Assembly: GCA_028710525.1 (NCBI GenBank)
Contig: JAQTTY010000001.1
Coordinates: 371,143-435,142, forward strand
Direction of reading: 5' to 3'
Source of the DNA: Gallionella sp.
GTDB lineage: Bacteria > Pseudomonadota > Gammaproteobacteria > Burkholderiales > Gallionellaceae
Length of the DNA stretch: 64,000 nt
The position numbers were made by a program, and so were the translations under genes. Below are positions 1-64,000 of this stretch, piece by piece. Under the pieces are notes generated by a model, which made no database searches, had not been told where the DNA came from, and saw only the letters and a program-made list of their open reading frames with translations. Each line of letters opens with the position of its first letter. Positions within the stretch are counted from its first letter, which is position 1.

Positions 1-2
1 GC

Positions 3-206
3 GCTGACGAGCAGGCTCAGCAGGATATCCGTGACGACGTGGATCGTATGCTGGTGGGACTGAGCAAGTTACTCGCCCGCAACGTACTCCATGTAGAAGG
101 GGCGTTCAGTCATGTGGTGCATCACGGCAACATCAGTGGTGGAGACACGGCGGGAAGCGGATGGCGTAAGTTGTTCGCTGAGGCGATGCTCAAATATGAT
201 AAGTGA
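3..206 (+). CDS. C-terminal end of an unrecognised protein (partial)
   Basis: An open frame enters from the left edge and stops with TGA at 204-206, giving about 67 residues (begins ADEQAQQDIRDDVDRM, ends AMLKYDK). It is hydrophilic at its start and looks helical; I do not recognise the family. Its last 17 bases overlap the stop end of the convergent GGDEF gene, an ordinary convergent layout. The frame could be fortuitous, but codon use looks coding and a short convergent overlap is common in this window. The start lies outside the window. Confidence 0.45.
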   Translation, partial: ADEQAQQDIRDDVDRMLVGLSKLLARNVLHVEGAFSHVVHHGNISGGDTAGSGWRKLFAEAMLKYDK

Positions 207-1197
207 GCCGTGCAGAAGTAGGTGCCGCACTTTCATCCTGGGGATAATCTAAATAGGCCACCGTGTTGCGGCCCTGATGTTTTGCTTGATAGAGCGCTTT
301 GTCGGCCATTTGCAATAGTGTCTCCACGTTCAATTCGCGGGTGGGGTAGACGCTAGAGACCCCGCAACTCACGCTGACGAACTGATGTTTGGAACCGCTG
401 TGAGGTAATTGCAGCATGGAGACACGCTGGCGTATGCGCTCTGCCACCCAACGTGCGCCATCCTCGTCGGTTTCGCCCAGTATCATGATGAACTCCTCGC
501 CGCCATAGCGCGCCACCAGATCGGCAGGGCGCGGAGCAGACTTGGAGAGCTTTTTGCCTATGGCTTTGAGGCAGTCATCGCCTTTCTGGTGACCGTAGAG
601 GTCGTTGTACTGTTTGAAGTGATCCACGTCCAGCATCACTAGCGACATTGGCTTCTTGAGACGAATACAGCGGCGCCATTCACGTTGTAGGGTCTCGTCG
701 AACATACGACGATTGGCGATGCCGGTCAGCCCGTCGGTCATAGATAAACGTTGCAGCTCTTGATTAGCGTCATGCAGTTGTTCGGCCAACTTGACCAGTG
801 CACGTTGCATCTTTACCAACCTATACATGGCACGCACCTTGGCCTGCACCACCACATTGCCCACCGGCTTCATGATGTAGTCGTCGCCACCGGCTTCGAT
901 GCCGCGCACTAAGTCTTCATCTTTGGACATCACGCTCAAGAAGATGATAGCGGTCCAGTCGTCTTTACCCTGCAACATGCGTATCTCTTTGGCGACCTCG
1001 TAACCGTTGGTGTCCGGCAGGATGATATCCAGCAGCACGATATCGGGATGTTCCTGCTTGTACAGTTCGATCGCGCGCGCGCCGGTCTCTGCCAGCAGCG
1101 GCTGCACACCCATCTCTTCAATATAGCTCGAGATGGCTTTGAGTGAGACCTTGCTGTCCTCTACGATCAGGACTTTTAATTTTGCTAACTGTTGCAT
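190..1197 (-). CDS. Response regulator with GGDEF domain (diguanylate cyclase, PleD/WspR type)
   Basis: Predicted to make c-di-GMP from two GTP under control of a phosphorylated receiver domain. Numbering from the ATG at 1197, the receiver occupies roughly residues 8-125 with the acidic pair in LIVEDS, phospho-acceptor D57 in VLLDIILPD and K110 in IMKPVG. A linker helix leads to the GGDEF domain with intact GGEEF at 232-236. An inhibitory I-site RPAD (223-226) lies five residues upstream, so product inhibition is expected. The ORF track starts five codons earlier at a TTG; the ATG is preferred. The cognate sensor kinase is not in the window. It is transcribed divergently from the exonuclease gene. 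Confidence 0.93.
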   Translation of the reverse strand: MQQLAKLKVLIVEDSKVSLKAISSYIEEMGVQPLLAETGARAIELYKQEHPDIVLLDIILPDTNGYEVAKEIRMLQGKDDWTAIIFLSVMSKDEDLVRGIEAGGDDYIMKPVGNVVVQAKVRAMYRLVKMQRALVKLAEQLHDANQELQRLSMTDGLTGIANRRMFDETLQREWRRCIRLKKPMSLVMLDVDHFKQYNDLYGHQKGDDCLKAIGKKLSKSAPRPADLVARYGGEEFIMILGETDEDGARWVAERIRQRVSMLQLPHSGSKHQFVSVSCGVSSVYPTRELNVETLLQMADKALYQAKHQGRNTVAYLDYPQDESAAPTSARLTYHI

Positions 1198-1392
1198 CTT
1201 TGCGGGTTCCAAGACTCGCGCTTGAGGCGGTCTATTTACTGGAGTGGATGGACTAGTGACGGATTGTGCCAGATAAAGTCCCGCTGGGCGTACTGTCTAA
1301 GGCTAGAGCAGCGAGGTAAACCTGCCTTAATTTAGAGCCTAAGGCGGCGGGGTTTGGTAATATCCGCGCCTATCCACTCAGTTGCCAACGTG

Positions 1393-2178
1393 ATGAATCC
1401 CACTTTAGTCTTCGATATAGAAACCATACCCGACATCGCTGGACTGCGCGTCCTGCATGGTTTGGACGCACGTGTGAGCGATGCTGAAGTCGCCGAGATG
1501 GCTTTCCAGCAGCGCCGCCAGAAGACTGGCAGCGACTTCATTCAGCATCATCTGCAGCGCATCGTGGCGATCTCCTGTGTGTTGCGGGAGGGTGACAACT
1601 TCAAGGTGTGGTCACTGGGCGGTTTGGACGAGGACGAGGGCAGTATCATCCAGCGTTTCTTCGACGGCATCGATAAATACACGCCGCAGATCGTGTCATG
1701 GAATGGCAGCGGTTTCGATCTGCCGGTGTTGCATTACCGTGGTCTGATTCACGGTGTGCAGTGCGCGCGCTACTGGGACATGGGTGAGGATGACAAAGAG
1801 TTCAAGTGGAATAACTACATCAGTCGCTACCACATGCGCCATCTCGATCTGATGGATCTGTTGGCGATGTATGGCGGACGCGCCAATGCGCCGCTAGATG
1901 ACTTGGCCAAGCTGATCGGTTTTCCCGGCAAACTGGGCATGGATGGCAGCAAGGTGTGGGAGGCGTATCAAGCCGGACAACTGGCGGATATCCGCAACTA
2001 TTGCGAGACCGATGTGGTGAACACCTATCTGGTCTTTGCACGCTTCCAGATGATGCGCGGCAACCTGAGTCGGGATGGTTTTAAACGTGAATGTGATCTG
2101 GTGCGTGCCGAATTGGCCAAGCTCGATGTGCCGCATTGGCGTGAGTATCTGGCCGCTTGGCCCGAGATGCGGAACTGA
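1393..2178 (+). CDS. Predicted 3'-5' exonuclease, PolB-like DEDD family
   Basis: Stand-alone 3'-5' exonuclease related to the proofreading domain of family B DNA polymerases (COG3298-like). Motif I is VFDIETIPD at the N-terminus, motif II is SWNGSGFDLPVL near residue 110, and motif III YCETDVVNTYLVF lies near 215; these supply the DEDD metal-binding acids. The ORF track begins 13 codons upstream, but the family starts directly before motif I, so the ATG at 1393 is chosen. The stop overlaps the start of the VanZ-like gene (TGATG), indicating translational coupling. Its physiological substrate is not known. Confidence 0.88.
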   Translation: MNPTLVFDIETIPDIAGLRVLHGLDARVSDAEVAEMAFQQRRQKTGSDFIQHHLQRIVAISCVLREGDNFKVWSLGGLDEDEGSIIQRFFDGIDKYTPQIVSWNGSGFDLPVLHYRGLIHGVQCARYWDMGEDDKEFKWNNYISRYHMRHLDLMDLLAMYGGRANAPLDDLAKLIGFPGKLGMDGSKVWEAYQAGQLADIRNYCETDVVNTYLVFARFQMMRGNLSRDGFKRECDLVRAELAKLDVPHWREYLAAWPEMRN

Positions 2179-2552
2179 TGTTGCGCTATCGCAAGGCGTG
2201 GTTGGCGGGTGGATGGGGACTGGTCGCATTGGTGGCCTATCTGTCGCTGATGCCGAATCCGCCCGAGCCGTTTGAATTCCATATGGTGGACAAAGTAGAA
2301 CATGGCCTCGCCTATGCGGCGATGTCTTGGTGGTTCTGCCAGATATATCAGTCGGTGAGAATACGCGTCTCGGTGTGCGCGGCACTGGTGGCTTACGGCG
2401 TGCTGATCGAGATATTGCAGGGCATGACGGGTTACCGTTATTTTGAATATGCCGACATGTTGGCAGACAGCATCGGCGTACTACTGGGTTGGTTGTTGGC
2501 GCGTACCGCATTGGGGCGCGCTTTTGTTTTGATAGAAAAAATATGGCGGTAA
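2178..2552 (+). CDS. VanZ-like family membrane protein
   Basis: About 124 residues with three to four hydrophobic segments ([14 protein letters not shown] near the start and [10 protein letters not shown] near the end). The motif [16 protein letters not shown] and a later [16 protein letters not shown] are typical of VanZ-like proteins. VanZ gives low-level teicoplanin resistance in enterococci, but the role of proteobacterial homologues is unknown. The ORF-track start at 2157 lies inside the exonuclease gene; the ATG at 2178 overlapping the upstream stop gives the family-typical N-terminus. The gene ends five bases before rlmD. Confidence 0.8.
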
Positions 2553-2557
2553 GCACT

Positions 2558-3865
2558 ATGGCAACAGAGAATAAAGTCACCATCGAGTCATTAGATCAAG
2601 AAGGTCGTGGCGTCGCACATTTCGACGGCAAAGTGATCTTCATCGAGGGCGCCTTGCCCGGTGAGATCGTCAGTTACGCCTCGTACCGCAAGAAGCCCGC
2701 CTTCGAACAGGCGCAGGTCACGACTATCTTCAAGTCCGCGCCGATGCGCGTCACGCCTAAGTGCAAACACTTTGGTGTATGCGGTGGTTGCTCCATGCAA
2801 CATCTTGATGCGCGTGCGCAGGTCGCGGTGAAGCAGCGCATTCTTGAAGATGGTTTGTGGCATATCGGCAAGGTCAAGGCGGAGAACATCATGCCCGCCA
2901 TCTATGGACAGACTTGGGGCTATCGCGAACGCGCGCGCATCTCAGTCAAGCATGTCATCAAAAAGGGCAAGACCTTGGTCGGCTTCCACGAGAAGCGCAG
3001 CAGCTACGTCGCCGACATGCAAAGCTGCGAGATCCTCGCCCCCAAGATCGCCAAGCTGTTACCTCTTTTAGCCGAGATGGTGAGTCAGATGTCGATACGC
3101 GACCAGTTGCCGCAGATCGAAGTCGCTGTGGGTGAACATGTGGACGCATTGGTGTTGCGTATCATGGCGCCACTCAGTCATGCGGATGAGGCGCTGCTGC
3201 GGAAATTTGCCGATCAGCATGAGGTGCAGTTCTGGTTACAGACCAAAGGCCCCGAGACCATCGTCCCGTTCTACCCATTGGACGCGCCGGCTTTGTCCTA
3301 CAGCCTGCCGGAGTTCAACGTCACCATGCCGTTCGCACCTAGTGAATTCACCCAAGTGAACAGCGCGCTGAATCGCGTGATGATAGGCCGTGCCATGCGT
3401 TTGCTCGACCCTCAGCCGGGCGAGCGCATCGCCGACCTGTTCTGCGGTCTGGGTAACTTCACCTTGCCTATCGCGCGCAGCGGTGCGCAGGTGTTAGGTA
3501 TAGAAGGTAGCGATGCATTGGTGAAACGCGCGCAGCAGAACGCCGCAAGCAACGGACTGTCTGATAACACCTCCTTTATGGCGATGAACCTGTTCGAGAT
3601 GACCGAAGAAGGTTTCGCCAAACTCGGCCATTTCGACAAGCTGCTCATCGATCCACCGCGCGATGGTGCATTCGAGTTGGTCAAATCATTGGGGGGCGAC
3701 AACGCGCCCAAGCGCATCGTCTATGTGAGTTGCAACCCCGCCACACTGGCACGCGATGCTGCCGAGTTGGTCAAGCGCGGTTACGTGCTACAAGCCGCCG
3801 GCGTGATGAATATGTTCCCGCACACTTCGCACGTCGAATCCATCGCGGTGTTCGTCAAGGAATGA
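2558..3865 (+). CDS. rlmD: 23S rRNA (uracil-5-)-methyltransferase RlmD (RumA)
   Basis: SAM-dependent methyltransferase that forms m5U1939 in 23S rRNA in E. coli. An N-terminal TRAM-like domain is followed by the 4Fe-4S cysteines of [10 protein letters not shown], with a fourth cysteine in MQSCEIL. The SAM-binding loop is [13 protein letters not shown], followed by LIDPPRDGA and the catalytic cysteine in [13 protein letters not shown] near the C-terminus. The ATG at 2558 ([13 protein letters not shown]) is chosen over 2543 and 2489 because it clears the VanZ frame and matches the TRAM start; 2543 remains possible. Length of about 435 residues is normal for the family. Confidence 0.93.
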
Positions 3866-3903
3866 TGAGTTGATATAGTCACACACCGATAGGAAGGGCC
3901 GCC

Positions 3904-5142
3904 ATGTTCGATAGTTTTATGCATCTGCTGCAAGCACAACTCGATAACCAATTGTTTGTGGGTGGCATGGTGCTGGGACTGGTCGGCCTGCTAGGCATGT
4001 GGTTACGCAAGGTGCCGGGATTGTTGTGGTCTTATGGTAATAGATTGTTCATCGTCACCGCCGTCATCGACAGCCGCAACGATCTGTTTGGTGCGCTAAT
4101 CACTTGGCTCAATGATTTGCCGTTTGGGCGTAACAGCCGTTTGTTCACCGTCATACAAGAGAACGCCGATCCTGATGACGAGGCTAGCGCTAACGGCCTG
4201 CCGCGCTTGCTCTACAGTCCCGCACCTGGTGTGCATGTGTTCTGGTTCCAAGGGCGATTGATGTGGATACAGCGCGATGTGAGCATGAATCTGCAAGTGG
4301 TGGACACACTGCGCATCCATGTCTTGTTCGGTTCGCGCAGCTTCCTTGAGAATCTGCTGGAAGATGTGCTCAAGCGTACCTATGCGCGACTCATCGATCA
4401 CACCCTGATGTTCACCGTGGATAGTTGGGCTGAAAGTTGGCGCAAAGCCGATGCTCGTCCGCGTCGTGCCATAGATTCGGTGGTACTGGAGGGTGACATC
4501 CGCCAACGACTGCTTGATGATGCCCAAGGCTTCTTCGAGAAGCGTAACTGGTATGCCTCTATGGGCATCCCTTGGCGCAGAGGCTATCTGCTATATGGTC
4601 CGCCGGGTACGGGCAAGACCAGCGTAGCGTTCGCACTGGCAGGCGAGCTCAGACTCAATCTGTGTTGGTTGTCGCTCACCAATCCCAAGCTCAACGACCA
4701 GACCATCTCTACCCTGCTGCAGAAGACACCAGCACGTTCGCTGATCCTGATAGAAGACGTGGATGCCTTTTTCGCTGCGCGGCAAAAACAGGATGATAGG
4801 ATCGCGGTGAGTTTCAGCGGACTGCTTAATGCATTGGATGGGGTGGCCGCACAAGAAGGACGCATCATCTTCCTCACCACCAATCATCGCGAACAACTCG
4901 ATCCAGCGCTAATACGTCCAGGTCGTATCGATGTGGAATTCAAACTCGACCTCGCCTCCCGCGCACAAATTGCCACTATGTTGCAACGCTTCCATCCCGA
5001 TGCCGAAGCACAGATCGCAACTTTGGTTGCCGAACTGCCAGAACGAAAACTCAGCCCAGCGCAGATACAGCAAGCGTTGTTGGCGCATGGTGATTTGCAA
5101 CAGGCTGTTGCAACACTTGTAAGCGCCACCGAGAGGAATTAA
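3904..5142 (+). CDS. BCS1-like AAA ATPase
   Basis: 412 residues: an N-terminal hydrophobic helix (about 18-36), a BCS1-N-like region (about 40-200), then a AAA module. Walker A is GPPGTGKTS near residue 235, Walker B is LILIEDVDAFF near 280, and the sensor/arginine-finger region reads TTNHREQLDPALIRPGR. In mitochondria Bcs1 translocates the folded Rieske protein across the inner membrane; bacterial relatives are of unknown function. A good Shine-Dalgarno (GGAAGG) precedes the ATG. It stands alone between rlmD and the Ig-like lipoprotein gene. The assignment rests on the DUF-like N-terminal region plus AAA architecture and was not tested by search. Confidence 0.8.
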   Translation: MFDSFMHLLQAQLDNQLFVGGMVLGLVGLLGMWLRKVPGLLWSYGNRLFIVTAVIDSRNDLFGALITWLNDLPFGRNSRLFTVIQENADPDDEASANGLPRLLYSPAPGVHVFWFQGRLMWIQRDVSMNLQVVDTLRIHVLFGSRSFLENLLEDVLKRTYARLIDHTLMFTVDSWAESWRKADARPRRAIDSVVLEGDIRQRLLDDAQGFFEKRNWYASMGIPWRRGYLLYGPPGTGKTSVAFALAGELRLNLCWLSLTNPKLNDQTISTLLQKTPARSLILIEDVDAFFAARQKQDDRIAVSFSGLLNALDGVAAQEGRIIFLTTNHREQLDPALIRPGRIDVEFKLDLASRAQIATMLQRFHPDAEAQIATLVAELPERKLSPAQIQQALLAHGDLQQAVATLVSATERN

Positions 5143-5204
5143 CTCTCGCTGACTTGGGGAGCGAGTTCATCTGCAATCAATAAGCAAGGAGATTCCTAGT
5201 CGAT

Positions 5205-5220
5205 CTAAGGATATCCTTAG
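5205..5220. repeat. 16-bp perfect palindrome in the lipoprotein upstream region
   Basis: CTAAGGATATCCTTAG is a perfect palindrome in the 259-bp AT-richer gap between the AAA gene and the lipoprotein gene. Two copies of TTACGTAA (5281-5288 and 5380-5387) lie in the same gap, the second close to the lipoprotein start. These could be operator sites; nothing identifies a regulator. Otherwise the gap holds no gene that I can support. Confidence 0.4.
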
Positions 5221-5401
5221 TGTGACATCATGAATATAGTAGTAAATTTTCAATAAATGGCGTTGCTATTCCAGTTTCCATTACGTAATATCACGCTCGA
5301 GTAAATAGCGTGTTTGGGTAAGTCTCATGAATCATTAATCGGACTTTCTGAATTCTCCAAGCTACTTCAACAATGAGAATTACGTAAACTGGGAGCTAAA
5401 A

Positions 5402-7519
5402 TTGATAAAATTATTCGGCAGCAAATTGGCTAAATCTTTGCTATTCGGGCTGATCGCCACATCCATGCTAGTAGCTTGTACGGGCGGTGGTGGAACGCCA
5501 GCGGCCGGAACCCCAGCTGCTGCCCCAGCAGCTGCAACACCTGTAGCTGCGCCAACGATTATATTGAGTCTGACTAATGCAGCGGGTGCGCCTGTGACCT
5601 CAATCTCCAGCGCCGGACCAACAGTCGTAAAGGCTGTAGTCAAAGACGCAGCGGGCGTCGCTGTCCCTAATGCAGTGGTCACATTCACGACCACTGCCGC
5701 TTTGGTTACGATGAGCCCTGCGAATGGCACGGCGCTGACCGATGCCGCTGGATTGGCATCGATACAGATATCACCAGCGAATATCGGGGCGGCAGGCGCG
5801 ACAACGATTACTGCAAGTGCTCAAGTTGCTGCAACAGCAGTAACAGCTACTACCGGTTTCGCTATCGGTGCTACGGCAGTGACTATCACAATGCCAACAT
5901 TTGGCACGGGTGCGGCCGCACTGTCTGCGAACGGCACGACCAGTGTCAGTGTCACCGTGTCTATCGCCGGTGTTCCGGCTACTACGCCTCAAACGGTTAA
6001 TTTTTCCTCACCTTGCGCGAGCAGTGGAAAAGCTACGTTAAGTACTGGTATCGCGACGGTTAATGGAATTGCCACAGCTTCTTATCAAGATAAGGGATGT
6101 GCTGGTACAGATACGGTCACTGCAACTGTAGGGACAGGCTTGGCGACTTCTTCGGCAGTTTTGACTGTAACTGCACCTGCTGTTGGCGCGTTGCAATATG
6201 TCTCTGCTGTTCCAACCAATATCGCTTTGAAGGGTAGTGGCGGGGCGCCGACTTCGGCAGTCACTTTTAAAGTGGTCGATGCGGGCAATAATCCTATCAG
6301 CGGTAAGACAGTGACTTTCGGTTTGAGTACCACAGTCGGCGGTCTTTCATTGGCAGCACCAAATGGTATCTCGGATGCGCTCGGTTTGGTTGTGGCAACT
6401 GTTAATTCTGGAACAGTAAGTACACCAGTACGTGTGACCGCTTCTACACCAGGCGCAGTTGCTGGCGTTACACTAACAACTCAATCCAGTCAATTATCTA
6501 TTACTACAGGTATACCCGATAACACGGGCTTCACGATTGCTGTAGCCAAACACGCTACTGAAAGTTGGTCGATTGATGGTGTAGTGTCTGCAATCACAGC
6601 ACGTTTATCTGACCACTATAAGAACCCCGCACCCGATGGAACGACAGTTAACTTTACCACTGAGGCAGGCTCGGTCGTTGCTACATGCAATACACTCGGA
6701 GGTATATGTTCATCGGTTTGGACTTCTCAGGGGCTACGTCCATCCAATGGTCGCGTGACTCTTTTGGCATATGCAGTAGGTGAAGAAACCTTTACAGATT
6801 TGAATGGTAATGGTTTGGCAGACAGGTTGCCTGTAGATGAAATGATCGATGGAAACCTAATGCCAACTGATCTTGGGGAGGCCTTTGTAGATTACAACGA
6901 GAATGGTACTCGTGATGCTGCAACTGAACCCTTTGTAGACTTTAATCAGGATGCGGTATTCCAAGCGACGGGTGATGGAGGGTACAACGGCGTGTTGTGT
7001 GATAACACGGTAGCTCCCCCGGTGGGTAGTTCTGCGGGTACTTGTGGCGTAGCAAAGACAGTGCACGTTCGTAATTCGAATCTGATTATCATGTCCAGTT
7101 CGCAACCTAGTATAAACGTGCCGGTCGCACCAGCTGTGCCTGCGCTGATTGCGTTGCCTACATGCGTCGGAGGTGTCGTTGGTGCAGCGACACCTGTGAC
7201 TATCACTATAGTGGATATCCATGGCAATAGCATGCCAGCTGGTACGACATTGGATGTCACGACAACGAATGGAACGATGTTGATTGGCGCCTCAAATATT
7301 ATTCTCCCAGACTCCACAGGATGCCGCAGTGGTTTTGCTGGATGCCCGGCAAGCGTGGGTACAGCCACCTATGGTGATTGGACACTTTTAATGCAAAGTG
7401 ATGTCACAGCGACTGCAGGTGTATGTAACGCAAACACAAACGCTACAGGCGTATTGAAGGTAACGGTTACTTCCCCCGGTGGACTGAAAACATTTATTTA
7501 CTCAACAGTTACTGACTAA
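5402..7519 (+). CDS. Large lipoprotein with bacterial Ig-like (Big_1/invasin-type) domains
   Basis: 705 residues starting at a TTG preceded by GGGAG. The signal peptide ends in a lipobox SMLVAC, so C26 should be lipidated. A low-complexity Gly/Pro/Ala/Thr linker (about 27-50) follows. Several Ig-like repeats follow, each with the Big_1 signature of VPNAVVTFTT or SGKTVTFGLS strands and a DAAGLASIQI / DALGLVVATV turn. Around residues 466-520 there are acidic loops resembling calcium sites (DLNGNGLAD, DYNENGTRD, DFNQD). It is probably a surface or periplasm-facing adhesin or structural protein. Thr/Val/Ala-rich composition is normal for this family. It is followed by a strong terminator and so is monocistronic. 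Confidence 0.82.
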   Translation: MIKLFGSKLAKSLLFGLIATSMLVACTGGGGTPAAGTPAAAPAAATPVAAPTIILSLTNAAGAPVTSISSAGPTVVKAVVKDAAGVAVPNAVVTFTTTAALVTMSPANGTALTDAAGLASIQISPANIGAAGATTITASAQVAATAVTATTGFAIGATAVTITMPTFGTGAAALSANGTTSVSVTVSIAGVPATTPQTVNFSSPCASSGKATLSTGIATVNGIATASYQDKGCAGTDTVTATVGTGLATSSAVLTVTAPAVGALQYVSAVPTNIALKGSGGAPTSAVTFKVVDAGNNPISGKTVTFGLSTTVGGLSLAAPNGISDALGLVVATVNSGTVSTPVRVTASTPGAVAGVTLTTQSSQLSITTGIPDNTGFTIAVAKHATESWSIDGVVSAITARLSDHYKNPAPDGTTVNFTTEAGSVVATCNTLGGICSSVWTSQGLRPSNGRVTLLAYAVGEETFTDLNGNGLADRLPVDEMIDGNLMPTDLGEAFVDYNENGTRDAATEPFVDFNQDAVFQATGDGGYNGVLCDNTVAPPVGSSAGTCGVAKTVHVRNSNLIIMSSSQPSINVPVAPAVPALIALPTCVGGVVGAATPVTITIVDIHGNSMPAGTTLDVTTTNGTMLIGASNIILPDSTGCRSGFAGCPASVGTATYGDWTLLMQSDVTATAGVCNANTNATGVLKVTVTSPGGLKTFIYSTVTD

Positions 7520-7533
7520 AGAAACTTGAAAGC

Positions 7534-7570
7534 ACGAACAATGGCCCGGTTAGTCCGGGCCTTTGTTCGT
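7534..7570. terminator. Rho-independent terminator after the Ig-like lipoprotein gene
   Basis: GGCCCGG (7543-7549) pairs with CCGGGCC (7555-7561) around a TTAGT loop. Outer arms ACGAACAA and TTGTTCGT extend the stem by eight pairs across one T:T mismatch. A T-rich tail follows. It ends the lipoprotein transcript 15 bases after its stop codon. Confidence 0.85.
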
Positions 7571-7731
7571 TTGGTGAACGAAATTGCCGAAAAGCCGAAT
7601 ATTGGTGTTTGAGGGCTAGCTATTCTTCGGGATAACGCAGGGAATATCATGCTTACTTGGCGAATAGCAGGGGAGCTCTGTATCAATTGCCTTAAACCGT
7701 ACCCACACAAATCTAATTTGGACCAGCCACC

Positions 7732-9036
7732 ATGGCTACAGACACAAAATTCACGGCAGAATCGACTAATATCCTCACGCCCTTTTGGCACCGCCTGCCG
7801 AAGTTTTTCCTATACCCGCTGCAACTAGGTGCCATGTTGCGTATCGCTGGATATTCGATGGTCGCGGGATTTTCCTTGTTTCTGCCCAATCCTTTCGGCG
7901 GCGTGTTGCGCCTGATACTTTGGATCGTCTTTTTGAAGTATGCCTTCGTGGTGATGGAGCGCACCACTAACGGGCGATTCGATGAACCGAACGCTATGGA
8001 TAGCAACGAGGAGGGGGATGCCGCGCAGGTGATGCGTCAGTTCGGCCTGTTCATTATTTTGGGCTTGCTCGTAGCGCTCTGCACCCTGCTGATGGGCGAG
8101 GTAGGATTGGCAATCGGGGTGTTGCTGAGCAGTGTGCTAGCTCCGGCCGGCATTATGATCATCGCGGTCGAGCGCAGCTTAGCGCGGGCTTTGAATCCGT
8201 TTCAGATTTTGTTTTATATGAGCACGATACGTTCGCCCTATCTAGCCCTATGTTTTTTTATCTTCAGTCTTTCCAGTAGTAGTGAATGGTTGCAAGGGTT
8301 TCTGTACGAACACTTGAACTCATGGCTGGTGCTGCCATTGCTGGGATTCGTGGACTTCTATTTCACGCTCATCATCTATCACATGATGGGTTATGCGGTG
8401 TATCAGTACCACGAGAAACTGGGTTTGCACGCCTCTGTGAGCTTCGAGGATGCGCAGGCCAAACAGGCCACAGGAAAAGCCGCTGATCCTATCTATGCCA
8501 AGCTGGGTGCTTTGATGGCGGACGGTTATCACGATGCCGCTATCGATCTACTCAAAGAGGAGTTGCGCACGCGTTGGGAGAACAACGAGTTACACGAGCG
8601 CTATCAAAAGTTATTGGTTGCGACGGGAAAGCAAGTGCCAGCCATGCATCATGCGCGCGAGTTCATCAATAAATTGGTGAATGAGAAACGCATGTTCCAA
8701 GCCTTGGATCTGTGCGAGAAATGGCTAAAACTGGATACGGAGTTCACGCTAATGGACTCCTATCATGTGCATACCTTGGCAACCGCTGCCCGCATGGGTG
8801 GACGGCACAAGTTAGCACTCGATCTGATGCGTGGTTTTGATAAACGCTATCTACAGCATGCCGATATTCCAGCTGTTTATTACCTGGCCGCCCAGATACT
8901 CAGTGAGAACTTTCAGCGTAATCAGGAAGCGACACTGATACTGCGTACCCTGATCGAGAAGTTTCCCGATCATGCGCTGGCGAATGATGCCGGCCGCTAT
9001 CTGGAGGTATTAGATAAATTGGCCGCGCTATCCTAG
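7732..9036 (+). CDS. Membrane protein with helical-repeat C-terminal half, unknown function
   Basis: 434 residues. The first 240 contain five to six hydrophobic segments (for example PFGGVLRLILWIVFL, FIILGLLVALCTLL, APAGIMIIAVE, LALCFFIFSLS). From about residue 255 the protein is soluble and helical with TPR-like repeats (YHDAAIDLLKEELRTRWENN, MFQALDLCEKWLKL, YYLAAQILSENFQRN). I do not recognise a named family. Its stop codon overlaps by four bases the stop of the convergent rhomboid gene, which also has a TPR-like C-terminus. The ATG at 7732 is used although no clear Shine-Dalgarno is seen. Confidence 0.75.
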   Translation: MATDTKFTAESTNILTPFWHRLPKFFLYPLQLGAMLRIAGYSMVAGFSLFLPNPFGGVLRLILWIVFLKYAFVVMERTTNGRFDEPNAMDSNEEGDAAQVMRQFGLFIILGLLVALCTLLMGEVGLAIGVLLSSVLAPAGIMIIAVERSLARALNPFQILFYMSTIRSPYLALCFFIFSLSSSSEWLQGFLYEHLNSWLVLPLLGFVDFYFTLIIYHMMGYAVYQYHEKLGLHASVSFEDAQAKQATGKAADPIYAKLGALMADGYHDAAIDLLKEELRTRWENNELHERYQKLLVATGKQVPAMHHAREFINKLVNEKRMFQALDLCEKWLKLDTEFTLMDSYHVHTLATAARMGGRHKLALDLMRGFDKRYLQHADIPAVYYLAAQILSENFQRNQEATLILRTLIEKFPDHALANDAGRYLEVLDKLAALS

Positions 9037-10493
9037 GCTACGCGCAACATATCGGCGGCGGTAGCGGCCTCTTTCGATTCTGGATAGGTCGCTATCACAG
9101 CTTCTAGTGTCTCTTTGAAACTCTCCTTGCGTTCCGCACGATAATGGCCGCGCGCCATCGCCAACAATACTGCTGGTAATTCTGCATGTTGCGGCGCTGT
9201 GCGCTGCAACAGTTTGAGCAATTTTTCCGCATCATCGAACTGGCCGTTCACCGCAAAGCGCTGCGCCAATTTGGCCACGAGATCGGGTGCCAAGCGAGGA
9301 GCAGGTTTCGCAATATTCAGATACTCATGGAATATCTCGTGCGTCTGTTGAGAGGTGGTCGCATCCGTCCCCGGCAGAGACAACATGCGCAAGGCGGCAC
9401 GATGATAATCCGCACCCGCAGGGTCGTGTTTTGCGGTGCGATAGCACAGTCGTGCCAGATTCATATCCTGAGGATGCTTTTCGTATAGTGCGTTGAAGAT
9501 GGAGTGTGCCTTTTGGAACTCCATCGCACCTAGTAGAGCCATACCTTGCTGGAAGGATTGGTCTTCTTGCTCGTTCGCATCGCGCTCCTGATAGCGTTGT
9601 TCAATCATGGCGGGTTTGCGCCAACGGTATATGCCGCCCATCGCCGCGCCACAGAGCAAGCCGCCAAAGTGAGCCATGTAGGCGACATTCGATCCGTGGT
9701 TGTTGAAGAACTGGTAGGCCTCATTGCCCAACCATAGCGGCAGCAGCGCGATGGCAGGAGCCCGCACGTAGTCGAAATAGAAGCCTAGAGAATAGAAAAA
9801 ATCAATCTTACGCAAACCGAAGATTACGGTGTACAAGCCCATCACGCCTGCGATGGCGCCGGATGCACCCAACAGGCTGCCCCCATGTGCGGATAGGCTG
9901 AACATGAAGATCGCTGCGTAGGCCGACACTAGATACGCGAGCAGGAAGAGCCTCTTGCCGACCACCGATTCCACCATGAAGCCGACCAAGAACAGCACCA
10001 CCATATTGCCAAATAAATGATCGAAGCCACCATGCATGAACGCCGATGTGAATGCGGTAAGAATGCTGGGTTCATCCACACGATACACATAGCGCTCAGT
10101 GAAGCTCGCCATGGCTTCGTATTGTGTGCGTTGTGCAGACCAGTCGGCGGACTCGGAGTCTTGTGCGGTGATGATGCGTCCTGCGCGTAACTCATACATG
10201 AACTTTGTGTCATGTTCCATGACGGGTAGCGCGTAGCTATCTTTTTTATCTAGCAGTTGGCGGAAGTCTCGCGCGTCTTCCGCATGGCCGTTCTGCTCTA
10301 GATAATTCGCGTAGCGCGGCAGTTCCCAGTCTGGCAACTCGCTGCTGAAGTAATAGTTGGCTGCCTTCTCTGCACTACGCTGGTCGCCGCCTTGCAGTGC
10401 GAAGAAGACGAAGCAGTTGATGAGTATGAGTAGCACCGTGACGACGGGAGGCCGCTTCCAATCTACTCGATTACCTACCGGTATGATGAACAT
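9033..10493 (-). CDS. Rhomboid-family intramembrane serine protease with TPR-like C-terminus
   Basis: 486 residues. After one N-terminal membrane helix (about 17-33) and a long loop, the six-helix rhomboid core starts near 150. It shows the HGGFDHLFGNM motif (N163), the catalytic serine in GASGAIAG (S211) and the catalytic histidine in AHFGG (H275), so the protease dyad is intact. The last 170 residues form helical repeats like those of the convergent neighbour. Rhomboids cleave transmembrane substrates near the membrane surface; the substrate here is unknown. The neighbour with similar architecture could be a partner or substrate, but this is speculation. Confidence 0.9.
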   Translation of the reverse strand: MFIIPVGNRVDWKRPPVVTVLLILINCFVFFALQGGDQRSAEKAANYYFSSELPDWELPRYANYLEQNGHAEDARDFRQLLDKKDSYALPVMEHDTKFMYELRAGRIITAQDSESADWSAQRTQYEAMASFTERYVYRVDEPSILTAFTSAFMHGGFDHLFGNMVVLFLVGFMVESVVGKRLFLLAYLVSAYAAIFMFSLSAHGGSLLGASGAIAGVMGLYTVIFGLRKIDFFYSLGFYFDYVRAPAIALLPLWLGNEAYQFFNNHGSNVAYMAHFGGLLCGAAMGGIYRWRKPAMIEQRYQERDANEQEDQSFQQGMALLGAMEFQKAHSIFNALYEKHPQDMNLARLCYRTAKHDPAGADYHRAALRMLSLPGTDATTSQQTHEIFHEYLNIAKPAPRLAPDLVAKLAQRFAVNGQFDDAEKLLKLLQRTAPQHAELPAVLLAMARGHYRAERKESFKETLEAVIATYPESKEAATAADMLRVA

Positions 10494-10551
10494 GGGCGCT
10501 ACTCCTTATCCTGTCGATTGCACATCACTGCAAGAAATATCAGCTAACGGC

Positions 10552-10911
10552 TCAGTTCTTTTTGGGAGGTGCCGAAAACAGCGGGTTCTTGGCAATCAGA
10601 TTCATACGCTCACCGAACTCCTGTGCGAAGTAACGCATCGCCTTGGCGGCTTCCTTCTCGTTAGTGGCGCGTTCCAGCGTGTCGGCCATGGACAGCAGGT
10701 TCTGGTGATAGAACAGCTTCATCTCGTCGACTAACATCTCTTTGGTCCATAGATCGATGCGCAATGTGTTCTTCGCTTCTGCATCCCATACCGACAGCAT
10801 GATTGCTTTGCTGTTGCTCTCCACGCCGCCGTCCGAGGCGCTCCAGTCGATGTTGATAGGCAGGCTCTTCTCGTCCAGCGTGACGGTGAATTTGATTTCG
10901 GATTTCTTCAT
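10552..10911 (-). CDS. GldC-like protein (gliding motility-associated GldC family)
   Basis: 119 residues that match, from memory, the GldC family of Bacteroidetes over most of the length. The shared segments include the N-terminal MKKSEI, a DGGVE turn, AIMLSVWDAEAKNTLRIDLW, TKEMLVDEMK and a MADTLERAT helix. GldC was found as a gliding accessory protein in Flavobacterium, but no other gliding or type IX secretion gene is visible here. A clean GGGAGC Shine-Dalgarno lies just before the ATG. No signal peptide is present, so it is cytoplasmic. It follows the rhomboid gene's start on the same strand with a 58-base gap and could be its operon partner. Confidence 0.75.
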   Translation of the reverse strand: MKKSEIKFTVTLDEKSLPINIDWSASDGGVESNSKAIMLSVWDAEAKNTLRIDLWTKEMLVDEMKLFYHQNLLSMADTLERATNEKEAAKAMRYFAQEFGERMNLIAKNPLFSAPPKKN

Positions 10912-10970
10912 TTTTGCTCCCTTAGTTTTCGTGATTATGTTGTCATAACTACATATAGTTCATTGCAGAA

Positions 10971-11130
10971 AATCTCCCCTCCTCCTTGCAGGGGGATAAC
11001 CAGCGACTTGCCGGCTTGCTGGCTTAGTCGAATGGCTAGTTGTTTTTTCAGGGCTAGGGAGGGGGTGGACTTTGCATTTTCATGACTACACCCCCATCCC
11101 AACCTTCCCCCTTTAATGGGGAAGGGGCAG
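10971..11130. repeat. GC-rich palindromic intergenic repeat, copy 1
   Basis: The gap between gldC-like and tex holds two opposed arms rich in C and G runs. One arm is CTCCCCTCCTCCTTGCAGGG with a later GGGCTAGGGAGGGGGTGG; the other is CACCCCCATCCCAACCTTCC followed by a hairpin CCCCTTTAATGGGGAAGGGG. Related elements occur at 31085-31190 and 34239-34282. They resemble the REP-like intergenic elements common in Proteobacteria. No ORF is supported in this stretch. Confidence 0.6.
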
Positions 11131-11140
11131 TTCACTCAAC

Positions 11141-13474
11141 TTACCCTTTTAACTTAGCAAACGCAGAGGCCATCGCACTGTTCACGGCGGGTTGTGGTGG
11201 TGTCGTCATGCGGGGCTTGTGCGCAGGGCGGGTGTCGCGTGGCGCATCACGATTGCTAGATGCGGCAGTGTCGGTGAGGCGCATGGTCAGCGCGATGCGC
11301 TTACGCTTGGCATCCACCTCTAGCACTTTTACTTTGACAATCTGTCCGGCTTTTACAACGGTGTGTGGGTCTTTGACAAAGGTATTGGACAATGCCGAGA
11401 TATGCACTAAGCCATCCTGATGCACGCCTATGTCGACGAAGGCGCCGAAGGCCGCTACGTTGGTGACTACACCTTCTAGAATCATGTCCGGTTTCAAGTC
11501 GCTGATTTCTTCCACGCCTTCGCGGAAGGTCGCGGTGGTGAATTCGGGACGGGGATCACGGCCCGGCTTTTCCAGCTCTTTGAGGATGTCGGTGATAGTT
11601 GGGATGCCGAACTTCTCGTCGCTGTATTTCGCCGGATTCAAGGCTTTGAGCAAGCTGCTATTGCCGATGACAGTTTTAATATCCTGCTTGATGTCAGCCA
11701 AGATGCGCTGCACCAGAGGATAGGATTCGGGATGCACGGTCGAGCCATCGAGCGGATCTGCGCCGCCCATGATGCGCAAGAATCCCGCAGCCTGTTCGAA
11801 GGTCTTGTCGCCCAGACGCGGCACGTTGCGCAACTCGGCGCGTGAGGCGAACTTACCCTTACTGTCGCGATAGTTGACGATACCTGCTGCCACCGTGCTG
11901 CTCAAGCCTGAGACACGCGCCAGCAAAGGTGCGGAAGCGGTGTTCACATCCACGCCCACGGCGTTCACACAATCTTCTACCACCGCATCCAGCGAGCGCG
12001 CTAACTGCGTTTGGCTCACGTCATGCTGGTATTGGCCAACACCTATGGACTTGGGATCGATCTTCACCAGTTCAGCCAGCGGGTCTTGCAAGCGGCGTGC
12101 GATGGACACCGCACCGCGCAAGCTCACATCCATATCGGGCAATTCTTTGGAAGCGAATTCCGAGGCTGAGTACACCGACGCGCCTGCCTCCGAGACCACC
12201 ACGCTGGTGAGCTTGAGTTCAGGGCGCAGCTTGATCAGGTCGTGAGCAAGCTTGTCGGTCTCGCGTGAGGCCGTGCCGTTGCCGATGGAGATGATGCTGA
12301 CGTGATGCTTCTCTGCCAGTTTGGCCAGCGTGTGCAATGAGCCGTCCCAATCGTTGCGAGGTTGGTGCGGATAGATCACGGCGGTGTCCACCACCTTGCC
12401 GGTCTCGTCAACCACTGCGACTTTCACGCCGGTGCGTATGCCAGGGTCGAGCCCCATGGTCGCACGCGGGCCGGCGGGAGCAGCGAGCAGCAAGTCTTTG
12501 AGGTTGCGCGCGAAAACGTTGATGGCTTCGGTCTCGGCGCGGCTACGCAATGCGCCCATCAGTTCCGATTCCAGATGCAGGAAACTCTTCACGCGCCAAG
12601 TCCAGCGCACCGTGTCTGCCAACCAGGCATCGGCAGGACGACCTTGATTTCTGATGCCAAAATGATTGGCGATACGCATCTCGCAAGGATTGTGCGGTGC
12701 GCTCCAGGTGGGCTTCTCCGCTTCGCTATCGAGACGCAGTTGTACTGACAACAAGTCTTCACGACGGCCACGGAACAAGGCCAGCGCCCGATGCGAAGGG
12801 ATGGTGCTCAATGTCTCGGAGTAGTCGAAATAGTCGGCATATTTTTCCGCCGCCTCGTTCTTGCCTTCGATTACTTTGGATTCGACCACACCATGATCGA
12901 GTAGATATTCGCGCAGCTTTTGCAACAGTGCGGCATCTTCTGCAAAGCGTTCCAGCAAGATTTGTCGTGCGCCATCCAGCGCTGCCTTGGCGTCGGCCAC
13001 ACCGGGATTGTCGCCGTTCTCGGTGGTGAAGGCTGGGCGCAGGAATTTTGCCGCCTCTACTTCAGGAGACAACATCGGGTCGACCATCAAAGATTCAGCC
13101 AATGGCGCGAGTCCCGCTTCTAGGGCGATCTGCGCCTTGGTGCGGCGCTTAAGTTTGTAGGGCAGATACAAGTCTTCCAGCAGCGTCTTGTCAGTCGCGT
13201 GCGCGATGGCATCCAGCAAAGTTGGTGTCATCTTGTTCTGCTCGGTGATGCTGGTGATGATGGAAGCGCGACGGTCTTCCAGTTCGCGCATATAGCGCAA
13301 GCGTTCTTCCAGCAAGCGCAGCTGTGTGTCATCTAATCCACCCGTCGCTTCTTTACGATAGCGGGAGATAAAGGGCACGGTCGCACCCTCATCGAGCATG
13401 GCAACGGCGGCAACGATCTGTGCGGGCTTTGCGGCGAGTTCTAAGGCGAGGCGTTGTTCTATGGAAGGCAGCAT
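11141..13474 (-). CDS. tex: Tex-family RNA-binding transcription accessory protein
   Basis: Tex binds nucleic acid and associates with transcription; it is highly conserved and was first found as a toxin-expression regulator in Bordetella. The order of domains is complete: an N-terminal helical Tex domain ([27 protein letters not shown]), a YqgF/RNase H-like fold near residue 330 ([15 protein letters not shown]), helix-hairpin-helix segments ([14 protein letters not shown]), and a C-terminal S1 domain ([19 protein letters not shown]). The ORF-track start is a TTG; the ATG at 13474 ([12 protein letters not shown]) matches the family start. About 777 residues is a normal length. Confidence 0.95.
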
Positions 13475-13642
13475 ATTCAGAATGTACAGATTAGATAGAC
13501 TTTGCAGATGCAAGGTCTATAGATGTTTTTAAGAGGGCCGGATTATGCCAAGACGAGGCTGAGACTTGAAGCAAAAAAGATACGCAAACCATGCTTGCGT
13601 CATCAGCAAGCCAACATCAAGCGGAGGTCTGAGGTCCTGCTG

Positions 13643-13768
13643 CTATTTAGATTGATTGCGCGCTGGTTTGAGCAAGCGACTGATCGCGAGATGTAGGCCG
13701 AATATTAAGGCCAGACTGGCAAAAGCGGCTAACCAGAAGTGATCCATGAACCAGTGTCCTAAACCCAT
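13643..13768 (-). CDS. 41-residue single-pass membrane peptide
   Basis: Too short for the ORF track. Reading the minus strand, GGAGG lies seven bases before ATG, and the product is MGLGHWFMDH followed by a hydrophobic helix (FWLAAFASLALIFGLHLAI) and a basic tail SRLLKPARNQSK. One transmembrane helix with a positive cytoplasmic tail is predicted. It sits between the BI-1 gene's terminator and tex. I do not recognise a family. The strong Shine-Dalgarno and clean topology are the support; conservation was not tested. Confidence 0.6.
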   Translation of the reverse strand: MGLGHWFMDHFWLAAFASLALIFGLHLAISRLLKPARNQSK

Positions 13769-13861
13769 GATGATGCCTCCGAGAAAATTGTATCGGCATT
13801 TTACCCCAAGCTAGGTCAGGCGCCCTCGGTAGTATGGGAATCAGCTCATCTTGCGAAATAA

Positions 13862-13890
13862 AAAAGGCGACCAAACGGTCGCCTTTTCTT
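13862..13890. terminator. Rho-independent terminator downstream of the BI-1 gene
   Basis: GGCGACC (13866-13872), an AAAC loop and GGTCGCC (13877-13883) form a stem flanked by A-run and T-run. It therefore works in both directions, mainly for the minus-strand BI-1 gene that ends at 13908. Confidence 0.85.
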
Positions 13891-13907
13891 AGATGCGCAA
13901 CTTATTT

Positions 13908-14591
13908 TTAGTCTTTTTCGCCGGTGAAAGCCATGAGTAGACTCAACAGATTGACGAAGATGTTGTAGATGTCCAAATACAGCGTCAGGGTAGCCATCAC
14001 ATAGTTAGTCTCACCGCCGTGGATGATTTGGCTGATGTCGAACAGGATGTAGGCCGAGAAAATCAGGATTGCGACAGCGGATATAACCAGCGACATCACC
14101 GGCACTTGGAAAAAGGCGTTAGCCAGCGACGCGATGACCAACATGATCAGGCCGATGAACAAAAATTTGCCCATGAAGCTAAAATCTTTTTTGCTCACCG
14201 TGGCGTAGCTTGCCAAGCTCAGAAAAATGATGCCGGTGCCGCCTGCTGCCATGCCGATTAGTTGTGCGCCATTCTTAAGGTGCAGCGCAACTTGCAGGAT
14301 AGGGCCGAGGAACACGCCGGCGACGAGGGTGAAGCCTAACAGAGCGACAATGCCCCATACGCTGTTGCGCAGCTTAGAGACGGTGAACAATAGACCCATC
14401 ATCACTGCGAACATGGCAAGTGCGCCCATGAAGGGGTGTTGTGCCATAAAGGAAAAGTTTATGGACATGCCGATGAACGCGCCGATGACAGTGGGGATCA
14501 TGGTCAGACCCAGCATCATGTAGGTGTTACGCAGGACTTTGTTCTGTTCTGTTGCGAGTGTGCCGATAGTGGCTTGAGTAGGGTATTGCAT
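13908..14591 (-). CDS. Bax inhibitor-1 (UPF0005/YccA) family membrane protein
   Basis: 227 residues with seven hydrophobic segments (for example LRNTYMMLGLTMIPTVIGAF, WGIVALLGFTLVAGVF, ISAVAILIFSAYILFDISQI) and the C-terminal pattern ILFDISQIIHGGETNYVMA with LTLYLDIYNIFVNLL that marks the family. E. coli YccA is a substrate and modulator of the FtsH protease; other members act as pH-sensitive calcium leak channels. GGAGG lies eight bases before the ATG. The gene is monocistronic between the tRNA cluster and its terminator. Confidence 0.93.
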   Translation of the reverse strand: MQYPTQATIGTLATEQNKVLRNTYMMLGLTMIPTVIGAFIGMSINFSFMAQHPFMGALAMFAVMMGLLFTVSKLRNSVWGIVALLGFTLVAGVFLGPILQVALHLKNGAQLIGMAAGGTGIIFLSLASYATVSKKDFSFMGKFLFIGLIMLVIASLANAFFQVPVMSLVISAVAILIFSAYILFDISQIIHGGETNYVMATLTLYLDIYNIFVNLLSLLMAFTGEKD

Positions 14592-14680
14592 GGATGACCT
14601 CCGGATTGGTTTTGTTACACGACGGGCGTGAGACTACTGATACAGGCAAAAAGTTGCAATCTCTATCGTAGAAAAGAGAA

Positions 14681-14706
14681 AGGGCACAACCGTTAAGTTG
14701 TGCCCT
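14681..14706 (-). terminator. Terminator of the tRNA-Ser/tRNA-Asp transcript
   Basis: AGGGCACAAC (14681-14690) and GTTGTGCCCT (14697-14706) form a ten-pair stem with a six-base loop. Read on the minus strand the stem is followed by a T-rich run (TTCTCTTTTC). It lies ten bases downstream of tRNA-Asp. Confidence 0.85.
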
Positions 14707-14715
14707 ACTCAGTGT

Positions 14716-14792
14716 TGGCGGAGTGGACGGGACTCGAACCCGCGACCCCCGGCGTGACAGGCCGGTATTCTAACCAACTGAACTACCACTCC
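14716..14792 (-). tRNA. tRNA-Asp (GTC)
   Basis: The minus strand reads GGAGTGGTAGTTCAGTTGGT and ends CGTCCACTCCGCCA. The acceptor arms GGAGTGG/CCACTCC pair fully, the T-loop is GGTTCGAGTCC, and the anticodon GTC sits in CCTGTCACG (complement of 14756-14758). The 3' CCA is encoded. It is 20 bases downstream of tRNA-Ser. Confidence 0.96.
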
Positions 14793-14812
14793 AGTTTGTT
14801 AGGTGCATTGTT

Positions 14813-14900
14813 TGGCGGAAGCTGTGAGATTCGAACTCACGGACGATTTCTCGTCGGCAGTTTTCAAGACTGCTGGTTTAAACCACTCACCCAAACTTCC
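14813..14900 (-). tRNA. tRNA-Ser (TGA)
   Basis: The minus strand reads GGAAGTTTGGGTGAGTGGTT, with anticodon loop CTTGAAA (anticodon TGA) in a GCAGT/ACTGC stem. A long variable arm GCCGACGAGAAATCGTC follows, as in class II tRNAs, then T-loop GTTCGAATC and acceptor end GCTTCCG with encoded CCA. Its 5' half is duplicated upstream. Confidence 0.95.
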
Positions 14901-14907
14901 ATATGCG
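14864..14907. repeat. 44-bp direct repeat, copy inside tRNA-Ser
   Basis: The 44 bases from TCAAGACTGCTGG to CATATGCG, covering the anticodon region, D-arm and 5' acceptor strand of tRNA-Ser plus seven upstream bases, are repeated exactly at 14995-15038. The two copies start 131 bases apart. Confidence 0.9.
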
Positions 14908-14994
14908 TTTACTTCGTAAGCTAGGCGGCAGTTTTGGCTACGACATAACCTAAAGGTTAGTCTGCGCCGCCATAAGCCGCTACGCGACGTATGG
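14908..14994. other. 87-bp spacer between tRNA-Ser repeats with nested hairpins
   Basis: The stretch between the two 44-bp repeats contains a perfect TAACCT-AA-AGGTTA hairpin (14946-14959). It is enclosed by GGCGGC (14924-14929) and GCCGCC (14966-14971). Together with one repeat copy it makes a 131-bp unit that looks inserted or tandemly duplicated into the tRNA leader. No ORF is supported. Confidence 0.6.
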
Positions 14995-15038
14995 TCAAGA
15001 CTGCTGGTTTAAACCACTCACCCAAACTTCCATATGCG
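14995..15038 (-). pseudogene. tRNA-Ser 5'-half fragment (second repeat copy)
   Basis: Exact copy of the first 37 bases of tRNA-Ser plus seven upstream bases, truncated in the anticodon loop. It lacks the variable arm, T-arm and 3' acceptor strand, so it cannot make a tRNA. It lies between the likely promoter and the intact tRNA-Ser and would be part of the precursor's 5' leader. Confidence 0.85.
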
Positions 15039-15068
15039 ACGTCTTAAAGCCGTTACCGACTTTTGGAA

Positions 15069-15104
15069 GGCGCGCATTCTGAACGATGCGCGACAATATG
15101 TCCA
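15069..15104 (-). promoter_or_regulatory. Probable sigma-70 promoter of the tRNA-Ser/Asp operon
   Basis: On the minus strand TGGACA (-35; 15099-15104) is followed by a 17-base spacer and CAGAAT (-10; 15076-15081). Next comes a GC-only discriminator GCGCGCC, which is typical of stringently controlled stable-RNA promoters. Transcription would enter the tRNA-Ser half copy first. Confidence 0.5.
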
Positions 15105-15119
15105 GAGAATAAACGATAT

Positions 15120-15563
15120 TTATTTACGGGTGCAATCGGCCCAGTTATTCGGGGTCTCGTACAGGCGCACTTGCTCTAAGCGTAGATGGTTGCCGTAGGT
15201 GTCTTGGTAGGCTGGGTCCAATAGAGCAAAGGCAAGCTGGGCAAGGTTCTCGGCGGTCGGAATGACGTCCAGTGTGACGGTCTTGTGGCCGGGCAAGGTG
15301 GCGAGAAAGTCACCGACTACTTTGTCGCCACGGTATACCAAGAAGGCGTGATCCCACAGATCGACCAATTTTTCTTTGGCGATACGTTTCACATCGCTGA
15401 AGTCCATCACCATGCCCTGCTCGGATTGACCTTCTGTGGCAATGACTTCACCGGACAGGCTGATCTCTATGGCATAGCGATGCCCATGCAGATGTTTGCA
15501 CTGGCTGGTGTGATTGGGGATGCGATGCCCTGCATCGAATTCTAAACGGCGTGTGATGAGCAT
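15120..15563 (-). CDS. queD: 6-carboxy-5,6,7,8-tetrahydropterin synthase (QueD / PTPS family)
   Basis: Converts 7,8-dihydroneopterin triphosphate to 6-carboxytetrahydropterin, the second step towards queuosine in tRNA. In 147 residues the zinc ligands H13, H26 and H28 (in CKHLHGHRY) and the catalytic cysteine C22 are in the QueD spacing. The C-terminal RLYETPNNWADC carries the substrate-binding glutamate. Start is ATG at 15563. No other queuosine gene is in the window. It is divergent from the hemerythrin gene. Confidence 0.92.
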   Translation of the reverse strand: MLITRRLEFDAGHRIPNHTSQCKHLHGHRYAIEISLSGEVIATEGQSEQGMVMDFSDVKRIAKEKLVDLWDHAFLVYRGDKVVGDFLATLPGHKTVTLDVIPTAENLAQLAFALLDPAYQDTYGNHLRLEQVRLYETPNNWADCTRK

Positions 15564-15731
15564 GGTGAAGACGTGTGGATCGAAACTGGGCGCGGATTAT
15601 AGCATCGGCAACTAATCTGCTTGGGCGGGTGCGAGTATCACGGTAAATAGTCCACTTGCACTTATAATCACCGACTTTGGTCTGGGCCAACTCGGGCAAG
15701 ACTTATTTGAAAGATATTAGGACGCAGGAAC
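15564..15731. promoter_or_regulatory. Divergent promoter region between queD and the hemerythrin gene
   Basis: 168 bases without a gene. A perfect -10 hexamer TATAAT occurs at 15663-15668 on the plus strand, about 65 bases before the hemerythrin start, without an obvious -35 partner. No operator or riboswitch (for example preQ1) is recognisable by eye. Confidence 0.3.
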
Positions 15732-16184
15732 ATGGCTATCGTTTGGACTCAGGACTTGAATACCGGTATCGAGGTGATCGATATCCAGCATCGCATGATT
15801 GTCGATTACATCAATCAGTTGGAAGCAGCAGTTAAGCAACGAGACCGTGTCGCGGTAGGCGGGGTGCTGGTGGATCTGACGGATTACACGCTGTCGCACT
15901 TCGCTTTTGAGGAAAGCCTGCAGGAAGATGCTGGCTATATGTTTGCCAAGCCGCATAAATCCGTGCACGAGGTGTTCGCCAAACGTATCGCGCGTTATCA
16001 GGAACGCCACAACGGTGGCGATAATATCGCCGAAGAATTACACGCGATGCTGGTGAGTTGGCTGATCGACCATATCAAGCGCGACGATATGGCTTATGTA
16101 TCAGCAGTCAAAGGCAGCATGCTCAAAGTCATCGCCGAGAAGGATAAGAGCGGGACCGGCTGGATCAAGCGTTTCTTCAAATAA
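15732..16184 (+). CDS. Bacteriohemerythrin
   Basis: 150-residue four-helix protein binding O2 at a diiron centre. All ligands are in register: H20, H56 with E60 (HxxxE), H75 with H79 (HxxxH), and H114 with D119 (HxxxxD). The N-terminal MAIVWTQDLNTGIEVIDIQH is typical. It lacks fused signalling domains, so it is a soluble O2 store, carrier or sensor; this fits a microaerophilic life style (inference). An AGGA precedes the ATG. It converges on the transglutaminase gene, whose stop lies a few bases beyond its own. Confidence 0.96.
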   Translation: MAIVWTQDLNTGIEVIDIQHRMIVDYINQLEAAVKQRDRVAVGGVLVDLTDYTLSHFAFEESLQEDAGYMFAKPHKSVHEVFAKRIARYQERHNGGDNIAEELHAMLVSWLIDHIKRDDMAYVSAVKGSMLKVIAEKDKSGTGWIKRFFK

Positions 16185-16187
16185 GAT

Positions 16188-18131
16188 TTATCGCGCCTTG
16201 CGAGCTTTAAAGCGGGCGACGCTGCGTATGAAGGCCTGCACACTTTGCTTATCGCCGGGCACCACACCGTAGCGCAGTTGCACATAACGTTGCGCGATGT
16301 CTTGTAACTCGGATGCCAGCGCTGGACGTAGTGAGCCCACGCGTTGGGCATAGTCCAACGCACCTTCATGCGCCGCGCGCGGCAGTCCGACTTTGGTCAT
16401 GCGTTTACATAGTCTTAGCCATGCGGCGTGGACGCGGTCTGGGTCGCGCTTAAATAAATGGCGGAACATCAACGCAGCTAGCACGGCGAGTATCACGGCC
16501 AATCCCAACATGAGATTACGAGCCATTCTCTGCCAGCTTACGTCCTCCATGCCCAATCGTGTCAGTAGGGCGAACTGGCGCTCTGGGTCATAGCCCAGTA
16601 CCCACATGTTCCAAGAGTTAGATAGTGCATCGATATTGAGGCGCAGCTTGCTTAGCCAAGCTGGAGGATTGCGTGCCATAAACGACAGGGCAGTGTTGTC
16701 TTTCAATGCCGATGCCAGATTCCGCTCCACTCGTTCTGGGGCGATAGCTGCAGTGGGGTCCACTCTCACCCAGCCAAGGCCAGCTATCCAAACCTCGGCC
16801 CAAGCATGTGCATCGGATTGACGCACGATGTAGTAGTTGCCAAAGGCATTGAATTCACCACCTTGGTAACCGGTCACCACCCTTGATGGGACACCAGCTG
16901 CGCGCATCAGATAGACGAAAGCCGAAGCATAGTGTTCGCAGAAGCCTTGGCGAGTGTCGAACAAGAACTCATCTACCCCATCTCGCCCCAACAGCGGTGG
17001 CTCGAGCGTGTAGCTGAATTTCTCCTGATTGAAATAGCGCAATGCGTTCTTGACCAGTTCAGCGGGATCACTTTGTTGCACGCGCCACATCTGGGCCAGT
17101 GCCAGAGTGCGAGGGTTGAGACGTGGAGGTAATTGCAGACCACGCTGCAATTGCGCGGGTGTCTCTTCGGCATTGGCGTGATAGCGCAAGGTGGAGCTCA
17201 TCTGGTAACGCATCCGTGCGTTTACAGGTGCGTTGTTGAGCAGCTGAAAATCAGTGTTAAGCCGAGTGTTGGCGGGCAAGGTCGCGGGCATGTCCAAGGC
17301 ATAGAGCCAGCGTTTGTTATGCGGCTCCAGCACCACGCTGTACTCAAAGGGAACTGAGGCCTCGGTGAACTGCGGTGCATATTGGTAGCCAGCGGTCCCG
17401 CGTGTCCAGGTGCGCCCGTCGTATTGCCACAACACTGGGCCGCGCCAATACATCTGATCGCGCGCGGGGGCGGAGGTCGCATAAGTGACGCGGAACGCCA
17501 CGGCTTCTGAGAGCGACAGCTTGCTCAAGCTGCCTGGTGACATCTCGTCACTCAGCCCACTGCTGTTGTAGGCATCCTGCGGCATTCCCCACAAGGGGCC
17601 TTGCACGCGTGGAAACAACACGAACAACACCAGCATCAGGGGCACGGATTGAATGAGCATAATAGAGGCGAGGCGCAGCTGGGAGCGCAAGCGTATGTTG
17701 GGGGCTTGGATACGCAACCAACTCGCGACGATCACGATCAGCGACAACAGCATCAGCAGCGCGGTGGGGATGCTTTGCGAGTAGAAAAAATTGGTGATGA
17801 TGATGAAGCAGGACAGATAGATGATCGCCATCGCATCACGCGAGCTGCGTAGCTCCAGCAATTTCAGCGTGGCCAGCATCATCAGTAAAGTCACACCTAC
17901 TTCACGTCCGAACAATGTGTGGTAGCTCTTGCCGATGACGGCCACGCCAACCAGTGTGATCAGCAGCAGCAACCAGCGTGGAGGCAGTGGGAGTGCACGA
18001 TAGTTGAGCAGGGTGCGCCAAGCCAACAACGCTGTGCACATGATACTTACCCACAATGGCAAGTGTTCCATGTGTGGCGCAAGTACCAGCAGGATACTAA
18101 GAATCAAGCTGTAGATGAGTGACTTATCCAT
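16188..18131 (-). CDS. TgpA-like transmembrane transglutaminase (DUF3488/transglutaminase-like)
   Basis: About 647 residues. Five to six N-terminal membrane helices (first 190 residues) are followed by a periplasmic transglutaminase-like domain. Its cysteine lies in QGFCEHYASAF, its histidine in SDAHAWAEVW and its aspartate in VRVDPTAA, so the triad is intact. One further helix (LMLGLAVILAVLAALMF) and a cytoplasmic tail end the protein. TgpA is an essential inner-membrane protein in Pseudomonas. It is the last gene of the moxR-DUF58-tgpA set. The ORF-track start is a TTG; the ATG four codons later is preferred, without a clear Shine-Dalgarno. Confidence 0.92.
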   Translation of the reverse strand: MDKSLIYSLILSILLVLAPHMEHLPLWVSIMCTALLAWRTLLNYRALPLPPRWLLLLITLVGVAVIGKSYHTLFGREVGVTLLMMLATLKLLELRSSRDAMAIIYLSCFIIITNFFYSQSIPTALLMLLSLIVIVASWLRIQAPNIRLRSQLRLASIMLIQSVPLMLVLFVLFPRVQGPLWGMPQDAYNSSGLSDEMSPGSLSKLSLSEAVAFRVTYATSAPARDQMYWRGPVLWQYDGRTWTRGTAGYQYAPQFTEASVPFEYSVVLEPHNKRWLYALDMPATLPANTRLNTDFQLLNNAPVNARMRYQMSSTLRYHANAEETPAQLQRGLQLPPRLNPRTLALAQMWRVQQSDPAELVKNALRYFNQEKFSYTLEPPLLGRDGVDEFLFDTRQGFCEHYASAFVYLMRAAGVPSRVVTGYQGGEFNAFGNYYIVRQSDAHAWAEVWIAGLGWVRVDPTAAIAPERVERNLASALKDNTALSFMARNPPAWLSKLRLNIDALSNSWNMWVLGYDPERQFALLTRLGMEDVSWQRMARNLMLGLAVILAVLAALMFRHLFKRDPDRVHAAWLRLCKRMTKVGLPRAAHEGALDYAQRVGSLRPALASELQDIAQRYVQLRYGVVPGDKQSVQAFIRSVARFKARKAR

Positions 18132-18165
18132 GTGCAAGGCCAAGATTTATGCCCACGAAAAACAG

Positions 18166-18196
18166 GAAAGATACGAACGAATATTTCGTATCTTTC
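18166..18196 (-). terminator. 12-bp perfect hairpin between DUF58 gene and tgpA
   Basis: GAAAGATACGAA (18166-18177) and TTCGTATCTTTC (18185-18196) pair perfectly around a seven-base loop. On the minus strand CTGTTTTTCG follows. It looks like a terminator or attenuator between the DUF58 gene and tgpA, although the three genes usually form one operon. Confidence 0.65.
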
Positions 18197-18218
18197 GCGA
18201 ATAAAAAGGTTCTTTGTT

Positions 18219-19184
18219 TCATGCCTTAATCAAACCATATAAGGCCAAGCGGCGTAGGCATTCGGCTTTATGAGCTGTGCTGTTTTGCGGTGCAAGTTCA
18301 CCGTCAGGTAGACGCAAGCCGTAGCGCATCCCCTGTGCATCGGCATCCAGTACCCAACGTGTCAACACTTCCAATTTAGCTTCCATGCCTTGCTCGCCTA
18401 TCGCTGCCCAGTCCAGCCACAGATCTTGGCCCATTGGGGTGGAGAATTGCTTGACCTGCAAGCCTTGTTCGCGCGCCAGCGCTTTCCAAGCAATGCGGGG
18501 TAAGGCATCGCCAGCAACATAGTTGCGCAGCCCAGCAAAATCGTCGTCCCCTGATGCTGAGAGTTTGCCTGAGCCATCTGGAGATACTGATAAAGGTAAA
18601 GGTTGAGTAGGGGCGGGACGCGGATAGACCAGTGCGAGTACGTCGAAGTGGATATAGGTCCACGCGTGGAACATACCCAGTGGGAACTCGCTGTAAATCG
18701 TAAGACGATCGCTATCCAACCAGCCGCGACGAGTGGCTGGGATATCTAAATGCACCGGTGTCGCACTCTGTGCGGCGAGGTCGAATACGGTGCGATGGCC
18801 GGCATCGTCATGCAGATGGATCTGATACCGAGCCAGCGCGCTGGGATTGTCAAAATGGAATACGAAGCGTGCAGATTCTCCGGCGAACACCGGTGCGACA
18901 TGGCCCGCATGTATCTGCAAATGCGCTAGATTGCGGAAGGCATAAAGCAAAGACAGAAGCGCCATCATCGCAAGCAGAAAGGTCAGCACATAACCCAAAC
19001 TGAGGTTGTAATTGATGTCGCCTAATAGCATCACTACCAGCACGACTGCGAACATCAAGCCCTGTCGTGAGGGCAGGATGTAGACGCGGCGCTGGTTGAG
19101 CACCACCGTCCCCGTTTCTACGGTGCGGCGAAACGCCCAGTTACGGAAGGCTTGATGTGGTCTGGAGATCGATTTGGCGGCCAT
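18219..19184 (-). CDS. DUF58 domain protein
   Basis: 321 residues with two adjacent hydrophobic segments near 35-80 (LMFAVVLVVMLLGDINYN, VLTFLLAMMALLSLLYAF). The rest carries the DUF58 signature DDFAGLRNYVAGDALPRIAW followed by QVKQF, an incomplete vWA-like fold. The family is nearly always encoded beside a MoxR ATPase, as here, and is thought to be a chaperone target or adaptor at the membrane. ATG at 19184 gives MAAKSISRPHQ. The 145-base gap to moxR shows nothing recognisable. Confidence 0.9.
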   Translation of the reverse strand: MAAKSISRPHQAFRNWAFRRTVETGTVVLNQRRVYILPSRQGLMFAVVLVVMLLGDINYNLSLGYVLTFLLAMMALLSLLYAFRNLAHLQIHAGHVAPVFAGESARFVFHFDNPSALARYQIHLHDDAGHRTVFDLAAQSATPVHLDIPATRRGWLDSDRLTIYSEFPLGMFHAWTYIHFDVLALVYPRPAPTQPLPLSVSPDGSGKLSASGDDDFAGLRNYVAGDALPRIAWKALAREQGLQVKQFSTPMGQDLWLDWAAIGEQGMEAKLEVLTRWVLDADAQGMRYGLRLPDGELAPQNSTAHKAECLRRLALYGLIKA

Positions 19185-19329
19185 GTTCTATGTTAAACCA
19201 CACACAGTGTAAGTCAGTCGGACTAGTTCAGACTTTTTTATAGAAGCTCTGCAAGATTGTGCAGTGTAGCCATACATGCACAGTCTTCATTAAGTTTCCG
19301 TTGGCAAACGAAGTGACGGGAGCAAGGTG

Positions 19330-20247
19330 TTAGGGGATGGCTACGGCTGTGATTAACTCACGTGCAAGTGTGTCGTCATGGGAAGGTTGGCTGTCTTGGG
19401 TCTTCTGCAATCTGTGGCTAGCGACGCCGGGCAACACCGCCTGCACGTCTTCAGGAATGACTGCGTCGCGACCGTCTAATAAAGCCCAAGCACGAGCTGC
19501 GGCGAGTAGGGCAAGTCCGGCGCGTGGTGAGAGACCGTGCTCATAGTTGGCCGACTCACGAGTATGTTTGAGTATGGCTTGTACGTAATCGAGCAGAGGC
19601 TCAGAGACATAGACTTCCTGTACGCGCTTTTGCAATGCCAGCAACTCTGAGAGTTCCATCTGTGGGCGGAGTCGCGCCACCAGTTCGCGTCTATCTACAC
19701 CAGACAAAAGTCCGCGTTCCGCCTGAGCATCGGGATAGCCAAGTTGGATGCGCATCAAAAAGCGATCCAGCTGCGATTCGGGCAAAGGGAAGGTGCCGAT
19801 CTGGTGCGAGGGATTCTGCGTGGCGATGACGAAGAACGGCACGGGTAGGGCGCGCGTTACACCCTCTATGGTCACCTGTTGCTCTTCCATCGCTTCTAGT
19901 AAGGCGCTCTGTGCTTTCGGTGTGGCGCGGTTCACTTCGTCGGCAAGGATCATCTGCGCGAAGATGGGGCCGGGGTGGAACTTGAAATCCGCCGTGTCAC
20001 GTTGGTAGACCGACACGCCCAGTATGTCGGCGGGCAAGAGGTCGCTGGTGAATTGGATACGCTGGAACTGCAACCCTAAGCTACGCGCCAGCACATGCGC
20101 CAGCGTGGTTTTGCCCACGCCAGGCAGATCTTCGATGAGCAGATGCCCGCGCGCCAGCAGGCAAGCCAAGGCATAACGTATCTGCATGGGCTTGCCGACG
20201 ATGACTTGTTCGGTCTGCTGGATGACTCTGTGGAGTGGTTGGCTCAT
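19330..20247 (-). CDS. MoxR-family AAA+ ATPase
   Basis: About 305 residues. Walker A is GVGKTTLAH near residue 50, Walker B is MILADEVNRATPKAQ near 110, sensor I lies in ATQNPSHQIGTFPLPE, and DRFLMRI follows. MoxR ATPases assist assembly or activation of partner complexes; the partners are probably the DUF58 and TgpA proteins downstream. The ORF track starts 20 codons further up in a repeat-like spacer; the ATG at 20247 (MSQPLHRVIQQTEQ) matches the family. Confidence 0.94.
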   Translation of the reverse strand: MSQPLHRVIQQTEQVIVGKPMQIRYALACLLARGHLLIEDLPGVGKTTLAHVLARSLGLQFQRIQFTSDLLPADILGVSVYQRDTADFKFHPGPIFAQMILADEVNRATPKAQSALLEAMEEQQVTIEGVTRALPVPFFVIATQNPSHQIGTFPLPESQLDRFLMRIQLGYPDAQAERGLLSGVDRRELVARLRPQMELSELLALQKRVQEVYVSEPLLDYVQAILKHTRESANYEHGLSPRAGLALLAAARAWALLDGRDAVIPEDVQAVLPGVASHRLQKTQDSQPSHDDTLARELITAVAIP

Positions 20248-20330
20248 GGTTTGGAAATGGTGAGTGGGTAGTGGGAATGGTGAGTCGGAGTGCGGTGGTT
20301 TTCCCATTTACCACTCACCACTTTGTGTTG
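20248..20330. repeat. Simple GGTGAGTGG-type repeats upstream of moxR
   Basis: The spacer has two near-copies of AATGGTGAGT and one inverted copy (GGTGAGTGG at 20259-20267 against CCACTCACC at 20311-20319). It resembles an expanded or eroded simple repeat and could form a hairpin in the moxR leader. No gene is supported. Confidence 0.4.
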
Positions 20331-20699
20331 TTACAGCATGATGGCCGCGACCACCTTGCGATCTTCGGCGACTAGGATGTTGTAGGTGCGGCAGGCTGCT
20401 GGCGTGTCCATGAACTCTACACCTATTCCCAGATCGGTCAGGGCGCGATACAGGCGCGGATGAGCGAAACGCTGTTGGGTACCTGTGCCTATCAGTACTA
20501 CATCGGGCTTGAAGGGCAGAAAATACTTGAAATGGCTCTCGTCCAGTGCGTCGAAATCCGCTACCAGCCAGTCTTCGCGTACTTCTTGAGCATCCACCAC
20601 GATGTTGTGGTCATAGGGAACACGATTGACCATCACATGGTCTGCGTCGTGCGCGGTAAACATCTTGGTTTCACCCAGATTGGCTTGGTGTAGTTTCAA
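20331..20699 (-). CDS. Mth938-like (DUF498/NDUFAF3-type) protein
   Basis: 122 residues with the family pattern VLIGTGTQQRFAHPRLYRAL and a C-terminal VEFMDTPAACRTYNIL segment. The mitochondrial relative NDUFAF3 assists complex I assembly; bacterial members are uncharacterised. It is divergent from alaA, an arrangement I associate with betaproteobacteria. Start is ATG at 20699. Confidence 0.85.
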   Translation of the reverse strand: MKLHQANLGETKMFTAHDADHVMVNRVPYDHNIVVDAQEVREDWLVADFDALDESHFKYFLPFKPDVVLIGTGTQQRFAHPRLYRALTDLGIGVEFMDTPAACRTYNILVAEDRKVVAAIML

Positions 20700-20754
20700 A
20701 ACAGTGTCTCCATTTGCTGTGTCACGGTTGCACAGGTAAAATCGCGCCCTTTCG

Positions 20755-20791
20755 CATGAAACAAGAAGAAGTGTAGCAACTATGTTTCATG
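20755..20791. promoter_or_regulatory. Inverted repeat upstream of alaA
   Basis: CATGAAAC (20755-20762) and GTTTCATG (20784-20791) are exact inverted arms 21 bases apart between the Mth938-like gene and the likely alaA start. They could be operator half-sites or a leader hairpin. The ORF-track start of alaA lies inside the second arm, which argues for the later GTG start. Confidence 0.3.
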
Positions 20792-20838
20792 GGAAGGCCC
20801 ATTGCGGGCTCACTAAATTCAAATCGGATTCTAACATC

Positions 20839-22068
20839 GTGAAACCCATACTGAAATCGACCAAGCTTTCCAACGTGTGCTACGACATTCGCGGCCCAGT
20901 GATGGAGCGCGCCAAGCAGATGGAAGAAGAAGGCCAGCGCATCATCAAGCTGAACATCGGTAACCTTGCCCCGTTCGGCTTCGAAGCACCCGAAGAAGTG
21001 CAGCAGGACGTGATCCTGAATCTGCCCAATTCCTCCGGCTATTCCGACTCCAAGGGCATGTTCGCGGCGCGTAAAGCCATCATGCATTACTGCCAGTCTA
21101 AGAAGATCATGGGCGTGGGGCTGGATGATATCTATATCGGTAACGGCGCGTCCGAGCTGATCGTGATGGCGATGCAGGGTTTGCTCAACACTGGCGACGA
21201 AGTGCTGGTGCCCGCACCGGACTATCCGTTGTGGACGGCTGCAGTGACGTTGGCGGGCGGTACGCCCAAGCATTACTTGTGCGACGAGGATAACGGGTGG
21301 AATCCGAATCTGGCGGATATGAGAGCCAAAATCACGCCGAATACGCGCGCCATCGTGGTCATCAACCCGAACAATCCAACTGGCGCTTTGTATTCCAACG
21401 AAGTGTTGTTGGAGATTATCCAGATCGCTCGTGAGCACCAACTCATCATCTTCGCTGACGAGATCTACGACAAAGTGTTGTACGACGGTGCGGTGCACAC
21501 TTCTATGGCGGCGCTGGCAGATGATGTGCTGTTCGTGACTATGAACGGCTTGTCTAAGAACTATAGGGCATGCGGTTATCGCGCTGGTTGGATGGTGGTG
21601 TCCGGCCTGAAGAAACATGCGCAGGATTACATCAACGGTCTGACCATCTTGGCTTCGATGCGCTTGTGCTCGAATGTGCCAGGACAGTTCGCCATCCAGA
21701 CCGCACTGGGTGGTTACCAGAGCATCAATGATCTGGTCGCACCCGGTGGCCGTCTCTGTCGTCAACGTGACCTTGCTTACGATTTGCTCACCGCGATACC
21801 CGGTGTGACGTGTGTAAAGCCTAAGGCAGCGCTCTATCTGTTCCCGCGCTTGGACCCGAAGGTATACCCAATCGAGAATGATCAGCAGTTCATCTTGGAA
21901 TTACTGGAAGCCGAAAAGGTATTGGTGGTGCAGGGCAGCGGTTTCAATTGGAAGTCACCAGACCATATCCGTGTGGTGTTCCTGCCCAACACGGACGATC
22001 TGATCGACGCTATCGGACGTATTGCGCGTTTCCTAGAGCATTACCGCAAGAAGTTCGGCACGAATTAA
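20839..22068 (+). CDS. alaA: Alanine-synthesising aminotransferase AlaA
   Basis: PLP-dependent class I aminotransferase making alanine from pyruvate and glutamate. The N-terminus from the GTG at 20839 (KPILKSTKLSNVCYDIRGPV) aligns with E. coli AlaA, whereas the ORF-track start adds 19 unrelated residues. The nucleotide-like signature INPNNPTGALYS, the FADEIYDKVLYD loop and the PLP lysine in NGLSKNYRACGYR are present. About 409 residues is normal. It precedes hom on the same strand with an 82-base gap, the usual alaA-hom-thrC order. Confidence 0.93.
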   Translation: MKPILKSTKLSNVCYDIRGPVMERAKQMEEEGQRIIKLNIGNLAPFGFEAPEEVQQDVILNLPNSSGYSDSKGMFAARKAIMHYCQSKKIMGVGLDDIYIGNGASELIVMAMQGLLNTGDEVLVPAPDYPLWTAAVTLAGGTPKHYLCDEDNGWNPNLADMRAKITPNTRAIVVINPNNPTGALYSNEVLLEIIQIAREHQLIIFADEIYDKVLYDGAVHTSMAALADDVLFVTMNGLSKNYRACGYRAGWMVVSGLKKHAQDYINGLTILASMRLCSNVPGQFAIQTALGGYQSINDLVAPGGRLCRQRDLAYDLLTAIPGVTCVKPKAALYLFPRLDPKVYPIENDQQFILELLEAEKVLVVQGSGFNWKSPDHIRVVFLPNTDDLIDAIGRIARFLEHYRKKFGTN

Positions 22069-22150
22069 TCGCGTGAGCAGGGATGGGTAAATACTTAAGC
22101 TCATCCCATCGCTGCATTGCACCTTACATCTTTAACCTTGAACAGAAGAA

Positions 22151-23476
22151 ATGACTATGAACGCTAAGCCCATCAACGTAGGACTCCTCGGTATCGGCAC
22201 AGTCGGCGGCGGCACATTCACCGTATTGCAGCGTAACGCTGAAGAGATCGCGCGCCGCGCCGGCCGTCCCATACGCATCACCGTGGTGGCGGATCGCAAC
22301 GTCGAGTTGGCGAAAAAGGTCACGGGTGGTACTTGTCGTGTGACCGACGATGCGTTTGCCGTTGTCGCAGATCCTGAAGTGGATATCGTCGTCGAACTGA
22401 TCGGCGGCTACGGCGTGGCCAAAGAGCTGGTGCTCAAAGCGATTGCCAATGGCAAGCATGTGGTCACCGCAAACAAAGCGTTGTTGGCCACACATGGCAA
22501 CGAGATCTTCAAAGCCGCGCAGGACAAGGGCGTGATGGTCGCGTTCGAAGCGGCGGTGGCGGGCGGTATCCCCATCATCAAGGCGGTACGTGAAGGCCTG
22601 ACCGCCAACCGTATCGAGTGGATCGCCGGCATCATCAATGGCACCACCAACTTCATCTTGTCCGAGATGCGCGACAAGGGCTTGAGTTTCGACACCGTAC
22701 TCAAAGAAGCGCAGCGTCTGGGTTACGCAGAAGCTGATCCAACCTTCGATATCGAAGGCGTGGACGCGGCACACAAAATCACCTTGCTCGCCTCGCTGGC
22801 GTTCGGCATTCCTGTGCAGTTCGACAAAGCGCATATCGAAGGCATCTCCAAGCTCGACGCCATCGACATCAAATATGCCGAGCAATTGGGCTACCGCATC
22901 AAACTGTTGGGCATCGCCAAGCGCACAGCCGAAGGTGTGGAGCTGCGCGTGCATCCGACTTTGATTCCGAGCAAACGTCTGATCGCCAATGTGGAAGGTG
23001 CGATGAATGCGGTGCTGGTGCAGGGCGACGCAGTGGGGGCGACCTTGTATTACGGCAAGGGCGCTGGTGCTGAGCCGACTGCCAGCGCGGTGATCGCCGA
23101 CTTGGTGGACGTGACGCGCATGCACACTGCCGACCCGCTCAATCGCGTGCCGCATCTGGCCTTCCAACCAAACGCCATGGCCGACCTGAAGATGCTGCCT
23201 ATCAGTGAGGTGCAGACCAGCTACTACCTGCGTCTGCGCGTGCAAGACAAACCCGGTGTGCTGGCCGACATCACGCGTATCCTGGCGGATGAACAAATCT
23301 CTATCGATGCCGTCATCCAGAAAGAACCGGGCGAAGGTGAAGACCAAGCCGATCTGATTATGCTCACCCACCTGACCCGTGAGAAACGCATCGATGCCGC
23401 GATTGCGAAAATTGAAGCATTGGGCGTGGTGGCGGGTAAGGTCACCAAGCTGCGGATGGAAGAGCTTGGGAAATAA
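22151..23476 (+). CDS. hom: Homoserine dehydrogenase
   Basis: Reduces aspartate semialdehyde to homoserine for threonine and methionine. The NAD(P) site is GLLGIGTVGGGTF at the N-terminus. The catalytic region carries IINGTTNFILSEM and EADPTFDIEGVDAAHKI. A C-terminal ACT domain (about 350-441; LRVQDKPGVLADITRIL) implies threonine feedback. AGAAG precedes ATG. Normally followed directly by thrC; here an ATPase/DUF4276 pair intervenes. Confidence 0.96.
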   Translation: MTMNAKPINVGLLGIGTVGGGTFTVLQRNAEEIARRAGRPIRITVVADRNVELAKKVTGGTCRVTDDAFAVVADPEVDIVVELIGGYGVAKELVLKAIANGKHVVTANKALLATHGNEIFKAAQDKGVMVAFEAAVAGGIPIIKAVREGLTANRIEWIAGIINGTTNFILSEMRDKGLSFDTVLKEAQRLGYAEADPTFDIEGVDAAHKITLLASLAFGIPVQFDKAHIEGISKLDAIDIKYAEQLGYRIKLLGIAKRTAEGVELRVHPTLIPSKRLIANVEGAMNAVLVQGDAVGATLYYGKGAGAEPTASAVIADLVDVTRMHTADPLNRVPHLAFQPNAMADLKMLPISEVQTSYYLRLRVQDKPGVLADITRILADEQISIDAVIQKEPGEGEDQADLIMLTHLTREKRIDAAIAKIEALGVVAGKVTKLRMEELGK

Positions 23477-23477
23477 A

Positions 23478-23591
23478 TTGATAATCTGCGAAGTGGTTGA
23501 ATACGGAACAAATAGTCAGCGTACTGCTAGAAACAGGCGTAATTTTAAGTGGCGCATTGAAGATGTTTACTACACAGGTATCCGTCAATGA
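23478..23591 (+). CDS. Possible 37-residue ORF between hom and the ATPase gene
   Basis: A frame from a TTG one base after hom's stop reads IICEVVEYGTNSQRT and on to YYTGIRQ, stopping at TGA 23589-23591. The stop overlaps the ATPase ATG (ATGA), the typical arrangement of coupled genes. A weak GGGA lies upstream of the TTG. It may be a leader peptide, the remnant of a larger gene, or chance. No family recognised. Confidence 0.25.
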   Translation: MIICEVVEYGTNSQRTARNRRNFKWRIEDVYYTGIRQ

Positions 23592-24688
23592 TTAAGAAAG
23601 TTTCCGATTGGAATCAGCTCTCCAGATTTGTGTTGCGAGGCTATAAATCTATAGCCGAGTGTGATATTGAACTTGGAAAACTGAACGTTCTGATTGGAGC
23701 TAACGGTGCAGGAAAATCCAATTTCATCGGTTTCTTTCGCTTGATTAATCGCATTCTGGATAATCAGCTTCAAGCATCTGTTGGAGATGCGGGCGGGCCG
23801 GATGCGCTACTGCATTTTGGCCGAAAAAAAACCGAAGAACTGCATGCGGAGATGTATTTCGGGCATAACGGCTACCAGTTTACGCTCAAGCCAACGCAAG
23901 ACAATCGCATGATGTTTGCGCATGAGGCTCTCTGGTGGGAGCAGCATGGGGATTGGCGTCCACATTCCGGTCATTTCGAGACCTACGTGGAAGAACAAAA
24001 AAAGAAAACCAAAATTTACGAATATGTAGTCCCCGCCATGCGTCGCTGGCGACTCTATCATTTCCATGACACAGGCCGTAGTGCTCTGGTCAAGCAGGTT
24101 CATGGCATCAATGACAATGAATATCTGCGCGATGATGCGCGTAACCTCGCGGCCTTCCTGTATCGCCTGAAGAATCATCACGAGGCTCATTACAAGCGCA
24201 TTGTCAAAGCCATTCAGTTAGTGGCGCCGTTCTTCGGCGACTTCCATCTGCGCCCCACTCTGGATAATTTGGAAAAAATCCAGCTTGAATGGACCGAGGC
24301 GGGGCAAGACATTCCGTTTACTGCTAGCGCTTTATCAGATGGGACTTTGCGTTTTATTTGCCTCGCTACGGTGTTGTTGCAACCTAATGAGTTTATGCCC
24401 GCCACCATTCTTATCGATGAGCCGGAATTGGGACTGCATCCCTTTGCAATTGCTGCTCTGGGTGGATTGATGAAATCTGCAGCTGGTAATCATCAGCTTA
24501 TCGTTTCTACCCAGTCTGTCGAGCTGGTCAATGAATTTGATGCTGACAATCTCGTTGTGGTCGACAAGCAAGGTGGTGCTTCAACCTTTAAACGCCTGAA
24601 TGGTGAGGAGTTGGCTGAATGGCTGGGCGACTACAGTCTAGGTGAATTGTGGAAGAAGAATCTGCTGGGCGGGAGGCCGACGCGATGA
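23588..24688 (+). CDS. AAA-family (RecF/OLD-like, ABC-type) ATPase, candidate defence gene
   Basis: 366 residues of an SMC/RecF-like ATPase. The N-terminal strand FVLRGYKSIAECDIELGKL leads to Walker A GANGAGKSN (37-45). A helical insert spans about 95-230. Then come an ABC signature-like SALSDGTLRF (about 245), Walker B TILIDEPELGLHP (near 272-284) and the switch QLIVSTQS. It lacks a C-terminal Toprim domain, which OLD nucleases have. The partner DUF4276 gene overlaps its stop by four bases and may supply the effector. This layout is known from anti-phage modules. Sited between hom and thrC, with somewhat lower GC than both; transfer is inferred. Confidence 0.85.
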   Translation: MIKKVSDWNQLSRFVLRGYKSIAECDIELGKLNVLIGANGAGKSNFIGFFRLINRILDNQLQASVGDAGGPDALLHFGRKKTEELHAEMYFGHNGYQFTLKPTQDNRMMFAHEALWWEQHGDWRPHSGHFETYVEEQKKKTKIYEYVVPAMRRWRLYHFHDTGRSALVKQVHGINDNEYLRDDARNLAAFLYRLKNHHEAHYKRIVKAIQLVAPFFGDFHLRPTLDNLEKIQLEWTEAGQDIPFTASALSDGTLRFICLATVLLQPNEFMPATILIDEPELGLHPFAIAALGGLMKSAAGNHQLIVSTQSVELVNEFDADNLVVVDKQGGASTFKRLNGEELAEWLGDYSLGELWKKNLLGGRPTR

Positions 24689-25356
24689 CCCGCGTTTACC
24701 TGCTGGTCGAAGGACAGACCGAGGAAGCATTTGTGCGCGAGTTGCTTGAGCCACATTACGCGCGTTTGGGTTTGTATCTCACCCCCATCATCGTTAGCAC
24801 TAGTCCGGGTTACAAAGGCGGCGTGGTGAGCTATGCCAAGATCAAACCTCAACTCCTGCGCTTGTGCAGACAGGATGCTGCCGCTCATGTCACCACGCTA
24901 TTCGACTTGTATGCCCTGCCGCAAGACTTTCCCGGCAAAGCCGATGCAGCATATCCATCAGCTGGCACGGGGCATATGAAAGCCTCATTTCTGGAGGCAC
25001 AACTGACGCAAGACATCGCTCAATCTAATTTCATCCCTAACTTGGTGGTGCATGAGTTTGAGGCATTATTATTCGTGGATACAAGAAAGTTTTCCGAGTG
25101 GGTTGATAACTACAAAATCGTGATTTCTTTGGGCGACCAGGCGCAGGATTATGAAACCCCAGAAGACATTAACGATAGCCCGAAAACGGCTCCCTCCAAG
25201 CGCATTCTGGCTGTCATGCCGAACTATCAAAAAACGTTCCATGGCCCTTTGATTGCTTGCGAAATCGGGCTGGATGCTATGCGAGGTGCTTGCCCACACT
25301 TTAATGAATGGTTGAAAAAACTGGATGCACTGTTGCCGTCTATGACAACGGCTTGA
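24685..25356 (+). CDS. DUF4276 family protein, candidate effector partner of the ATPase
   Basis: 223 residues from the ATG at 24685, which overlaps the ATPase stop (ATGA) and follows GGGAGG; the ORF-track start lies 12 codons inside the ATPase gene. The N-terminal VYLLVEGQTEEAFV has the glutamate-after-strand pattern of Toprim-like nucleases (E9, E13, E14). Further family motifs are FDLYALPQDFPG (D74), VHEFEALLF (H123, E124, E126) and a C-terminal CPHFNEWL. The function of DUF4276 is not established to my knowledge; its regular pairing with ATPases suggests a nuclease-type effector (inference). Confidence 0.85.
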   Translation: MTRVYLLVEGQTEEAFVRELLEPHYARLGLYLTPIIVSTSPGYKGGVVSYAKIKPQLLRLCRQDAAAHVTTLFDLYALPQDFPGKADAAYPSAGTGHMKASFLEAQLTQDIAQSNFIPNLVVHEFEALLFVDTRKFSEWVDNYKIVISLGDQAQDYETPEDINDSPKTAPSKRILAVMPNYQKTFHGPLIACEIGLDAMRGACPHFNEWLKKLDALLPSMTTA

Positions 25357-25401
25357 GTTGGTGGCTTCCAGCTCGAAATACTTTTCGGATAAGGAATTTT
25401 A

Positions 25402-26853
25402 ATGAAATACATCTCCACACGCGGCAACGCGCCGGCCAAGACATTTACTGAAATCCTGTTGGGCGGTCTCGCACCCGATGGCGGGCTGTATCTGCCGGAA
25501 GAATATCCGCAGGTGACGCGTGCCGAGTTGGATGCTTGGCGCAAGCTGTCGTATGCCGATCTAGCGTTCGCGGTGTTGTCCAAGTTTGCGACCGATATTC
25601 CAGCCGCTGACCTGCAGGCCATTATCAGCAAGACTTACACCGCCGAGGTGTACAACAAGGGACGCGCGGATTCGGATTTCGAACAGATCACGCCGTTGCG
25701 CACACTTGAACCGGGCGTGCATATTCTAGAGTTGTCCAATGGACCGACGCTGGCCTTCAAGGACATGGCGATGCAGTTGCTGGGCAATCTGTTCGAGTAT
25801 GCGTTGGCTAAACAGCACGACGAGTTGAACATCCTCGGTGCGACTTCCGGTGACACCGGTTCGGCGGCGGAATATGCGATGCGCGGCAAGCGTGGCATCC
25901 GTGTATTTATGTTGTCACCTAACGGCAAGATGTCGGCCTTCCAGCGCGCGCAGATGTATTCGCTACAAGACCCCAACATCCACAACATCGCCGTCAACGG
26001 CATGTTCGATGACGCGCAAGACTTGGTGAAAGCCGTGTCCAACGACCACGCTTACAAGGCCGCGCACAAGATAGGCACGGTCAACTCCATCAACTGGGGC
26101 CGCGTGTCGGCGCAGATCGTGTATTACTTCAAAGGCTATTTCGCTGCCACACAATCGAATGACGAGCAGGTCGCGTTCTCGGTACCGTCAGGTAACTTTG
26201 GCAATATCTGCGCAGGCCACATCGCACGCATGATGGGTTTGCCTATCGGCCAACTGATCTTGGCGACTAACGAGAACGACGTGTTGGACGAGTTCTTTAC
26301 CACTGGTCAATACAAGCCGCGCGGTACGGCGCATACCTATGAGACCAGCAGCCCATCCATGGACATCAGCAAAGCGTCCAACTTTGAGCGCTTCGTGTTC
26401 GATCTGGTTGGACGCGATGGCGCCAAGGTGCGTGAGTTTTGGAGCAAGGTGGAAGCGGGCAGCGGGACGGCCGACAGCGTGGCTTTCGATATCCACCATA
26501 CCCCGTATTGGGATGCGTTGCAGCAGTTCCATTTCGCATCGGGCAAGAGCTCACATTACGACAGACTCAAGACCATACGTGGCATCTATGAAGAATATGG
26601 CGTGATGGTCGATCCTCACACTGCCGATGGCATCAAGGTCGGTATGGAGCAGCGTCGTCCTAATCTGCCGCTGATCTGTTTGGAGACTGCGTTGCCCGCA
26701 AAATTCGAAGAGACCATCGTCGAGGCGCTGTCATGCAAACCTGAACGCCCCGCAGCGTTGGAAGGCATAGAAGACTTACCACAACGCTGTGTGGTGATGG
26801 ATGCGGATGTGGTTAAACTTAAGGCCTACGTCAGCGCAAATATCACCCATTAG
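25402..26853 (+). CDS. thrC: Threonine synthase
   Basis: Converts O-phosphohomoserine to threonine with PLP. The N-terminal MKYISTRGNAPAKTFTEILL, the substrate segment GGLAPDGGLYLPE, the PLP lysine in GPTLAFKDMAMQLL and the phosphate-binding GATSGDTGSAAEYAM are all present. 483 residues matches the long proteobacterial class. AAGGA precedes the ATG. It is separated from hom by the ATPase/DUF4276 module, so it depends on read-through or on its own promoter, which I cannot identify in the 45-base gap. Confidence 0.96.
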   Translation: MKYISTRGNAPAKTFTEILLGGLAPDGGLYLPEEYPQVTRAELDAWRKLSYADLAFAVLSKFATDIPAADLQAIISKTYTAEVYNKGRADSDFEQITPLRTLEPGVHILELSNGPTLAFKDMAMQLLGNLFEYALAKQHDELNILGATSGDTGSAAEYAMRGKRGIRVFMLSPNGKMSAFQRAQMYSLQDPNIHNIAVNGMFDDAQDLVKAVSNDHAYKAAHKIGTVNSINWGRVSAQIVYYFKGYFAATQSNDEQVAFSVPSGNFGNICAGHIARMMGLPIGQLILATNENDVLDEFFTTGQYKPRGTAHTYETSSPSMDISKASNFERFVFDLVGRDGAKVREFWSKVEAGSGTADSVAFDIHHTPYWDALQQFHFASGKSSHYDRLKTIRGIYEEYGVMVDPHTADGIKVGMEQRRPNLPLICLETALPAKFEETIVEALSCKPERPAALEGIEDLPQRCVVMDADVVKLKAYVSANITH

Positions 26854-26878
26854 TTGTAGCTCATCTTAGGGCAGGAAT

Positions 26879-27784
26879 ATGAATAACCTTATCTTGCTCA
26901 TCTTATGTTTTATTGCTGGCATGCTGTTGCGTTGGGGCAAGCGTATGCCGGACAACGCTTCGGCTACGCTCAACAGTTTCATCATCCATGTGTCGCTACC
27001 CGCGCTGACGCTGCTGTATATCCATCAGCTCAAGCTCTCGGCGGATGTGGCTTTGATCGGTCTGATGGCTTGGTTGTTGTTCGCGCTCTCGGCAGGATTT
27101 TTCTGGGTGGTGGGTCGTTGGCTTAACTTGCCGCGTGGGACGACAGGCGCACTTATATTGGTCGGTGGTTTGGGCAACACCTCGTTCTTTGGTTTGCCCA
27201 TGGTCGAGGCTTTCTATGGCAAGGCGGGTTTGACCACGGCCATCATCGCAGACCAGTTGGGTTCCTTCTTCGTGCTGTCCATACTGGGTATCACCGTGGC
27301 GGGTTTGTATTCCTCGGGTAGGCCTTCGGCGACGCAGATACTCAAACGCATCGCCTTATTCCCACCCTTCATCTCGCTGCTGATCGCGCTGATGCTGATC
27401 CCCATAGAGTACGCGGAATGGTTCACGGTATTGCTCAAGCGCTTGGGTGATACCTTGGCGCCTATGGCCTTGCTCTCGGTCGGGCTGCAACTGCGCCCAC
27501 GTCAGGTGTTGAGTAACGCGCGTAATTTGGCCTTAGGGTTAGGCTTCAAATTGGTATTGGCCCCGCTGGTGATCTATATCATCTATGTAGAGTTGCTGGG
27601 GGCGCACGGCCCGACCATGCAAGTGGTGCTGTTCGAGGCGGCTATGCCCCCCATGATCACCGCCGCTATCGTCGCTACCGAGCACGACCTCGATCCGCAA
27701 TTCGCCACGCTGATGGTGGCGGTAGGCTTGGTGATCTCTTTTGTGACGCTCACCGGATGGTGGTGGGTACTGCAAGGTGTTTGA
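26879..27784 (+). CDS. AEC-family (auxin efflux carrier-like) permease
   Basis: 301 residues with about ten hydrophobic segments from the first residue (LILLILCFIAGMLLRWG) to the last (VGLVISFVTLTGWWWVL). The centre shows the family-type GGLGNTSFFGLPMVEAFYG and the C-terminal half LFEAAMPPMITAAIVA. Substrates of bacterial AEC carriers are mostly small organic acids; none can be named here. AGGGCAGGA precedes ATG. It follows thrC by 25 bases and may be cotranscribed. Confidence 0.88.
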   Translation: MNNLILLILCFIAGMLLRWGKRMPDNASATLNSFIIHVSLPALTLLYIHQLKLSADVALIGLMAWLLFALSAGFFWVVGRWLNLPRGTTGALILVGGLGNTSFFGLPMVEAFYGKAGLTTAIIADQLGSFFVLSILGITVAGLYSSGRPSATQILKRIALFPPFISLLIALMLIPIEYAEWFTVLLKRLGDTLAPMALLSVGLQLRPRQVLSNARNLALGLGFKLVLAPLVIYIIYVELLGAHGPTMQVVLFEAAMPPMITAAIVATEHDLDPQFATLMVAVGLVISFVTLTGWWWVLQGV

Positions 27785-27800
27785 AGTTCCGCAGTCCGAA

Positions 27801-28328
27801 CTAGGATACAAGCTTGAGGGATAAGGTGAGCGTATAGCTGGCGACCGGTTCTGTACCGAGGCTGGGTACGTGGGCGATGACCTGTATCGCTTTATCCACT
27901 CGTTCACCTGTAGCGATCGCTTGTTCGATCAGCGCGGCGATCTCATCGCCCTGTTCGCAGGTGAAGTCCACTGCACCCATCGCGCGCTTGTGGAATTGGG
28001 CATGGCAATCTTTGAAGATCAGCGAGATATTTTGTCCGCGTTGCGCAATCAACTCCATCACCAACAATCCTATCGCGCAATCCGCGCCCACGCTCAGCGC
28101 CCCGAAATACATAGAGCCCCAATGGTTGCGATTCCTGCGATTCAGCGGCAACCTGACTACGATGCGCTGTGGACTGAGCGCAATGACGCTGGGCCTTACG
28201 TACAGCATCATGGGGATATTGCGCCAGCCGAACAGGCGCAAGCCCAGCGTAGCGCGTGTCGTAGTTGATAGCAGCTTGTCTATCCAAGTAGTGATGGCAA
28301 TCTCGCTAGGTGCTAAGCAGGCACTCAT
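27801..28328 (-). CDS. DUF4442 hotdog-fold thioesterase-like protein
   Basis: About 175 residues with the hotdog-fold core RNHWGSMYFGALSVGADCAIGLLVME and a C-terminal beta-rich stretch (VASYTLTLSLKLV). The family resembles acyl-CoA thioesterases, but the activity is unproven. The ORF track extends 39 codons upstream into the GGDEF-EAL gene; the ATG at 28328 (MSACLAPSEIAITTW) avoids that overlap and is preferred. Confidence 0.75.
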   Translation of the reverse strand: MSACLAPSEIAITTWIDKLLSTTTRATLGLRLFGWRNIPMMLYVRPSVIALSPQRIVVRLPLNRRNRNHWGSMYFGALSVGADCAIGLLVMELIAQRGQNISLIFKDCHAQFHKRAMGAVDFTCEQGDEIAALIEQAIATGERVDKAIQVIAHVPSLGTEPVASYTLTLSLKLVS

Positions 28329-28351
28329 CCTGTGACGAATCAGGGCGAATA

Positions 28352-30601
28352 TCAAGCGTTGTTGTTGGTGTGGCGTTGCACACACTGTTCGAACTCGACC
28401 AGTATCACCGGTTTGCCGTACAGATGACCTTGGAAGGACAGGCATCCCTGACTGAGCAAGACCTGTTCTTGAGCTTCGTTCTCCACGCCTTCCGCCAAGA
28501 TATTGATACGCATGCTGGCGGCCATATCTATCATGGAACGTACGATGGCCATGTCGTACTCGTCCGTGGCGATTTCTTTAACAAAGGACTGGTCGATCTT
28601 GATCTGATCGAGCGGCATACGCTTGAGGTGGGTGAGTGATGAGTGTCCGGTACCGAAATCGTCCATGGACAGACTCACGCCGAGCGCCTTGAGTTGTTGT
28701 AACACGCTGATGGTGTGCTCCATATCTAGCAGTGCCATGCTCTCGGTGATCTCCAGCTTCAAGCGTGAAGGGTCTATGCCGCTAGCATTGAGTGCTTGCT
28801 GCAGATGCTCGATAAAGTCTGGACGATACAAGGATGCGGTGCTGGCAATGTTGCGTCCGTTCTTGGTCACATGTTTGGACTTGCGCAGTTGCGCGGCACT
28901 GACATTGATGGAGAGCACCAGGTCGCGGGTGAGCGGTGAGGCTTCCCAACGTTTAATTTGCGCGCAAGCAGTGTTGAGTACCCAGTTGCCTATAGAAAGA
29001 ATCAGGTCACTCTCTTCAGCCAAACTAATGAATTGGGAAGGATGTAGCAAACCCAACTCAGGATGGTGCCAGCGTAACAAGGCTTCTGCACCGATTGCCT
29101 TCCTGTGCTGATCGACCTGTATCTGGTAATACAACTCGAACTGGTCGTCCTGCAAAGCTGCGTATAAGTGATGCTCCAACTCGCTGCGAGCTTCCAATGC
29201 GTTCTGGGTGTTCTGGTCATAGAAGCGCACCGTGTTGCGTCCCGCTCTTTTGGCTTGATACATGGCAGTGTCGGCACGTTTCAGTAACTCTTCGGCGTCG
29301 ATGTCGCCGCGACTGAACAATGCCACGCCTAGACTGGCACCCCCGTGATGGGTATAGCTCGTGAGGTGATAAGGCTGGTTCAAAGCTACGCAGATCTTCT
29401 CGGCGATAGTGCCTGCCATCTCATTGGCAGACTCGGCATCACCACGCAAGGCATCCAGCAACACAACGAATTCGTCTCCACCTAGGCGCGCCACTACATC
29501 GCTGTTACGCACGCAGGCTTTGATGCGATGCCCCACCTCGACCAGCAACTGGTCGCCCAAAGCATGACCCTTGGTGTCGTTGAGGGTTTTGAAATTATCT
29601 AGGTCGAGGAAAATCAACCCGCCCATAGAGCCGAGATTGCGCGACAGCGCGATGGCATGGTCGAGTTGGTCTAGGAAGCGGCGACGGTTGGGCAGTCCGG
29701 TGAGCGCATCGCTATAAGCCAGTTCGTAGATAGTGGCATCTGAGCGTTTGGTGATGTTCTCTACTTCTTGTTCCGAGCGGCGCAGGCGTTCGATGATCAG
29801 GCCTAGATTGATCAGCATGATGATGATGACCGCACCGCTGGTACGTTGTATGTTCAGTCGCAACACATGGATGTCTTGTTGCTGGCGTGCAATCGCATCC
29901 GCGATGACCTTGTTCTGATCATCCATGCTTTCGCGATGCAATACGGCAAGTTGTTCGCTCATCCATCGGTCTATTCCGCGTACACCTTGATCGATGACGA
30001 AGGTGTTGTTGACCGATTTAGACAATGGATAGCGCGCGAGGAAGTTGCGATAGATATAACCGATCTGTATATGTCCCTCTATAAGGACATTGAACCTATC
30101 TACGAAGTGCATTTCATTGAGAGAGCGTTGCTGCAGTTTTTTCAATTGCTCACGCGAGGTTAGCGGAAAAGCAGAGTTGCTCAGTTGTGTTATCGGCTGG
30201 TCTCTCTCGATATTCTCCAGCGCTAACAGTTCGTCACGCAGTTCTTCCAGTTCTTTACGTACCTTGCGTTCGCTCTGCTCATACTGTTCCCAGTATTGTT
30301 GGTAAAGCACAGGGTCACGACCGCGCAGCAACACGTCCTTCCATTCCTGTACTTGGTTCTTGAATTCGATCTGTATCGCGGCAAGGTCATCTGACTGTTC
30401 ACGTTGCCAAAGCAACTGACTGTTGTAATCTTGTTCAGCTTGGCCGAGTTTGCCGACCTGTTGGATGATGTTCACCAGACCGAGGATGGTAAAGATGGAG
30501 AGCAAGGCAATGACTGCCAGTAGCAAGTATCTCTTGCGCTGGGCTAGGCTGAAGAAGGAGTTGATGGCTTTGATGCTTCGTCGGAGTTTCATGATCGCCA
30601 T
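28352..30601 (-). CDS. Membrane-bound GGDEF-EAL protein (c-di-GMP turnover)
   Basis: 749 residues. One membrane helix (about 27-47), a periplasmic helical region (about 50-250) and a second helix (VIIIMLINLGLII) are followed by GGDEF and EAL domains. The GGDEF site is intact (ARLGGDEFVVLL) with no obvious RxxD I-site in the usual place (RNSD is offset by one). The EAL domain has GAEALLRW, a SINVSAAQL motif, KLEITESMAL, and the DDFGTGHSSL loop 6, so phosphodiesterase activity is likely. The periplasmic region probably senses an unknown signal. Both activities appear possible; direction of net flux cannot be judged. Confidence 0.93.
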   Translation of the reverse strand: MAIMKLRRSIKAINSFFSLAQRKRYLLLAVIALLSIFTILGLVNIIQQVGKLGQAEQDYNSQLLWQREQSDDLAAIQIEFKNQVQEWKDVLLRGRDPVLYQQYWEQYEQSERKVRKELEELRDELLALENIERDQPITQLSNSAFPLTSREQLKKLQQRSLNEMHFVDRFNVLIEGHIQIGYIYRNFLARYPLSKSVNNTFVIDQGVRGIDRWMSEQLAVLHRESMDDQNKVIADAIARQQQDIHVLRLNIQRTSGAVIIIMLINLGLIIERLRRSEQEVENITKRSDATIYELAYSDALTGLPNRRRFLDQLDHAIALSRNLGSMGGLIFLDLDNFKTLNDTKGHALGDQLLVEVGHRIKACVRNSDVVARLGGDEFVVLLDALRGDAESANEMAGTIAEKICVALNQPYHLTSYTHHGGASLGVALFSRGDIDAEELLKRADTAMYQAKRAGRNTVRFYDQNTQNALEARSELEHHLYAALQDDQFELYYQIQVDQHRKAIGAEALLRWHHPELGLLHPSQFISLAEESDLILSIGNWVLNTACAQIKRWEASPLTRDLVLSINVSAAQLRKSKHVTKNGRNIASTASLYRPDFIEHLQQALNASGIDPSRLKLEITESMALLDMEHTISVLQQLKALGVSLSMDDFGTGHSSLTHLKRMPLDQIKIDQSFVKEIATDEYDMAIVRSMIDMAASMRINILAEGVENEAQEQVLLSQGCLSFQGHLYGKPVILVEFEQCVQRHTNNNA

Positions 30602-30643
30602 AGGTTAGAGTCTGCGCGCATTATACCGTCGCCAATCGCACTA

Positions 30644-31069
30644 TCATTGTGCACTCAAGCAGTTCAGATAGATGGCCGCATCCGGTTGGGTGCGGTTACG
30701 TTGTGCCTGCCAGATCATTTCACTCAAGCACTCCATCATCTGGTGTTGCGCATCGTGTTCGGATTCCAACTTGTGCGTCAGGCGTACAAAATGCGCACGT
30801 ATGCCGTGCGGCTGGTCTATGGAGATCTGCTCCTCTATGGTTAGATGCATCATCAAGTGCAAAAAAGGATTGGTCGCGCCGCTCTCAGGTGAATAGTCCT
30901 TGTCCAGATGGGCATCCGGTTGCGCCAGTAGGTCGTGATATTCCGGATGCTTTTCTATCAACTGCGCAGTCAGGTCTTCCAAGGGCGTGAGCAACTCACT
31001 GGCGCGGCGTTTGCGCCAGGTCTCAAATAAGAAGTTACGTGCTTCGTCGCGGCTGGGATTGAATAACAA
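30644..31069 (-). CDS. DUF1841 family protein
   Basis: 141 residues. The start is set at the TTG at 31069 because GGAG lies six bases upstream and the resulting LFNPSRDEARNFLFETWRKR is the family N-terminus; the ORF-track start runs back through the repeat element. The body has EYHDLLAQPDAHLDKDY and an HLMMHLTIEEQISIDQP helix with histidines. The C-terminal LSEMIWQAQRNRTQPDAAIY is also typical. Function unknown; the family is largely beta/gammaproteobacterial. Confidence 0.85.
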   Translation of the reverse strand: MLFNPSRDEARNFLFETWRKRRASELLTPLEDLTAQLIEKHPEYHDLLAQPDAHLDKDYSPESGATNPFLHLMMHLTIEEQISIDQPHGIRAHFVRLTHKLESEHDAQHQMMECLSEMIWQAQRNRTQPDAAIYLNCLSAQ

Positions 31070-31084
31070 AATAATCTCCAAATT

Positions 31085-31190
31085 ATTCCCTCCCCCGTGC
31101 ATGGGGCGGGTAGGTGGGGGTAGAAACGTGATATCCCAAAAGAGACACCGCCATCCCAACCTAGCCTCTACGAGAGGGGGAAGGCGTTGT
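31085..31190. repeat. GC-rich palindromic intergenic repeat, copy 2
   Basis: Two opposed arms: TCCCTCCCCCGTGCATGGGG with GGGTAGGTGGGGG at 31087-31120, and CCATCCCAACCTAGCCTCTA followed by CGAGAGGGGGAAGG at 31151-31185. The CCATCCCAACC core is shared with the copy at 10971-11130. It fills the nth-DUF1841 gap. Confidence 0.6.
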
Positions 31191-31192
31191 GG

Positions 31193-31825
31193 TTAGTCGG
31201 TCTTATTCGGGTACTCGCACAAATCATAAATCAGGCACTCTCTACATTTGGGTTTGCGTGCTTGGCAGATATAACGCCCGTGCAGAATCAGCCAGTGATG
31301 GGCATCCAACAAGAACTCCTTGGGGATGACCTTGAGTAGTTTGTGTTCAACTTCCAGCACGTTCTTGCCCGGTGCCAGCTTGATGCGGTTGGCGAGGCGG
31401 AAGATATGCGTGTCCACCGCCAAAGTCGGCTGGCCGAAGGCGGTATTGAGTATCACGTTGGCGGTCTTGCGTCCCACGCCCGGCAAGGCTTCCAGCGCCT
31501 CGCGTTGTTGTGGCACTTCACCGTTATGCAGCGTTAACAGTAACTTGCAAGTCTGTATGACATGTTTGGCCTTGGTCTTGTATAGGCCGATGCGCTGTAT
31601 GTACCCGCGCAGTCCCTCCTCGCCCAGTGCGAGTATCGATTGCGGGGTATTGGCGACCGGGTAGAGCTGGCGTGTGGCGAGGTTAACGCTGACATCGGTG
31701 GCCTGTGCCGACAGCATCACCGCCACCAGCAACTCGAAGGGCGTGTGGTATTCCAGTTCGGTAGTGGGATGCGGATCTGCGTCGCGCAGGCGCTCGAAGA
31801 TGGCGCGGCGTTTAGCTGCGTTCAT
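31193..31825 (-). CDS. nth: Endonuclease III (DNA glycosylase/AP lyase)
   Basis: Removes oxidised pyrimidines from DNA and cuts the abasic site. The 210 residues contain the helix-hairpin-helix LPGVGRKTANVIL with the catalytic lysine, the catalytic aspartate in AVDTHIFRLANR, and the C-terminal 4Fe-4S ligands with spacing C-x6-C-x2-C-x5-C (CQARKPKCRECLIYDLC). It is the last gene of oxyR-rnf-nth on this strand, five bases after rnfE, as in the E. coli rsx-nth operon. Confidence 0.97.
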   Translation of the reverse strand: MNAAKRRAIFERLRDADPHPTTELEYHTPFELLVAVMLSAQATDVSVNLATRQLYPVANTPQSILALGEEGLRGYIQRIGLYKTKAKHVIQTCKLLLTLHNGEVPQQREALEALPGVGRKTANVILNTAFGQPTLAVDTHIFRLANRIKLAPGKNVLEVEHKLLKVIPKEFLLDAHHWLILHGRYICQARKPKCRECLIYDLCEYPNKTD

Positions 31826-31830
31826 GCCCG

Positions 31831-32514
31831 CTAGGCTGTTGCAGTGACAGGGATGACGCGCTTCTTCTCGTTCTCGGTGGCGCGTAGCGTCATGTAGTTC
31901 TTGGCTGCAATCAATAATCCCAGTGTGATGAAGGCGCCGGGCGGCAAGATGGCGAGCAGGAAGCCGTGGTAGTCAGGCACGACGGTGATGACTAAAGACT
32001 TCGCGCTAGCACCGAATATGAGATCAAGTCCAGACAACAGCGTGCCGTGGCCGAAGATCTCGCGGAAACCGCCCAACACCGCTAGCACCGCAGTCAGACC
32101 CAAGCCCATCGCTAGGCCGTCTACGGCGGATTGCAGCGGTGGTTGTTTGGAGGCGAAGGCCTCGATGCGCGCCAAGATGATGCAGTTGGTCGTGATGAGC
32201 GGAATGAAGATGCCCAGCACTAGATACAAGGGGTGCACATAGGCGTTCATAGCGAACTGGATGATAGTCACTAATACCGCGATGATAAGTATAAACACGG
32301 GGATGCGTGCCTCGTTGGGCACTGCCGAGCGTATCGGCGAGATAGTCGCGCTGGAGATGGTCATCACCAAGGTAGTGGCCAGACCTAGACTTACTGAATT
32401 CACTACAGTACTGCTTACCGCAAGGATGGGGCACAGCCCCAGCAGTTGCACCACGCCGGTGTTCTGTTTCCACAAACCGTTATAGAAGATGTCCTTCAGT
32501 TCTTGGCTAGTCAT
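31831..32514 (-). CDS. rnfE: Rnf electron transport complex subunit E
   Basis: Integral membrane subunit of the Rnf/Rsx complex that couples ferredoxin-NAD electron transfer to ion movement. 227 residues with six hydrophobic segments and the RnfE N-terminus QELKDIFYNGLWKQNTGVVQ plus the LGLCPILAVS motif shared with RnfA. The C-terminal LLAILPPGAFITLGLLIAAKN is typical. Its ATG overlaps the stop of rnfG by four bases. Confidence 0.95.
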   Translation of the reverse strand: MTSQELKDIFYNGLWKQNTGVVQLLGLCPILAVSSTVVNSVSLGLATTLVMTISSATISPIRSAVPNEARIPVFILIIAVLVTIIQFAMNAYVHPLYLVLGIFIPLITTNCIILARIEAFASKQPPLQSAVDGLAMGLGLTAVLAVLGGFREIFGHGTLLSGLDLIFGASAKSLVITVVPDYHGFLLAILPPGAFITLGLLIAAKNYMTLRATENEKKRVIPVTATA

Positions 32515-33170
32515 TTCTTTTCCTCCTGCGCTAGCTTTGCGACCACGGGATTTGCGTAGAGTTCGTCATGGTGCAGGTTGTAATACTGCATCGCTTTGTG
32601 TACCGCTTTAATCACGGCGCGCGGCGAGATGGTCGCACCCGCCATGTAGTCGAACTGGCCGCCGTCCTTTTTCACCTGCCACTCGTCATCCTTGCCGTCA
32701 TTCAAACGCTTGCCACCGAAGATTGATATCCAGTCATTTTTGGCAATGTCGATGTAGTCGCCCAGTCCTGGAGTCTCTTTGTGCGTGACCACACGTACTC
32801 CAGCCACTGAGCCATCCGCCTTGACAGCAACCAGCAGATCGATGCGGCCACTATAGCCGTCGGGCGCGATCACTTCCATCGCCACGCCCACCGGTTGTCC
32901 AGCCAAACGCGCGCGGTAAGCTTTACTCGGCGCACGTGTACCCAGCAGAGTATCGGCTGGCAGCTTCACGGTATCGGACACGATATCGTTGTCGAAGCTG
33001 CTACGCGGTAGCAGTTGCGAAATGAGTTTGAGCTTTTCCTCCTGCTCACTCTTGGCGATGCCGTCCTTGGTCTCAAGATAAGTGATAGCCAGCAGGGACG
33101 TACCGATCAGCGTGAAGAACAACACGTTCAGCGCGGTGTGTGCGGCTGCCTTGACTAGGGTACGCCTCAC
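32511..33170 (-). CDS. rnfG: Rnf electron transport complex subunit G (FMN-binding)
   Basis: 219 residues, one N-terminal membrane helix (LNVLFFTLIGTSLLAITYLE) and a periplasmic FMN-binding domain. The covalent-flavin motif is DYMAGATISPRAVI, in which the threonine of GAT would carry FMN. GVRVVTHKETPGLGDYI is the other family signature. It overlaps both neighbours by four bases, so translation of rnfD-G-E is coupled. Confidence 0.95.
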   Translation of the reverse strand: MRRTLVKAAAHTALNVLFFTLIGTSLLAITYLETKDGIAKSEQEEKLKLISQLLPRSSFDNDIVSDTVKLPADTLLGTRAPSKAYRARLAGQPVGVAMEVIAPDGYSGRIDLLVAVKADGSVAGVRVVTHKETPGLGDYIDIAKNDWISIFGGKRLNDGKDDEWQVKKDGGQFDYMAGATISPRAVIKAVHKAMQYYNLHHDELYANPVVAKLAQEEKK

Positions 33171-34201
33171 GACTTGCCCTCCTTCTTGCCAAACACTTTA
33201 GGCTGGGTATATGCGTCTATCAACGGTACGCAGATATTCATCAACAGGGTGGCGAAGGCCATGCCGTCGGGGAAGGCGCCGTACACACGGATCAGATAGG
33301 TGATCAGCCCTGCACCCGCGGCGAAGATGAGTTTGCCCTTGTGGGTTGTGGGGCTGCTGATCGGATCGGTCAGGATAAAGAACGCACCCAGCATGGCCGC
33401 ACCGGAGAACCAGTGGAATAAAGGCTCGACGTAATGGGTGGGGTCGACCAGATGGAAGATGCCGGCGATCGCGAACAGCGTGCCCAGATAAGCCACCGGT
33501 AGATGCCAAGAGATGATGCGAGTCGCCAATAGATACAAGCCACCGATGAGGAAGCCGACTGCGACCATCTCACTGCCATGTCCAGCGAGACGGCCGAAGA
33601 TAGGTTGGGTAAGGATTTCACTAACCGGTAATGCCAAGTGCAGCTGGGTCTTGAGCGTGTCCAGCGGCGTCGCCATGGTCACCGCGTCGAACTTGATGCC
33701 TTCAGGTAGTACGCTGGAGAAGATGTATTGCAGTTGCTGTAGAAAACTCAGTTCCACTTCGCCCAGTCCGTGTGGGCCGATCCAGTGCGTCATCTGCACG
33801 GGGAAAGAAACGATGAGGACCGCATAACCTATCATTGCTGGGTTGAATGGGTTGTTACCCAAGCCACCATAAAGATGCTTGGCGATCGCGATACTGAATG
33901 CCGTACCCACCACCACCAGCCACCAAGGGGCGAGTGGAGGGATAGACAGGGCCAGCAGCCAGCCGGTGAGCAGGGCACTGTTGTCTTTGAGGAAGGGGGC
34001 GATAGGACGGTTGCGCAACTTGAGCATGGCCGCTTCGGTAGCCACGGCGGTGATACTGGCCAGTGAGATCGACACCAAGATTGCAGGGCCGAAATACCAA
34101 ACATACAAAGCGATACCCGGCAGCAAGGCGAGTAGCACCTTGAGCATGATGGCCGACACGCTGTCTGGCTTGCTGATGAAAGGGGAGAAGAACGCGCTCA
34201 T
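33167..34201 (-). CDS. rnfD: Rnf electron transport complex subunit D (FMN-binding membrane subunit)
   Basis: 344 residues with about nine hydrophobic segments. The covalent-FMN threonine lies in DAVTMATPLDTLKT, where the more usual SGAT is replaced by TMAT. The GGLGNNPFNPAMIGYA and GAFFILTDPISSPTT motifs are typical of RnfD/NqrB. The start ATG is 93 bases after rnfC, a gap filled by a repeat element, whereas the other rnf genes overlap. Confidence 0.95.
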   Translation of the reverse strand: MSAFFSPFISKPDSVSAIMLKVLLALLPGIALYVWYFGPAILVSISLASITAVATEAAMLKLRNRPIAPFLKDNSALLTGWLLALSIPPLAPWWLVVVGTAFSIAIAKHLYGGLGNNPFNPAMIGYAVLIVSFPVQMTHWIGPHGLGEVELSFLQQLQYIFSSVLPEGIKFDAVTMATPLDTLKTQLHLALPVSEILTQPIFGRLAGHGSEMVAVGFLIGGLYLLATRIISWHLPVAYLGTLFAIAGIFHLVDPTHYVEPLFHWFSGAAMLGAFFILTDPISSPTTHKGKLIFAAGAGLITYLIRVYGAFPDGMAFATLLMNICVPLIDAYTQPKVFGKKEGKS

Positions 34202-34238
34202 ATTATTCCTTGAGATACAAACTCGCGCAGCGATGCGT

Positions 34239-34282
34239 TTGCCCCCTCGCCCGCTTGCGGGAGAGGGTTGGGGAGAGGGAAA
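34239..34282. repeat. GC-rich palindromic repeat, copy 3, inside the rnf operon
   Basis: GCCCCCTCGCCCGCTTGCGG followed by GAGAGGGTTGGGGAGAGGG forms a hairpin (CTCGCCCGC/GCGGGAGAG) between rnfC and rnfD. It is related in composition and layout to the elements at 10971 and 31085 and matches a REP-like sequence type widespread in Proteobacteria. It could stabilise or divide the rnf message. Confidence 0.7.
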
Positions 34283-34294
34283 CGGGCATGGCGA

Positions 34295-35989
34295 TTATTG
34301 ATTTTTATCATGGCCGTTGGGTGGCTCGGTATCGGTCGATGCCAGTTCGTGGATGTGTGCACGGCGTGCTTCGATCTCGGCGATTTCGGCTAGCTGTTGC
34401 GGTGTGAGCTGTTCGGTGTTTTTGGGTTTCACTGCTGCAGCTTGCAGCTTGGCCTGCTCGATGGCCGCCTGTATCTTGGCTTGTGCCTCGGTCATGGGCG
34501 GCGGGGTGACACTGGTAGCAGCTTGTGCCTCGGCGAGTTTGGCAGCGGCGAGCTTGGCTTCTGCTGCAGCCTTTTCTTTTGCAGCGAGTTTCTCAGCCTT
34601 TTCTTGCTTCTCTCGCTCGATACGATATTCGCGGAACTCAAAACGGTCACGAGCTGCATCGGCGGAGTTCTTCTCAGACTCGCGTGACCAGATCTCGCTC
34701 TTGGCAAAACGGTAGTACTGCACCAGCGGGATATGGCTAGGGCAGACATAGCTGCATGCACCGCATTCTATGCAGTCGAATAGACTGAATTCCTGCGCCT
34801 TACCGAACTCCTTGGACTTAGCAAACCAATACAGGTCTTGCGGTTGCAACTCAGCCGGACATACCTCCGCGCAACGAGTGCAGCGTATGCAAGGCATGGC
34901 GGGCGGAGGTGCCGGGAATATCTTGGGTGAGGAGGCGATGATACAGTTGGCTGCCTTGACGATGGACACCGTCGCACCCGGCAAAGGCAGACCCATCATA
35001 GGTCCACCCATGATGTAGCCATCGGTGTCGGGCAAGCTGCCGGCGTAGTCCACTACATCTTGCACCGTGGTGCCTATCAATACTTCCAGATTTTGCGGTT
35101 CGCGCACATTGCCGGTGATGGTGACGATGCGCGATACCAGCGGCTCGCCGAACTGCACTGCGCGATAGATGGCTTGTGCAGTAGCGACGTTGAAACATTG
35201 CACACCTTTTTCAGTGGAGCGCACCCCTGCTGCAACTTCGATACCGGTGAGCACGCGTATCAGTTGCTTAGCACCACCACCCGGATAGAGCGTGGGGACG
35301 GCGACGACCTTGATGTCATCTGTGCTGGCCAATGCTGCTTGTTCCATCGCGGCGATAGCTTGTGGTTTGTTGTCTTCTATGCCGACCAATACTTGTTCGG
35401 CTTCCAGCGCCCAACGCATGATCTCGGCACCTTTGATGATCTCGTCGGCGCGCTCGCGCATCAGCATGTCATCACAGGTGATATAGGGTTCGCATTCCGC
35501 GCCGTTGAGCACCAAGGTCTTGACCTTGTGTTTGCCGGCACGCAGCTTTAGGTCGCTGGGGAACACTGCCCCACCCAAGCCGACCACGCCGGCCAGTCGC
35601 AACACTTGGCGCACATCGGCGGCAGCGGCACTGCGGAAATCCATGCCGGTCTTGGGTATCCACTCGTCCTTGCCATCTGGTAGCAGCGTGGCACACAGGT
35701 CGGGCAGGCCAGAGGCGTGTGCCACGACTTGCATGCCGATCTCGCTGATGGTGCCGGAGGTGCTGGCGTGTATCGCGCTGGAGATGCCGTCTTCTGGCAT
35801 ACCGATGAGTTGGCCCTTGAGCACATAGTCGCCGACCTGCACGAGTGGTTTGGCAATATTGCCCACGTGCTGATGGAAGGGTATGACCAACTTTGCCGGT
35901 ATGGGCAAGGTGGCAATCGCAGTACGGGTGGACTGTTCTTTGTGCGTGGGCGGATGCACGCCGCCGTGGAATTTGTGCAGCATACTCAT
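34295..35989 (-). CDS. rnfC: Rnf electron transport complex subunit C
   Basis: About 564 residues. The start is the ATG at 35989, which overlaps the rnfB stop (ATGA) and yields [17 protein letters not shown]; the ORF-track start lies 41 codons inside rnfB. A Rnf-C barrel domain and flavin/NADH-type SLBB region precede two 4Fe-4S motifs ([15 protein letters not shown] and [18 protein letters not shown]). The C-terminal 110 residues form an Ala/Lys/Glu-rich helix, as in other proteobacterial RnfC. It is the NADH-side peripheral subunit. Confidence 0.95.
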
Positions 35990-36537
35990 TTGGCGACCTT
36001 TAACGCATAGACCGGATATTTCCATTTCCAGTTGCTGATGTTCTCTTCTATCAGTTCCATGCTGATGCAATCCACCGGGCAAGGTGCTAGGCACAGTTCG
36101 CAACCGGTGCACTCTTGCGAGATGATGGTATGCATCTGCTTGGCTGCTCCGGTGATGGCGTCAACTGGGCAAGCTTGTATGCACAGCGTGCAGCCTATGC
36201 AGGTGTTCTCATCTATGAAGGCGACCGACTTGGGTTTGGGCGCATTGGTCTCGCCGCCGAAAGGTTTGAACTCCACACCCAATAGGTCGGCGAGTTTCTG
36301 TATGCCTTCTTCGCCACCGGGTGGGCAGCGATTGATGTCAGCTTCACCTGCGGCGATGGCGGTGGCATAGGGTTTGCAGCCGGGATAGTTACATTGTCCG
36401 CATTGTGTCTGTGGCAAGATGGCATCGATCTTCTCGACCAAGGGGTTGCCTTCGACGCGGAACTTGATGGCGGCAAAACCCAACACCGCACCAAGTACGA
36501 TGGCTATGCCAGACATTACTAACAACGCGCTTAACAT
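35986..36537 (-). CDS. rnfB: Rnf electron transport complex subunit B (ferredoxin-like)
   Basis: 183 residues with one N-terminal membrane helix ([20 protein letters not shown]). A 4Fe-4S region reads [19 protein letters not shown], and two ferredoxin-type clusters follow in [16 protein letters not shown] and [16 protein letters not shown]. It accepts electrons from ferredoxin or passes them to it. The start ATG shares one base with the rnfA stop. Confidence 0.96.
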
Positions 36538-37121
36538 TACTTAGTCAACCCTGCAAATCCCATAAACGCCAAACTCATCAATCCTGCGGTAATCATCGCG
36601 ATAGCTGAACCTTTGAAGATGGCTGGCACATCTGCACCTTCCAAGCGCTCGCGTATGCCAGCGAACAAAACCATCACTAGGGTAAATCCTGCGGCACTGC
36701 CAAAACCGAACCACAGTGCCTTAAGCAAGGTGTATTCCATCTGGTTCTGTGCGATCAGCAGCGGTACGCCTAACACTGCACAGTTGGTGGTGATAAGCGG
36801 CAGGTAGATACCCAAGACCTGATACAGCACAGGGCTGGTCTTCTTGATATACATCTCGGTGAATTGCACGATGCCGGCGATGACCACGATGAAACTCAGG
36901 GTGGAAAGATAGGGCAGATCGAAAGGGACCAGCAAATAGTGGTCGATCAGATAACTCGCACCTGAGGCCAGTGTCAGCACGAACGCGGTCGCAGCGCCCA
37001 TACCGATGGCGGCTTCCAGTTTCTTGGACACGCCCATGAAGGGGCACAAGCCAAGAATTTTAACCAACACGATGTTGTTAACAAACACCGCGCCGATCAA
37101 GATCATCAGATATTCGGACAT
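36537..37121 (-). CDS. rnfA: Rnf electron transport complex subunit A
   Basis: 194-residue membrane protein with six hydrophobic segments. The N-terminal [20 protein letters not shown] and [12 protein letters not shown] are diagnostic and mirror RnfE. It opens the rnfABCDGE-nth operon and lies 106 bases downstream of oxyR on the same strand. The gap holds AT-rich TATATTGATATA sequence similar to that near the oxyR-katA operator. Confidence 0.96.
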
Positions 37122-37227
37122 CGTCGCGCCTTAGCAAAATAGTCGCGGATTATCCACCGATTCAATGTTCTCTTCAATGAATGCATAGATATATTGATAT
37201 AACCACAAGTTGCGATAGGCATATTTC

Positions 37228-38130
37228 TTAGCGTGGAATGGCATAGACCTTGTCAGGAAGATGGTCGCATAGGCTCGTACCTAAACGCGTGTAAGTTTCG
37301 AGTAAAGGCGCGCGCTTGCGCCACACCAGTGCGATGCGCCGGTAAGGTGCGGGAGACTTGAAGGGGATGATCTTGAGATTGGCCTGCTCGCTATTGCTGT
37401 GTGTAGCCAGTGCCGGCAGCAGGGTGATGCCTATGCCTATGCCCACCATCTGACGCAAGGTCTCTAAGCTGGTGGCGCGCACTTCTTCCATCTGTCGCTG
37501 CGTACCGCACACGGCCAAGGCTTGATCGCGCAGACAGTGTCCTTCTTCTAGAAGCAACAAGGTGTCGTTGCTTAATTCAGCCAGCGTTACTTGCTTACGT
37601 GCGGCCAGTTTATGTTGGGCAGGCAATGCAGCAAGAAAAGGTTCATCGAACAAGGGCAGCACTTCGAGGCGCTCGTCATTCACAGGCAAGGCCAATAGCG
37701 CCGCATCCAGTTGTCCGCTGGCAAGGTCGGCGAGTATCTGCGGGGTCATTTGCTCACGCAATAACAAGCGCAGTTGTGGAAAGGCGGCGCTGGCGACTGA
37801 GAGCGCATGCGGCAGATAGTAAGGCCCTAGTGTGGGGATGATGCCTAACCGCAAGGTACGCGCCATAGGCTCATGCGCATGGCGGGTCAGCTCCTCGATA
37901 TGCGTAGCCTCGGCCAAAATGAGGCGCGCCGAATGCAGCACTTCCTCGCCCATGGTGGTGGGCGCGATGGGGCTAAGGCTGCGGTCGAAAAGACTCACGC
38001 CCAGATGTTCTTCCAGTTTTTTCACCTGTATGGAGAGTGTCGATTGGCTGATAAAGCAGGCATTGGCGGCTTTGCCAAAATGTCCGTAATCGGCCAACGC
38101 GACCAGATAGCGTAGTTCCTGCAATGTCAT
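37228..38130 (-). CDS. oxyR: Hydrogen peroxide sensor and LysR-type regulator OxyR
   Basis: 300 residues from the ATG at 38130, preceded by AGGAGG; the ORF-track start adds 30 unrelated residues. The N-terminal HTH reads LRYLVALADYGHFGKAA with FISQSTLSIQVKKLEE. The regulatory domain has the peroxide-sensing cysteines C199 and C208 in GHCLRDQALAVC, the same numbers as E. coli OxyR. It is divergent from katA across 140 bases that include a palindrome. It probably activates katA and possibly the downstream rnf operon (the latter is inference). Confidence 0.96.
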   Translation of the reverse strand: MTLQELRYLVALADYGHFGKAANACFISQSTLSIQVKKLEEHLGVSLFDRSLSPIAPTTMGEEVLHSARLILAEATHIEELTRHAHEPMARTLRLGIIPTLGPYYLPHALSVASAAFPQLRLLLREQMTPQILADLASGQLDAALLALPVNDERLEVLPLFDEPFLAALPAQHKLAARKQVTLAELSNDTLLLLEEGHCLRDQALAVCGTQRQMEEVRATSLETLRQMVGIGIGITLLPALATHSNSEQANLKIIPFKSPAPYRRIALVWRKRAPLLETYTRLGTSLCDHLPDKVYAIPR

Positions 38131-38144
38131 GTGATCCTCCTGGT

Positions 38145-38163
38145 CGATTGATATATTCAATCG
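38145..38163. promoter_or_regulatory. Candidate OxyR operator in the oxyR-katA intergenic region
   Basis: CGATTGA-TATAT-TCAATCG is a perfect inverted repeat with 7-base arms, and it contains the T-N11-A core of LysR-type sites. It sits 15 bases upstream of the oxyR ATG, in the place expected for autoregulation. AT-rich sequence (AATAATATAAACAATC) continues towards katA and could hold the second half of an extended site. Confidence 0.55.
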
Positions 38164-38270
38164 AAATAATATAAACAATCTGTTGGATAAATCATAACGC
38201 ATGCCGTGTAATGGCGTCACCCCGAAACACCCATGTAGCGGGACCGACTTAACCCTATCAGGAGAACATC

Positions 38271-39725
38271 ATGAGCAAAGCGACAACCATGACCACCGCC
38301 GCCGGTAACGGTATAGGTGATAACCAGAATAGTCTCACCGCAGGCCCGCGCGGCCCAGTGTTGATGGCCGATTATCAATTGATGGAGAAGATGGCGCACT
38401 TCAATCGCGAGCGTGTGCCTGAGCGTGTGGTACATGCCAAGGGTGCGGGGGCTTACGGTAAGTTCACTGTGACGCATGACATCTCGAAATACACTTGTGC
38501 TCAGATATTTTCCAAAGTAGGTAACAGTTGCGAGACTTTCGCACGCTTCTCCACCGTGGCTGGTGAGTTGGGTTCGCCCGATACGGCACGCGATCCGCGC
38601 GGCTTCGCGGTGAAGTTCTATACCGCTGACGGTAACTGGGACATGGTGGGTAACAACACACCGGTGTTCTTTATCCGCGATGCGCTGAAATTCTCCGACT
38701 TCATCCACTCGCAGAAGCGCGACCCGCGCAGCGGCATGCGTGACGCCACCATGCAATGGGACTTCTGGAGTTTATCGCCGGAGTCCTTGCATCAGATCAC
38801 TACGCTGTTTTCCGACCGTGGTATCCCCAAGACCTTACGTCATATGAACGGTTATGGCTCGCATACCTTCAGTCTGTGGAACGCCAAGGGTGAGCGTTAC
38901 TGGGTGAAATGGCACTTCAAGACTATGCAGGGCAACAAGACGCTGACTCAGGCCGAAGCCAACAAGATCGCCGGCGAAGACTTGGATCATCATCGCCGTG
39001 ATTTATTTACTGCGATAGAGAACGGCGATTTTCCGAAGTGGACGGTGATGGTGCAGATCATGCCCGAGCGTGATGCCGAGACCTATGCCATCCATCCCTT
39101 CGATGTCACCAAGGTGTGGCCGCATGCGGACTATCCTTTGCAAGAAGTCGGCGTGCTGGAGTTGAATCGCAATCCGCAGAACTACTTCGCTGAAGTCGAA
39201 CAAGCCGCTTTCGAACCCGGCAATCTGCCACGCGGCATGGGCGCTTCGCCGGACAAGATGTTGCAGGCACGCATCCTGTCCTACCCCGATGCGCATCGTT
39301 ATCGCATCGGTGTGAACTACGCCGCACTGGAGGTGAACAAGCCGCGTATCCCAGTGCAGCACTATCACCGTGATGGCGCGACTCGCTTTGATGGCAATAG
39401 TGGTAGCGCGGTGAACTATCAGCCCAACAGCTTTGGCGGGCCGGTCGATGTTGCGGCTTACAAGGAGCCCCCCTTGCGTATCTCGGGCGATGCTGATCGT
39501 TATGACCATAGAGCCGGTAACGACGACTATCAACAGGCCGGCGCTTTGTACCGCTTGATGAGTGCCGAGCAAAAACGCCAGTTGATCGCTAACTTAGTCG
39601 GTGCGCTGCAAGGCGTGCCCGAGTTCATCCAGGTGCGTCAGCTCAAACACTTCTATCAGGCTGACCCGGCTTATGGTCAGGGGGTAGCAGAGGGCTTGGG
39701 CATTGCGCTGAACAAAGTGATCTAA
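38271..39725 (+). CDS. katA: Monofunctional haem catalase (small-subunit, clade 3 type)
   Basis: Dismutates hydrogen peroxide. In 484 residues the distal histidine H55 ([13 protein letters not shown]), the distal asparagine N128 (GNNTPVFF) and the proximal tyrosine Y338 (RILSYPDAH) are present. The PROSITE-type pattern usually has Phe where this protein has Leu336. There is no C-terminal flavodoxin-like extension. AGGAG precedes the ATG. It is divergent from oxyR. Confidence 0.96.
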
Positions 39726-39733
39726 AGCTGTCA

Positions 39734-39764
39734 GCTTGTGCGTGGGGCGAACTTACGCACAAGC
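39734..39764 (+). terminator. Hairpin downstream of katA
   Basis: GCTTGTGCGT (39734-39743) and ACGCACAAGC (39755-39764) form a perfect ten-pair stem with an 11-base loop, nine bases after the katA stop. No T-run follows, so it may protect the 3' end or act only as a weak terminator before the small ORF. Confidence 0.5.
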
Positions 39765-39795
39765 GGCAATCAAATATTCAGGATAGGAGTACACC

Positions 39796-39939
39796 ATGCA
39801 TACCCTCAATCAACTCACCCAGCAATTCACTCCGTATCTACATGCTTTTTCCCATGCGCTCGCCTGTCTGGGCTTAGGCATGGAAGGAGCGGTCGCATAC
39901 GACGATGATGCGTTCTCCGAGCACACTCAGTCATCTTAA
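39796..39939 (+). CDS. 47-residue ORF downstream of katA
   Basis: Too short for the ORF track. AGGAG lies seven bases before the ATG. The product MHTLNQLTQQFTPYLHAFSH continues through a mildly hydrophobic ALACLGLGMEG and ends in an acidic tail YDDDAFSEHTQSS. No signal peptide or known motif. It could be cotranscribed with katA. Not recognised. Confidence 0.5.
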   Translation: MHTLNQLTQQFTPYLHAFSHALACLGLGMEGAVAYDDDAFSEHTQSS

Positions 39940-40111
39940 AGATAGGATGAGATTAAGTTATATGATTGAATAAAAGGAAACATTTCCTCAAAGCTTTAAA
40001 GAGGTGGCAACTTCGGTCTGTTCTCGAAGCTTTGCCAAGATTCTGAGTGGGATAGGGTAGTCGCTACTCGGCAGCAAAGTAGCTATCGCGTATTTCACGA
40101 GGAGTCCAAAT
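39940..40111 (+). promoter_or_regulatory. Leader region of the chemoreceptor gene with potential hairpins
   Basis: 172 bases without a supported gene. CCTC/GAGG (39986-39989 with 40001-40004) and TGGCAA/TTGCCA with inner TTCG/CGAA (40005-40037) could fold as consecutive hairpins. It does not match a c-di-GMP riboswitch consensus that I can recognise. A GAGGAG Shine-Dalgarno precedes the GTG start. Confidence 0.3.
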
Positions 40112-41746
40112 GTGAGCATCCAGAGCAGAACCATCACGATAAAAACCAAGCTATCACTCGTCATATTGATCGTGATGCTGGGTCTATTGGCCATTTCGGC
40201 CTTTGCCTTGTACAACGAAAGAGCTAACTTACTTAAAGACAGGCAGACTAAGACGCGCCACGTGGTTGATACGGCTTATGGTGTGCTTACTTATCAGTAC
40301 AGCTTGCAGAGCAAGGGACTGTTGAGTGAAGAACAGGCCAAGATCATCGCATTAGATGCCATCAAAGCGCTGCGCTATGACGACAAAGAATATTTTTGGA
40401 TCAACGATCTCACGCCCACGGTGTTGATGCACCCCATCAAGCCAGCCTTAGATGGCAAAGATGTGACAGACCTCAAAGATCCGAATGGCAAACATCTTTT
40501 CGTCGAGTTTGCCAACATAGTCAAGAAAGACGGTGCGGGTTTTGTCAGTTATCTGTGGCCCAAGCCGAGCTTTGATCAACCAGTGGAAAAGATATCGTAT
40601 GTGAAAGGTTTTGCCCCTTGGGGATGGGTGATAGGTTCGGGCATCTATCTCGATGACATAGATGCGATCTTTTGGAATTCGACTAAATGGATGATGGGCA
40701 TCATCGCCGCACTGATGGTTGTGATCTACATCTTGTTGCAGATGGTCATACGCAGCGTCACCAATCCGCTATCGGATATTCAACACGCTATCCAGCGTAT
40801 TCAGTCCACCAAAGACCTTTCACAACGTGTGCAACTGACTCGTAACGACGAGATCGGACATATCGCCAACTCCTTCAATCAGATGGTGGAAAGTTTCCAG
40901 CAGATCATCCATCAGGTCATCAGTGGCGCGCATGAAGTGCAAAAGAGCTCAGAACATCTGAATGAAGTGTCGGGACGCGTATTGCTCAGCTCGAATACTC
41001 AGAGTGCCGAGGCTACTTCTGTCGCATCGGTGACCGAAAAGATGTTGAACAGCATAGGCCAAGTCTCCAATAACACTCGGCAGACCTACAGCATCGCTCA
41101 AGAGTCAGGCGCGCTCTCCATACAAGGCGAACAGACTGTGAATGATGCCGCCGAGGAGATGAGCAAGATTGCTGATGCAGTGAACCAATCTTCGGGATCC
41201 ATCAATCAACTGGGCGAAGAATCGAAACAGATCTCTGCCATCGTCCAGACTATCAAAGAGATCGCCGATCAAACCAATCTGTTGGCATTGAATGCTGCCA
41301 TCGAAGCCGCTCGTGCGGGAGAACAAGGCCGTGGTTTCGCCGTGGTGGCCGATGAGGTGCGCAAGCTGGCAGAGCGTACCAGTAAGGCTACGGTTGAGAT
41401 TTCGAGCATGATAGATCGCATCCAGAGCGAGACTCGCGAGGCTGTCGATGGAATGCGGGAAGGTTCAGAGCGTGTCAGCGGAGGCGTCGAAAAAGCCCAT
41501 CAAGCCGGAAAATCCATGGTGACGATACGTCAAGGAGCGCAGCAGGTATTGGATTCGGTCAATGAGATCACTGCGGCACTTCAGGAGCAAAGTGATGCTG
41601 GCGGTCAAGTTGCTCAAGGCGTGGAAAGTATCGCAAGAATGGCAGATGAGAACTGTTCTGCGGTCTCCGAGATCGCCGCGACTGCCGAGCGGCTGGCGCA
41701 GATGGCAAATACACTGCAAGAGTCGGTGAATCAATTCAAGGCTTGA
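40112..41746 (+). CDS. Methyl-accepting chemotaxis protein with single Cache domain
   Basis: 544 residues from a GTG with GAGGAG upstream. A membrane helix (about 13-33), a periplasmic single-Cache sensor (about 40-190; [31 protein letters not shown]), a second helix (about 198-218) and a HAMP segment lead to the signalling domain. The hairpin tip [20 protein letters not shown] and [18 protein letters not shown] are the conserved core. Cache domains of this form bind small carboxylates or similar ligands; the ligand is unknown. No other chemotaxis gene lies nearby. Confidence 0.95.
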
Positions 41747-41817
41747 AAAGTTGCTCGGCTGATATTCTCAGGTAAAGGCCCGTTTCAGCTTAGCTAATTT
41801 TTGTAGGTACCAAGACA

Positions 41818-41847
41818 AAGGCCTCCCCATTACTGGAGAGGCCTTTA
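41818..41847. terminator. Bidirectional terminator between the chemoreceptor and yceI genes
   Basis: AAAGGCCTC (41818-41826) pairs with GAGGCCTTT (41839-41847), flanked by an A-rich side and TATCTTT. It serves the convergent chemoreceptor gene and the MarR operon. Confidence 0.85.
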
Positions 41848-41870
41848 TCTTTGGTGCTTTAGCTATTGAC

Positions 41871-42437
41871 TTACTCTTTGATCGCTTCGACTGGAATGGT
41901 CAGGACTACATCATCACTTACATAGGGTGCGTATTTTCCAGCGTTGAATTCGGTACGCTTGATAGTAGTTGTGGCAGTCACACCGCATGCATCCTTTTTC
42001 AGCATCGGATGAGGCATGCATAGATAAGAGTTGACGGTAAGAGTGACCGGCTTGGTGATGCCCTTGATGGTCAGGTCGCCATTCACAGCCACCAGTTTGT
42101 CTCCGTCGAACTTGAAGTCATTCGATTTGAAGGTGATGGTGGGGAACTTGGCGGTGTCGAGCAGGCCTTCACCTTGGATATGGCCGTTGAACAGGGTAGA
42201 GCCGGTATTGACCGAAGTCGCATCGATGGTGATGTCTGCCGAGCCGGTATGAGCAGCGCGGTCCAGCACGATCTTGCCCGTGGTCTTGTCGAAACGGCTC
42301 AGCTGCATGGAGTAACCCAAGTGGCTGTACTCGAAACGCGGCAGGGTGTGGTTAGGTTCGAGGTTGTAGGTCTCGGGTGCAGCATAAGCGGTAGAAGCAA
42401 AAGCGGCAGCGAGGGTGAAGGCGACGAGTCTTTTCAT
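41871..42437 (-). CDS. YceI-family periplasmic lipid-binding protein (1)
   Basis: 188 residues with a signal peptide (MKRLVAFTLAAAFASTAYA, cleavage before APETY). The lipocalin-like YceI barrel shows FEYSHLGYSMQLSRFDKTTG and KFPTITFKSNDF with a late GDLTIKGITKPVTLTV. YceI proteins bind polyisoprenoid-type lipids; in several bacteria they accompany cytochrome b561. Two cysteines (CMPHPMLKKDAC) are close together and may form a disulphide. Last gene of marR-cybB-yceI-yceI. Confidence 0.93.
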   Translation of the reverse strand: MKRLVAFTLAAAFASTAYAAPETYNLEPNHTLPRFEYSHLGYSMQLSRFDKTTGKIVLDRAAHTGSADITIDATSVNTGSTLFNGHIQGEGLLDTAKFPTITFKSNDFKFDGDKLVAVNGDLTIKGITKPVTLTVNSYLCMPHPMLKKDACGVTATTTIKRTEFNAGKYAPYVSDDVVLTIPVEAIKE

Positions 42438-42473
42438 GGTGATACTCCTGTTGATAAGGTTGGTGGGGGAGGA

Positions 42474-43031
42474 CTACTTGCTGCTTGCTACGAAATGAAA
42501 CGTGATGCTGACTTCATTGGCGACCGTGCCGAGGTCGGCCCATAGGCCTGTCCCGATGGCGTAATCGAGGCGGTTCAGTGTCAATGCGCCATCGAAAGTT
42601 GCGGTATTGCCTTGTTGTTTGACGGTGAACGGGGCGGTTACATCTAATGTTTTGCCCTTGATGGTGAGTTTACCCACCGCCTGATAGCGGTCACCGCCCA
42701 GTGCTTTGATGCTACTAGCGACGAAATGTGCCTGCGGAAACTGCTGGGTGTCGAACCATAGTTTGCCCAACACTTCTTCGTCGGCATCACTGTTGCCGGT
42801 ATCTATGCTGGACAGGTCTATGTCTATCTTGGCTAGTGCTGTTGATGGTTTTGCTGGGTCGAAGCGCGCCGTGATGTTGAACTTGGCGAACGAGCCATCG
42901 AGAGGCACGTTCATCTGTTTGTAGCCGAATATCATGCTGCTTTTGGCCAATTGCACATCACTGAATTCAATTGCTTGCGTGGTCGCGCAAGTCAGCAAGG
43001 CGGCTAGTCCCAGAAATTTTGCGATATTCAT
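42474..43031 (-). CDS. YceI-family periplasmic lipid-binding protein (2)
   Basis: 185 residues with signal peptide (MNIAKFLGLAALLTCATTQA). The barrel is more divergent than in the paralogue: FNITARFDPAKPSTALAKID, a QFPQAHFVASSIKAL strand and GKLTIKGKTLDVTAPF. Its ATG overlaps the cytochrome b561 stop by four bases, so the two are coupled. It is separated from the first yceI by 36 bases. Confidence 0.9.
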   Translation of the reverse strand: MNIAKFLGLAALLTCATTQAIEFSDVQLAKSSMIFGYKQMNVPLDGSFAKFNITARFDPAKPSTALAKIDIDLSSIDTGNSDADEEVLGKLWFDTQQFPQAHFVASSIKALGGDRYQAVGKLTIKGKTLDVTAPFTVKQQGNTATFDGALTLNRLDYAIGTGLWADLGTVANEVSITFHFVASSK

Positions 43032-43573
43032 AAGGCTTTCCTTTTCAGCAGGGGCAACATGCGCGACAGAGTGTCGTCACGGTCTATAAAGTGATGCTTG
43101 ATAACGGCGGCCAGATGCAGGGCCAAGAGCAACATCAAGGTATAGCTCAGCAATTCATGGGTGGTCTCCAGTACCTTGCCCAAGGCTTTGTCTTTTTCGA
43201 CCAGATCAGGCAGTTGGAGTAAGCCCAGATAGACCACCGGCACACCTTTGGCGGAACTCATCAACCAGCCACTCACTGGGATGCAGATCATCAATAGATA
43301 GAGCAGATGATGTACGCCGTGCGCGGCGCGCTGCTGCCACAGTGGCAGATTGGCCTGCAGTGCAGGGGGCTTGTGACTTATACGCCAAGCGAGTCGCGCC
43401 ACTACCAGCAACAGCACCGTCACGCCTATCCACTTGTGATAGCTGTACAACTGCAGTTTCAACGGCGACAACTTCAGGTCCGTCATATACATGGCCAAAG
43501 GGATAGTGCTCAGTATCAGCAGGGCGGTCAGCCAATGCAAAACGATAGCGGTGCGAGTGTACTGGGGACTCAT
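43028..43573 (-). CDS. Cytochrome b561 (YceJ/CybB family)
   Basis: 181 residues with four membrane helices and the di-haem histidine pattern: H13 in TAIVLHWLTALLI, H45 in YSYHKWIGV, and later histidines in HGVHHLLYLLMI and ALHLAAVIKHHF. It is thought to move electrons between quinol and superoxide or other partners in the inner membrane. It is coupled to the YceI gene, as yceJ-yceI in E. coli, and lies directly downstream of marR. Confidence 0.93.
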   Translation of the reverse strand: MSPQYTRTAIVLHWLTALLILSTIPLAMYMTDLKLSPLKLQLYSYHKWIGVTVLLLVVARLAWRISHKPPALQANLPLWQQRAAHGVHHLLYLLMICIPVSGWLMSSAKGVPVVYLGLLQLPDLVEKDKALGKVLETTHELLSYTLMLLLALHLAAVIKHHFIDRDDTLSRMLPLLKRKAL

Positions 43574-43579
43574 GCTGGT

Positions 43580-44026
43580 TTACTCCTGTAGGGCACGGAC
43601 TTGGTCGAAGGCGTTGCGCAATATGCCGAGATTCGAGGTCAAGGCATCGATCTCCGCTTCGCTGAGGCGCTCGAATACCGGTCTTAGGTGATCTAGATGT
43701 TCGGGGAAGATGCGGCCGAATAGTTGCTCGCCTTGGGGGGTGAGTTGGATATGTTGGCAGCGACCGTCTGTGGCCGAGGCGGTTCGCGACACCAGCCCTT
43801 TATCGATCAATCTGTCCATCACGCCGGTCAGCGTACCTTTGGTGATGAGCGTCTTCTCTCCTAACTCCTTGGGTGACATACCTTGTGTGTTGCCCAGTGT
43901 GGCGATGATGTCGAATTGCGGTGGCGTCAGTCCTATGGCGCGGATATGGCTGGCGGAATAAATCTCGAACGCCTGAAAGGTGTCGGAGAGTTCGCGTAGC
44001 AGCGGTAGGAATTTCTTACTCAACAT
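43580..44026 (-). CDS. MarR-family transcriptional regulator
   Basis: About 148 residues. The winged helix carries LTPPQFDIIATL, KTLITKGTLTGVMDRLIDKG and the wing TASATDGRCQHIQLT. One cysteine in the wing (GRCQ) is the only thiol seen. The ORF-track start is a GTG two codons before the ATG at 44026; neither has a Shine-Dalgarno. It probably represses its own operon (cytochrome b561 and two YceI proteins) from the double palindrome just upstream. The inducer is unknown; oxidative or phenolic signals are common for the family. Confidence 0.92.
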   Translation of the reverse strand: MLSKKFLPLLRELSDTFQAFEIYSASHIRAIGLTPPQFDIIATLGNTQGMSPKELGEKTLITKGTLTGVMDRLIDKGLVSRTASATDGRCQHIQLTPQGEQLFGRIFPEHLDHLRPVFERLSEAEIDALTSNLGILRNAFDQVRALQE

Positions 44027-44041
44027 GATCACGGGTTTTTA

Positions 44042-44076
44042 GTTCTAGTTAGAACGAATGTTGTTCTAGCTAGAAC
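44042..44076. promoter_or_regulatory. Double palindromic operator upstream of marR
   Basis: GTTCTAGTTAGAAC (44042-44055) and GTTCTAGCTAGAAC (44063-44076) are two copies of one palindrome that differ by one central base. Their centres are 21 bases apart, two helical turns, so two dimers would bind the same face. They end 16 bases from the marR ATG. Confidence 0.75.
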
Positions 44077-44137
44077 TATGTGTCAAGTAGAGTTTGAAGA
44101 AAAAGTTTTCACCACTTCACGCTCAGGCAAGCAGTGC

Positions 44138-46006
44138 TTATATCTCTATCCTAGTTCCCATTTCGATGACACGGTTCGCCGGTATGCGGAAGAAGTCGGC
44201 GGCATGCATCGCGTTCTTAGATAAACCCAAAAACAATCGACCGCGCCAATGTGTCATATGGGACTTGTTGCCGAGCACGATCATGGCGCGCGAGATAAAA
44301 AAGGAGGTCTCCATCATGTCGAAAGTGAGCCCATCCTCGCGACATAGCGCCAAGGCAGCAGGTATGTCTGGTGTCTCCATAAAGCCGTAGAACAATTTGA
44401 TGCGGTAGAAACCGTGGCCCAGCTCTTTGGTCAGGAAACGGTTGCCGGTGGTGACATAGGGTTTGTCTTCGACGACCACGGTGAGCAGGATATTGCGTTC
44501 GTGCAACACTTGATTGTGTTTGAGGTTATGCATCAAGGCCGAGGGCGCGCCTTCTAGTTCGCTCACCATAAAGATCGCAGTGCCACTCACCCTAGGCGTA
44601 GAGGTCGTCCCTTCTATGACGACTTCTACGGGTATGCTCATACGTTTAACTTCGGCCAACAGCAGGCGGCGTCCACGCCGCCAAGTTGTGAGTACAGTGA
44701 AGGAAATCACAGCCACACCCAGCGGGAACCAGCCTCCCTGCGGGATCTTCAAAGTGTTAGAGGCGAAATAGGCAAGGTCCACACAGAAAATGGCAGCTAT
44801 CAGCGGGATCACCAGAAAGGGTGACCAGCGCCAAGCTACGAGTACAAAGGCAATCAATATGGTGTCGATGAGCATGGTGCCGGTGACTGCTATGCCATAG
44901 GCTGCGGCTAGATTGGTGGAACTCTGGAAGGTGAACACCAGATAGACCACGGCGAGATACAAGGTCCAGTTGGTGAGTGGTACATAGATCTGGCCCTGTG
45001 CCCGGAAGGAAGTCTGCAATATCGGCATGCGCGGTAAAAAGCCCATCTGTACCGATTGGTGCGCAACAGAGAATGCACCCGAAATCACCGCTTGCGACGC
45101 GATGATGGTGGCCGCAGTGGCGAGCAGTACCAAGGGGAACTGTGCCCAAGCGGGCGCGAGCAGATAGAAGGGGCTTGCGATGGCGGTTGGGTCTTGCAAG
45201 AGCAAAGCGCCTTGACCGAAATAGTTCAGCACTAGGGCGGGTAGTACGAAACCGAACCAAGTGAGACGGATGGGGAAACGGCCAAAATGTCCCATATCGG
45301 TATACAGCGCCTCCCCACCGGTCACTGCCAAGACGATGCTGCCCAAGGATAAAAAGGCTAACCAAGGATCGTTGCTGAAGTATTGGTAGGCGTAGTAAGG
45401 ATTAAGTGCCAGCATCACATGCGGGCTATGCAAGATGGCGCGCAGTCCAAATGTGGCTAGACAGATGAACCACAATATCATGATGGGGCCAAACGCCATC
45501 CCCACCGCGCCGGTACCGCGCTTCTGCACCATGAATAATATGGTCAGCACCAGCAGCGTTAGCGGGATGACATAAGTACCGAGATGCGGGGCGACAACAT
45601 GTAGACCTTCTATCGCTGAAAGGACTGAGATGGCCGGAGTGATCATGCTGTCGCCGTAGAATAGCGCCGCTGCAAAGATGCCCAGTGCGCCGATCAGCCA
45701 GCGATATCGAGAAGTTGGTGAGGTGAGGGTGTTTACCAGCGCTAGTAGGGCCAGCGAGCCGCCTTCGCCGCGGTTGTCAGCTCGCATGATGATGGTCACA
45801 TACTTGAGCGACACCAACAGCATGATGGTCCAGAACATCAGCGACAACACACCAAGGATGTTGGCCTCGACCACCGGTAGCGGATGAGGGCCAGCAAAGG
45901 TCTCCTTGAGCGCGTATAGAGGGCTAGTGCCGATGTCGCCATACACCACGCCGATCGCGCCTAGCATCAAAGCGGACAAGCGATGTTTGTGAGTGGTAGC
46001 AGACAT
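44138..46006 (-). CDS. kup: Potassium uptake transporter Kup
   Basis: 622 residues: twelve hydrophobic segments in the first 440 and a soluble C-terminal domain. The N-terminal [20 protein letters not shown] is diagnostic, with [16 protein letters not shown] and [18 protein letters not shown] following. Kup is a proton-coupled K+ symporter. It is the last member of the long minus-strand set that begins with aat, with 67 bases to the MFS gene. Confidence 0.96.
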
Positions 46007-46073
46007 GGGCTAGGTCGAAAAAAGTTGCCGCACTCTACGCCCTAAAAACATCTGCCGCAATGCAATGGCCATG

Positions 46074-47363
46074 CTAAGGCAGGTTCATATAACGGCAGTT
46101 GGTCTCGCGTATGAATAGTACTGCGATCCATCCCATCAGGGAGAATCCCAACATGATGGCGATGCCAGACTGATAGTCGGCGAGGTTGCGTACACCCGTG
46201 GTATGCGCACTTTGGTCTATCGCCCAACCTACTAGCGGCTGCATGATGGCGGTACCGAGGAAGCCGCCGGTATTGACCACGCTGGTGGCCATGCCGGACA
46301 GCGCGTGACGGTTCACTTCCTTGGCGCATGACCAAGTCAGGGTGAAGCCGGATGCGCCCAGTCCCATGATGAAAAATAGTGAATAACTTACGCTGTTGCT
46401 CATGGCGATGCCGAACAACCATGGCAACCAGCACAGACTATAGGTGGCCGCTGCGGCGATCATCACGGGTTTGCGCTTGCCTAAGCGGTCAGACAAAGTG
46501 CCGATGAAAAATGCGCCGAGTGCAAAGCCGGCCATCAAGATGGAAGTGTGACTGGTGGCGCTGCCTCTATCCATGCCATAGACATCCTGCAGAAAAGGCA
46601 CGGCCCACAGGCCGCCGAAGGCGAACAGTGAGCCTGCTATACCGGTGTTGACCCACAGCCCTGGCCAAGTGGCGCGGTTCTTTAAGACTTCCAGCAGGCC
46701 GTCATACCAATGACCCTCGCGCGCTGGATGTGCAGCTAGGCCATCCAATTCACGCAAGCTAGGCAGGCCCACGCTGGTAGGGTTGTCACGTACAAATAGC
46801 CAAGCCAAAGTGGCAAGCAGCAAAGAGAACACGCCGATGTCTATAAACACGCTGCGCCAAGTCATCACCGCAAGCGCGGCGCTGAGGGGCGAGGTGGCGA
46901 GGATGGAGCCTACGTTACCCATCAGTATGGTCATGCCGGTCATGGTGGCGAAATGGCGGTCATGGAACCAAGCTGCGTTGAGTTTGAGCATGGAGATGAA
47001 CATCACCGAAACGCCTAGTCCCACTAGCAAACGTCCCGTCGAAGCTGCGGCTAAGGTCTCGGCGCTACCGAATAGGATGGCTCCAATCCCAGCTAACACA
47101 CCGCCTATGGTCACGATGCGGCGCGGGCCCCAGGTGTCGGCCAGCACGCCAGTGGGAATCTGCATCACGGTATACACATAAAAGTAGGTCGCGGCCAAAC
47201 TGCCCAATGCGGCGCTGCTGGCATGGAAGGTCTGTTGTAGGTCGGAGGCGATGGCGCCCGGCGCGAAGCGGTGGAAGAAGGACAGGATATAGGCCATGCC
47301 AACGATGATGAAGGCACTCCAGCGCAGGCGGACGAGACGTTGAGACTGTGTGGGTGTGAGCAT
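46074..47363 (-). CDS. MFS transporter
   Basis: 429 residues with twelve predicted helices and the MFS loop motif in GVLADTWGPRRIVTIG and later GTLSDRLGKRKPVMI. Tandem halves each show a SxxDRxGxR-like loop. Substrate cannot be told; the N-terminal RFAPGAIASDLQQTFHAS resembles nitrate/sugar-phosphate type subfamilies. Start ATG at 47363; gap to the upstream gene is 14 bases. Confidence 0.9.
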   Translation of the reverse strand: MLTPTQSQRLVRLRWSAFIIVGMAYILSFFHRFAPGAIASDLQQTFHASSAALGSLAATYFYVYTVMQIPTGVLADTWGPRRIVTIGGVLAGIGAILFGSAETLAAASTGRLLVGLGVSVMFISMLKLNAAWFHDRHFATMTGMTILMGNVGSILATSPLSAALAVMTWRSVFIDIGVFSLLLATLAWLFVRDNPTSVGLPSLRELDGLAAHPAREGHWYDGLLEVLKNRATWPGLWVNTGIAGSLFAFGGLWAVPFLQDVYGMDRGSATSHTSILMAGFALGAFFIGTLSDRLGKRKPVMIAAAATYSLCWLPWLFGIAMSNSVSYSLFFIMGLGASGFTLTWSCAKEVNRHALSGMATSVVNTGGFLGTAIMQPLVGWAIDQSAHTTGVRNLADYQSGIAIMLGFSLMGWIAVLFIRETNCRYMNLP

Positions 47364-47377
47364 TGATAGGGTACGGG

Positions 47378-48109
47378 TCAGTGTTGTTGGTGTTGTCTAT
47401 ACAGTATGAGCGCTGCCCAGCCTATCGCGAGCAGCATGAGTAGGCCACCCAAGGTGTGGGCGAACGCGCCCCAACCTTGGGAGTGGCTCAGTTGTCCGAT
47501 GCTCGAAAGCAGGTAGATCCAGTCATGCGGCCCGTCTTCGCCGGTGTGTCCGCCCAGCAGGATAAGTTGTGGATGCAGTGCGTCATAGATGTAGGGTGCG
47601 AGGTCGACCAAACTGACACTAGTCCACCATAGACACAGCGCAGCCGCGTAGTTGTCATGGTTCTTGTACACAAAGGCGATGCCTATGGCAAAGGGTAAGG
47701 CCAATTGGAACAAGCTACCACCCAGTATGGTCATGAACTCACCGAACGGCATAAGCAGCACGTGGCCTGCTTCGTGTATCGGTAACAAAATGAGGTGCAT
47801 AAAGGACGTGCCAAACTCACCGTCCTGGTAGTCGTAACCGAATAAGGTATAGCTCCAAAGGGTTAGCAACACTAAGGTGGCGCAGCGTGCGTAGAAGGAA
47901 ACTGAATCTTGTGTGGGCAGCGGGGCGAGTAGATAGTCCAGCCAGCCGGCCTTGGCTGTTTCCTCTTCTGCTACGCAAGAAGCAATCACTTCAGGATTCG
48001 GCAAGTACTTGAAGAAGTAGATGCCGCATGTTGGACACGCTGCGCTGTCCGGCAACGCTTGCGGCAGCTTATGCCCGCACTTGGGGCAGTATGTGTAGGT
48101 GCGGGACAT
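47378..48109 (-). CDS. Zinc-ribbon membrane protein with HEAGH motif (M50-like)
   Basis: 243 residues. The N-terminus has two CxxC knuckles (YCPKCGHKLP and ACPTCGIYF), then five or more hydrophobic segments. The second shows LILLPIHEAGHVLLMPFGEF, an HExxH zinc-protease motif inside a membrane helix as in site-2 proteases. A second metal-ligand motif is less clear (DLAPYIYDALHP is a candidate). The ORF-track start lies inside pyrD; the ATG at 48109 follows GAGG. Protease activity is unproven. Confidence 0.7.
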   Translation of the reverse strand: MSRTYTYCPKCGHKLPQALPDSAACPTCGIYFFKYLPNPEVIASCVAEEETAKAGWLDYLLAPLPTQDSVSFYARCATLVLLTLWSYTLFGYDYQDGEFGTSFMHLILLPIHEAGHVLLMPFGEFMTILGGSLFQLALPFAIGIAFVYKNHDNYAAALCLWWTSVSLVDLAPYIYDALHPQLILLGGHTGEDGPHDWIYLLSSIGQLSHSQGWGAFAHTLGGLLMLLAIGWAALILYRQHQQH

Positions 48110-48117
48110 ATAAGGCC

Positions 48118-49137
48118 TCAGCCAAGTTCGCGCACGGACTTGCAACATTCCGCGATCAGCGCCGGACCACGGTAGATCAGGCCGCTATATATCTGTACAA
48201 GAGTGGCACCTGCTTGCATCTTCTCGGCCGCGTCCGCGCCGCTCAGTATGCCGCCCACACCTATGATGGGCAGTGCGCCTTGCAGATGACTGGCTAGCGC
48301 CCTTATCACCACAGTGGATTTATCACGCACCGGCGCGCCGCTCAGGCCACCGGTCTCTGAGCCGTGCGGCAGATGAGCGACTGCATCGCGTGCCAGTGTG
48401 GTGTTGGTGGCGATCACGCCGTCTATCTGATGTTGCATCAGCAAACGTGCGATCTGCTCGATCTGATCTGCTTCCATATCTGGCGCGATCTTGAGCGCGA
48501 TAGGTACATAGCGCCCATGCTGATCAGCTAGCTTGGTCTGTTCGGCCTTGAGTAGCGAGAGCAGGCTATCCAAGGCCGCGTCGGTCTGTAACTGGCGCAA
48601 ATTCTTGGTGTTGGGCGAAGAGATGTTGACTGTGATATAGCTGGCATGGGCATACACCTTGCGCATGCAGATCAGATAATCGTCGGCCGCGTTCTCTATG
48701 GGCGTGACGGCGTTCTTGCCGATGTTGATGCCCAAGATGCCCTTGAATTTGGCGGCTTGCACATTGGCGATTAGTGCATCCACACCTTCATTGTTGAAGC
48801 CCATGCGGTTGATGATGGCGTGCGCAGCAGGCAGACGGAATAAGCGCGGCTGTGGATTACCGGGCTGAGCCAGCGGGGTGATGGTGCCGATCTCTATACT
48901 GCCGAAACCCAATGCGGCCAAGCCGTTTATGCAATCTCCGTTCTTGTCCAATCCAGCGGCTAAGCCGACTGGGTTAGGGAACTCCAGCCCCATCACGGTA
49001 CGCGGGTCGGCTGGGATGCGAGGCGCGAGCAGACCGCTCAAGCCCAGCTTGTAAGCAGCGTTCAGGCCGCTCAAAGTGGCATGGTGGGCAGCCTCGGGGC
49101 TGAGTTGGAACAGGGCGGGGCGCAGTAATGGATACAT
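48118..49137 (-). CDS. pyrD: Dihydroorotate dehydrogenase (quinone), class 2
   Basis: Oxidises dihydroorotate to orotate with quinone in pyrimidine synthesis. 339 residues with the class 2 N-terminal membrane-associating helices ([19 protein letters not shown]), the FMN region [16 protein letters not shown] and [19 protein letters not shown]. The catalytic serine is in [21 protein letters not shown] and [14 protein letters not shown] complete the FMN site. Confidence 0.97.
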
Positions 49138-49178
49138 GGATGTTCTTTCGACAGGCCGGACGCACCGGCGGGTGTACT

Positions 49179-50072
49179 TCAGTTCTTTTTGACTACCACA
49201 GGGATGGGGAATTTCTTCTTGGGATATAGCTCACTGCGTTTTTTACCGCGCCAGTTTTCTGCCAGTACATCGGCCAGTTGCATGCAAAGCAGGCCGAACA
49301 TCAGCAAGCCCAGTTGGGTAACCCAGCCCGATTCCAACAGGGTCAGGCCGCCGTTACTGTGATAGGCGAACAGGGCAAAATTGCCGACCACCAGACCAGC
49401 CAGCGCAGCACAGATCATGCGTCCGTTATCGCCGGTCTTGAGGCCAGAGAAGACCGTGCTCTCGTTCCACAACAACTGTAGTCCCATCAGCAATAACAGC
49501 GGTGCAGACCAGATCGCCAAGGCAAACGAAACCGGTAAGGCAGCAGCGCCGAAGAGAGCTAGGGTGCCGAGTGCAAGCATGAGGTAGGCGAGCTTATCTG
49601 CTGCTGGCGGGGTAAAGGTGTGGCGGCTGCTAGTCAACTTTAAGACATTGGGTAGGGCGGCGATAAAGGCGCGTGTGAATAGCACAGCAGGAGCGAGCAT
49701 GGCGAACAGTGGTGTGTACAACAGACCTTGCATCACTGGATTGCCTGACTGAGAGGCCCAACTGGCGACATAAATATTGAGATAGACCAACATCCAGCAC
49801 AACAGGGCGCCCGCACCACCAACCCATAGCAGGTAGTTCAACTGTCCTTTGAAGGGCTGGACACCGTTCACCAGCTTGTTTATATGATTGATGAACACGA
49901 TGTAGCCAGCCATCATCAAAGTGGTCAGTAATGTCGCTGGGGGATTGACGATGTTCGCATCACCCTGCAGCACACGCATCTCCAGCTCGCTCCATTCGAT
50001 GCCGGTCAGATATAGGCCAATCAAGGGAAAGGCCAATAGCAGAAATGTGTAGATGCCCAAACGTGTCTTCAT
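49179..50072 (-). CDS. Multi-pass membrane protein, unknown
   Basis: 297 residues with seven or eight hydrophobic segments (for example [68 protein letters not shown]) and a basic tail [14 protein letters not shown] recognise no family. Its ATG overlaps the bpt stop by four bases, so it belongs to the aat-bpt-pyrD operon. Confidence 0.7.
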
Positions 50073-50815
50073 CGTGATGTGCTTTCAGTGTCAGTTTTGA
50101 GTGCTTGCCAAGTGCCATCTATCAGGCCTTGGGCGGGTTGGTACTTGGTCTTGTATGACATCTTGGCGCTGTCGGCTATCCAGTAGCCCAGATACACATG
50201 GTCCAGTCCGAGTTGGCGGCACAGGTCTATCTGCCATAACACGTTATAGACACCGTAGCCGCAGTGCGGAAGGTCCGGTTCGAAGAAGGTGTATACCGAG
50301 GAGAGCCCGTCAGCCAGCACGTCGATGACGCTGACCATGCGCAAGATGTCTTGCTCCCTGAATTCTACCAGTAGTGTGTCTACCTGGCTTTGTAGTAAGA
50401 AATTACGATAGGACTCCCTATCGTCGTTGTCCATCCCGCCATCCCTATGTCTTGCCTTTTGGTAGCGCTGATAGAGTTCAAAGTATTCGGGCTTGTCCTG
50501 CAGTTCGTGTAAAGACGATTGCAGATAGCCAAGCTTGTTCCAAGTGCGGCGCTGCGAGCGTGTAGGGCTGAATTCCTTGGCCAACACCCGCAAGGGCACA
50601 CAGGCCTGGCAGGTGTCGCAGCGTGGTCGGTAGGTATAGGTACCGCTGCGGCGAAAGCCGTGCTGTATCAATTCGGAATAGACATTAGGAGTGACCAGCC
50701 CGCTGGGCGCGGCGACCTGCGAACGTGCCTGCAGATCAGGCAGATAGCTGCATGGGTAAGGTGCTGTCAGATAAAAATGCAGCGTGGCTAATGGGATGTC
50801 GTTGAGTTGGCTCAT
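50069..50815 (-). CDS. bpt: Aspartate/glutamate leucyltransferase (Bpt, Ate-like)
   Basis: Transfers leucine from Leu-tRNA to proteins with N-terminal Asp or Glu, marking them for ClpS/ClpAP. 248 residues with the N-terminal cysteine pair region PYPCSYLPDLQAR, the CDTCQACVPLRV cluster, and YEL/FEPDLPHCGYGVYNVLWQI with LDHVYLGYWI near the end. It overlaps aat by four bases, as in many betaproteobacteria. Confidence 0.95.
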   Translation of the reverse strand: MSQLNDIPLATLHFYLTAPYPCSYLPDLQARSQVAAPSGLVTPNVYSELIQHGFRRSGTYTYRPRCDTCQACVPLRVLAKEFSPTRSQRRTWNKLGYLQSSLHELQDKPEYFELYQRYQKARHRDGGMDNDDRESYRNFLLQSQVDTLLVEFREQDILRMVSVIDVLADGLSSVYTFFEPDLPHCGYGVYNVLWQIDLCRQLGLDHVYLGYWIADSAKMSYKTKYQPAQGLIDGTWQALKTDTESTSR

Positions 50816-51507
50816 GGGTAAAGATCGGGGTCGAAGTGCCAGTGCGTGACTGGTGCACAGTTTACCAACTCTTTCAGACCGGAAACGAACTTGTCACGCG
50901 GGATGAGTTCAGCGCCCAAGCTGGCTAAGTGTGTGGTGTGCATCTGACAGTCGATCATACCGAACTGCCAACGTGCCAGTTGCTTGCTCAGATGGGCAAG
51001 TGCGATCTTGGAACCATCGGCGACCACACTGAACATCGATTCGCCGTAATACATGCGCCCCAAGGCGACGCCGTATAGTCCGCCCACCAGCGTATCTCCA
51101 TCCCAAACTTCTACGGAATGTGCATAACCCAGTTTGTGTAAGTGTGTATAGGCGGCGATCATATCGCTACTGATCCAGGTGCCGCTGTGACCCGCACGAG
51201 GTGCGGCACAGGACTGCATCACCTGCGTGAAGGCGGTATCGAATCTCACTTCGTAGCGTTTCTTGCGCAAGGTCTTTGCTAGGGAACGGGAGACTTTGAA
51301 GTGTTCTGGGTAAAGGACCATGCGCGGGTCAGGACTCCACCAAAGTATGGGCTCGCCGGGGTTGTACCAAGGGAATATGCCCTGCTGGTAAGCATGCAAA
51401 AGTCGCTCAGGACTCAGCTCGCCACCTGCAGCCAAAAGGCCGTTAGGATCGCGCATCGCTTGATCCAAACTGGGGAAGGGGGTATGTTTTTCTAACCAGG
51501 GCAGCAA
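50812..51507 (-). CDS. aat: Leucyl/phenylalanyl-tRNA-protein transferase
   Basis: Adds Leu or Phe to N-terminal Arg/Lys for the bacterial N-degron pathway. 231 residues with the diagnostic LLAAGGELSPERLLHAYQQG, IFPWYNPGEPILWWSPDPRM and YGVALGRMYYGESMFS motifs. It heads the minus-strand operon aat-bpt-membrane protein-pyrD and is divergent from the 509-residue unknown. Confidence 0.97.
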   Translation of the reverse strand: MLPWLEKHTPFPSLDQAMRDPNGLLAAGGELSPERLLHAYQQGIFPWYNPGEPILWWSPDPRMVLYPEHFKVSRSLAKTLRKKRYEVRFDTAFTQVMQSCAAPRAGHSGTWISSDMIAAYTHLHKLGYAHSVEVWDGDTLVGGLYGVALGRMYYGESMFSVVADGSKIALAHLSKQLARWQFGMIDCQMHTTHLASLGAELIPRDKFVSGLKELVNCAPVTHWHFDPDLYP

Positions 51508-51604
51508 TTAACTAGACCTTTGTAAGGGTGTTCATGAGTATGATTTTGTGGTTAGATTCGCGCACAACAATAAATTCATTCATGCAACTCATCTGGGGCG
51601 GCTC

Positions 51605-53134
51605 ATGTTAGCAAGATTTCTGGGTAAAAAACCCGATCATCCCATGGCGGACCTTAAGTCCGCACAGGCGTTGCTGAACGACTTGCCCAAGCACGACCCT
51701 ATCAAGGCATTAATGGAGCTGACCGACTGGATGGAATCGGTTAGCTCCAATGCAGAATTCAAACTGGACTACAAGTTCACTCTGATGCGCCTGCTGGATG
51801 AAACGGCCTACAGTTATACGCGCAAGTTGTCGCAGGATTACTTTGCAGCGCATGAGCTCCCTAGTTTTCAAGAGCATAGGCTATGGCTGGTGCTAGGTAC
51901 TTGGTATCGCCATCTATTTACCGGTTATTTCATGTTGTTTAGCCGCTACCAGGAAGGCGACAAAGGCAGCTCCGCAATCAAAGCATCCATACCTTTACTG
52001 ATTGGACGTATCGTTGCCGCGATGAACGCCAGTCTAAAGTTTGCTTGTGTGCATTACGGCCCTATCGACTGCAAGGTATGGAGCTCTCTAGCACAGTTGG
52101 TCAAATTTTCGGAGCGTCAAGAGTTCTACACGACCCCCTTTATTCTTTACCCTGCGCAGACTCGCACGACTACGGTGAAATCTGAGATTGGGCATCTGCT
52201 CGCTTGGTACGGTTGCGGAGTGACTTCGCTGAGTCCTTTGGCGATGCATCTCACCGACCGCATCATTGATCAATATCTAGGCTGCGTCGATATACAGTCA
52301 CAACCTAGTGAGAAGAGTTTGTTCGGCTTCGACCTCAACGAGCCCAATCTACCACGCCGTGTCAATGTTGATGCAACTGTGCATCCCTATATGCGTTTTG
52401 TCTGTATGCCGGGTATGGCGGTAAAGCTGGAGAGTCTGATTGTCGTCTTGAGCAAAGATATTGTTCCTGACGATTTGCTGTTGGGTGGTGAGTATGAGCC
52501 TGAGTTGGTCAAAGAGGCGGCGAACTATCTATTTAAGTATGTGACATCCTTGCCGCAACGTAAGGCTGCTAGACGCGAGATTGTCATCGATGCCGAAGTA
52601 GCATTGGGCTATGAGCAAGTATTGGCTTGTACCGGCACCGGCCTAGATTTCAAAAATGAACCTCCGCTGGCGTGGCAGTTGGAAGACATCAGTACCTCGG
52701 GGTTTCACACGCGATTGCCGCAGCGTGGAAATGAAAATGTGCGTATTGGCCAGTTACTGGCGATGCGCCCCAAGGGAGTGTCGAGTTGGGGGGTGGCGGT
52801 GATACGTCGCTTGCTACGCGATGACAATAACCATCTGCATGTCGGTGCCGAGATCATCAGCAATCAGATCGCTGCTGTTTCACTGTTGCAAAGCGGGGGA
52901 GGAAGTACCGCCTTCGAAACCGGACAACCCGCGCTATGGATGTACGCAAAAGCAGGCGAGGAAGTGGACGGTAAGGTCGAGTTGCTGATGAACAACTTTG
53001 CGCCTAACTGCAGCCTGCTGACTGAATTTAACGGCAAGAAGTATCTGCTGATTCCCAATACACTGAAAAATAAGAATCTAGACTGTGACTTGGTCGAATT
53101 CCGCGTCATCGAACGTGAAGAGGGTGAAGATTAG
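51605..53134 (+). CDS. Unknown cytoplasmic protein with PilZ-like C-terminal part
   Basis: 509 residues from the ATG at 51605 (MLARFLGKKPDHPM); the ORF-track start is a GTG 19 codons upstream and less likely. The first two thirds are helical with no signal peptide. The last third is beta-rich, with WQLEDISTSGFHTRLP and IGQLLAMRPKG, which resembles a degenerate PilZ core, but the N-terminal RxxxR of c-di-GMP-binding PilZ is not evident unless KAARRE serves. Two c-di-GMP enzymes occur in the window. No family name is known to me. Confidence 0.6.
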   Translation: MLARFLGKKPDHPMADLKSAQALLNDLPKHDPIKALMELTDWMESVSSNAEFKLDYKFTLMRLLDETAYSYTRKLSQDYFAAHELPSFQEHRLWLVLGTWYRHLFTGYFMLFSRYQEGDKGSSAIKASIPLLIGRIVAAMNASLKFACVHYGPIDCKVWSSLAQLVKFSERQEFYTTPFILYPAQTRTTTVKSEIGHLLAWYGCGVTSLSPLAMHLTDRIIDQYLGCVDIQSQPSEKSLFGFDLNEPNLPRRVNVDATVHPYMRFVCMPGMAVKLESLIVVLSKDIVPDDLLLGGEYEPELVKEAANYLFKYVTSLPQRKAARREIVIDAEVALGYEQVLACTGTGLDFKNEPPLAWQLEDISTSGFHTRLPQRGNENVRIGQLLAMRPKGVSSWGVAVIRRLLRDDNNHLHVGAEIISNQIAAVSLLQSGGGSTAFETGQPALWMYAKAGEEVDGKVELLMNNFAPNCSLLTEFNGKKYLLIPNTLKNKNLDCDLVEFRVIEREEGED

Positions 53135-53165
53135 CAGGCAGCAGTAGGCAAGCTTAGTGCGTTAC

Positions 53166-53813
53166 TTACACCCGCTGCGCCAACCAAACTTGTATATCCA
53201 GTATCTCTTGTGCACACACGCTATGTTGCATGCTGTACTCATGCCAATCCACAGCATATCCCAGTGCTAATAAATTATCTTTCGATGCCAGTCCCAATGC
53301 ATGAGGTACAACGGGGTCGTTGCGACCATGCGCCATAAATATAGGGGTGCCGTTCTGCGTGTCTTCGGCTGCTGCCAGTTCTGCCAGCGGCAAATAGGTC
53401 GATAAGGCCAATACCCCAGCCAGAGGTTCTGTCATGCGCAAGGCTGCGTGCAGTGCTATCGCGCCACCTTGAGAAAAGCCCGCCAAGAAAATTTTACTGT
53501 TGGGTATGCCACGTGCATTTTCCTGTGCAATCAGCGCCAGCACCGCCTCGTGCGAGCGCCTTATGCCTGCTTCATCCTGTAGTGCAGCGATATCAGCCTC
53601 AGCAATGTCATACCAAGCACGCATCACGAAGCCACCGTTGATAGTCACCGGAATCTTGGGGGCATGCGGGAAGATGTAGTGCATGGGCACGGGCAGCTTG
53701 AGCTCGTTGACCATAGGCACAAAATCGTGTCCGTCGGCACCCAAGCCATGCAGCCAAATGATGCTGTACTGTGGGTTCTTGCCCTCATCTAAGGCGATGT
53801 ACTGCAACGTCAT
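53166..53813 (-). CDS. Carboxylesterase / lysophospholipase-like alpha/beta hydrolase
   Basis: 215 residues of the phospholipase/carboxylesterase family. The oxyanion loop is IIWLHGLGADGHDF, the nucleophile serine lies in AGFSQGGAIAL, the aspartate in HGRNDPVVP and the histidine near the end in VDWHEYSMQHSVC. No signal peptide, so cytoplasmic. It lies two bases downstream of the darP gene and is likely cotranscribed. Confidence 0.93.
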   Translation of the reverse strand: MTLQYIALDEGKNPQYSIIWLHGLGADGHDFVPMVNELKLPVPMHYIFPHAPKIPVTINGGFVMRAWYDIAEADIAALQDEAGIRRSHEAVLALIAQENARGIPNSKIFLAGFSQGGAIALHAALRMTEPLAGVLALSTYLPLAELAAAEDTQNGTPIFMAHGRNDPVVPHALGLASKDNLLALGYAVDWHEYSMQHSVCAQEILDIQVWLAQRV

Positions 53814-53815
53814 AC

Positions 53816-54538
53816 TTAGACCTGCTCAGGGATGATGTCGCGCAACACCTGAAATATCTCACGATAGTTCTTAGGTGGTTTTTGCAGTTCCAATTCTTTG
53901 TGCGCGTTGCGTATCAGTGTGCGCAGACGCTGCGCATCTGCCTCTGGATGGGCTGCGAGTAGCTCGGTCAAAGCCGCGCTATTTTCCATCAGACGATCGC
54001 GCCAGCGTTCTAATAAGTGCATATAGGCGGTGTGGTTCTGCGATTTGCCTTTCCATGCATCCAACTTGGCGATGATGGGAGCGGGATCCACGTTGCGCAT
54101 CAACTTGCCTATGTACTGTATCTGGCGACGTTGAGCACCAAAGGAGTTGATGTTTCTCATCTCGCGTATCGCGTCGTGCAGGCTCTCAGGCAGATCCAGT
54201 TGCGCCACTTGGTCTTTGCTCAACTCGGTGAGTTCTTTACCTAGATCGCGCAGTTCGTGCATCTGTTTCTTGATCTTGGTCTTGCTCGGGCCGGTGTCCT
54301 CTTCTTCATCTTCATCGAGGTCGGTAGTCACTTGGCTGCGCAGACCGCGTCCACGCGTATTAGGCGCGGCAGGGCGTGCAGGTGCAGCAGGGCGTGCCGG
54401 CGCATTGCCGTGTACTTGGATGACGATGGGGCCGTCGTCGTCCTCATCTTCCTCGTCATAGCTGTCCAGTGACTCGTCGAAGTCCTCGTCTGGTTCGTCT
54501 TGGTGTTCGGGTTTATTGCTGGGATTGTGCGGATTCAT
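53816..54538 (-). CDS. darP: Ribosome-associated protein DarP (YjgA/DUF615)
   Basis: 240 residues. The first 85 are acidic and disordered (DEEDEDDDGPIV, then an Ala/Pro/Arg stretch); the conserved part starts with KTKIKKQMHELRDLGKELTEL and ends with RTLIRNAHKELELQK. DarP helps late 50S maturation in E. coli. The acidic extension is longer than in E. coli. It is divergent from pmbA, as in many Proteobacteria, with about 64 bases between the starts. Confidence 0.92.
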   Translation of the reverse strand: MNPHNPSNKPEHQDEPDEDFDESLDSYDEEDEDDDGPIVIQVHGNAPARPAAPARPAAPNTRGRGLRSQVTTDLDEDEEEDTGPSKTKIKKQMHELRDLGKELTELSKDQVAQLDLPESLHDAIREMRNINSFGAQRRQIQYIGKLMRNVDPAPIIAKLDAWKGKSQNHTAYMHLLERWRDRLMENSAALTELLAAHPEADAQRLRTLIRNAHKELELQKPPKNYREIFQVLRDIIPEQV

Positions 54539-54602
54539 TTTGAAGTTTGTAACGGAACGATGCTGCTATGATAACGCCTTTCACAATCTTGTCGGTCAAT
54601 AC

Positions 54603-55982
54603 ATGAATGCAATAGCCACCACTGCGCCCCGTTCCTTCGTCTTGGCTCAGGACAGGTTTTCACACAGTTACGAGCAGTTGAGTGACATCGCCCAGGAAAT
54701 GCTGACTTATGCCCAGCAGCGTGGTGCGACAGCCTCATCGGTGGATGTTTCGGTGGGATTTGGCCAAGCGGTGACGGTCCGTCAGGGCGAAGTCGAGACC
54801 ATAGAGTACAACCGCGACAAAGGTCTGGGGATCACGGTCTATCTTGGTCAACAACGTGGTAATGCCAGCACTTCTGATTTTGGCAAACAAGCTATACGCG
54901 ATACGGTGGATGCGGCTTTGTCTATTGCGCGCTATACCGCCAAGGATGAATGTTCTGGGCTGCCCGATGAGGATATGTTGGCGCGCGGCAATGTTGACCT
55001 CGATCTTTATTATCCTTGGGAATTGCCGGTGGAAGATGCCATCACGCTAGCGCAGCAGTGTGAACGCGCTGCGCTAGACGCCGACAAGCGCATCAGCAAT
55101 TCCGAAGGGGCGACCGTTAATCTGCACGAGGCCTTGTTCGTGTCCGCCAATAGTCTGGGCTTCATGGGCGGTTTCCCAACCTCGCGCCATAGTCTGAGTT
55201 GCGCTGTAATTGCCGGTAAGGACGACATGATGGAGCGCGATTATTGGTACACGGTGGCCCGTGATGCGCGCGATCTGATCGCAGCTGAGCAGGTGGGCCG
55301 TATCGCCGCCGAGCGCAGTGTGCGCAGACTGAATGCTAGGCAGATACCGACCATGCAAGTGCCAGTGCTGTTCGAAGCACCTATCGCTGCGGGCCTGTTG
55401 GGTCATTTTGTCGGCGCGGTGAGCGGCGGCAGCCTGTATCGAAAATCATCTTTCTTGCTGGATAAGAAAGGGCAGCAGATCTTCGCGCCGCATATCAACA
55501 TCCGCGATGTGCCAGACATACGTAAAGGTTTAGCCTCCAGTCCTTTTGATGATGAGGGTGTGCAGACGCGCAGTCGCGACATCGTCACGGATGGAGTGTT
55601 GCAGGACTACTTCTTAGGTAGCTATTCGGCGCGCAAGCTGGGCCTACGTTCCACAGGCAATGCGGGCGGTAACCATAATCTGATCTTGCAATCCGGCGAA
55701 CAGGACTTCGCTAGCCTATTGCGCACCATGTCGCGCGGCCTGCTGGTCACCGAGTTGCTGGGTAGCGGAGTGAATAACGTGACGGGAGATTATTCACGTG
55801 GCGCGGCGGGCTTCTGGGTTGAGAACGGTGAGATACAATATCCCGTGGAAGAGATCACAATCGCGGGCAATCTGAAAGATATGTACCGCAACATTGTAGC
55901 GGTGGGTAACGATGTACTGGTGCAGGGCTCGCGGCAATGCGGCTCTATACTGGTAGAGGGTATGACGGTGGCGGGAAGTTAG
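54603..55982 (+). CDS. pmbA: Metalloprotease PmbA/TldE
   Basis: Non-catalytic or regulatory partner of TldD, involved in peptide maturation and antitoxin degradation. About 459 residues with TldE features: ASSVDVSVGFGQAVTVRQGE, GLGITVYLGQQRG, a central APIAAGLLGHFVGAVSGGSLY and the C-terminal VTGDYSRGAAGFWVENGEI. The ORF-track start overlaps darP; the ATG at 54603 (MNAIATTAPRSF) is preferred. No tldD is in the window. Confidence 0.93.
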   Translation: MNAIATTAPRSFVLAQDRFSHSYEQLSDIAQEMLTYAQQRGATASSVDVSVGFGQAVTVRQGEVETIEYNRDKGLGITVYLGQQRGNASTSDFGKQAIRDTVDAALSIARYTAKDECSGLPDEDMLARGNVDLDLYYPWELPVEDAITLAQQCERAALDADKRISNSEGATVNLHEALFVSANSLGFMGGFPTSRHSLSCAVIAGKDDMMERDYWYTVARDARDLIAAEQVGRIAAERSVRRLNARQIPTMQVPVLFEAPIAAGLLGHFVGAVSGGSLYRKSSFLLDKKGQQIFAPHINIRDVPDIRKGLASSPFDDEGVQTRSRDIVTDGVLQDYFLGSYSARKLGLRSTGNAGGNHNLILQSGEQDFASLLRTMSRGLLVTELLGSGVNNVTGDYSRGAAGFWVENGEIQYPVEEITIAGNLKDMYRNIVAVGNDVLVQGSRQCGSILVEGMTVAGS

Positions 55983-56049
55983 CGAAACGCTAAACCGCAA
56001 CCACATACCCCTCTGGCAACTAAAGAAAAATAACGACAGGAGTGGAAGT

Positions 56050-57345
56050 ATGAAAAAGCAATCTCTAGGCTATTTATTGGCCCTGTGCCTATTAAGCTCC
56101 CCGCTATATGCGGAAGTAGCGGCGCAAACTGAATATCTCTATACGGTACAGCCGGGAGATAATCTCAGCACCTTCTCGCAAAACATCCTAGATACCACCA
56201 AACGCTGGCCGGAAGTGGCCAGATACAACAAACTCAGAGATCCGCAAGTCATTAAGCCAGGCCAGGTGCTGCGCATACAACTGCCTTGGCTGAAGAACTA
56301 TCCTGCCGAGGCGCGCATAGAATCTTTGTCGGGTGCGGTAACCCTCAATGACCAACCCGCCAAGGTGGGCGACATGGTGGCTGCGGGTGCGCGGCTAGAG
56401 ACGGCCGAAGGTGCCAGTGTGCGGCTAAGTTTGCCGGATGGCTCTACGCTGAACGCCTTGGATCAAACCCGGCTGGAAGCTAAAGAATTGTCAAAGAAGC
56501 AGCAGGAGGGCTACTTCAGTGCAGTATTCCGTCTGGTGACCGGCCGCGTAGATGCAATCAAAAAGAAATATCCAGAAGGGCAAGCTCCGCTGAGTATCGA
56601 AGCAATGCACGGCACCATAGGTGTGCGTGGTACGCATTTTCGTATGGGGCAAGAAAATGGCAATACCTTGGCAGAGATAGAGAATGGACTAGTCTCGTTC
56701 GGTGATGCTGCCCTTGCTCCGCCCATCGCTCTGGCGGCTGCGCAGGGAGCAGTGGGGGATGGTGTGCATGCGCCGGTGATGATTCCTTTGTTGCCTGCAC
56801 CGCAGTTCCCAGATATGAGTCTAGACTTTCCCCCCGCTGCAATTCAATTCAGCATGCTGGCACTGCAAGGCGCCAAGGGCTATCGCGGCGAATTATCGGC
56901 CGATGCGGGGTTCGCGCAGTTGCTGGGACCGGTCAGTGCAGAGGGTGATCTGATCAAGATAAGTGGTTTGGCGGAAGGAGAGTATTGGCTGCGTCTGCGC
57001 GCGGTGGACGAGCATGGCTTGCAGGGTATGACTGCGACAACTCGGTTTATCGTCAAGCAGCATGTGGCCGCGCCCGCGATGAAAATCGCGCTCAAGCCCA
57101 CCTCGCTGAGTTTTGTAGGAAATCGATTGCTTATCGATTGGCAGGGCGAGTCTGGGCTGAAGTATCAATGTCAGATGTCTGCCAGCCATAGTTATGATTT
57201 CCCATTAGTGGATATCGTCGTGAAGAACACTGAGTTGAGCATTCCCACGCCTATGCAAGGGCGTTACTACGTGCGTGTACGGGGTATCAATGCCGAGGGT
57301 GTCAAAGGCGACTGGAGCGAAGAGCTTGCATTCGATGTGAGATGA
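56050..57345 (+). CDS. Exported LysM-FecR domain protein (1)
   Basis: 431 residues with a signal peptide (about 1-21, ending LYAEVAAQ). A LysM domain covers about 30-80 (YTVQPGDNLSTFSQNIL) and a FecR domain about 105-215 (GARLETAEGASVRLSLPDGS, then AMHGTIGVRGTHFRMG). The C-terminal half has two fibronectin/Ig-like modules with EGEYWLRLRAVDEHGLQG and YYVRVRGINAEG. LysM suggests peptidoglycan contact; FecR here is a stand-alone periplasmic fold without sigma factor. AGGAG lies upstream of the ATG. Tandem paralogue follows. Confidence 0.88.
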   Translation: MKKQSLGYLLALCLLSSPLYAEVAAQTEYLYTVQPGDNLSTFSQNILDTTKRWPEVARYNKLRDPQVIKPGQVLRIQLPWLKNYPAEARIESLSGAVTLNDQPAKVGDMVAAGARLETAEGASVRLSLPDGSTLNALDQTRLEAKELSKKQQEGYFSAVFRLVTGRVDAIKKKYPEGQAPLSIEAMHGTIGVRGTHFRMGQENGNTLAEIENGLVSFGDAALAPPIALAAAQGAVGDGVHAPVMIPLLPAPQFPDMSLDFPPAAIQFSMLALQGAKGYRGELSADAGFAQLLGPVSAEGDLIKISGLAEGEYWLRLRAVDEHGLQGMTATTRFIVKQHVAAPAMKIALKPTSLSFVGNRLLIDWQGESGLKYQCQMSASHSYDFPLVDIVVKNTELSIPTPMQGRYYVRVRGINAEGVKGDWSEELAFDVR

Positions 57346-57380
57346 CGGCAATGGAATACATGATGAGTAAGGAGTCGAAT

Positions 57381-58691
57381 ATGAACAGTATCGTGAAATT
57401 ATCCCTAGGTCTGGCCTTGAGCTTGGGCATAAATGGTGCCTATGCCGAAGAAGCCGCGGCGAATACGGATTTCGTCTATCAAGTACAAGCGGGAGACAAT
57501 CTGGGGGTTCTTTCAGCCCAATTGTTGGATAGCCCTGCACGATGGTCCGATGTGGCGAAATACAACCACTTAAAGAACCCCAATCTGGTGTTTCCTAAAC
57601 AGACACTCAATATCCCATTGGCTTGGATGAAGAATCAGCCTGCACAGGCGAGGATAGAAGCGCTGACTGGTGACGTGAAGTTGAACGGTAAGCCAGCGCA
57701 GATAGGCGATATGGTGAATGCCGGCGACAAACTAGAGACAGCGAACGGCGCCTCCACCCGCATGCATCTGCCGGATGGCTCAACTTTGAATCTGTTGGAG
57801 AAGTCTGAGTTGCAAACTAAAGAGTTGCAGAAGAAAGACAAGGGCGACTTCTTCAGCGCGGTGTTCCGTCTGGTCACTGGCCGTATCGATGCCATTAAGA
57901 AAAAGTATCCCGATGGTCAATCGCCCCTGCGTATACAGGCCATGCACGGCACTATAGGGGTACGCGGCACCCATTTTCGTGTCGGTCAGGAAGGCGAGAA
58001 TACACTGGCAGAGATCGAGAGCGGCCTAGTCGGATTCGATGCTGGTAAAGCCAGCTTGGCTTTGGCTGGCGGTCAGGGTTCCGTAGCCGATGGCGTACAT
58101 GCACCTAGCGTGGTGACTTTGCTGGCTGCACCGCAATTCCCTAAATTGCCGGAGTCTTTCGCGCCGGACGCAGTGAGTTTCGATATGCCTGCTATGGCAG
58201 GCGCACTTGCTTATCGTGGCGAAGTTGCCAAGGACGAGGCTTTCGCTGAGTTGCTTGCCCCAGTGCTTGCTGATGGCTCGCACATCGCCATAGCTGGATT
58301 GCAGGAAGGTTCGTATTGGCTGCGTATACGTGCGGTGGACGAGCATGGTCTGCAAGGTTTGTCGTCACAGCTCGCTCTAACTGTCAAAGTGCCCCCCGTG
58401 GTGATACCGCCGCCCCCTCCAGCAGATTTTCCGATTGTTACGCCCTATAAGCCCATTACCAATGGTGAGTCTTTGCTCACAGGCTGGAAGGACATTAAGG
58501 GTTACCAATACCATTTGCAAATCGCGTCTACTCAGGATTTTGCTAGCACAGTGTATGAAGTGAAATTGAAGACAGACTATCTGACGCTGCCTACCCTGCC
58601 GACTGGGGACTATTTCGTCCGCTTGCGCCTATACGATGAAGCTGGCCGTTATGGCGCATGGTGCGAACCTGTAGCCTTCACGACCTGGTAG
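57381..58691 (+). CDS. Exported LysM-FecR domain protein (2), tandem paralogue
   Basis: About 436 residues, same order as the upstream protein: signal peptide, LysM (YQVQAGDNLGVLSAQLL), FecR domain (GDKLETANGASTRMHLPDGS, AMHGTIGVRGTHFRVG), then the Fn3-like EGSYWLRIRAVDEHGLQG and a proline linker PPVVIPPPPPADFP before a last module. The ATG at 57381 follows TAAGGAG and directly precedes the signal peptide; the ORF-track start is 13 codons up and overlaps the first gene. The two genes arose by duplication and have diverged most in their C-terminal modules. Confidence 0.88.
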   Translation: MNSIVKLSLGLALSLGINGAYAEEAAANTDFVYQVQAGDNLGVLSAQLLDSPARWSDVAKYNHLKNPNLVFPKQTLNIPLAWMKNQPAQARIEALTGDVKLNGKPAQIGDMVNAGDKLETANGASTRMHLPDGSTLNLLEKSELQTKELQKKDKGDFFSAVFRLVTGRIDAIKKKYPDGQSPLRIQAMHGTIGVRGTHFRVGQEGENTLAEIESGLVGFDAGKASLALAGGQGSVADGVHAPSVVTLLAAPQFPKLPESFAPDAVSFDMPAMAGALAYRGEVAKDEAFAELLAPVLADGSHIAIAGLQEGSYWLRIRAVDEHGLQGLSSQLALTVKVPPVVIPPPPPADFPIVTPYKPITNGESLLTGWKDIKGYQYHLQIASTQDFASTVYEVKLKTDYLTLPTLPTGDYFVRLRLYDEAGRYGAWCEPVAFTTW

Positions 58692-58717
58692 TCACAGCTA
58701 GGTCGTTAGCCCATCAG

Positions 58718-58752
58718 GCCCCCGCCCGCAGACGATGCGGCGGGGGTTTTTT
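58718..58752 (+). terminator. Rho-independent terminator after the LysM-FecR pair
   Basis: A very GC-rich stem (CCCCCGCC... with ...GGCGGGGG, one bulge) is followed by TTTTTT. It separates the LysM-FecR operon from glyA. Confidence 0.9.
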
Positions 58753-58814
58753 GTGGGTCGGCTCGTGATAGAATCCGCGCCTTTCACGCTTTCAATACTT
58801 TAGGAATCTTCGCC

Positions 58815-60062
58815 ATGTTCTCCAGTAAAAACACCATCGCCCATACCGACCCCGAACTGTGGGCAGCTATCGAAAACGAGAATCGCCGTCAGGAAGAGCA
58901 TATCGAACTGATCGCATCGGAAAACTACACCAGCCCGGCGGTGATGGAGGCGCAGGGTAGCAAGCTGACCAATAAGTATGCGGAAGGTTATCCTGCCAAG
59001 CGTTACTACGGCGGCTGCGAATACGTCGACGTGGCTGAGCAACTGGCTATCGATCGTGCCAAGGCATTGTTCGGCGCAGAATATGCCAACGTACAGCCAC
59101 ATTCCGGCTCCCAAGCTAACCAAGCGGTCTATGTCTCGGTGCTGAAGCCCGGTGACACTATCTTGGGTATGTCCTTGGCGCACGGCGGTCACCTGACTCA
59201 CGGTGCAACGGTCAACATCAGCGGCAAGTTGTACAACGCTATCCAGTACGGTTTGAACGACAAAGAAGAGATCGACTACGACCAAGTGCAAGCGTTGGCT
59301 AACGAGCACAAGCCCAAGATGATCGTCGCGGGCGCTTCGGCCTATGCGCTGGTGATCGATTGGAAACGTTTCCGCGCTATTGCTGACAGCGTTGGGGCTT
59401 ATCTGTTCGTGGACATGGCGCATTACGCCGGTCTGATCGCGGCAGGTGTCTATCCTTCCCCAGTCGGTATCGCCGACTTCGTCACCACCACGACTCACAA
59501 GACTTTGCGCGGCCCACGTGGCGGCTTGATCTTGGCTAAGGCCGAGCACGAGAAGGCGCTGAATTCCGCGATCTTCCCGCAACTGCAAGGCGGTCCGCTG
59601 ATGCACGTCATCGCAGCTAAGGCTGTGGCGTTCAAGGAAGCGGGCAGCAAAGAATTCAAGGCTTACCAGAAGCAAGTGGTAGACAACGCACGTGTGATGA
59701 CCAAGGTTCTGACAGAGCGTGGTATGCGCATCGTATCTGGTCGCACCGACAGCCACGTGTTCTTGGTCGATCTGCAAGCTAAGAGCCTGACCGGTAAAGA
59801 TGCCGAAGCCGCTCTGGGTCGCGCTCATATCACCGTTAATAAGAACGCCATCCCTAATGATCCGCAAAAGCCTTTCGTGACTTCTGGTATCCGTATCGGT
59901 ACACCTGCAATGACTACGCGTGGCTTTAAGGAATTGGAAGCTGAAAAGTTGGCTCACCTGATTGCCGATGTACTGGATGCGCCTAACGATGAGGCGGTTA
60001 CAGCTCGCGTAGTTGCTGAAGTGAAGTTGCTGACGACTAAGTTCCCCGTATACGGTGCTTAA
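58815..60062 (+). CDS. glyA: Serine hydroxymethyltransferase
   Basis: Interconverts serine and glycine, feeding one-carbon units to tetrahydrofolate. 415 residues with [20 protein letters not shown] near the start, [18 protein letters not shown], the [19 protein letters not shown] segment, and the PLP lysine in [14 protein letters not shown]. Encoded upstream of nrdR with its own terminator, so nrdR must have a separate promoter or read-through. Confidence 0.97.
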
Positions 60063-60083
60063 AGCGAATAGTAGGAATTAAGG

Positions 60084-60122
60084 AGTGGTCAGTGCGAGCG
60101 TGCTTGCGACTGACCACTTTTA
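60084..60122 (+). terminator. Rho-independent terminator between glyA and nrdR
   Basis: AGTGGTCAGT (60084-60093) and ACTGACCACT (60109-60118) form a perfect ten-pair stem, and partial pairing continues inside the loop (GCGAGC/GCTTGC). TTTT follows. It lies 21 bases after glyA. Confidence 0.88.
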
Positions 60123-60143
60123 CTTCCAACTTTCCAATAATCT

Positions 60144-60629
60144 ATGAAGTGTCCATTCTGTAAAGGTCACGAGACCCAAGTCGTCGACACCCGCGAGAGC
60201 GAGGAGGGCGATAGCATCCGTCGTCGCCGTCGTTGCGTGTCTTGCGAGAAACGCTTCACCACCTACGAAACCGTAGAGTTGCGCATGCCGCAAGTTGTCA
60301 AACACAACGGTACGCGTAGCGAGTTCGATGCCGATAAGTTGCGCACCAGCTTCAAGCGCGCCTTACATAAACGTCCGGTGCCGACCGAGTTGGTGGATGC
60401 CGCGATCGATCACGTATCGCAAAAGATTTTCGCGCTCGGTGAGCGCGAGATCGGCTCGCGTCAGGTCGGCGAGATGGTGATGAAGGAATTGCTCAAACTC
60501 GACAAGGTCGCCTATATACGCTTCGCCTCGGTGTACAAGAGCTTCCAAGATGTCGGCGATTTTGCCGATGCGGTGGATGCGGTGAGTGACGCACCTGCAC
60601 GCAAGGGTGCGGACAAGCGCAAGAGCTGA
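60144..60629 (+). CDS. nrdR: Transcriptional repressor NrdR
   Basis: Represses ribonucleotide reductase genes in response to dATP/ATP. 161 residues: a zinc ribbon with C3, C6, C31 and C34 ([28 protein letters not shown]) and an ATP-cone starting [20 protein letters not shown]. Its stop overlaps the ribD start (TGATG), so the two are coupled. Confidence 0.97.
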
Positions 60630-61729
60630 TGTACACCTCGGCCGACAGCGAACACATGGCACAGGCGCTGCGCTTAGCAGAGCAGGGTATGTATAGCACC
60701 AGTCCCAATCCTCGTGTCGGATGTGTCTTAGTAAATGAAGGGCGTGTGGTCGGTACGGGTTGGCATCAAAGAGCGGGTGAGCCGCATGCAGAGGTCTACG
60801 CGCTGAGTGAGGCGGGAGAGGCGGCACAAGGTGCCACGGCTTATGTCACGCTGGAACCTTGCTCCCACCATGGTCGTACTCCGCCCTGTGCGGATGGCTT
60901 GATCGCCGCCGGTGTAAGCCGAGTGGTGGTGGCGATGCAAGATCCCAATCCGCTAGTTGCCGGTAAAGGTATTGCAAAGTTGCAAGCCGCCGGTATCGCA
61001 GTGGAATGTGGTCTGATGGAAGCGCAGGCGCGCGAGCTAAATATAGGTTTTGTGTCGCGAATGATGCATGGTATGCCCTATGTGCGCAGCAAGGTGGGCA
61101 TGAGTCTGGATGGTCGTACCGCGCTGAAGAATGGCGTGAGCCAGTGGATCACTGGGCCGCAAGCGCGGCGTGATGTACAACACTGGCGTGCGCGTTCCTG
61201 TGCCGTGTTGACTGGTATAGAGACGGTGTTGGCCGATGATGCGCAACTCAATGTGCGTGATATAGCAATGCTGCGGCAACCCTTGCGCGTGGTGCTGGAT
61301 AGCCAGTTACGCATGCCGCTGAGTGCAAAGATGCTGATTGGTGGTGGCGTGTTGGTCTATACCATCACGTCCGATGCGCAGAAGAGCGCACGGCTGGAAG
61401 CACTAGGCGCGACAGTCTGCGTATTGGATGCAGTAAGTGGGCGAGTCGATCTGGTCGCGATGCTCAAGGACTTAGCGCAACGTGGTATCAACGAGGTGCT
61501 GGTGGAAGCAGGTAGCGTACTTAATGGCGCGCTACTGCAAGCGGGATTGGTAGATGAGTTGGTGTTCTATATCGCGCCGCAGCTACTAGGTGACATGGCG
61601 CGAGGCATGGCGGGACTGGGCGAGCTGACCGGATTGGAGCAGCGTATCGAATTGCAATGGCAGGATGTGCGCCAAGTCGGACCCGACTTGCGCGTGTCGG
61701 CAAAAGTGAAAAGGAAGTCTCATGTTTAG
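60629..61729 (+). CDS. ribD: Bifunctional riboflavin deaminase/reductase RibD
   Basis: Carries out the second and third steps of riboflavin synthesis. The N-terminal deaminase domain has the zinc motif HAEVYAL and PCSHHGRTPPCADGLI. The C-terminal reductase domain (from about residue 145) has KVGMSLDGRTALKNGVSQW and LVEAGSVLNGALL. 366 residues is normal. No FMN riboswitch is visible upstream. It overlaps ribE by eight bases. Confidence 0.96.
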   Translation: MYTSADSEHMAQALRLAEQGMYSTSPNPRVGCVLVNEGRVVGTGWHQRAGEPHAEVYALSEAGEAAQGATAYVTLEPCSHHGRTPPCADGLIAAGVSRVVVAMQDPNPLVAGKGIAKLQAAGIAVECGLMEAQARELNIGFVSRMMHGMPYVRSKVGMSLDGRTALKNGVSQWITGPQARRDVQHWRARSCAVLTGIETVLADDAQLNVRDIAMLRQPLRVVLDSQLRMPLSAKMLIGGGVLVYTITSDAQKSARLEALGATVCVLDAVSGRVDLVAMLKDLAQRGINEVLVEAGSVLNGALLQAGLVDELVFYIAPQLLGDMARGMAGLGELTGLEQRIELQWQDVRQVGPDLRVSAKVKRKSHV

Positions 61730-62312
61730 TGGCATCATCGCCGACGTTGGGCGCATCACCAATACTGCAGACCGTGAAGGCGGACTGCGTCTCACTATAG
61801 ATACCAACGCATTGGGTTTGGACGATGTGTTGCTGGGCGATAGCATTGCAGTGAACGGGGTGTGCCTCACCGTCATCGCATTGGACGGCTATGCCTTTAC
61901 CGTGGACGTGTCGCGCGAAACCTTAGATTGCACGGTTGGCCTAGATACTTTGGGTGCGGCGGTTAATCTGGAGAAAGCGCTGCGTCTGTCTGACCGTTTG
62001 GGTGGACATCTGGTAAGTGGTCATGTGGATGGCGTGGGAGATGTAATCGCTTTCGATGATCTCGGCGAGAGTTGGAAGTTGACGATACGCGCACCTCAGG
62101 CGCTGGCTAAATTCATTGCACCCAAGGGCTCGGTCACAGTCAATGGCGTGAGTCTGACCACCAATCGTGTCGAGGGTAGCGAATTCGACTTAAACCTTAT
62201 TCCGCATACCCTGCAGATGACCAATCTCAAAAACTTGGTGGCAGGCGCACAGGTCAATTTAGAAGTCGATCTGATCGCACGTTACGTCGAGCGGATGCTG
62301 GGTAAAGAGTAG
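61722..62312 (+). CDS. ribE: Riboflavin synthase (alpha subunit)
   Basis: Dismutates two 6,7-dimethyl-8-ribityllumazine molecules to riboflavin. 196 residues as two lumazine-binding repeats: MFSGIIADVGRI with DSIAVNGVCLTV in the first, and GHLVSGHVDGVGDV with VTVNGVSLTTNRV in the second. The usual downstream genes ribBA-ribH-nusB are absent at this point; an MBOAT gene follows instead. Confidence 0.96.
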   Translation: MFSGIIADVGRITNTADREGGLRLTIDTNALGLDDVLLGDSIAVNGVCLTVIALDGYAFTVDVSRETLDCTVGLDTLGAAVNLEKALRLSDRLGGHLVSGHVDGVGDVIAFDDLGESWKLTIRAPQALAKFIAPKGSVTVNGVSLTTNRVEGSEFDLNLIPHTLQMTNLKNLVAGAQVNLEVDLIARYVERMLGKE

Positions 62313-62366
62313 GGATGAAGCTCAAGCAATCGTTGTGTTTTTGACAAAGTAAGTTGAGATACTGGA

Positions 62367-63866
62367 ATGCTTTTTAACTCCTACGGATTTATCTTTATCT
62401 ACCTACCGATAGTGCTGCTGGGGTTTTTCTGGCTTGCAAGAGTCGGTGAAAATTTATCGGCAGCATGGCTAGCATGTGCGTCATTGTTTTTTTATGGTTA
62501 TTGGAATCCCAACTACGTTTTACTTCTACTGCTTTCAATAATTAGCAATTACGCATTTGGTCTCTGGATCGCGCGAACAGATCTAATAATCAAGAATCGT
62601 AGCTTAAATAAAAAGCAAGTTCTGATAGGTGCAATCACCGCCAACCTATTGCTGCTTGCCTACTATAAGTACGCCAATTTTTTTGTCGATAGTATTAACG
62701 GAGTTGCAGATGTAAATTGGCAGATAGCGGAAATCATTTTGCCACTTGGCATCTCGTTTTTTACATTCACCCAAATTGCGTTTCTAGTCGATACTTATCA
62801 AGGTAAGGTCAAGGAATTCAATTTCATTCATTACACTTTGTTTGTCACCTACTTCCCGCATTTAATTGCCGGCCCAGTGTTGCACCACAAAGAGATGATG
62901 CCGCAATTTTCGCTAACCTCAACCTATCGTTTCAAGTACGAGAATATGGTTGTTGGATGCGCTATCTTCTTTATAGGTTTATTCAAAAAAGTAGTGTTAG
63001 CAGATGGCCTTTCAATGTTTGTCGGTCCGGTATTTAACGCACCCGGCATCGGAGTACATCTAACTTTTATCGAGGCTTGGGGCGGCGCTCTGTGTTACAC
63101 GCTGCAATTGTATTTTGACTTTTCTGGGTATTCGGATATGGCAATAGGACTTTCGCGCATGTTCGGCGTGGTATTGCCCCTGAATTTCCACTCGCCCTAT
63201 AAGTCTGTAAATATTATTGAGTTCTGGCGTCGATGGCACATGACGCTTTCACGCTTTTTACGTGACTATTTGTACTTTGCTTTGGGCGGCAACCGCAAGG
63301 GCACTTCACGTCGTTATATTAATTTGATGGCAACGATGCTTTTAGGAGGACTTTGGCACGGTGCAGGTTGGACATTTGTTATTTGGGGCGGATTGCATGG
63401 AGTATTTCTAAGTCTTAACCATGCTTGGCATGTTCTGCGTCGAAGATTGGGACAAGATCCGGAGCAACCACTTTCTAAGCCTGCGCATCTGATGTCTGTT
63501 CTTTTTACTTTTTTAGTGGTGTCTTTTGCTTGGGTATTTTTCAGAGCCGACGATTTGCATCATGCGATGACCATAGTCCAAGCTATGCTTGGGCAAAATG
63601 GATTTGATCTGCACGCAGCCAACTCCTTAGTAAGTCACACTACACGTAACTATCTGCTGATTGCTATGTCGATAGTTTGGCTGGCACCCAACACGCAACA
63701 AATTATGCAAAATTTCCGTCCCGCACTTGATACGCCCATTCGTATGACTGTCACTCGCTTAGTTTGGAAGCCAAGTTATAAGTGGGCGCTCATACATGCC
63801 TTCGCTGCGATGATAAGTTTGATGTCCCTTTCTGAATTGAGTGAATTTATCTATTTCCAATTCTAA
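62367..63866 (+). CDS. MBOAT-family O-acyltransferase (AlgI-like)
   Basis: 499 residues with about eleven hydrophobic segments. The AlgI/PatA core is seen as WRRWHMTLSRFLRDYLYFAL and the catalytic histidine in LLGGLWHGAGWTFVIWGGLHG. SYYK-type membrane motifs and YFDFSGYSDMAIGLSRMFG are also typical. It moves acyl groups across the inner membrane for polysaccharide O-acetylation together with a periplasmic SGNH/AlgX-type partner. Its GC content is visibly lower than that of its neighbours, suggesting transfer. The next gene starts directly at its stop (TAAATG) but is interrupted. Confidence 0.92.
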   Translation: MLFNSYGFIFIYLPIVLLGFFWLARVGENLSAAWLACASLFFYGYWNPNYVLLLLLSIISNYAFGLWIARTDLIIKNRSLNKKQVLIGAITANLLLLAYYKYANFFVDSINGVADVNWQIAEIILPLGISFFTFTQIAFLVDTYQGKVKEFNFIHYTLFVTYFPHLIAGPVLHHKEMMPQFSLTSTYRFKYENMVVGCAIFFIGLFKKVVLADGLSMFVGPVFNAPGIGVHLTFIEAWGGALCYTLQLYFDFSGYSDMAIGLSRMFGVVLPLNFHSPYKSVNIIEFWRRWHMTLSRFLRDYLYFALGGNRKGTSRRYINLMATMLLGGLWHGAGWTFVIWGGLHGVFLSLNHAWHVLRRRLGQDPEQPLSKPAHLMSVLFTFLVVSFAWVFFRADDLHHAMTIVQAMLGQNGFDLHAANSLVSHTTRNYLLIAMSIVWLAPNTQQIMQNFRPALDTPIRMTVTRLVWKPSYKWALIHAFAAMISLMSLSELSEFIYFQF

Positions 63867-63881
63867 ATGACCACTCACTAG
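63867..63881 (+). pseudogene. Start of a downstream gene interrupted by an IS end
   Basis: ATGACCACTCAC begins immediately after the MBOAT stop. After four codons the reading frame meets TAG at the edge of the insertion element (TAGTGTCCGGTTAAG). By position it was probably the periplasmic acetyltransferase partner of the MBOAT protein, but only four codons are visible, so this is inference. Confidence 0.4.
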
Positions 63882-64000
63882 TGTCCGGTTAAGAATCGAA
63901 TAGATTCAGTTGGTTGCTGAAATCGGTGTTTGTTGCCTCGCCACGGATGCCCTGCAAGGCTTGTTGTATGGGCATTTTCTCGAACAGAGTGACCGACAGA
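63881..64000 (-). mobile_element. IS4-family insertion sequence, right-edge fragment
   Basis: GTGTCCGGTTAAG looks like the terminal inverted repeat of an IS, and the adjoining minus-strand frame is the C-terminus of an IS4-type transposase. Only one end lies in the window, so the target duplication and the other terminus cannot be checked. Confidence 0.65.
63889..64000 (-). CDS. IS4-family transposase, C-terminal fragment
   Basis: The minus strand enters from the right edge and ends at TAA (63889-63891). It encodes LSVTLFEKMPIQQALQGIRG and then SNQLNLFDS. The VTLFEKTPI...ALQ and NQLNLFD endings are characteristic of IS4-group transposases as I remember them. The N-terminal and catalytic DDE parts lie beyond the window. 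Confidence 0.75.
   Translation of the reverse strand, partial: LSVTLFEKMPIQQALQGIRGEATNTDFSNQLNLFDS

Follow-up and report, generated by a model that had tools for sequence, protein, structure and literature searches.

In the window, i.e. the whole stretch of 64,000 nucleotides from Gallionella sp. that was analysed, a complete tRNA-Ser(UGA) gene is preceded by an exact copy of its own 5' half, and a small element consisting of two hairpins (hereafter e) lies between the two. We consider it probable that e is a REP-like mobile hairpin that inserted after the bases GA into one of the local duplicates of the gene, while an intact copy was retained and the halves were kept identical by concerted evolution. 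This reading builds on the observation of a dispersed hairpin, a fixed position after the anticodon, a partial duplication beside an intact copy, a varying array length and an insert-free allele.

The first-pass annotation of this DNA had described an exact direct repeat of 44 bp over the first half of the tRNA and seven leader bases, and the two copies (14864-14907 and 14995-15038) are indeed identical at 44/44 positions, at an offset of 131 bp and with an 87-bp spacer between them. Read along the minus strand, the order of the locus is tRNA 5' half, e, 9 nt, leader and complete tRNA-Ser:

15104-15076, minus strand: promoter-like TGGACA-17-CAGAAT, sigma-70-like, upstream of the outer half
15032-15038, minus strand: seven leader bases common to both copies (inner counterpart 14907-14901)
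14995-15031, minus strand: outer tRNA-Ser 5' half, linear nucleotides 1-37, same as in the intact gene
14935-14994, minus strand: element e, about 60 nt, two hairpins and a final A
14969-14994, minus strand: hairpin A of e, CCATACGTCGCGTAGCGGCTTATGGC, CCATAC...TTATGG (family form CAACACGCC-GNA-GGCTTGTTGC)
14936-14968, minus strand: hairpin B of e, here GGC-GCA-GACTAACC..GGTTATGTC-GTA-GCC
14926-14934, minus strand: AAACTGCCG, second copy of the 9 tRNA nucleotides after the anticodon (3' strand of the anticodon stem)
14901-14925, minus strand: 25-nt leader preceding the intact gene, i.e. 18 nt (14925-14908) plus the 7 repeated bases
14813-14900, minus strand: intact tRNA-Ser(UGA), the inner, functional copy (ARAGORN; Rfam RF00005, 55.9 bits)
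14716-14792, minus strand: tRNA-Asp(GUC) (ARAGORN)
14681-14706, minus strand: intrinsic-terminator-like hairpin after tRNA-Asp

The 3' end of the outer half is the last base of the anticodon (A). The stable-RNA promoter had been expected beyond the outer copy, which is where the promoter-like site is situated, and the same site precedes tRNA-Ser in relatives both with and without the insert. Downstream of tRNA-Ser, tRNA-Asp is probably co-transcribed, and the transcript is likely to end at the terminator-like hairpin.

Comparison with relatives splits the 87-nt spacer into three parts, namely e, the 9-nt tRNA copy and 18 nt of leader. Because the 3' strand of the anticodon stem is copied on the far side of e, the element is framed by both strands of that stem. 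The leader of the intact tRNA resembles the inner leader of the relative G063 and the remnant leaders of G012, G022, G030 and G009. With respect to the inverted repeats noted earlier in the spacer, the TAACCT/AGGTTA pair is real, but the outer GGCGGC/GCCGCC pair could be upheld in part only: the structure that is conserved throughout the family consists of hairpins A and B, and some of the GGCGGC is copied tRNA. Hairpin B forms the conserved core of the family (GGC-GNA-RCTAACC..GGTTATGYC-GNA-GCC, with a GNA/GNA internal loop). The support for the structure of e is covariation across 156 copies, rather than folding energy. Among these 156 distinct copies of hairpin B, the kinship of which inflates the counts, one pair is A-T in 83 and G-C in 55, the middle base of GNA is free on both sides (5': A in 55, T in 49, G in 29 and C in 23) and, within the 3-bp foot, the inner pair is T-G in 34 versus C-A in 2. 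The excess of T-G over C-A at the foot indicates that the tRNA-sense strand acts single-stranded, either as RNA or as single-stranded DNA. Folding of the 87-nt spacer alone gave a modest gain over shuffled sequences (z -1.2), the whole 248-nt leader plus tRNA scored z -2.3 against shuffles, and a scan with Rfam returned nothing but tRNA above the gathering threshold.

A search for the spacer as a dispersed element had also been suggested, and part of it does recur in the same genome and in many relatives. In the genome of the window, part of e is found again at C8:173068 (95% over 38 nt), with weaker sites at C23:145649, C23:101758 and C8:48478. A covariance model of hairpins A and B was applied to a sample of 41 genomes of the genus and had matches in 24; the complete genome G063 has 20 sites, G025 has 17, and many others have none. 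Across 84,980 species genomes, an exact degenerate pattern for hairpin B was found in 78 contigs, and almost every one of these is labelled as Gallionellaceae, Nitrosomonadales, Methylophilaceae or other Betaproteobacteria; the structural pattern for hairpin B gave 0 matches in 417 kb of shuffled sequence, and the plasmid and phage collections contained no match to e. Intergenic copies often lie inside a longer mosaic repeat that is common to many Gallionellaceae (..GACCAGTCGA-e-AACAACGCAGGG.. or ..e-ACAAACCGGGGTCGCC..; L046, L048, L065, L083, L085, L091, L122 and L130).

Association with tRNA-Ser is recurrent. Of 83 unselected hairpin B sites, 11 precede a tRNA-Ser gene by 43-108 bp, all of them on the strand of that gene, and just one is close to a different tRNA (tRNA-Met). 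We searched 399 genomes of the GTDB order with a model of the unit (half-tRNA, e and 9 nt); hits about 45 nt long, which represent ordinary tRNA-Ser genes, were discounted and the strong loci were read individually. The arrangement was thereby confirmed in at least 25 genomes of the order, at tRNA-Ser genes with the anticodons UGA, GGA and CGA, and in every case the gene is split after the anticodon. Among 274 genomes of the class, nearly all from outside the order, the only genome to match the unit model was that of the window (E 1e-8). An exact-pattern search for the outer junction over the order recovered 3 genomes, the pattern being too strict to be informative. The two halves are spaced by 131 bp here and by 119-183 bp elsewhere, and tandem arrays are found as well: five half copies in G056 (141, 127, 127 and 127 bp apart), three at 140 bp in G347, three at 127 bp in G123, and two in G202 and others. 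Both G123 and G202 also contain a mirror form downstream of the intact tRNA, which consists of a shortened 5' end, then an e-type element and finally an entire 3' half with 100% identity to the gene. Of the two halves of the gene, the copy that carries e thus retains one in full and roughly 8-13 nt of the other. In the arrays at L246, L252 and L259 the outer half differs from the downstream intact tRNA, as if units of different tRNA-Ser genes had been joined. We found no description of the tRNA-Ser arrangement in the literature (open-licence papers).

The same type of partial duplication is present at protein-encoding genes, the names of which were assigned on the basis of recognisable N- or C-terminal sequences. 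An exact repeat of at least 12 nt in the two flanks occurs in 20 of 76 unselected hairpin B sites that had sufficient flanking sequence, versus 1.9% when flanks are swapped between loci. These loci include tRNA-Ser, the 5' end of radC (L129), the 3' end of an acyl-CoA dehydrogenase-like gene (L069, L070), the spacer between ftsA and ftsZ, with e in antisense orientation (L118), and the 3' end of a gene for a protein with the C-terminus ENPAILEQLKEVIK (L068, L072, L101), which, judging from this sequence, we take to be acetyl-CoA synthetase. Further loci that were read are hslU (L268, G075:C2), a ubiA-like gene (L265, G075:C62) and a second radC (L103). At radC, hslU and the ubiA-like gene an intact copy adjoins the interrupted one, and by manual translation the interrupted copy is open through e at L265, L268, L103 and L129, where its TGA stop and the intact gene's start codon overlap. 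Such an overlap would couple the translation of the two copies. The open frame through e, hand-read in the ubiA-like gene, hslU and radC, is DNTPRSGLLRRRLTFRLCRSQ, and one radC copy carries a 1-nt frameshift. By eye, the outer and inner copies of hslU differ at synonymous positions only. At L203 (G063:C1:1225600-1227700) the end of a gene is present as repeated units about 80 bp in length; every unit contains a stop codon and has hairpin B after it. In copies collected by sequence similarity, the left flank ends with GA in 47 of the 69 copies that have an assignable left end, and the right flank starts with A in 69/69; the GA could be the first bases of e itself instead of part of the target. 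Most intergenic copies of e show no duplication of their flanks, and consequently duplication either is not obligatory for insertion or has since decayed. The first-pass suggestion that the locus is the scar of a mobile element that uses the tRNA 5' half is borne out as to a small dispersed element and a duplicated 5' half, but the spacer is composite and e is not a tRNA-half element, because most of its copies sit away from tRNAs.

A shorter allele had been expected in close relatives, and G019 indeed has an uninterrupted tRNA-Ser gene without the insert. In G019, the promoter region and the leader can be aligned with those before the outer half in the window (the similarity of the leaders being read by eye), which implies that the outer half marks the ancestral position. 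The situation that had been named as speaking against an inserted element, i.e. a unique spacer and no shorter allele, was thus not encountered. Hairpin A has the same unusual form (CCATAC..TTATGGC) in the window and in G063, and their inner leaders are similar, which suggests that their units derive from one older insertion; in G009, G012, G022 and G030 no more than traces of the leader and of the 9-nt copy appear to be left. Within the genome of the window, and likewise within G063, the outer half is nevertheless identical to the intact tRNA. This identity includes T6, which is present in the window and in G019 but absent from G063. Over 34 loci the two halves differ at 81 of 1224 positions and the 20-nt leaders, compared without gaps, at 414 of 680; the halves are identical in 20 of these loci, and the outer half has decayed at L003, L096 and L075. 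The simplest cause of the identity of the halves is turnover of the array by recombination between them. An exact outer half beside a near-random leader could also reflect selective constraint on that half, or a duplication whose boundary coincides with the mature 5' end. The duplication includes the leader at L245 (22/28 alike, by eye), L243 (16/16) and L248 (16/20). Copying of a mature tRNA half from an RNA template was considered and rejected: a boundary at nucleotide 1 fits with it, but the duplicated leaders at L243, L245 and L248 oppose it as a general rule.

The same data bear on the alternative that the unit is a selected RNA module, in which the half-tRNA and the two hairpins regulate the maturation of tRNA-Ser or act as a small RNA or decoy. 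The frequent identity of the outer half beside near-random leaders, the promoter upstream of that half, and the maintained pairing with its G-T/A-C asymmetry, which points to the tRNA-sense strand as the one acting single-stranded, all speak for such a role. Nevertheless, an intermediate of single-stranded DNA fits the strand asymmetry too, e is also located at unrelated genes and antisense to ftsA-ftsZ, the unit is patchy, being absent or decayed in G019, G009, G012, G022 and G030, and the outer half itself has decayed at three loci. We therefore regard an RNA module as distinctly unlikely. A related and still rather unlikely possibility, to which we would give somewhat more room, is that e represents a new mobile class acting on single strands, whose insertion machinery itself duplicates 30-75 bp of target around it, with the half-tRNA units also being transcribed and selected as RNA; essential genes, in particular serine tRNAs with the split just behind the anticodon, could then be invaded and not be lost.

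Of the kinds of repeat that have been described, e is nearest to the REP/BIME repeats and to the Rickettsia palindromic elements (RPE) in genes. Like the REP/BIME repeats (GTAG and CGTC superfamilies; PMC3733652), e is a small hairpin repeat that is mostly intergenic and in some cases intragenic, and it is found in tandem together with its flanks; REP clusters are likewise often reiterated in tandem together with flanking DNA segments, and intragenic REPs are known (PMC3733652). Hairpin B, which is dispersed and typically 33 nt long, falls within the 20-40 bp of REP/GTAG hairpins occurring at many loci, and its GNAG foot is reminiscent of theirs. These similarities would favour a classic REP/BIME, moved by RAYT transposases, with clusters that carry flanking DNA along. 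However, in place of the unpaired GTAG tag, e has a second base that is free on both sides and a symmetric GNA on the 3' side, and the repeat-flanked RAYT gene of REP/GTAG families has no counterpart here: a Y1 (RAYT-type) transposase (PF01797) is absent from both the window's own genome (G000) and the copy-rich G063, and no copy of e is present in 20 loci centred on Y1 genes of the genus. In the flanks that were inspected, the RAYT genes of the genus are accompanied by palindromes other than e, e.g. one beginning with GTAGGGTGGGCACG. At L217, L220 and L222 the RAYT-like Y1 genes are flanked by different palindromes of their own (e.g. GTAGGGTGGGCACGT..). Moreover, unlike REP/BIME, e is low-copy (at most 20 listed sites per genome) and re-enters after the serine anticodon beside an intact gene. 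A classic REP/BIME is thus a very unlikely description of e, and a RAYT transposase was rejected as its present mover, being absent from G063 and not adjoining the copies. The analysis tied no mobilising enzyme to e.

The RPE are short palindromes within coding genes with the frame remaining open through them, as they are cited in PMC3733652. In common with these, e resides within protein genes, and in the insertions read by hand a frame appears to stay open through it, the radC copy with the 1-nt frameshift apart; it is set apart from the RPE by that description, as an intact copy stands alongside and the interrupted frame extends to the intact gene's start codon. As for other candidates, no parent transposon that would make e a MITE was found, and there is no fixed short target duplication, the flank duplication being variable or absent. 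An integron attC site was considered and rejected, because in e no more than a short tip separates the conserved TAAC and GTTA arms and the foot is a different one. Group I introns of tRNA anticodon loops share the position of e within that loop, but e is too short, matches no intron in Rfam and stands in a copy that is not a complete tRNA.

Anticodon loops of tRNAs are common targets of integrases, and a duplicated half-gene split at the anticodon is typical of integrative elements and satellites at such sites. The locus might accordingly be the remnant of an integrase-borne island at tRNA-Ser, of which the inside was lost and attL and attR were left. In contrast to such elements, e consists of about 60 nt of non-coding hairpins without genes, and either half of the tRNA can be the displaced one. 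The 131 bp hold no recombinase gene, the loci that were read include no relative with an integrase between the tRNA-Ser halves, the minimal spacing of 119-183 bp recurs in many genera and at three isoacceptors with the hairpins as sole content, and both tandem units and the same arrangement at the starts of protein genes exist, so that an island remnant is highly improbable. In G011:C62 (5094-5159 and 9441-9539) a tRNA-Ser 3' fragment and the complete gene are located on one strand at a distance of about 4.3 kb, as expected of an integrative element in tRNA-Ser and unlike the e unit. Slippage, which had been put forward earlier as well, or unequal crossing-over that duplicated the tRNA 5' half beside an unrelated spacer would account for the exact direct repeat and for tandem arrays, but is hardly tenable because the spacer holds a repeat family of many loci and genera at a constant position after the anticodon.

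For the preferred reading, i.e. a REP-like hairpin that entered a duplicated gene, we infer steps of insertion and template switching. In the first, e would enter one gene copy after GA. Serine UCN tRNAs plausibly are the hot spot among tRNAs because they alone have NGA anticodons, in which GA is followed by AA at the loop. In the second step, replication may stall at the hairpins and the template may switch, about 10 nt past e, to the intact copy, with the order half gene, e, 9 nt, leader and intact gene as the resulting product. Our confidence in this switch is clearly lower than in the general reading. The shared tract GGTCT at the downstream junction in G123 and, at L245, the resemblance between the outer leader and the copied tRNA bases fit with a switch at microhomology, in these few loci. 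As the targets include essential genes, survivors would be found only among products that retain an intact copy. Later, the 131-bp-type unit would expand and contract in tandem, which would render the halves identical and sometimes delete the insert. The precursor RNA would start before the outer half, and e would probably be transcribed and then removed in 5' processing.

One precise spot of essential serine-tRNA genes appears to have been entered repeatedly by a short repeat, across many betaproteobacterial genera, with an intact gene retained beside it through local duplication. This points to a hitherto undescribed manner in which small repeats get into essential genes and the cell survives. 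In case insertion and duplication are a single event, this would constitute an unrecognised route for selfish hairpins into essential genes. The units provide natural arrays in which the concerted evolution of 37-bp repeats and the processing of long tRNA leaders may be studied.
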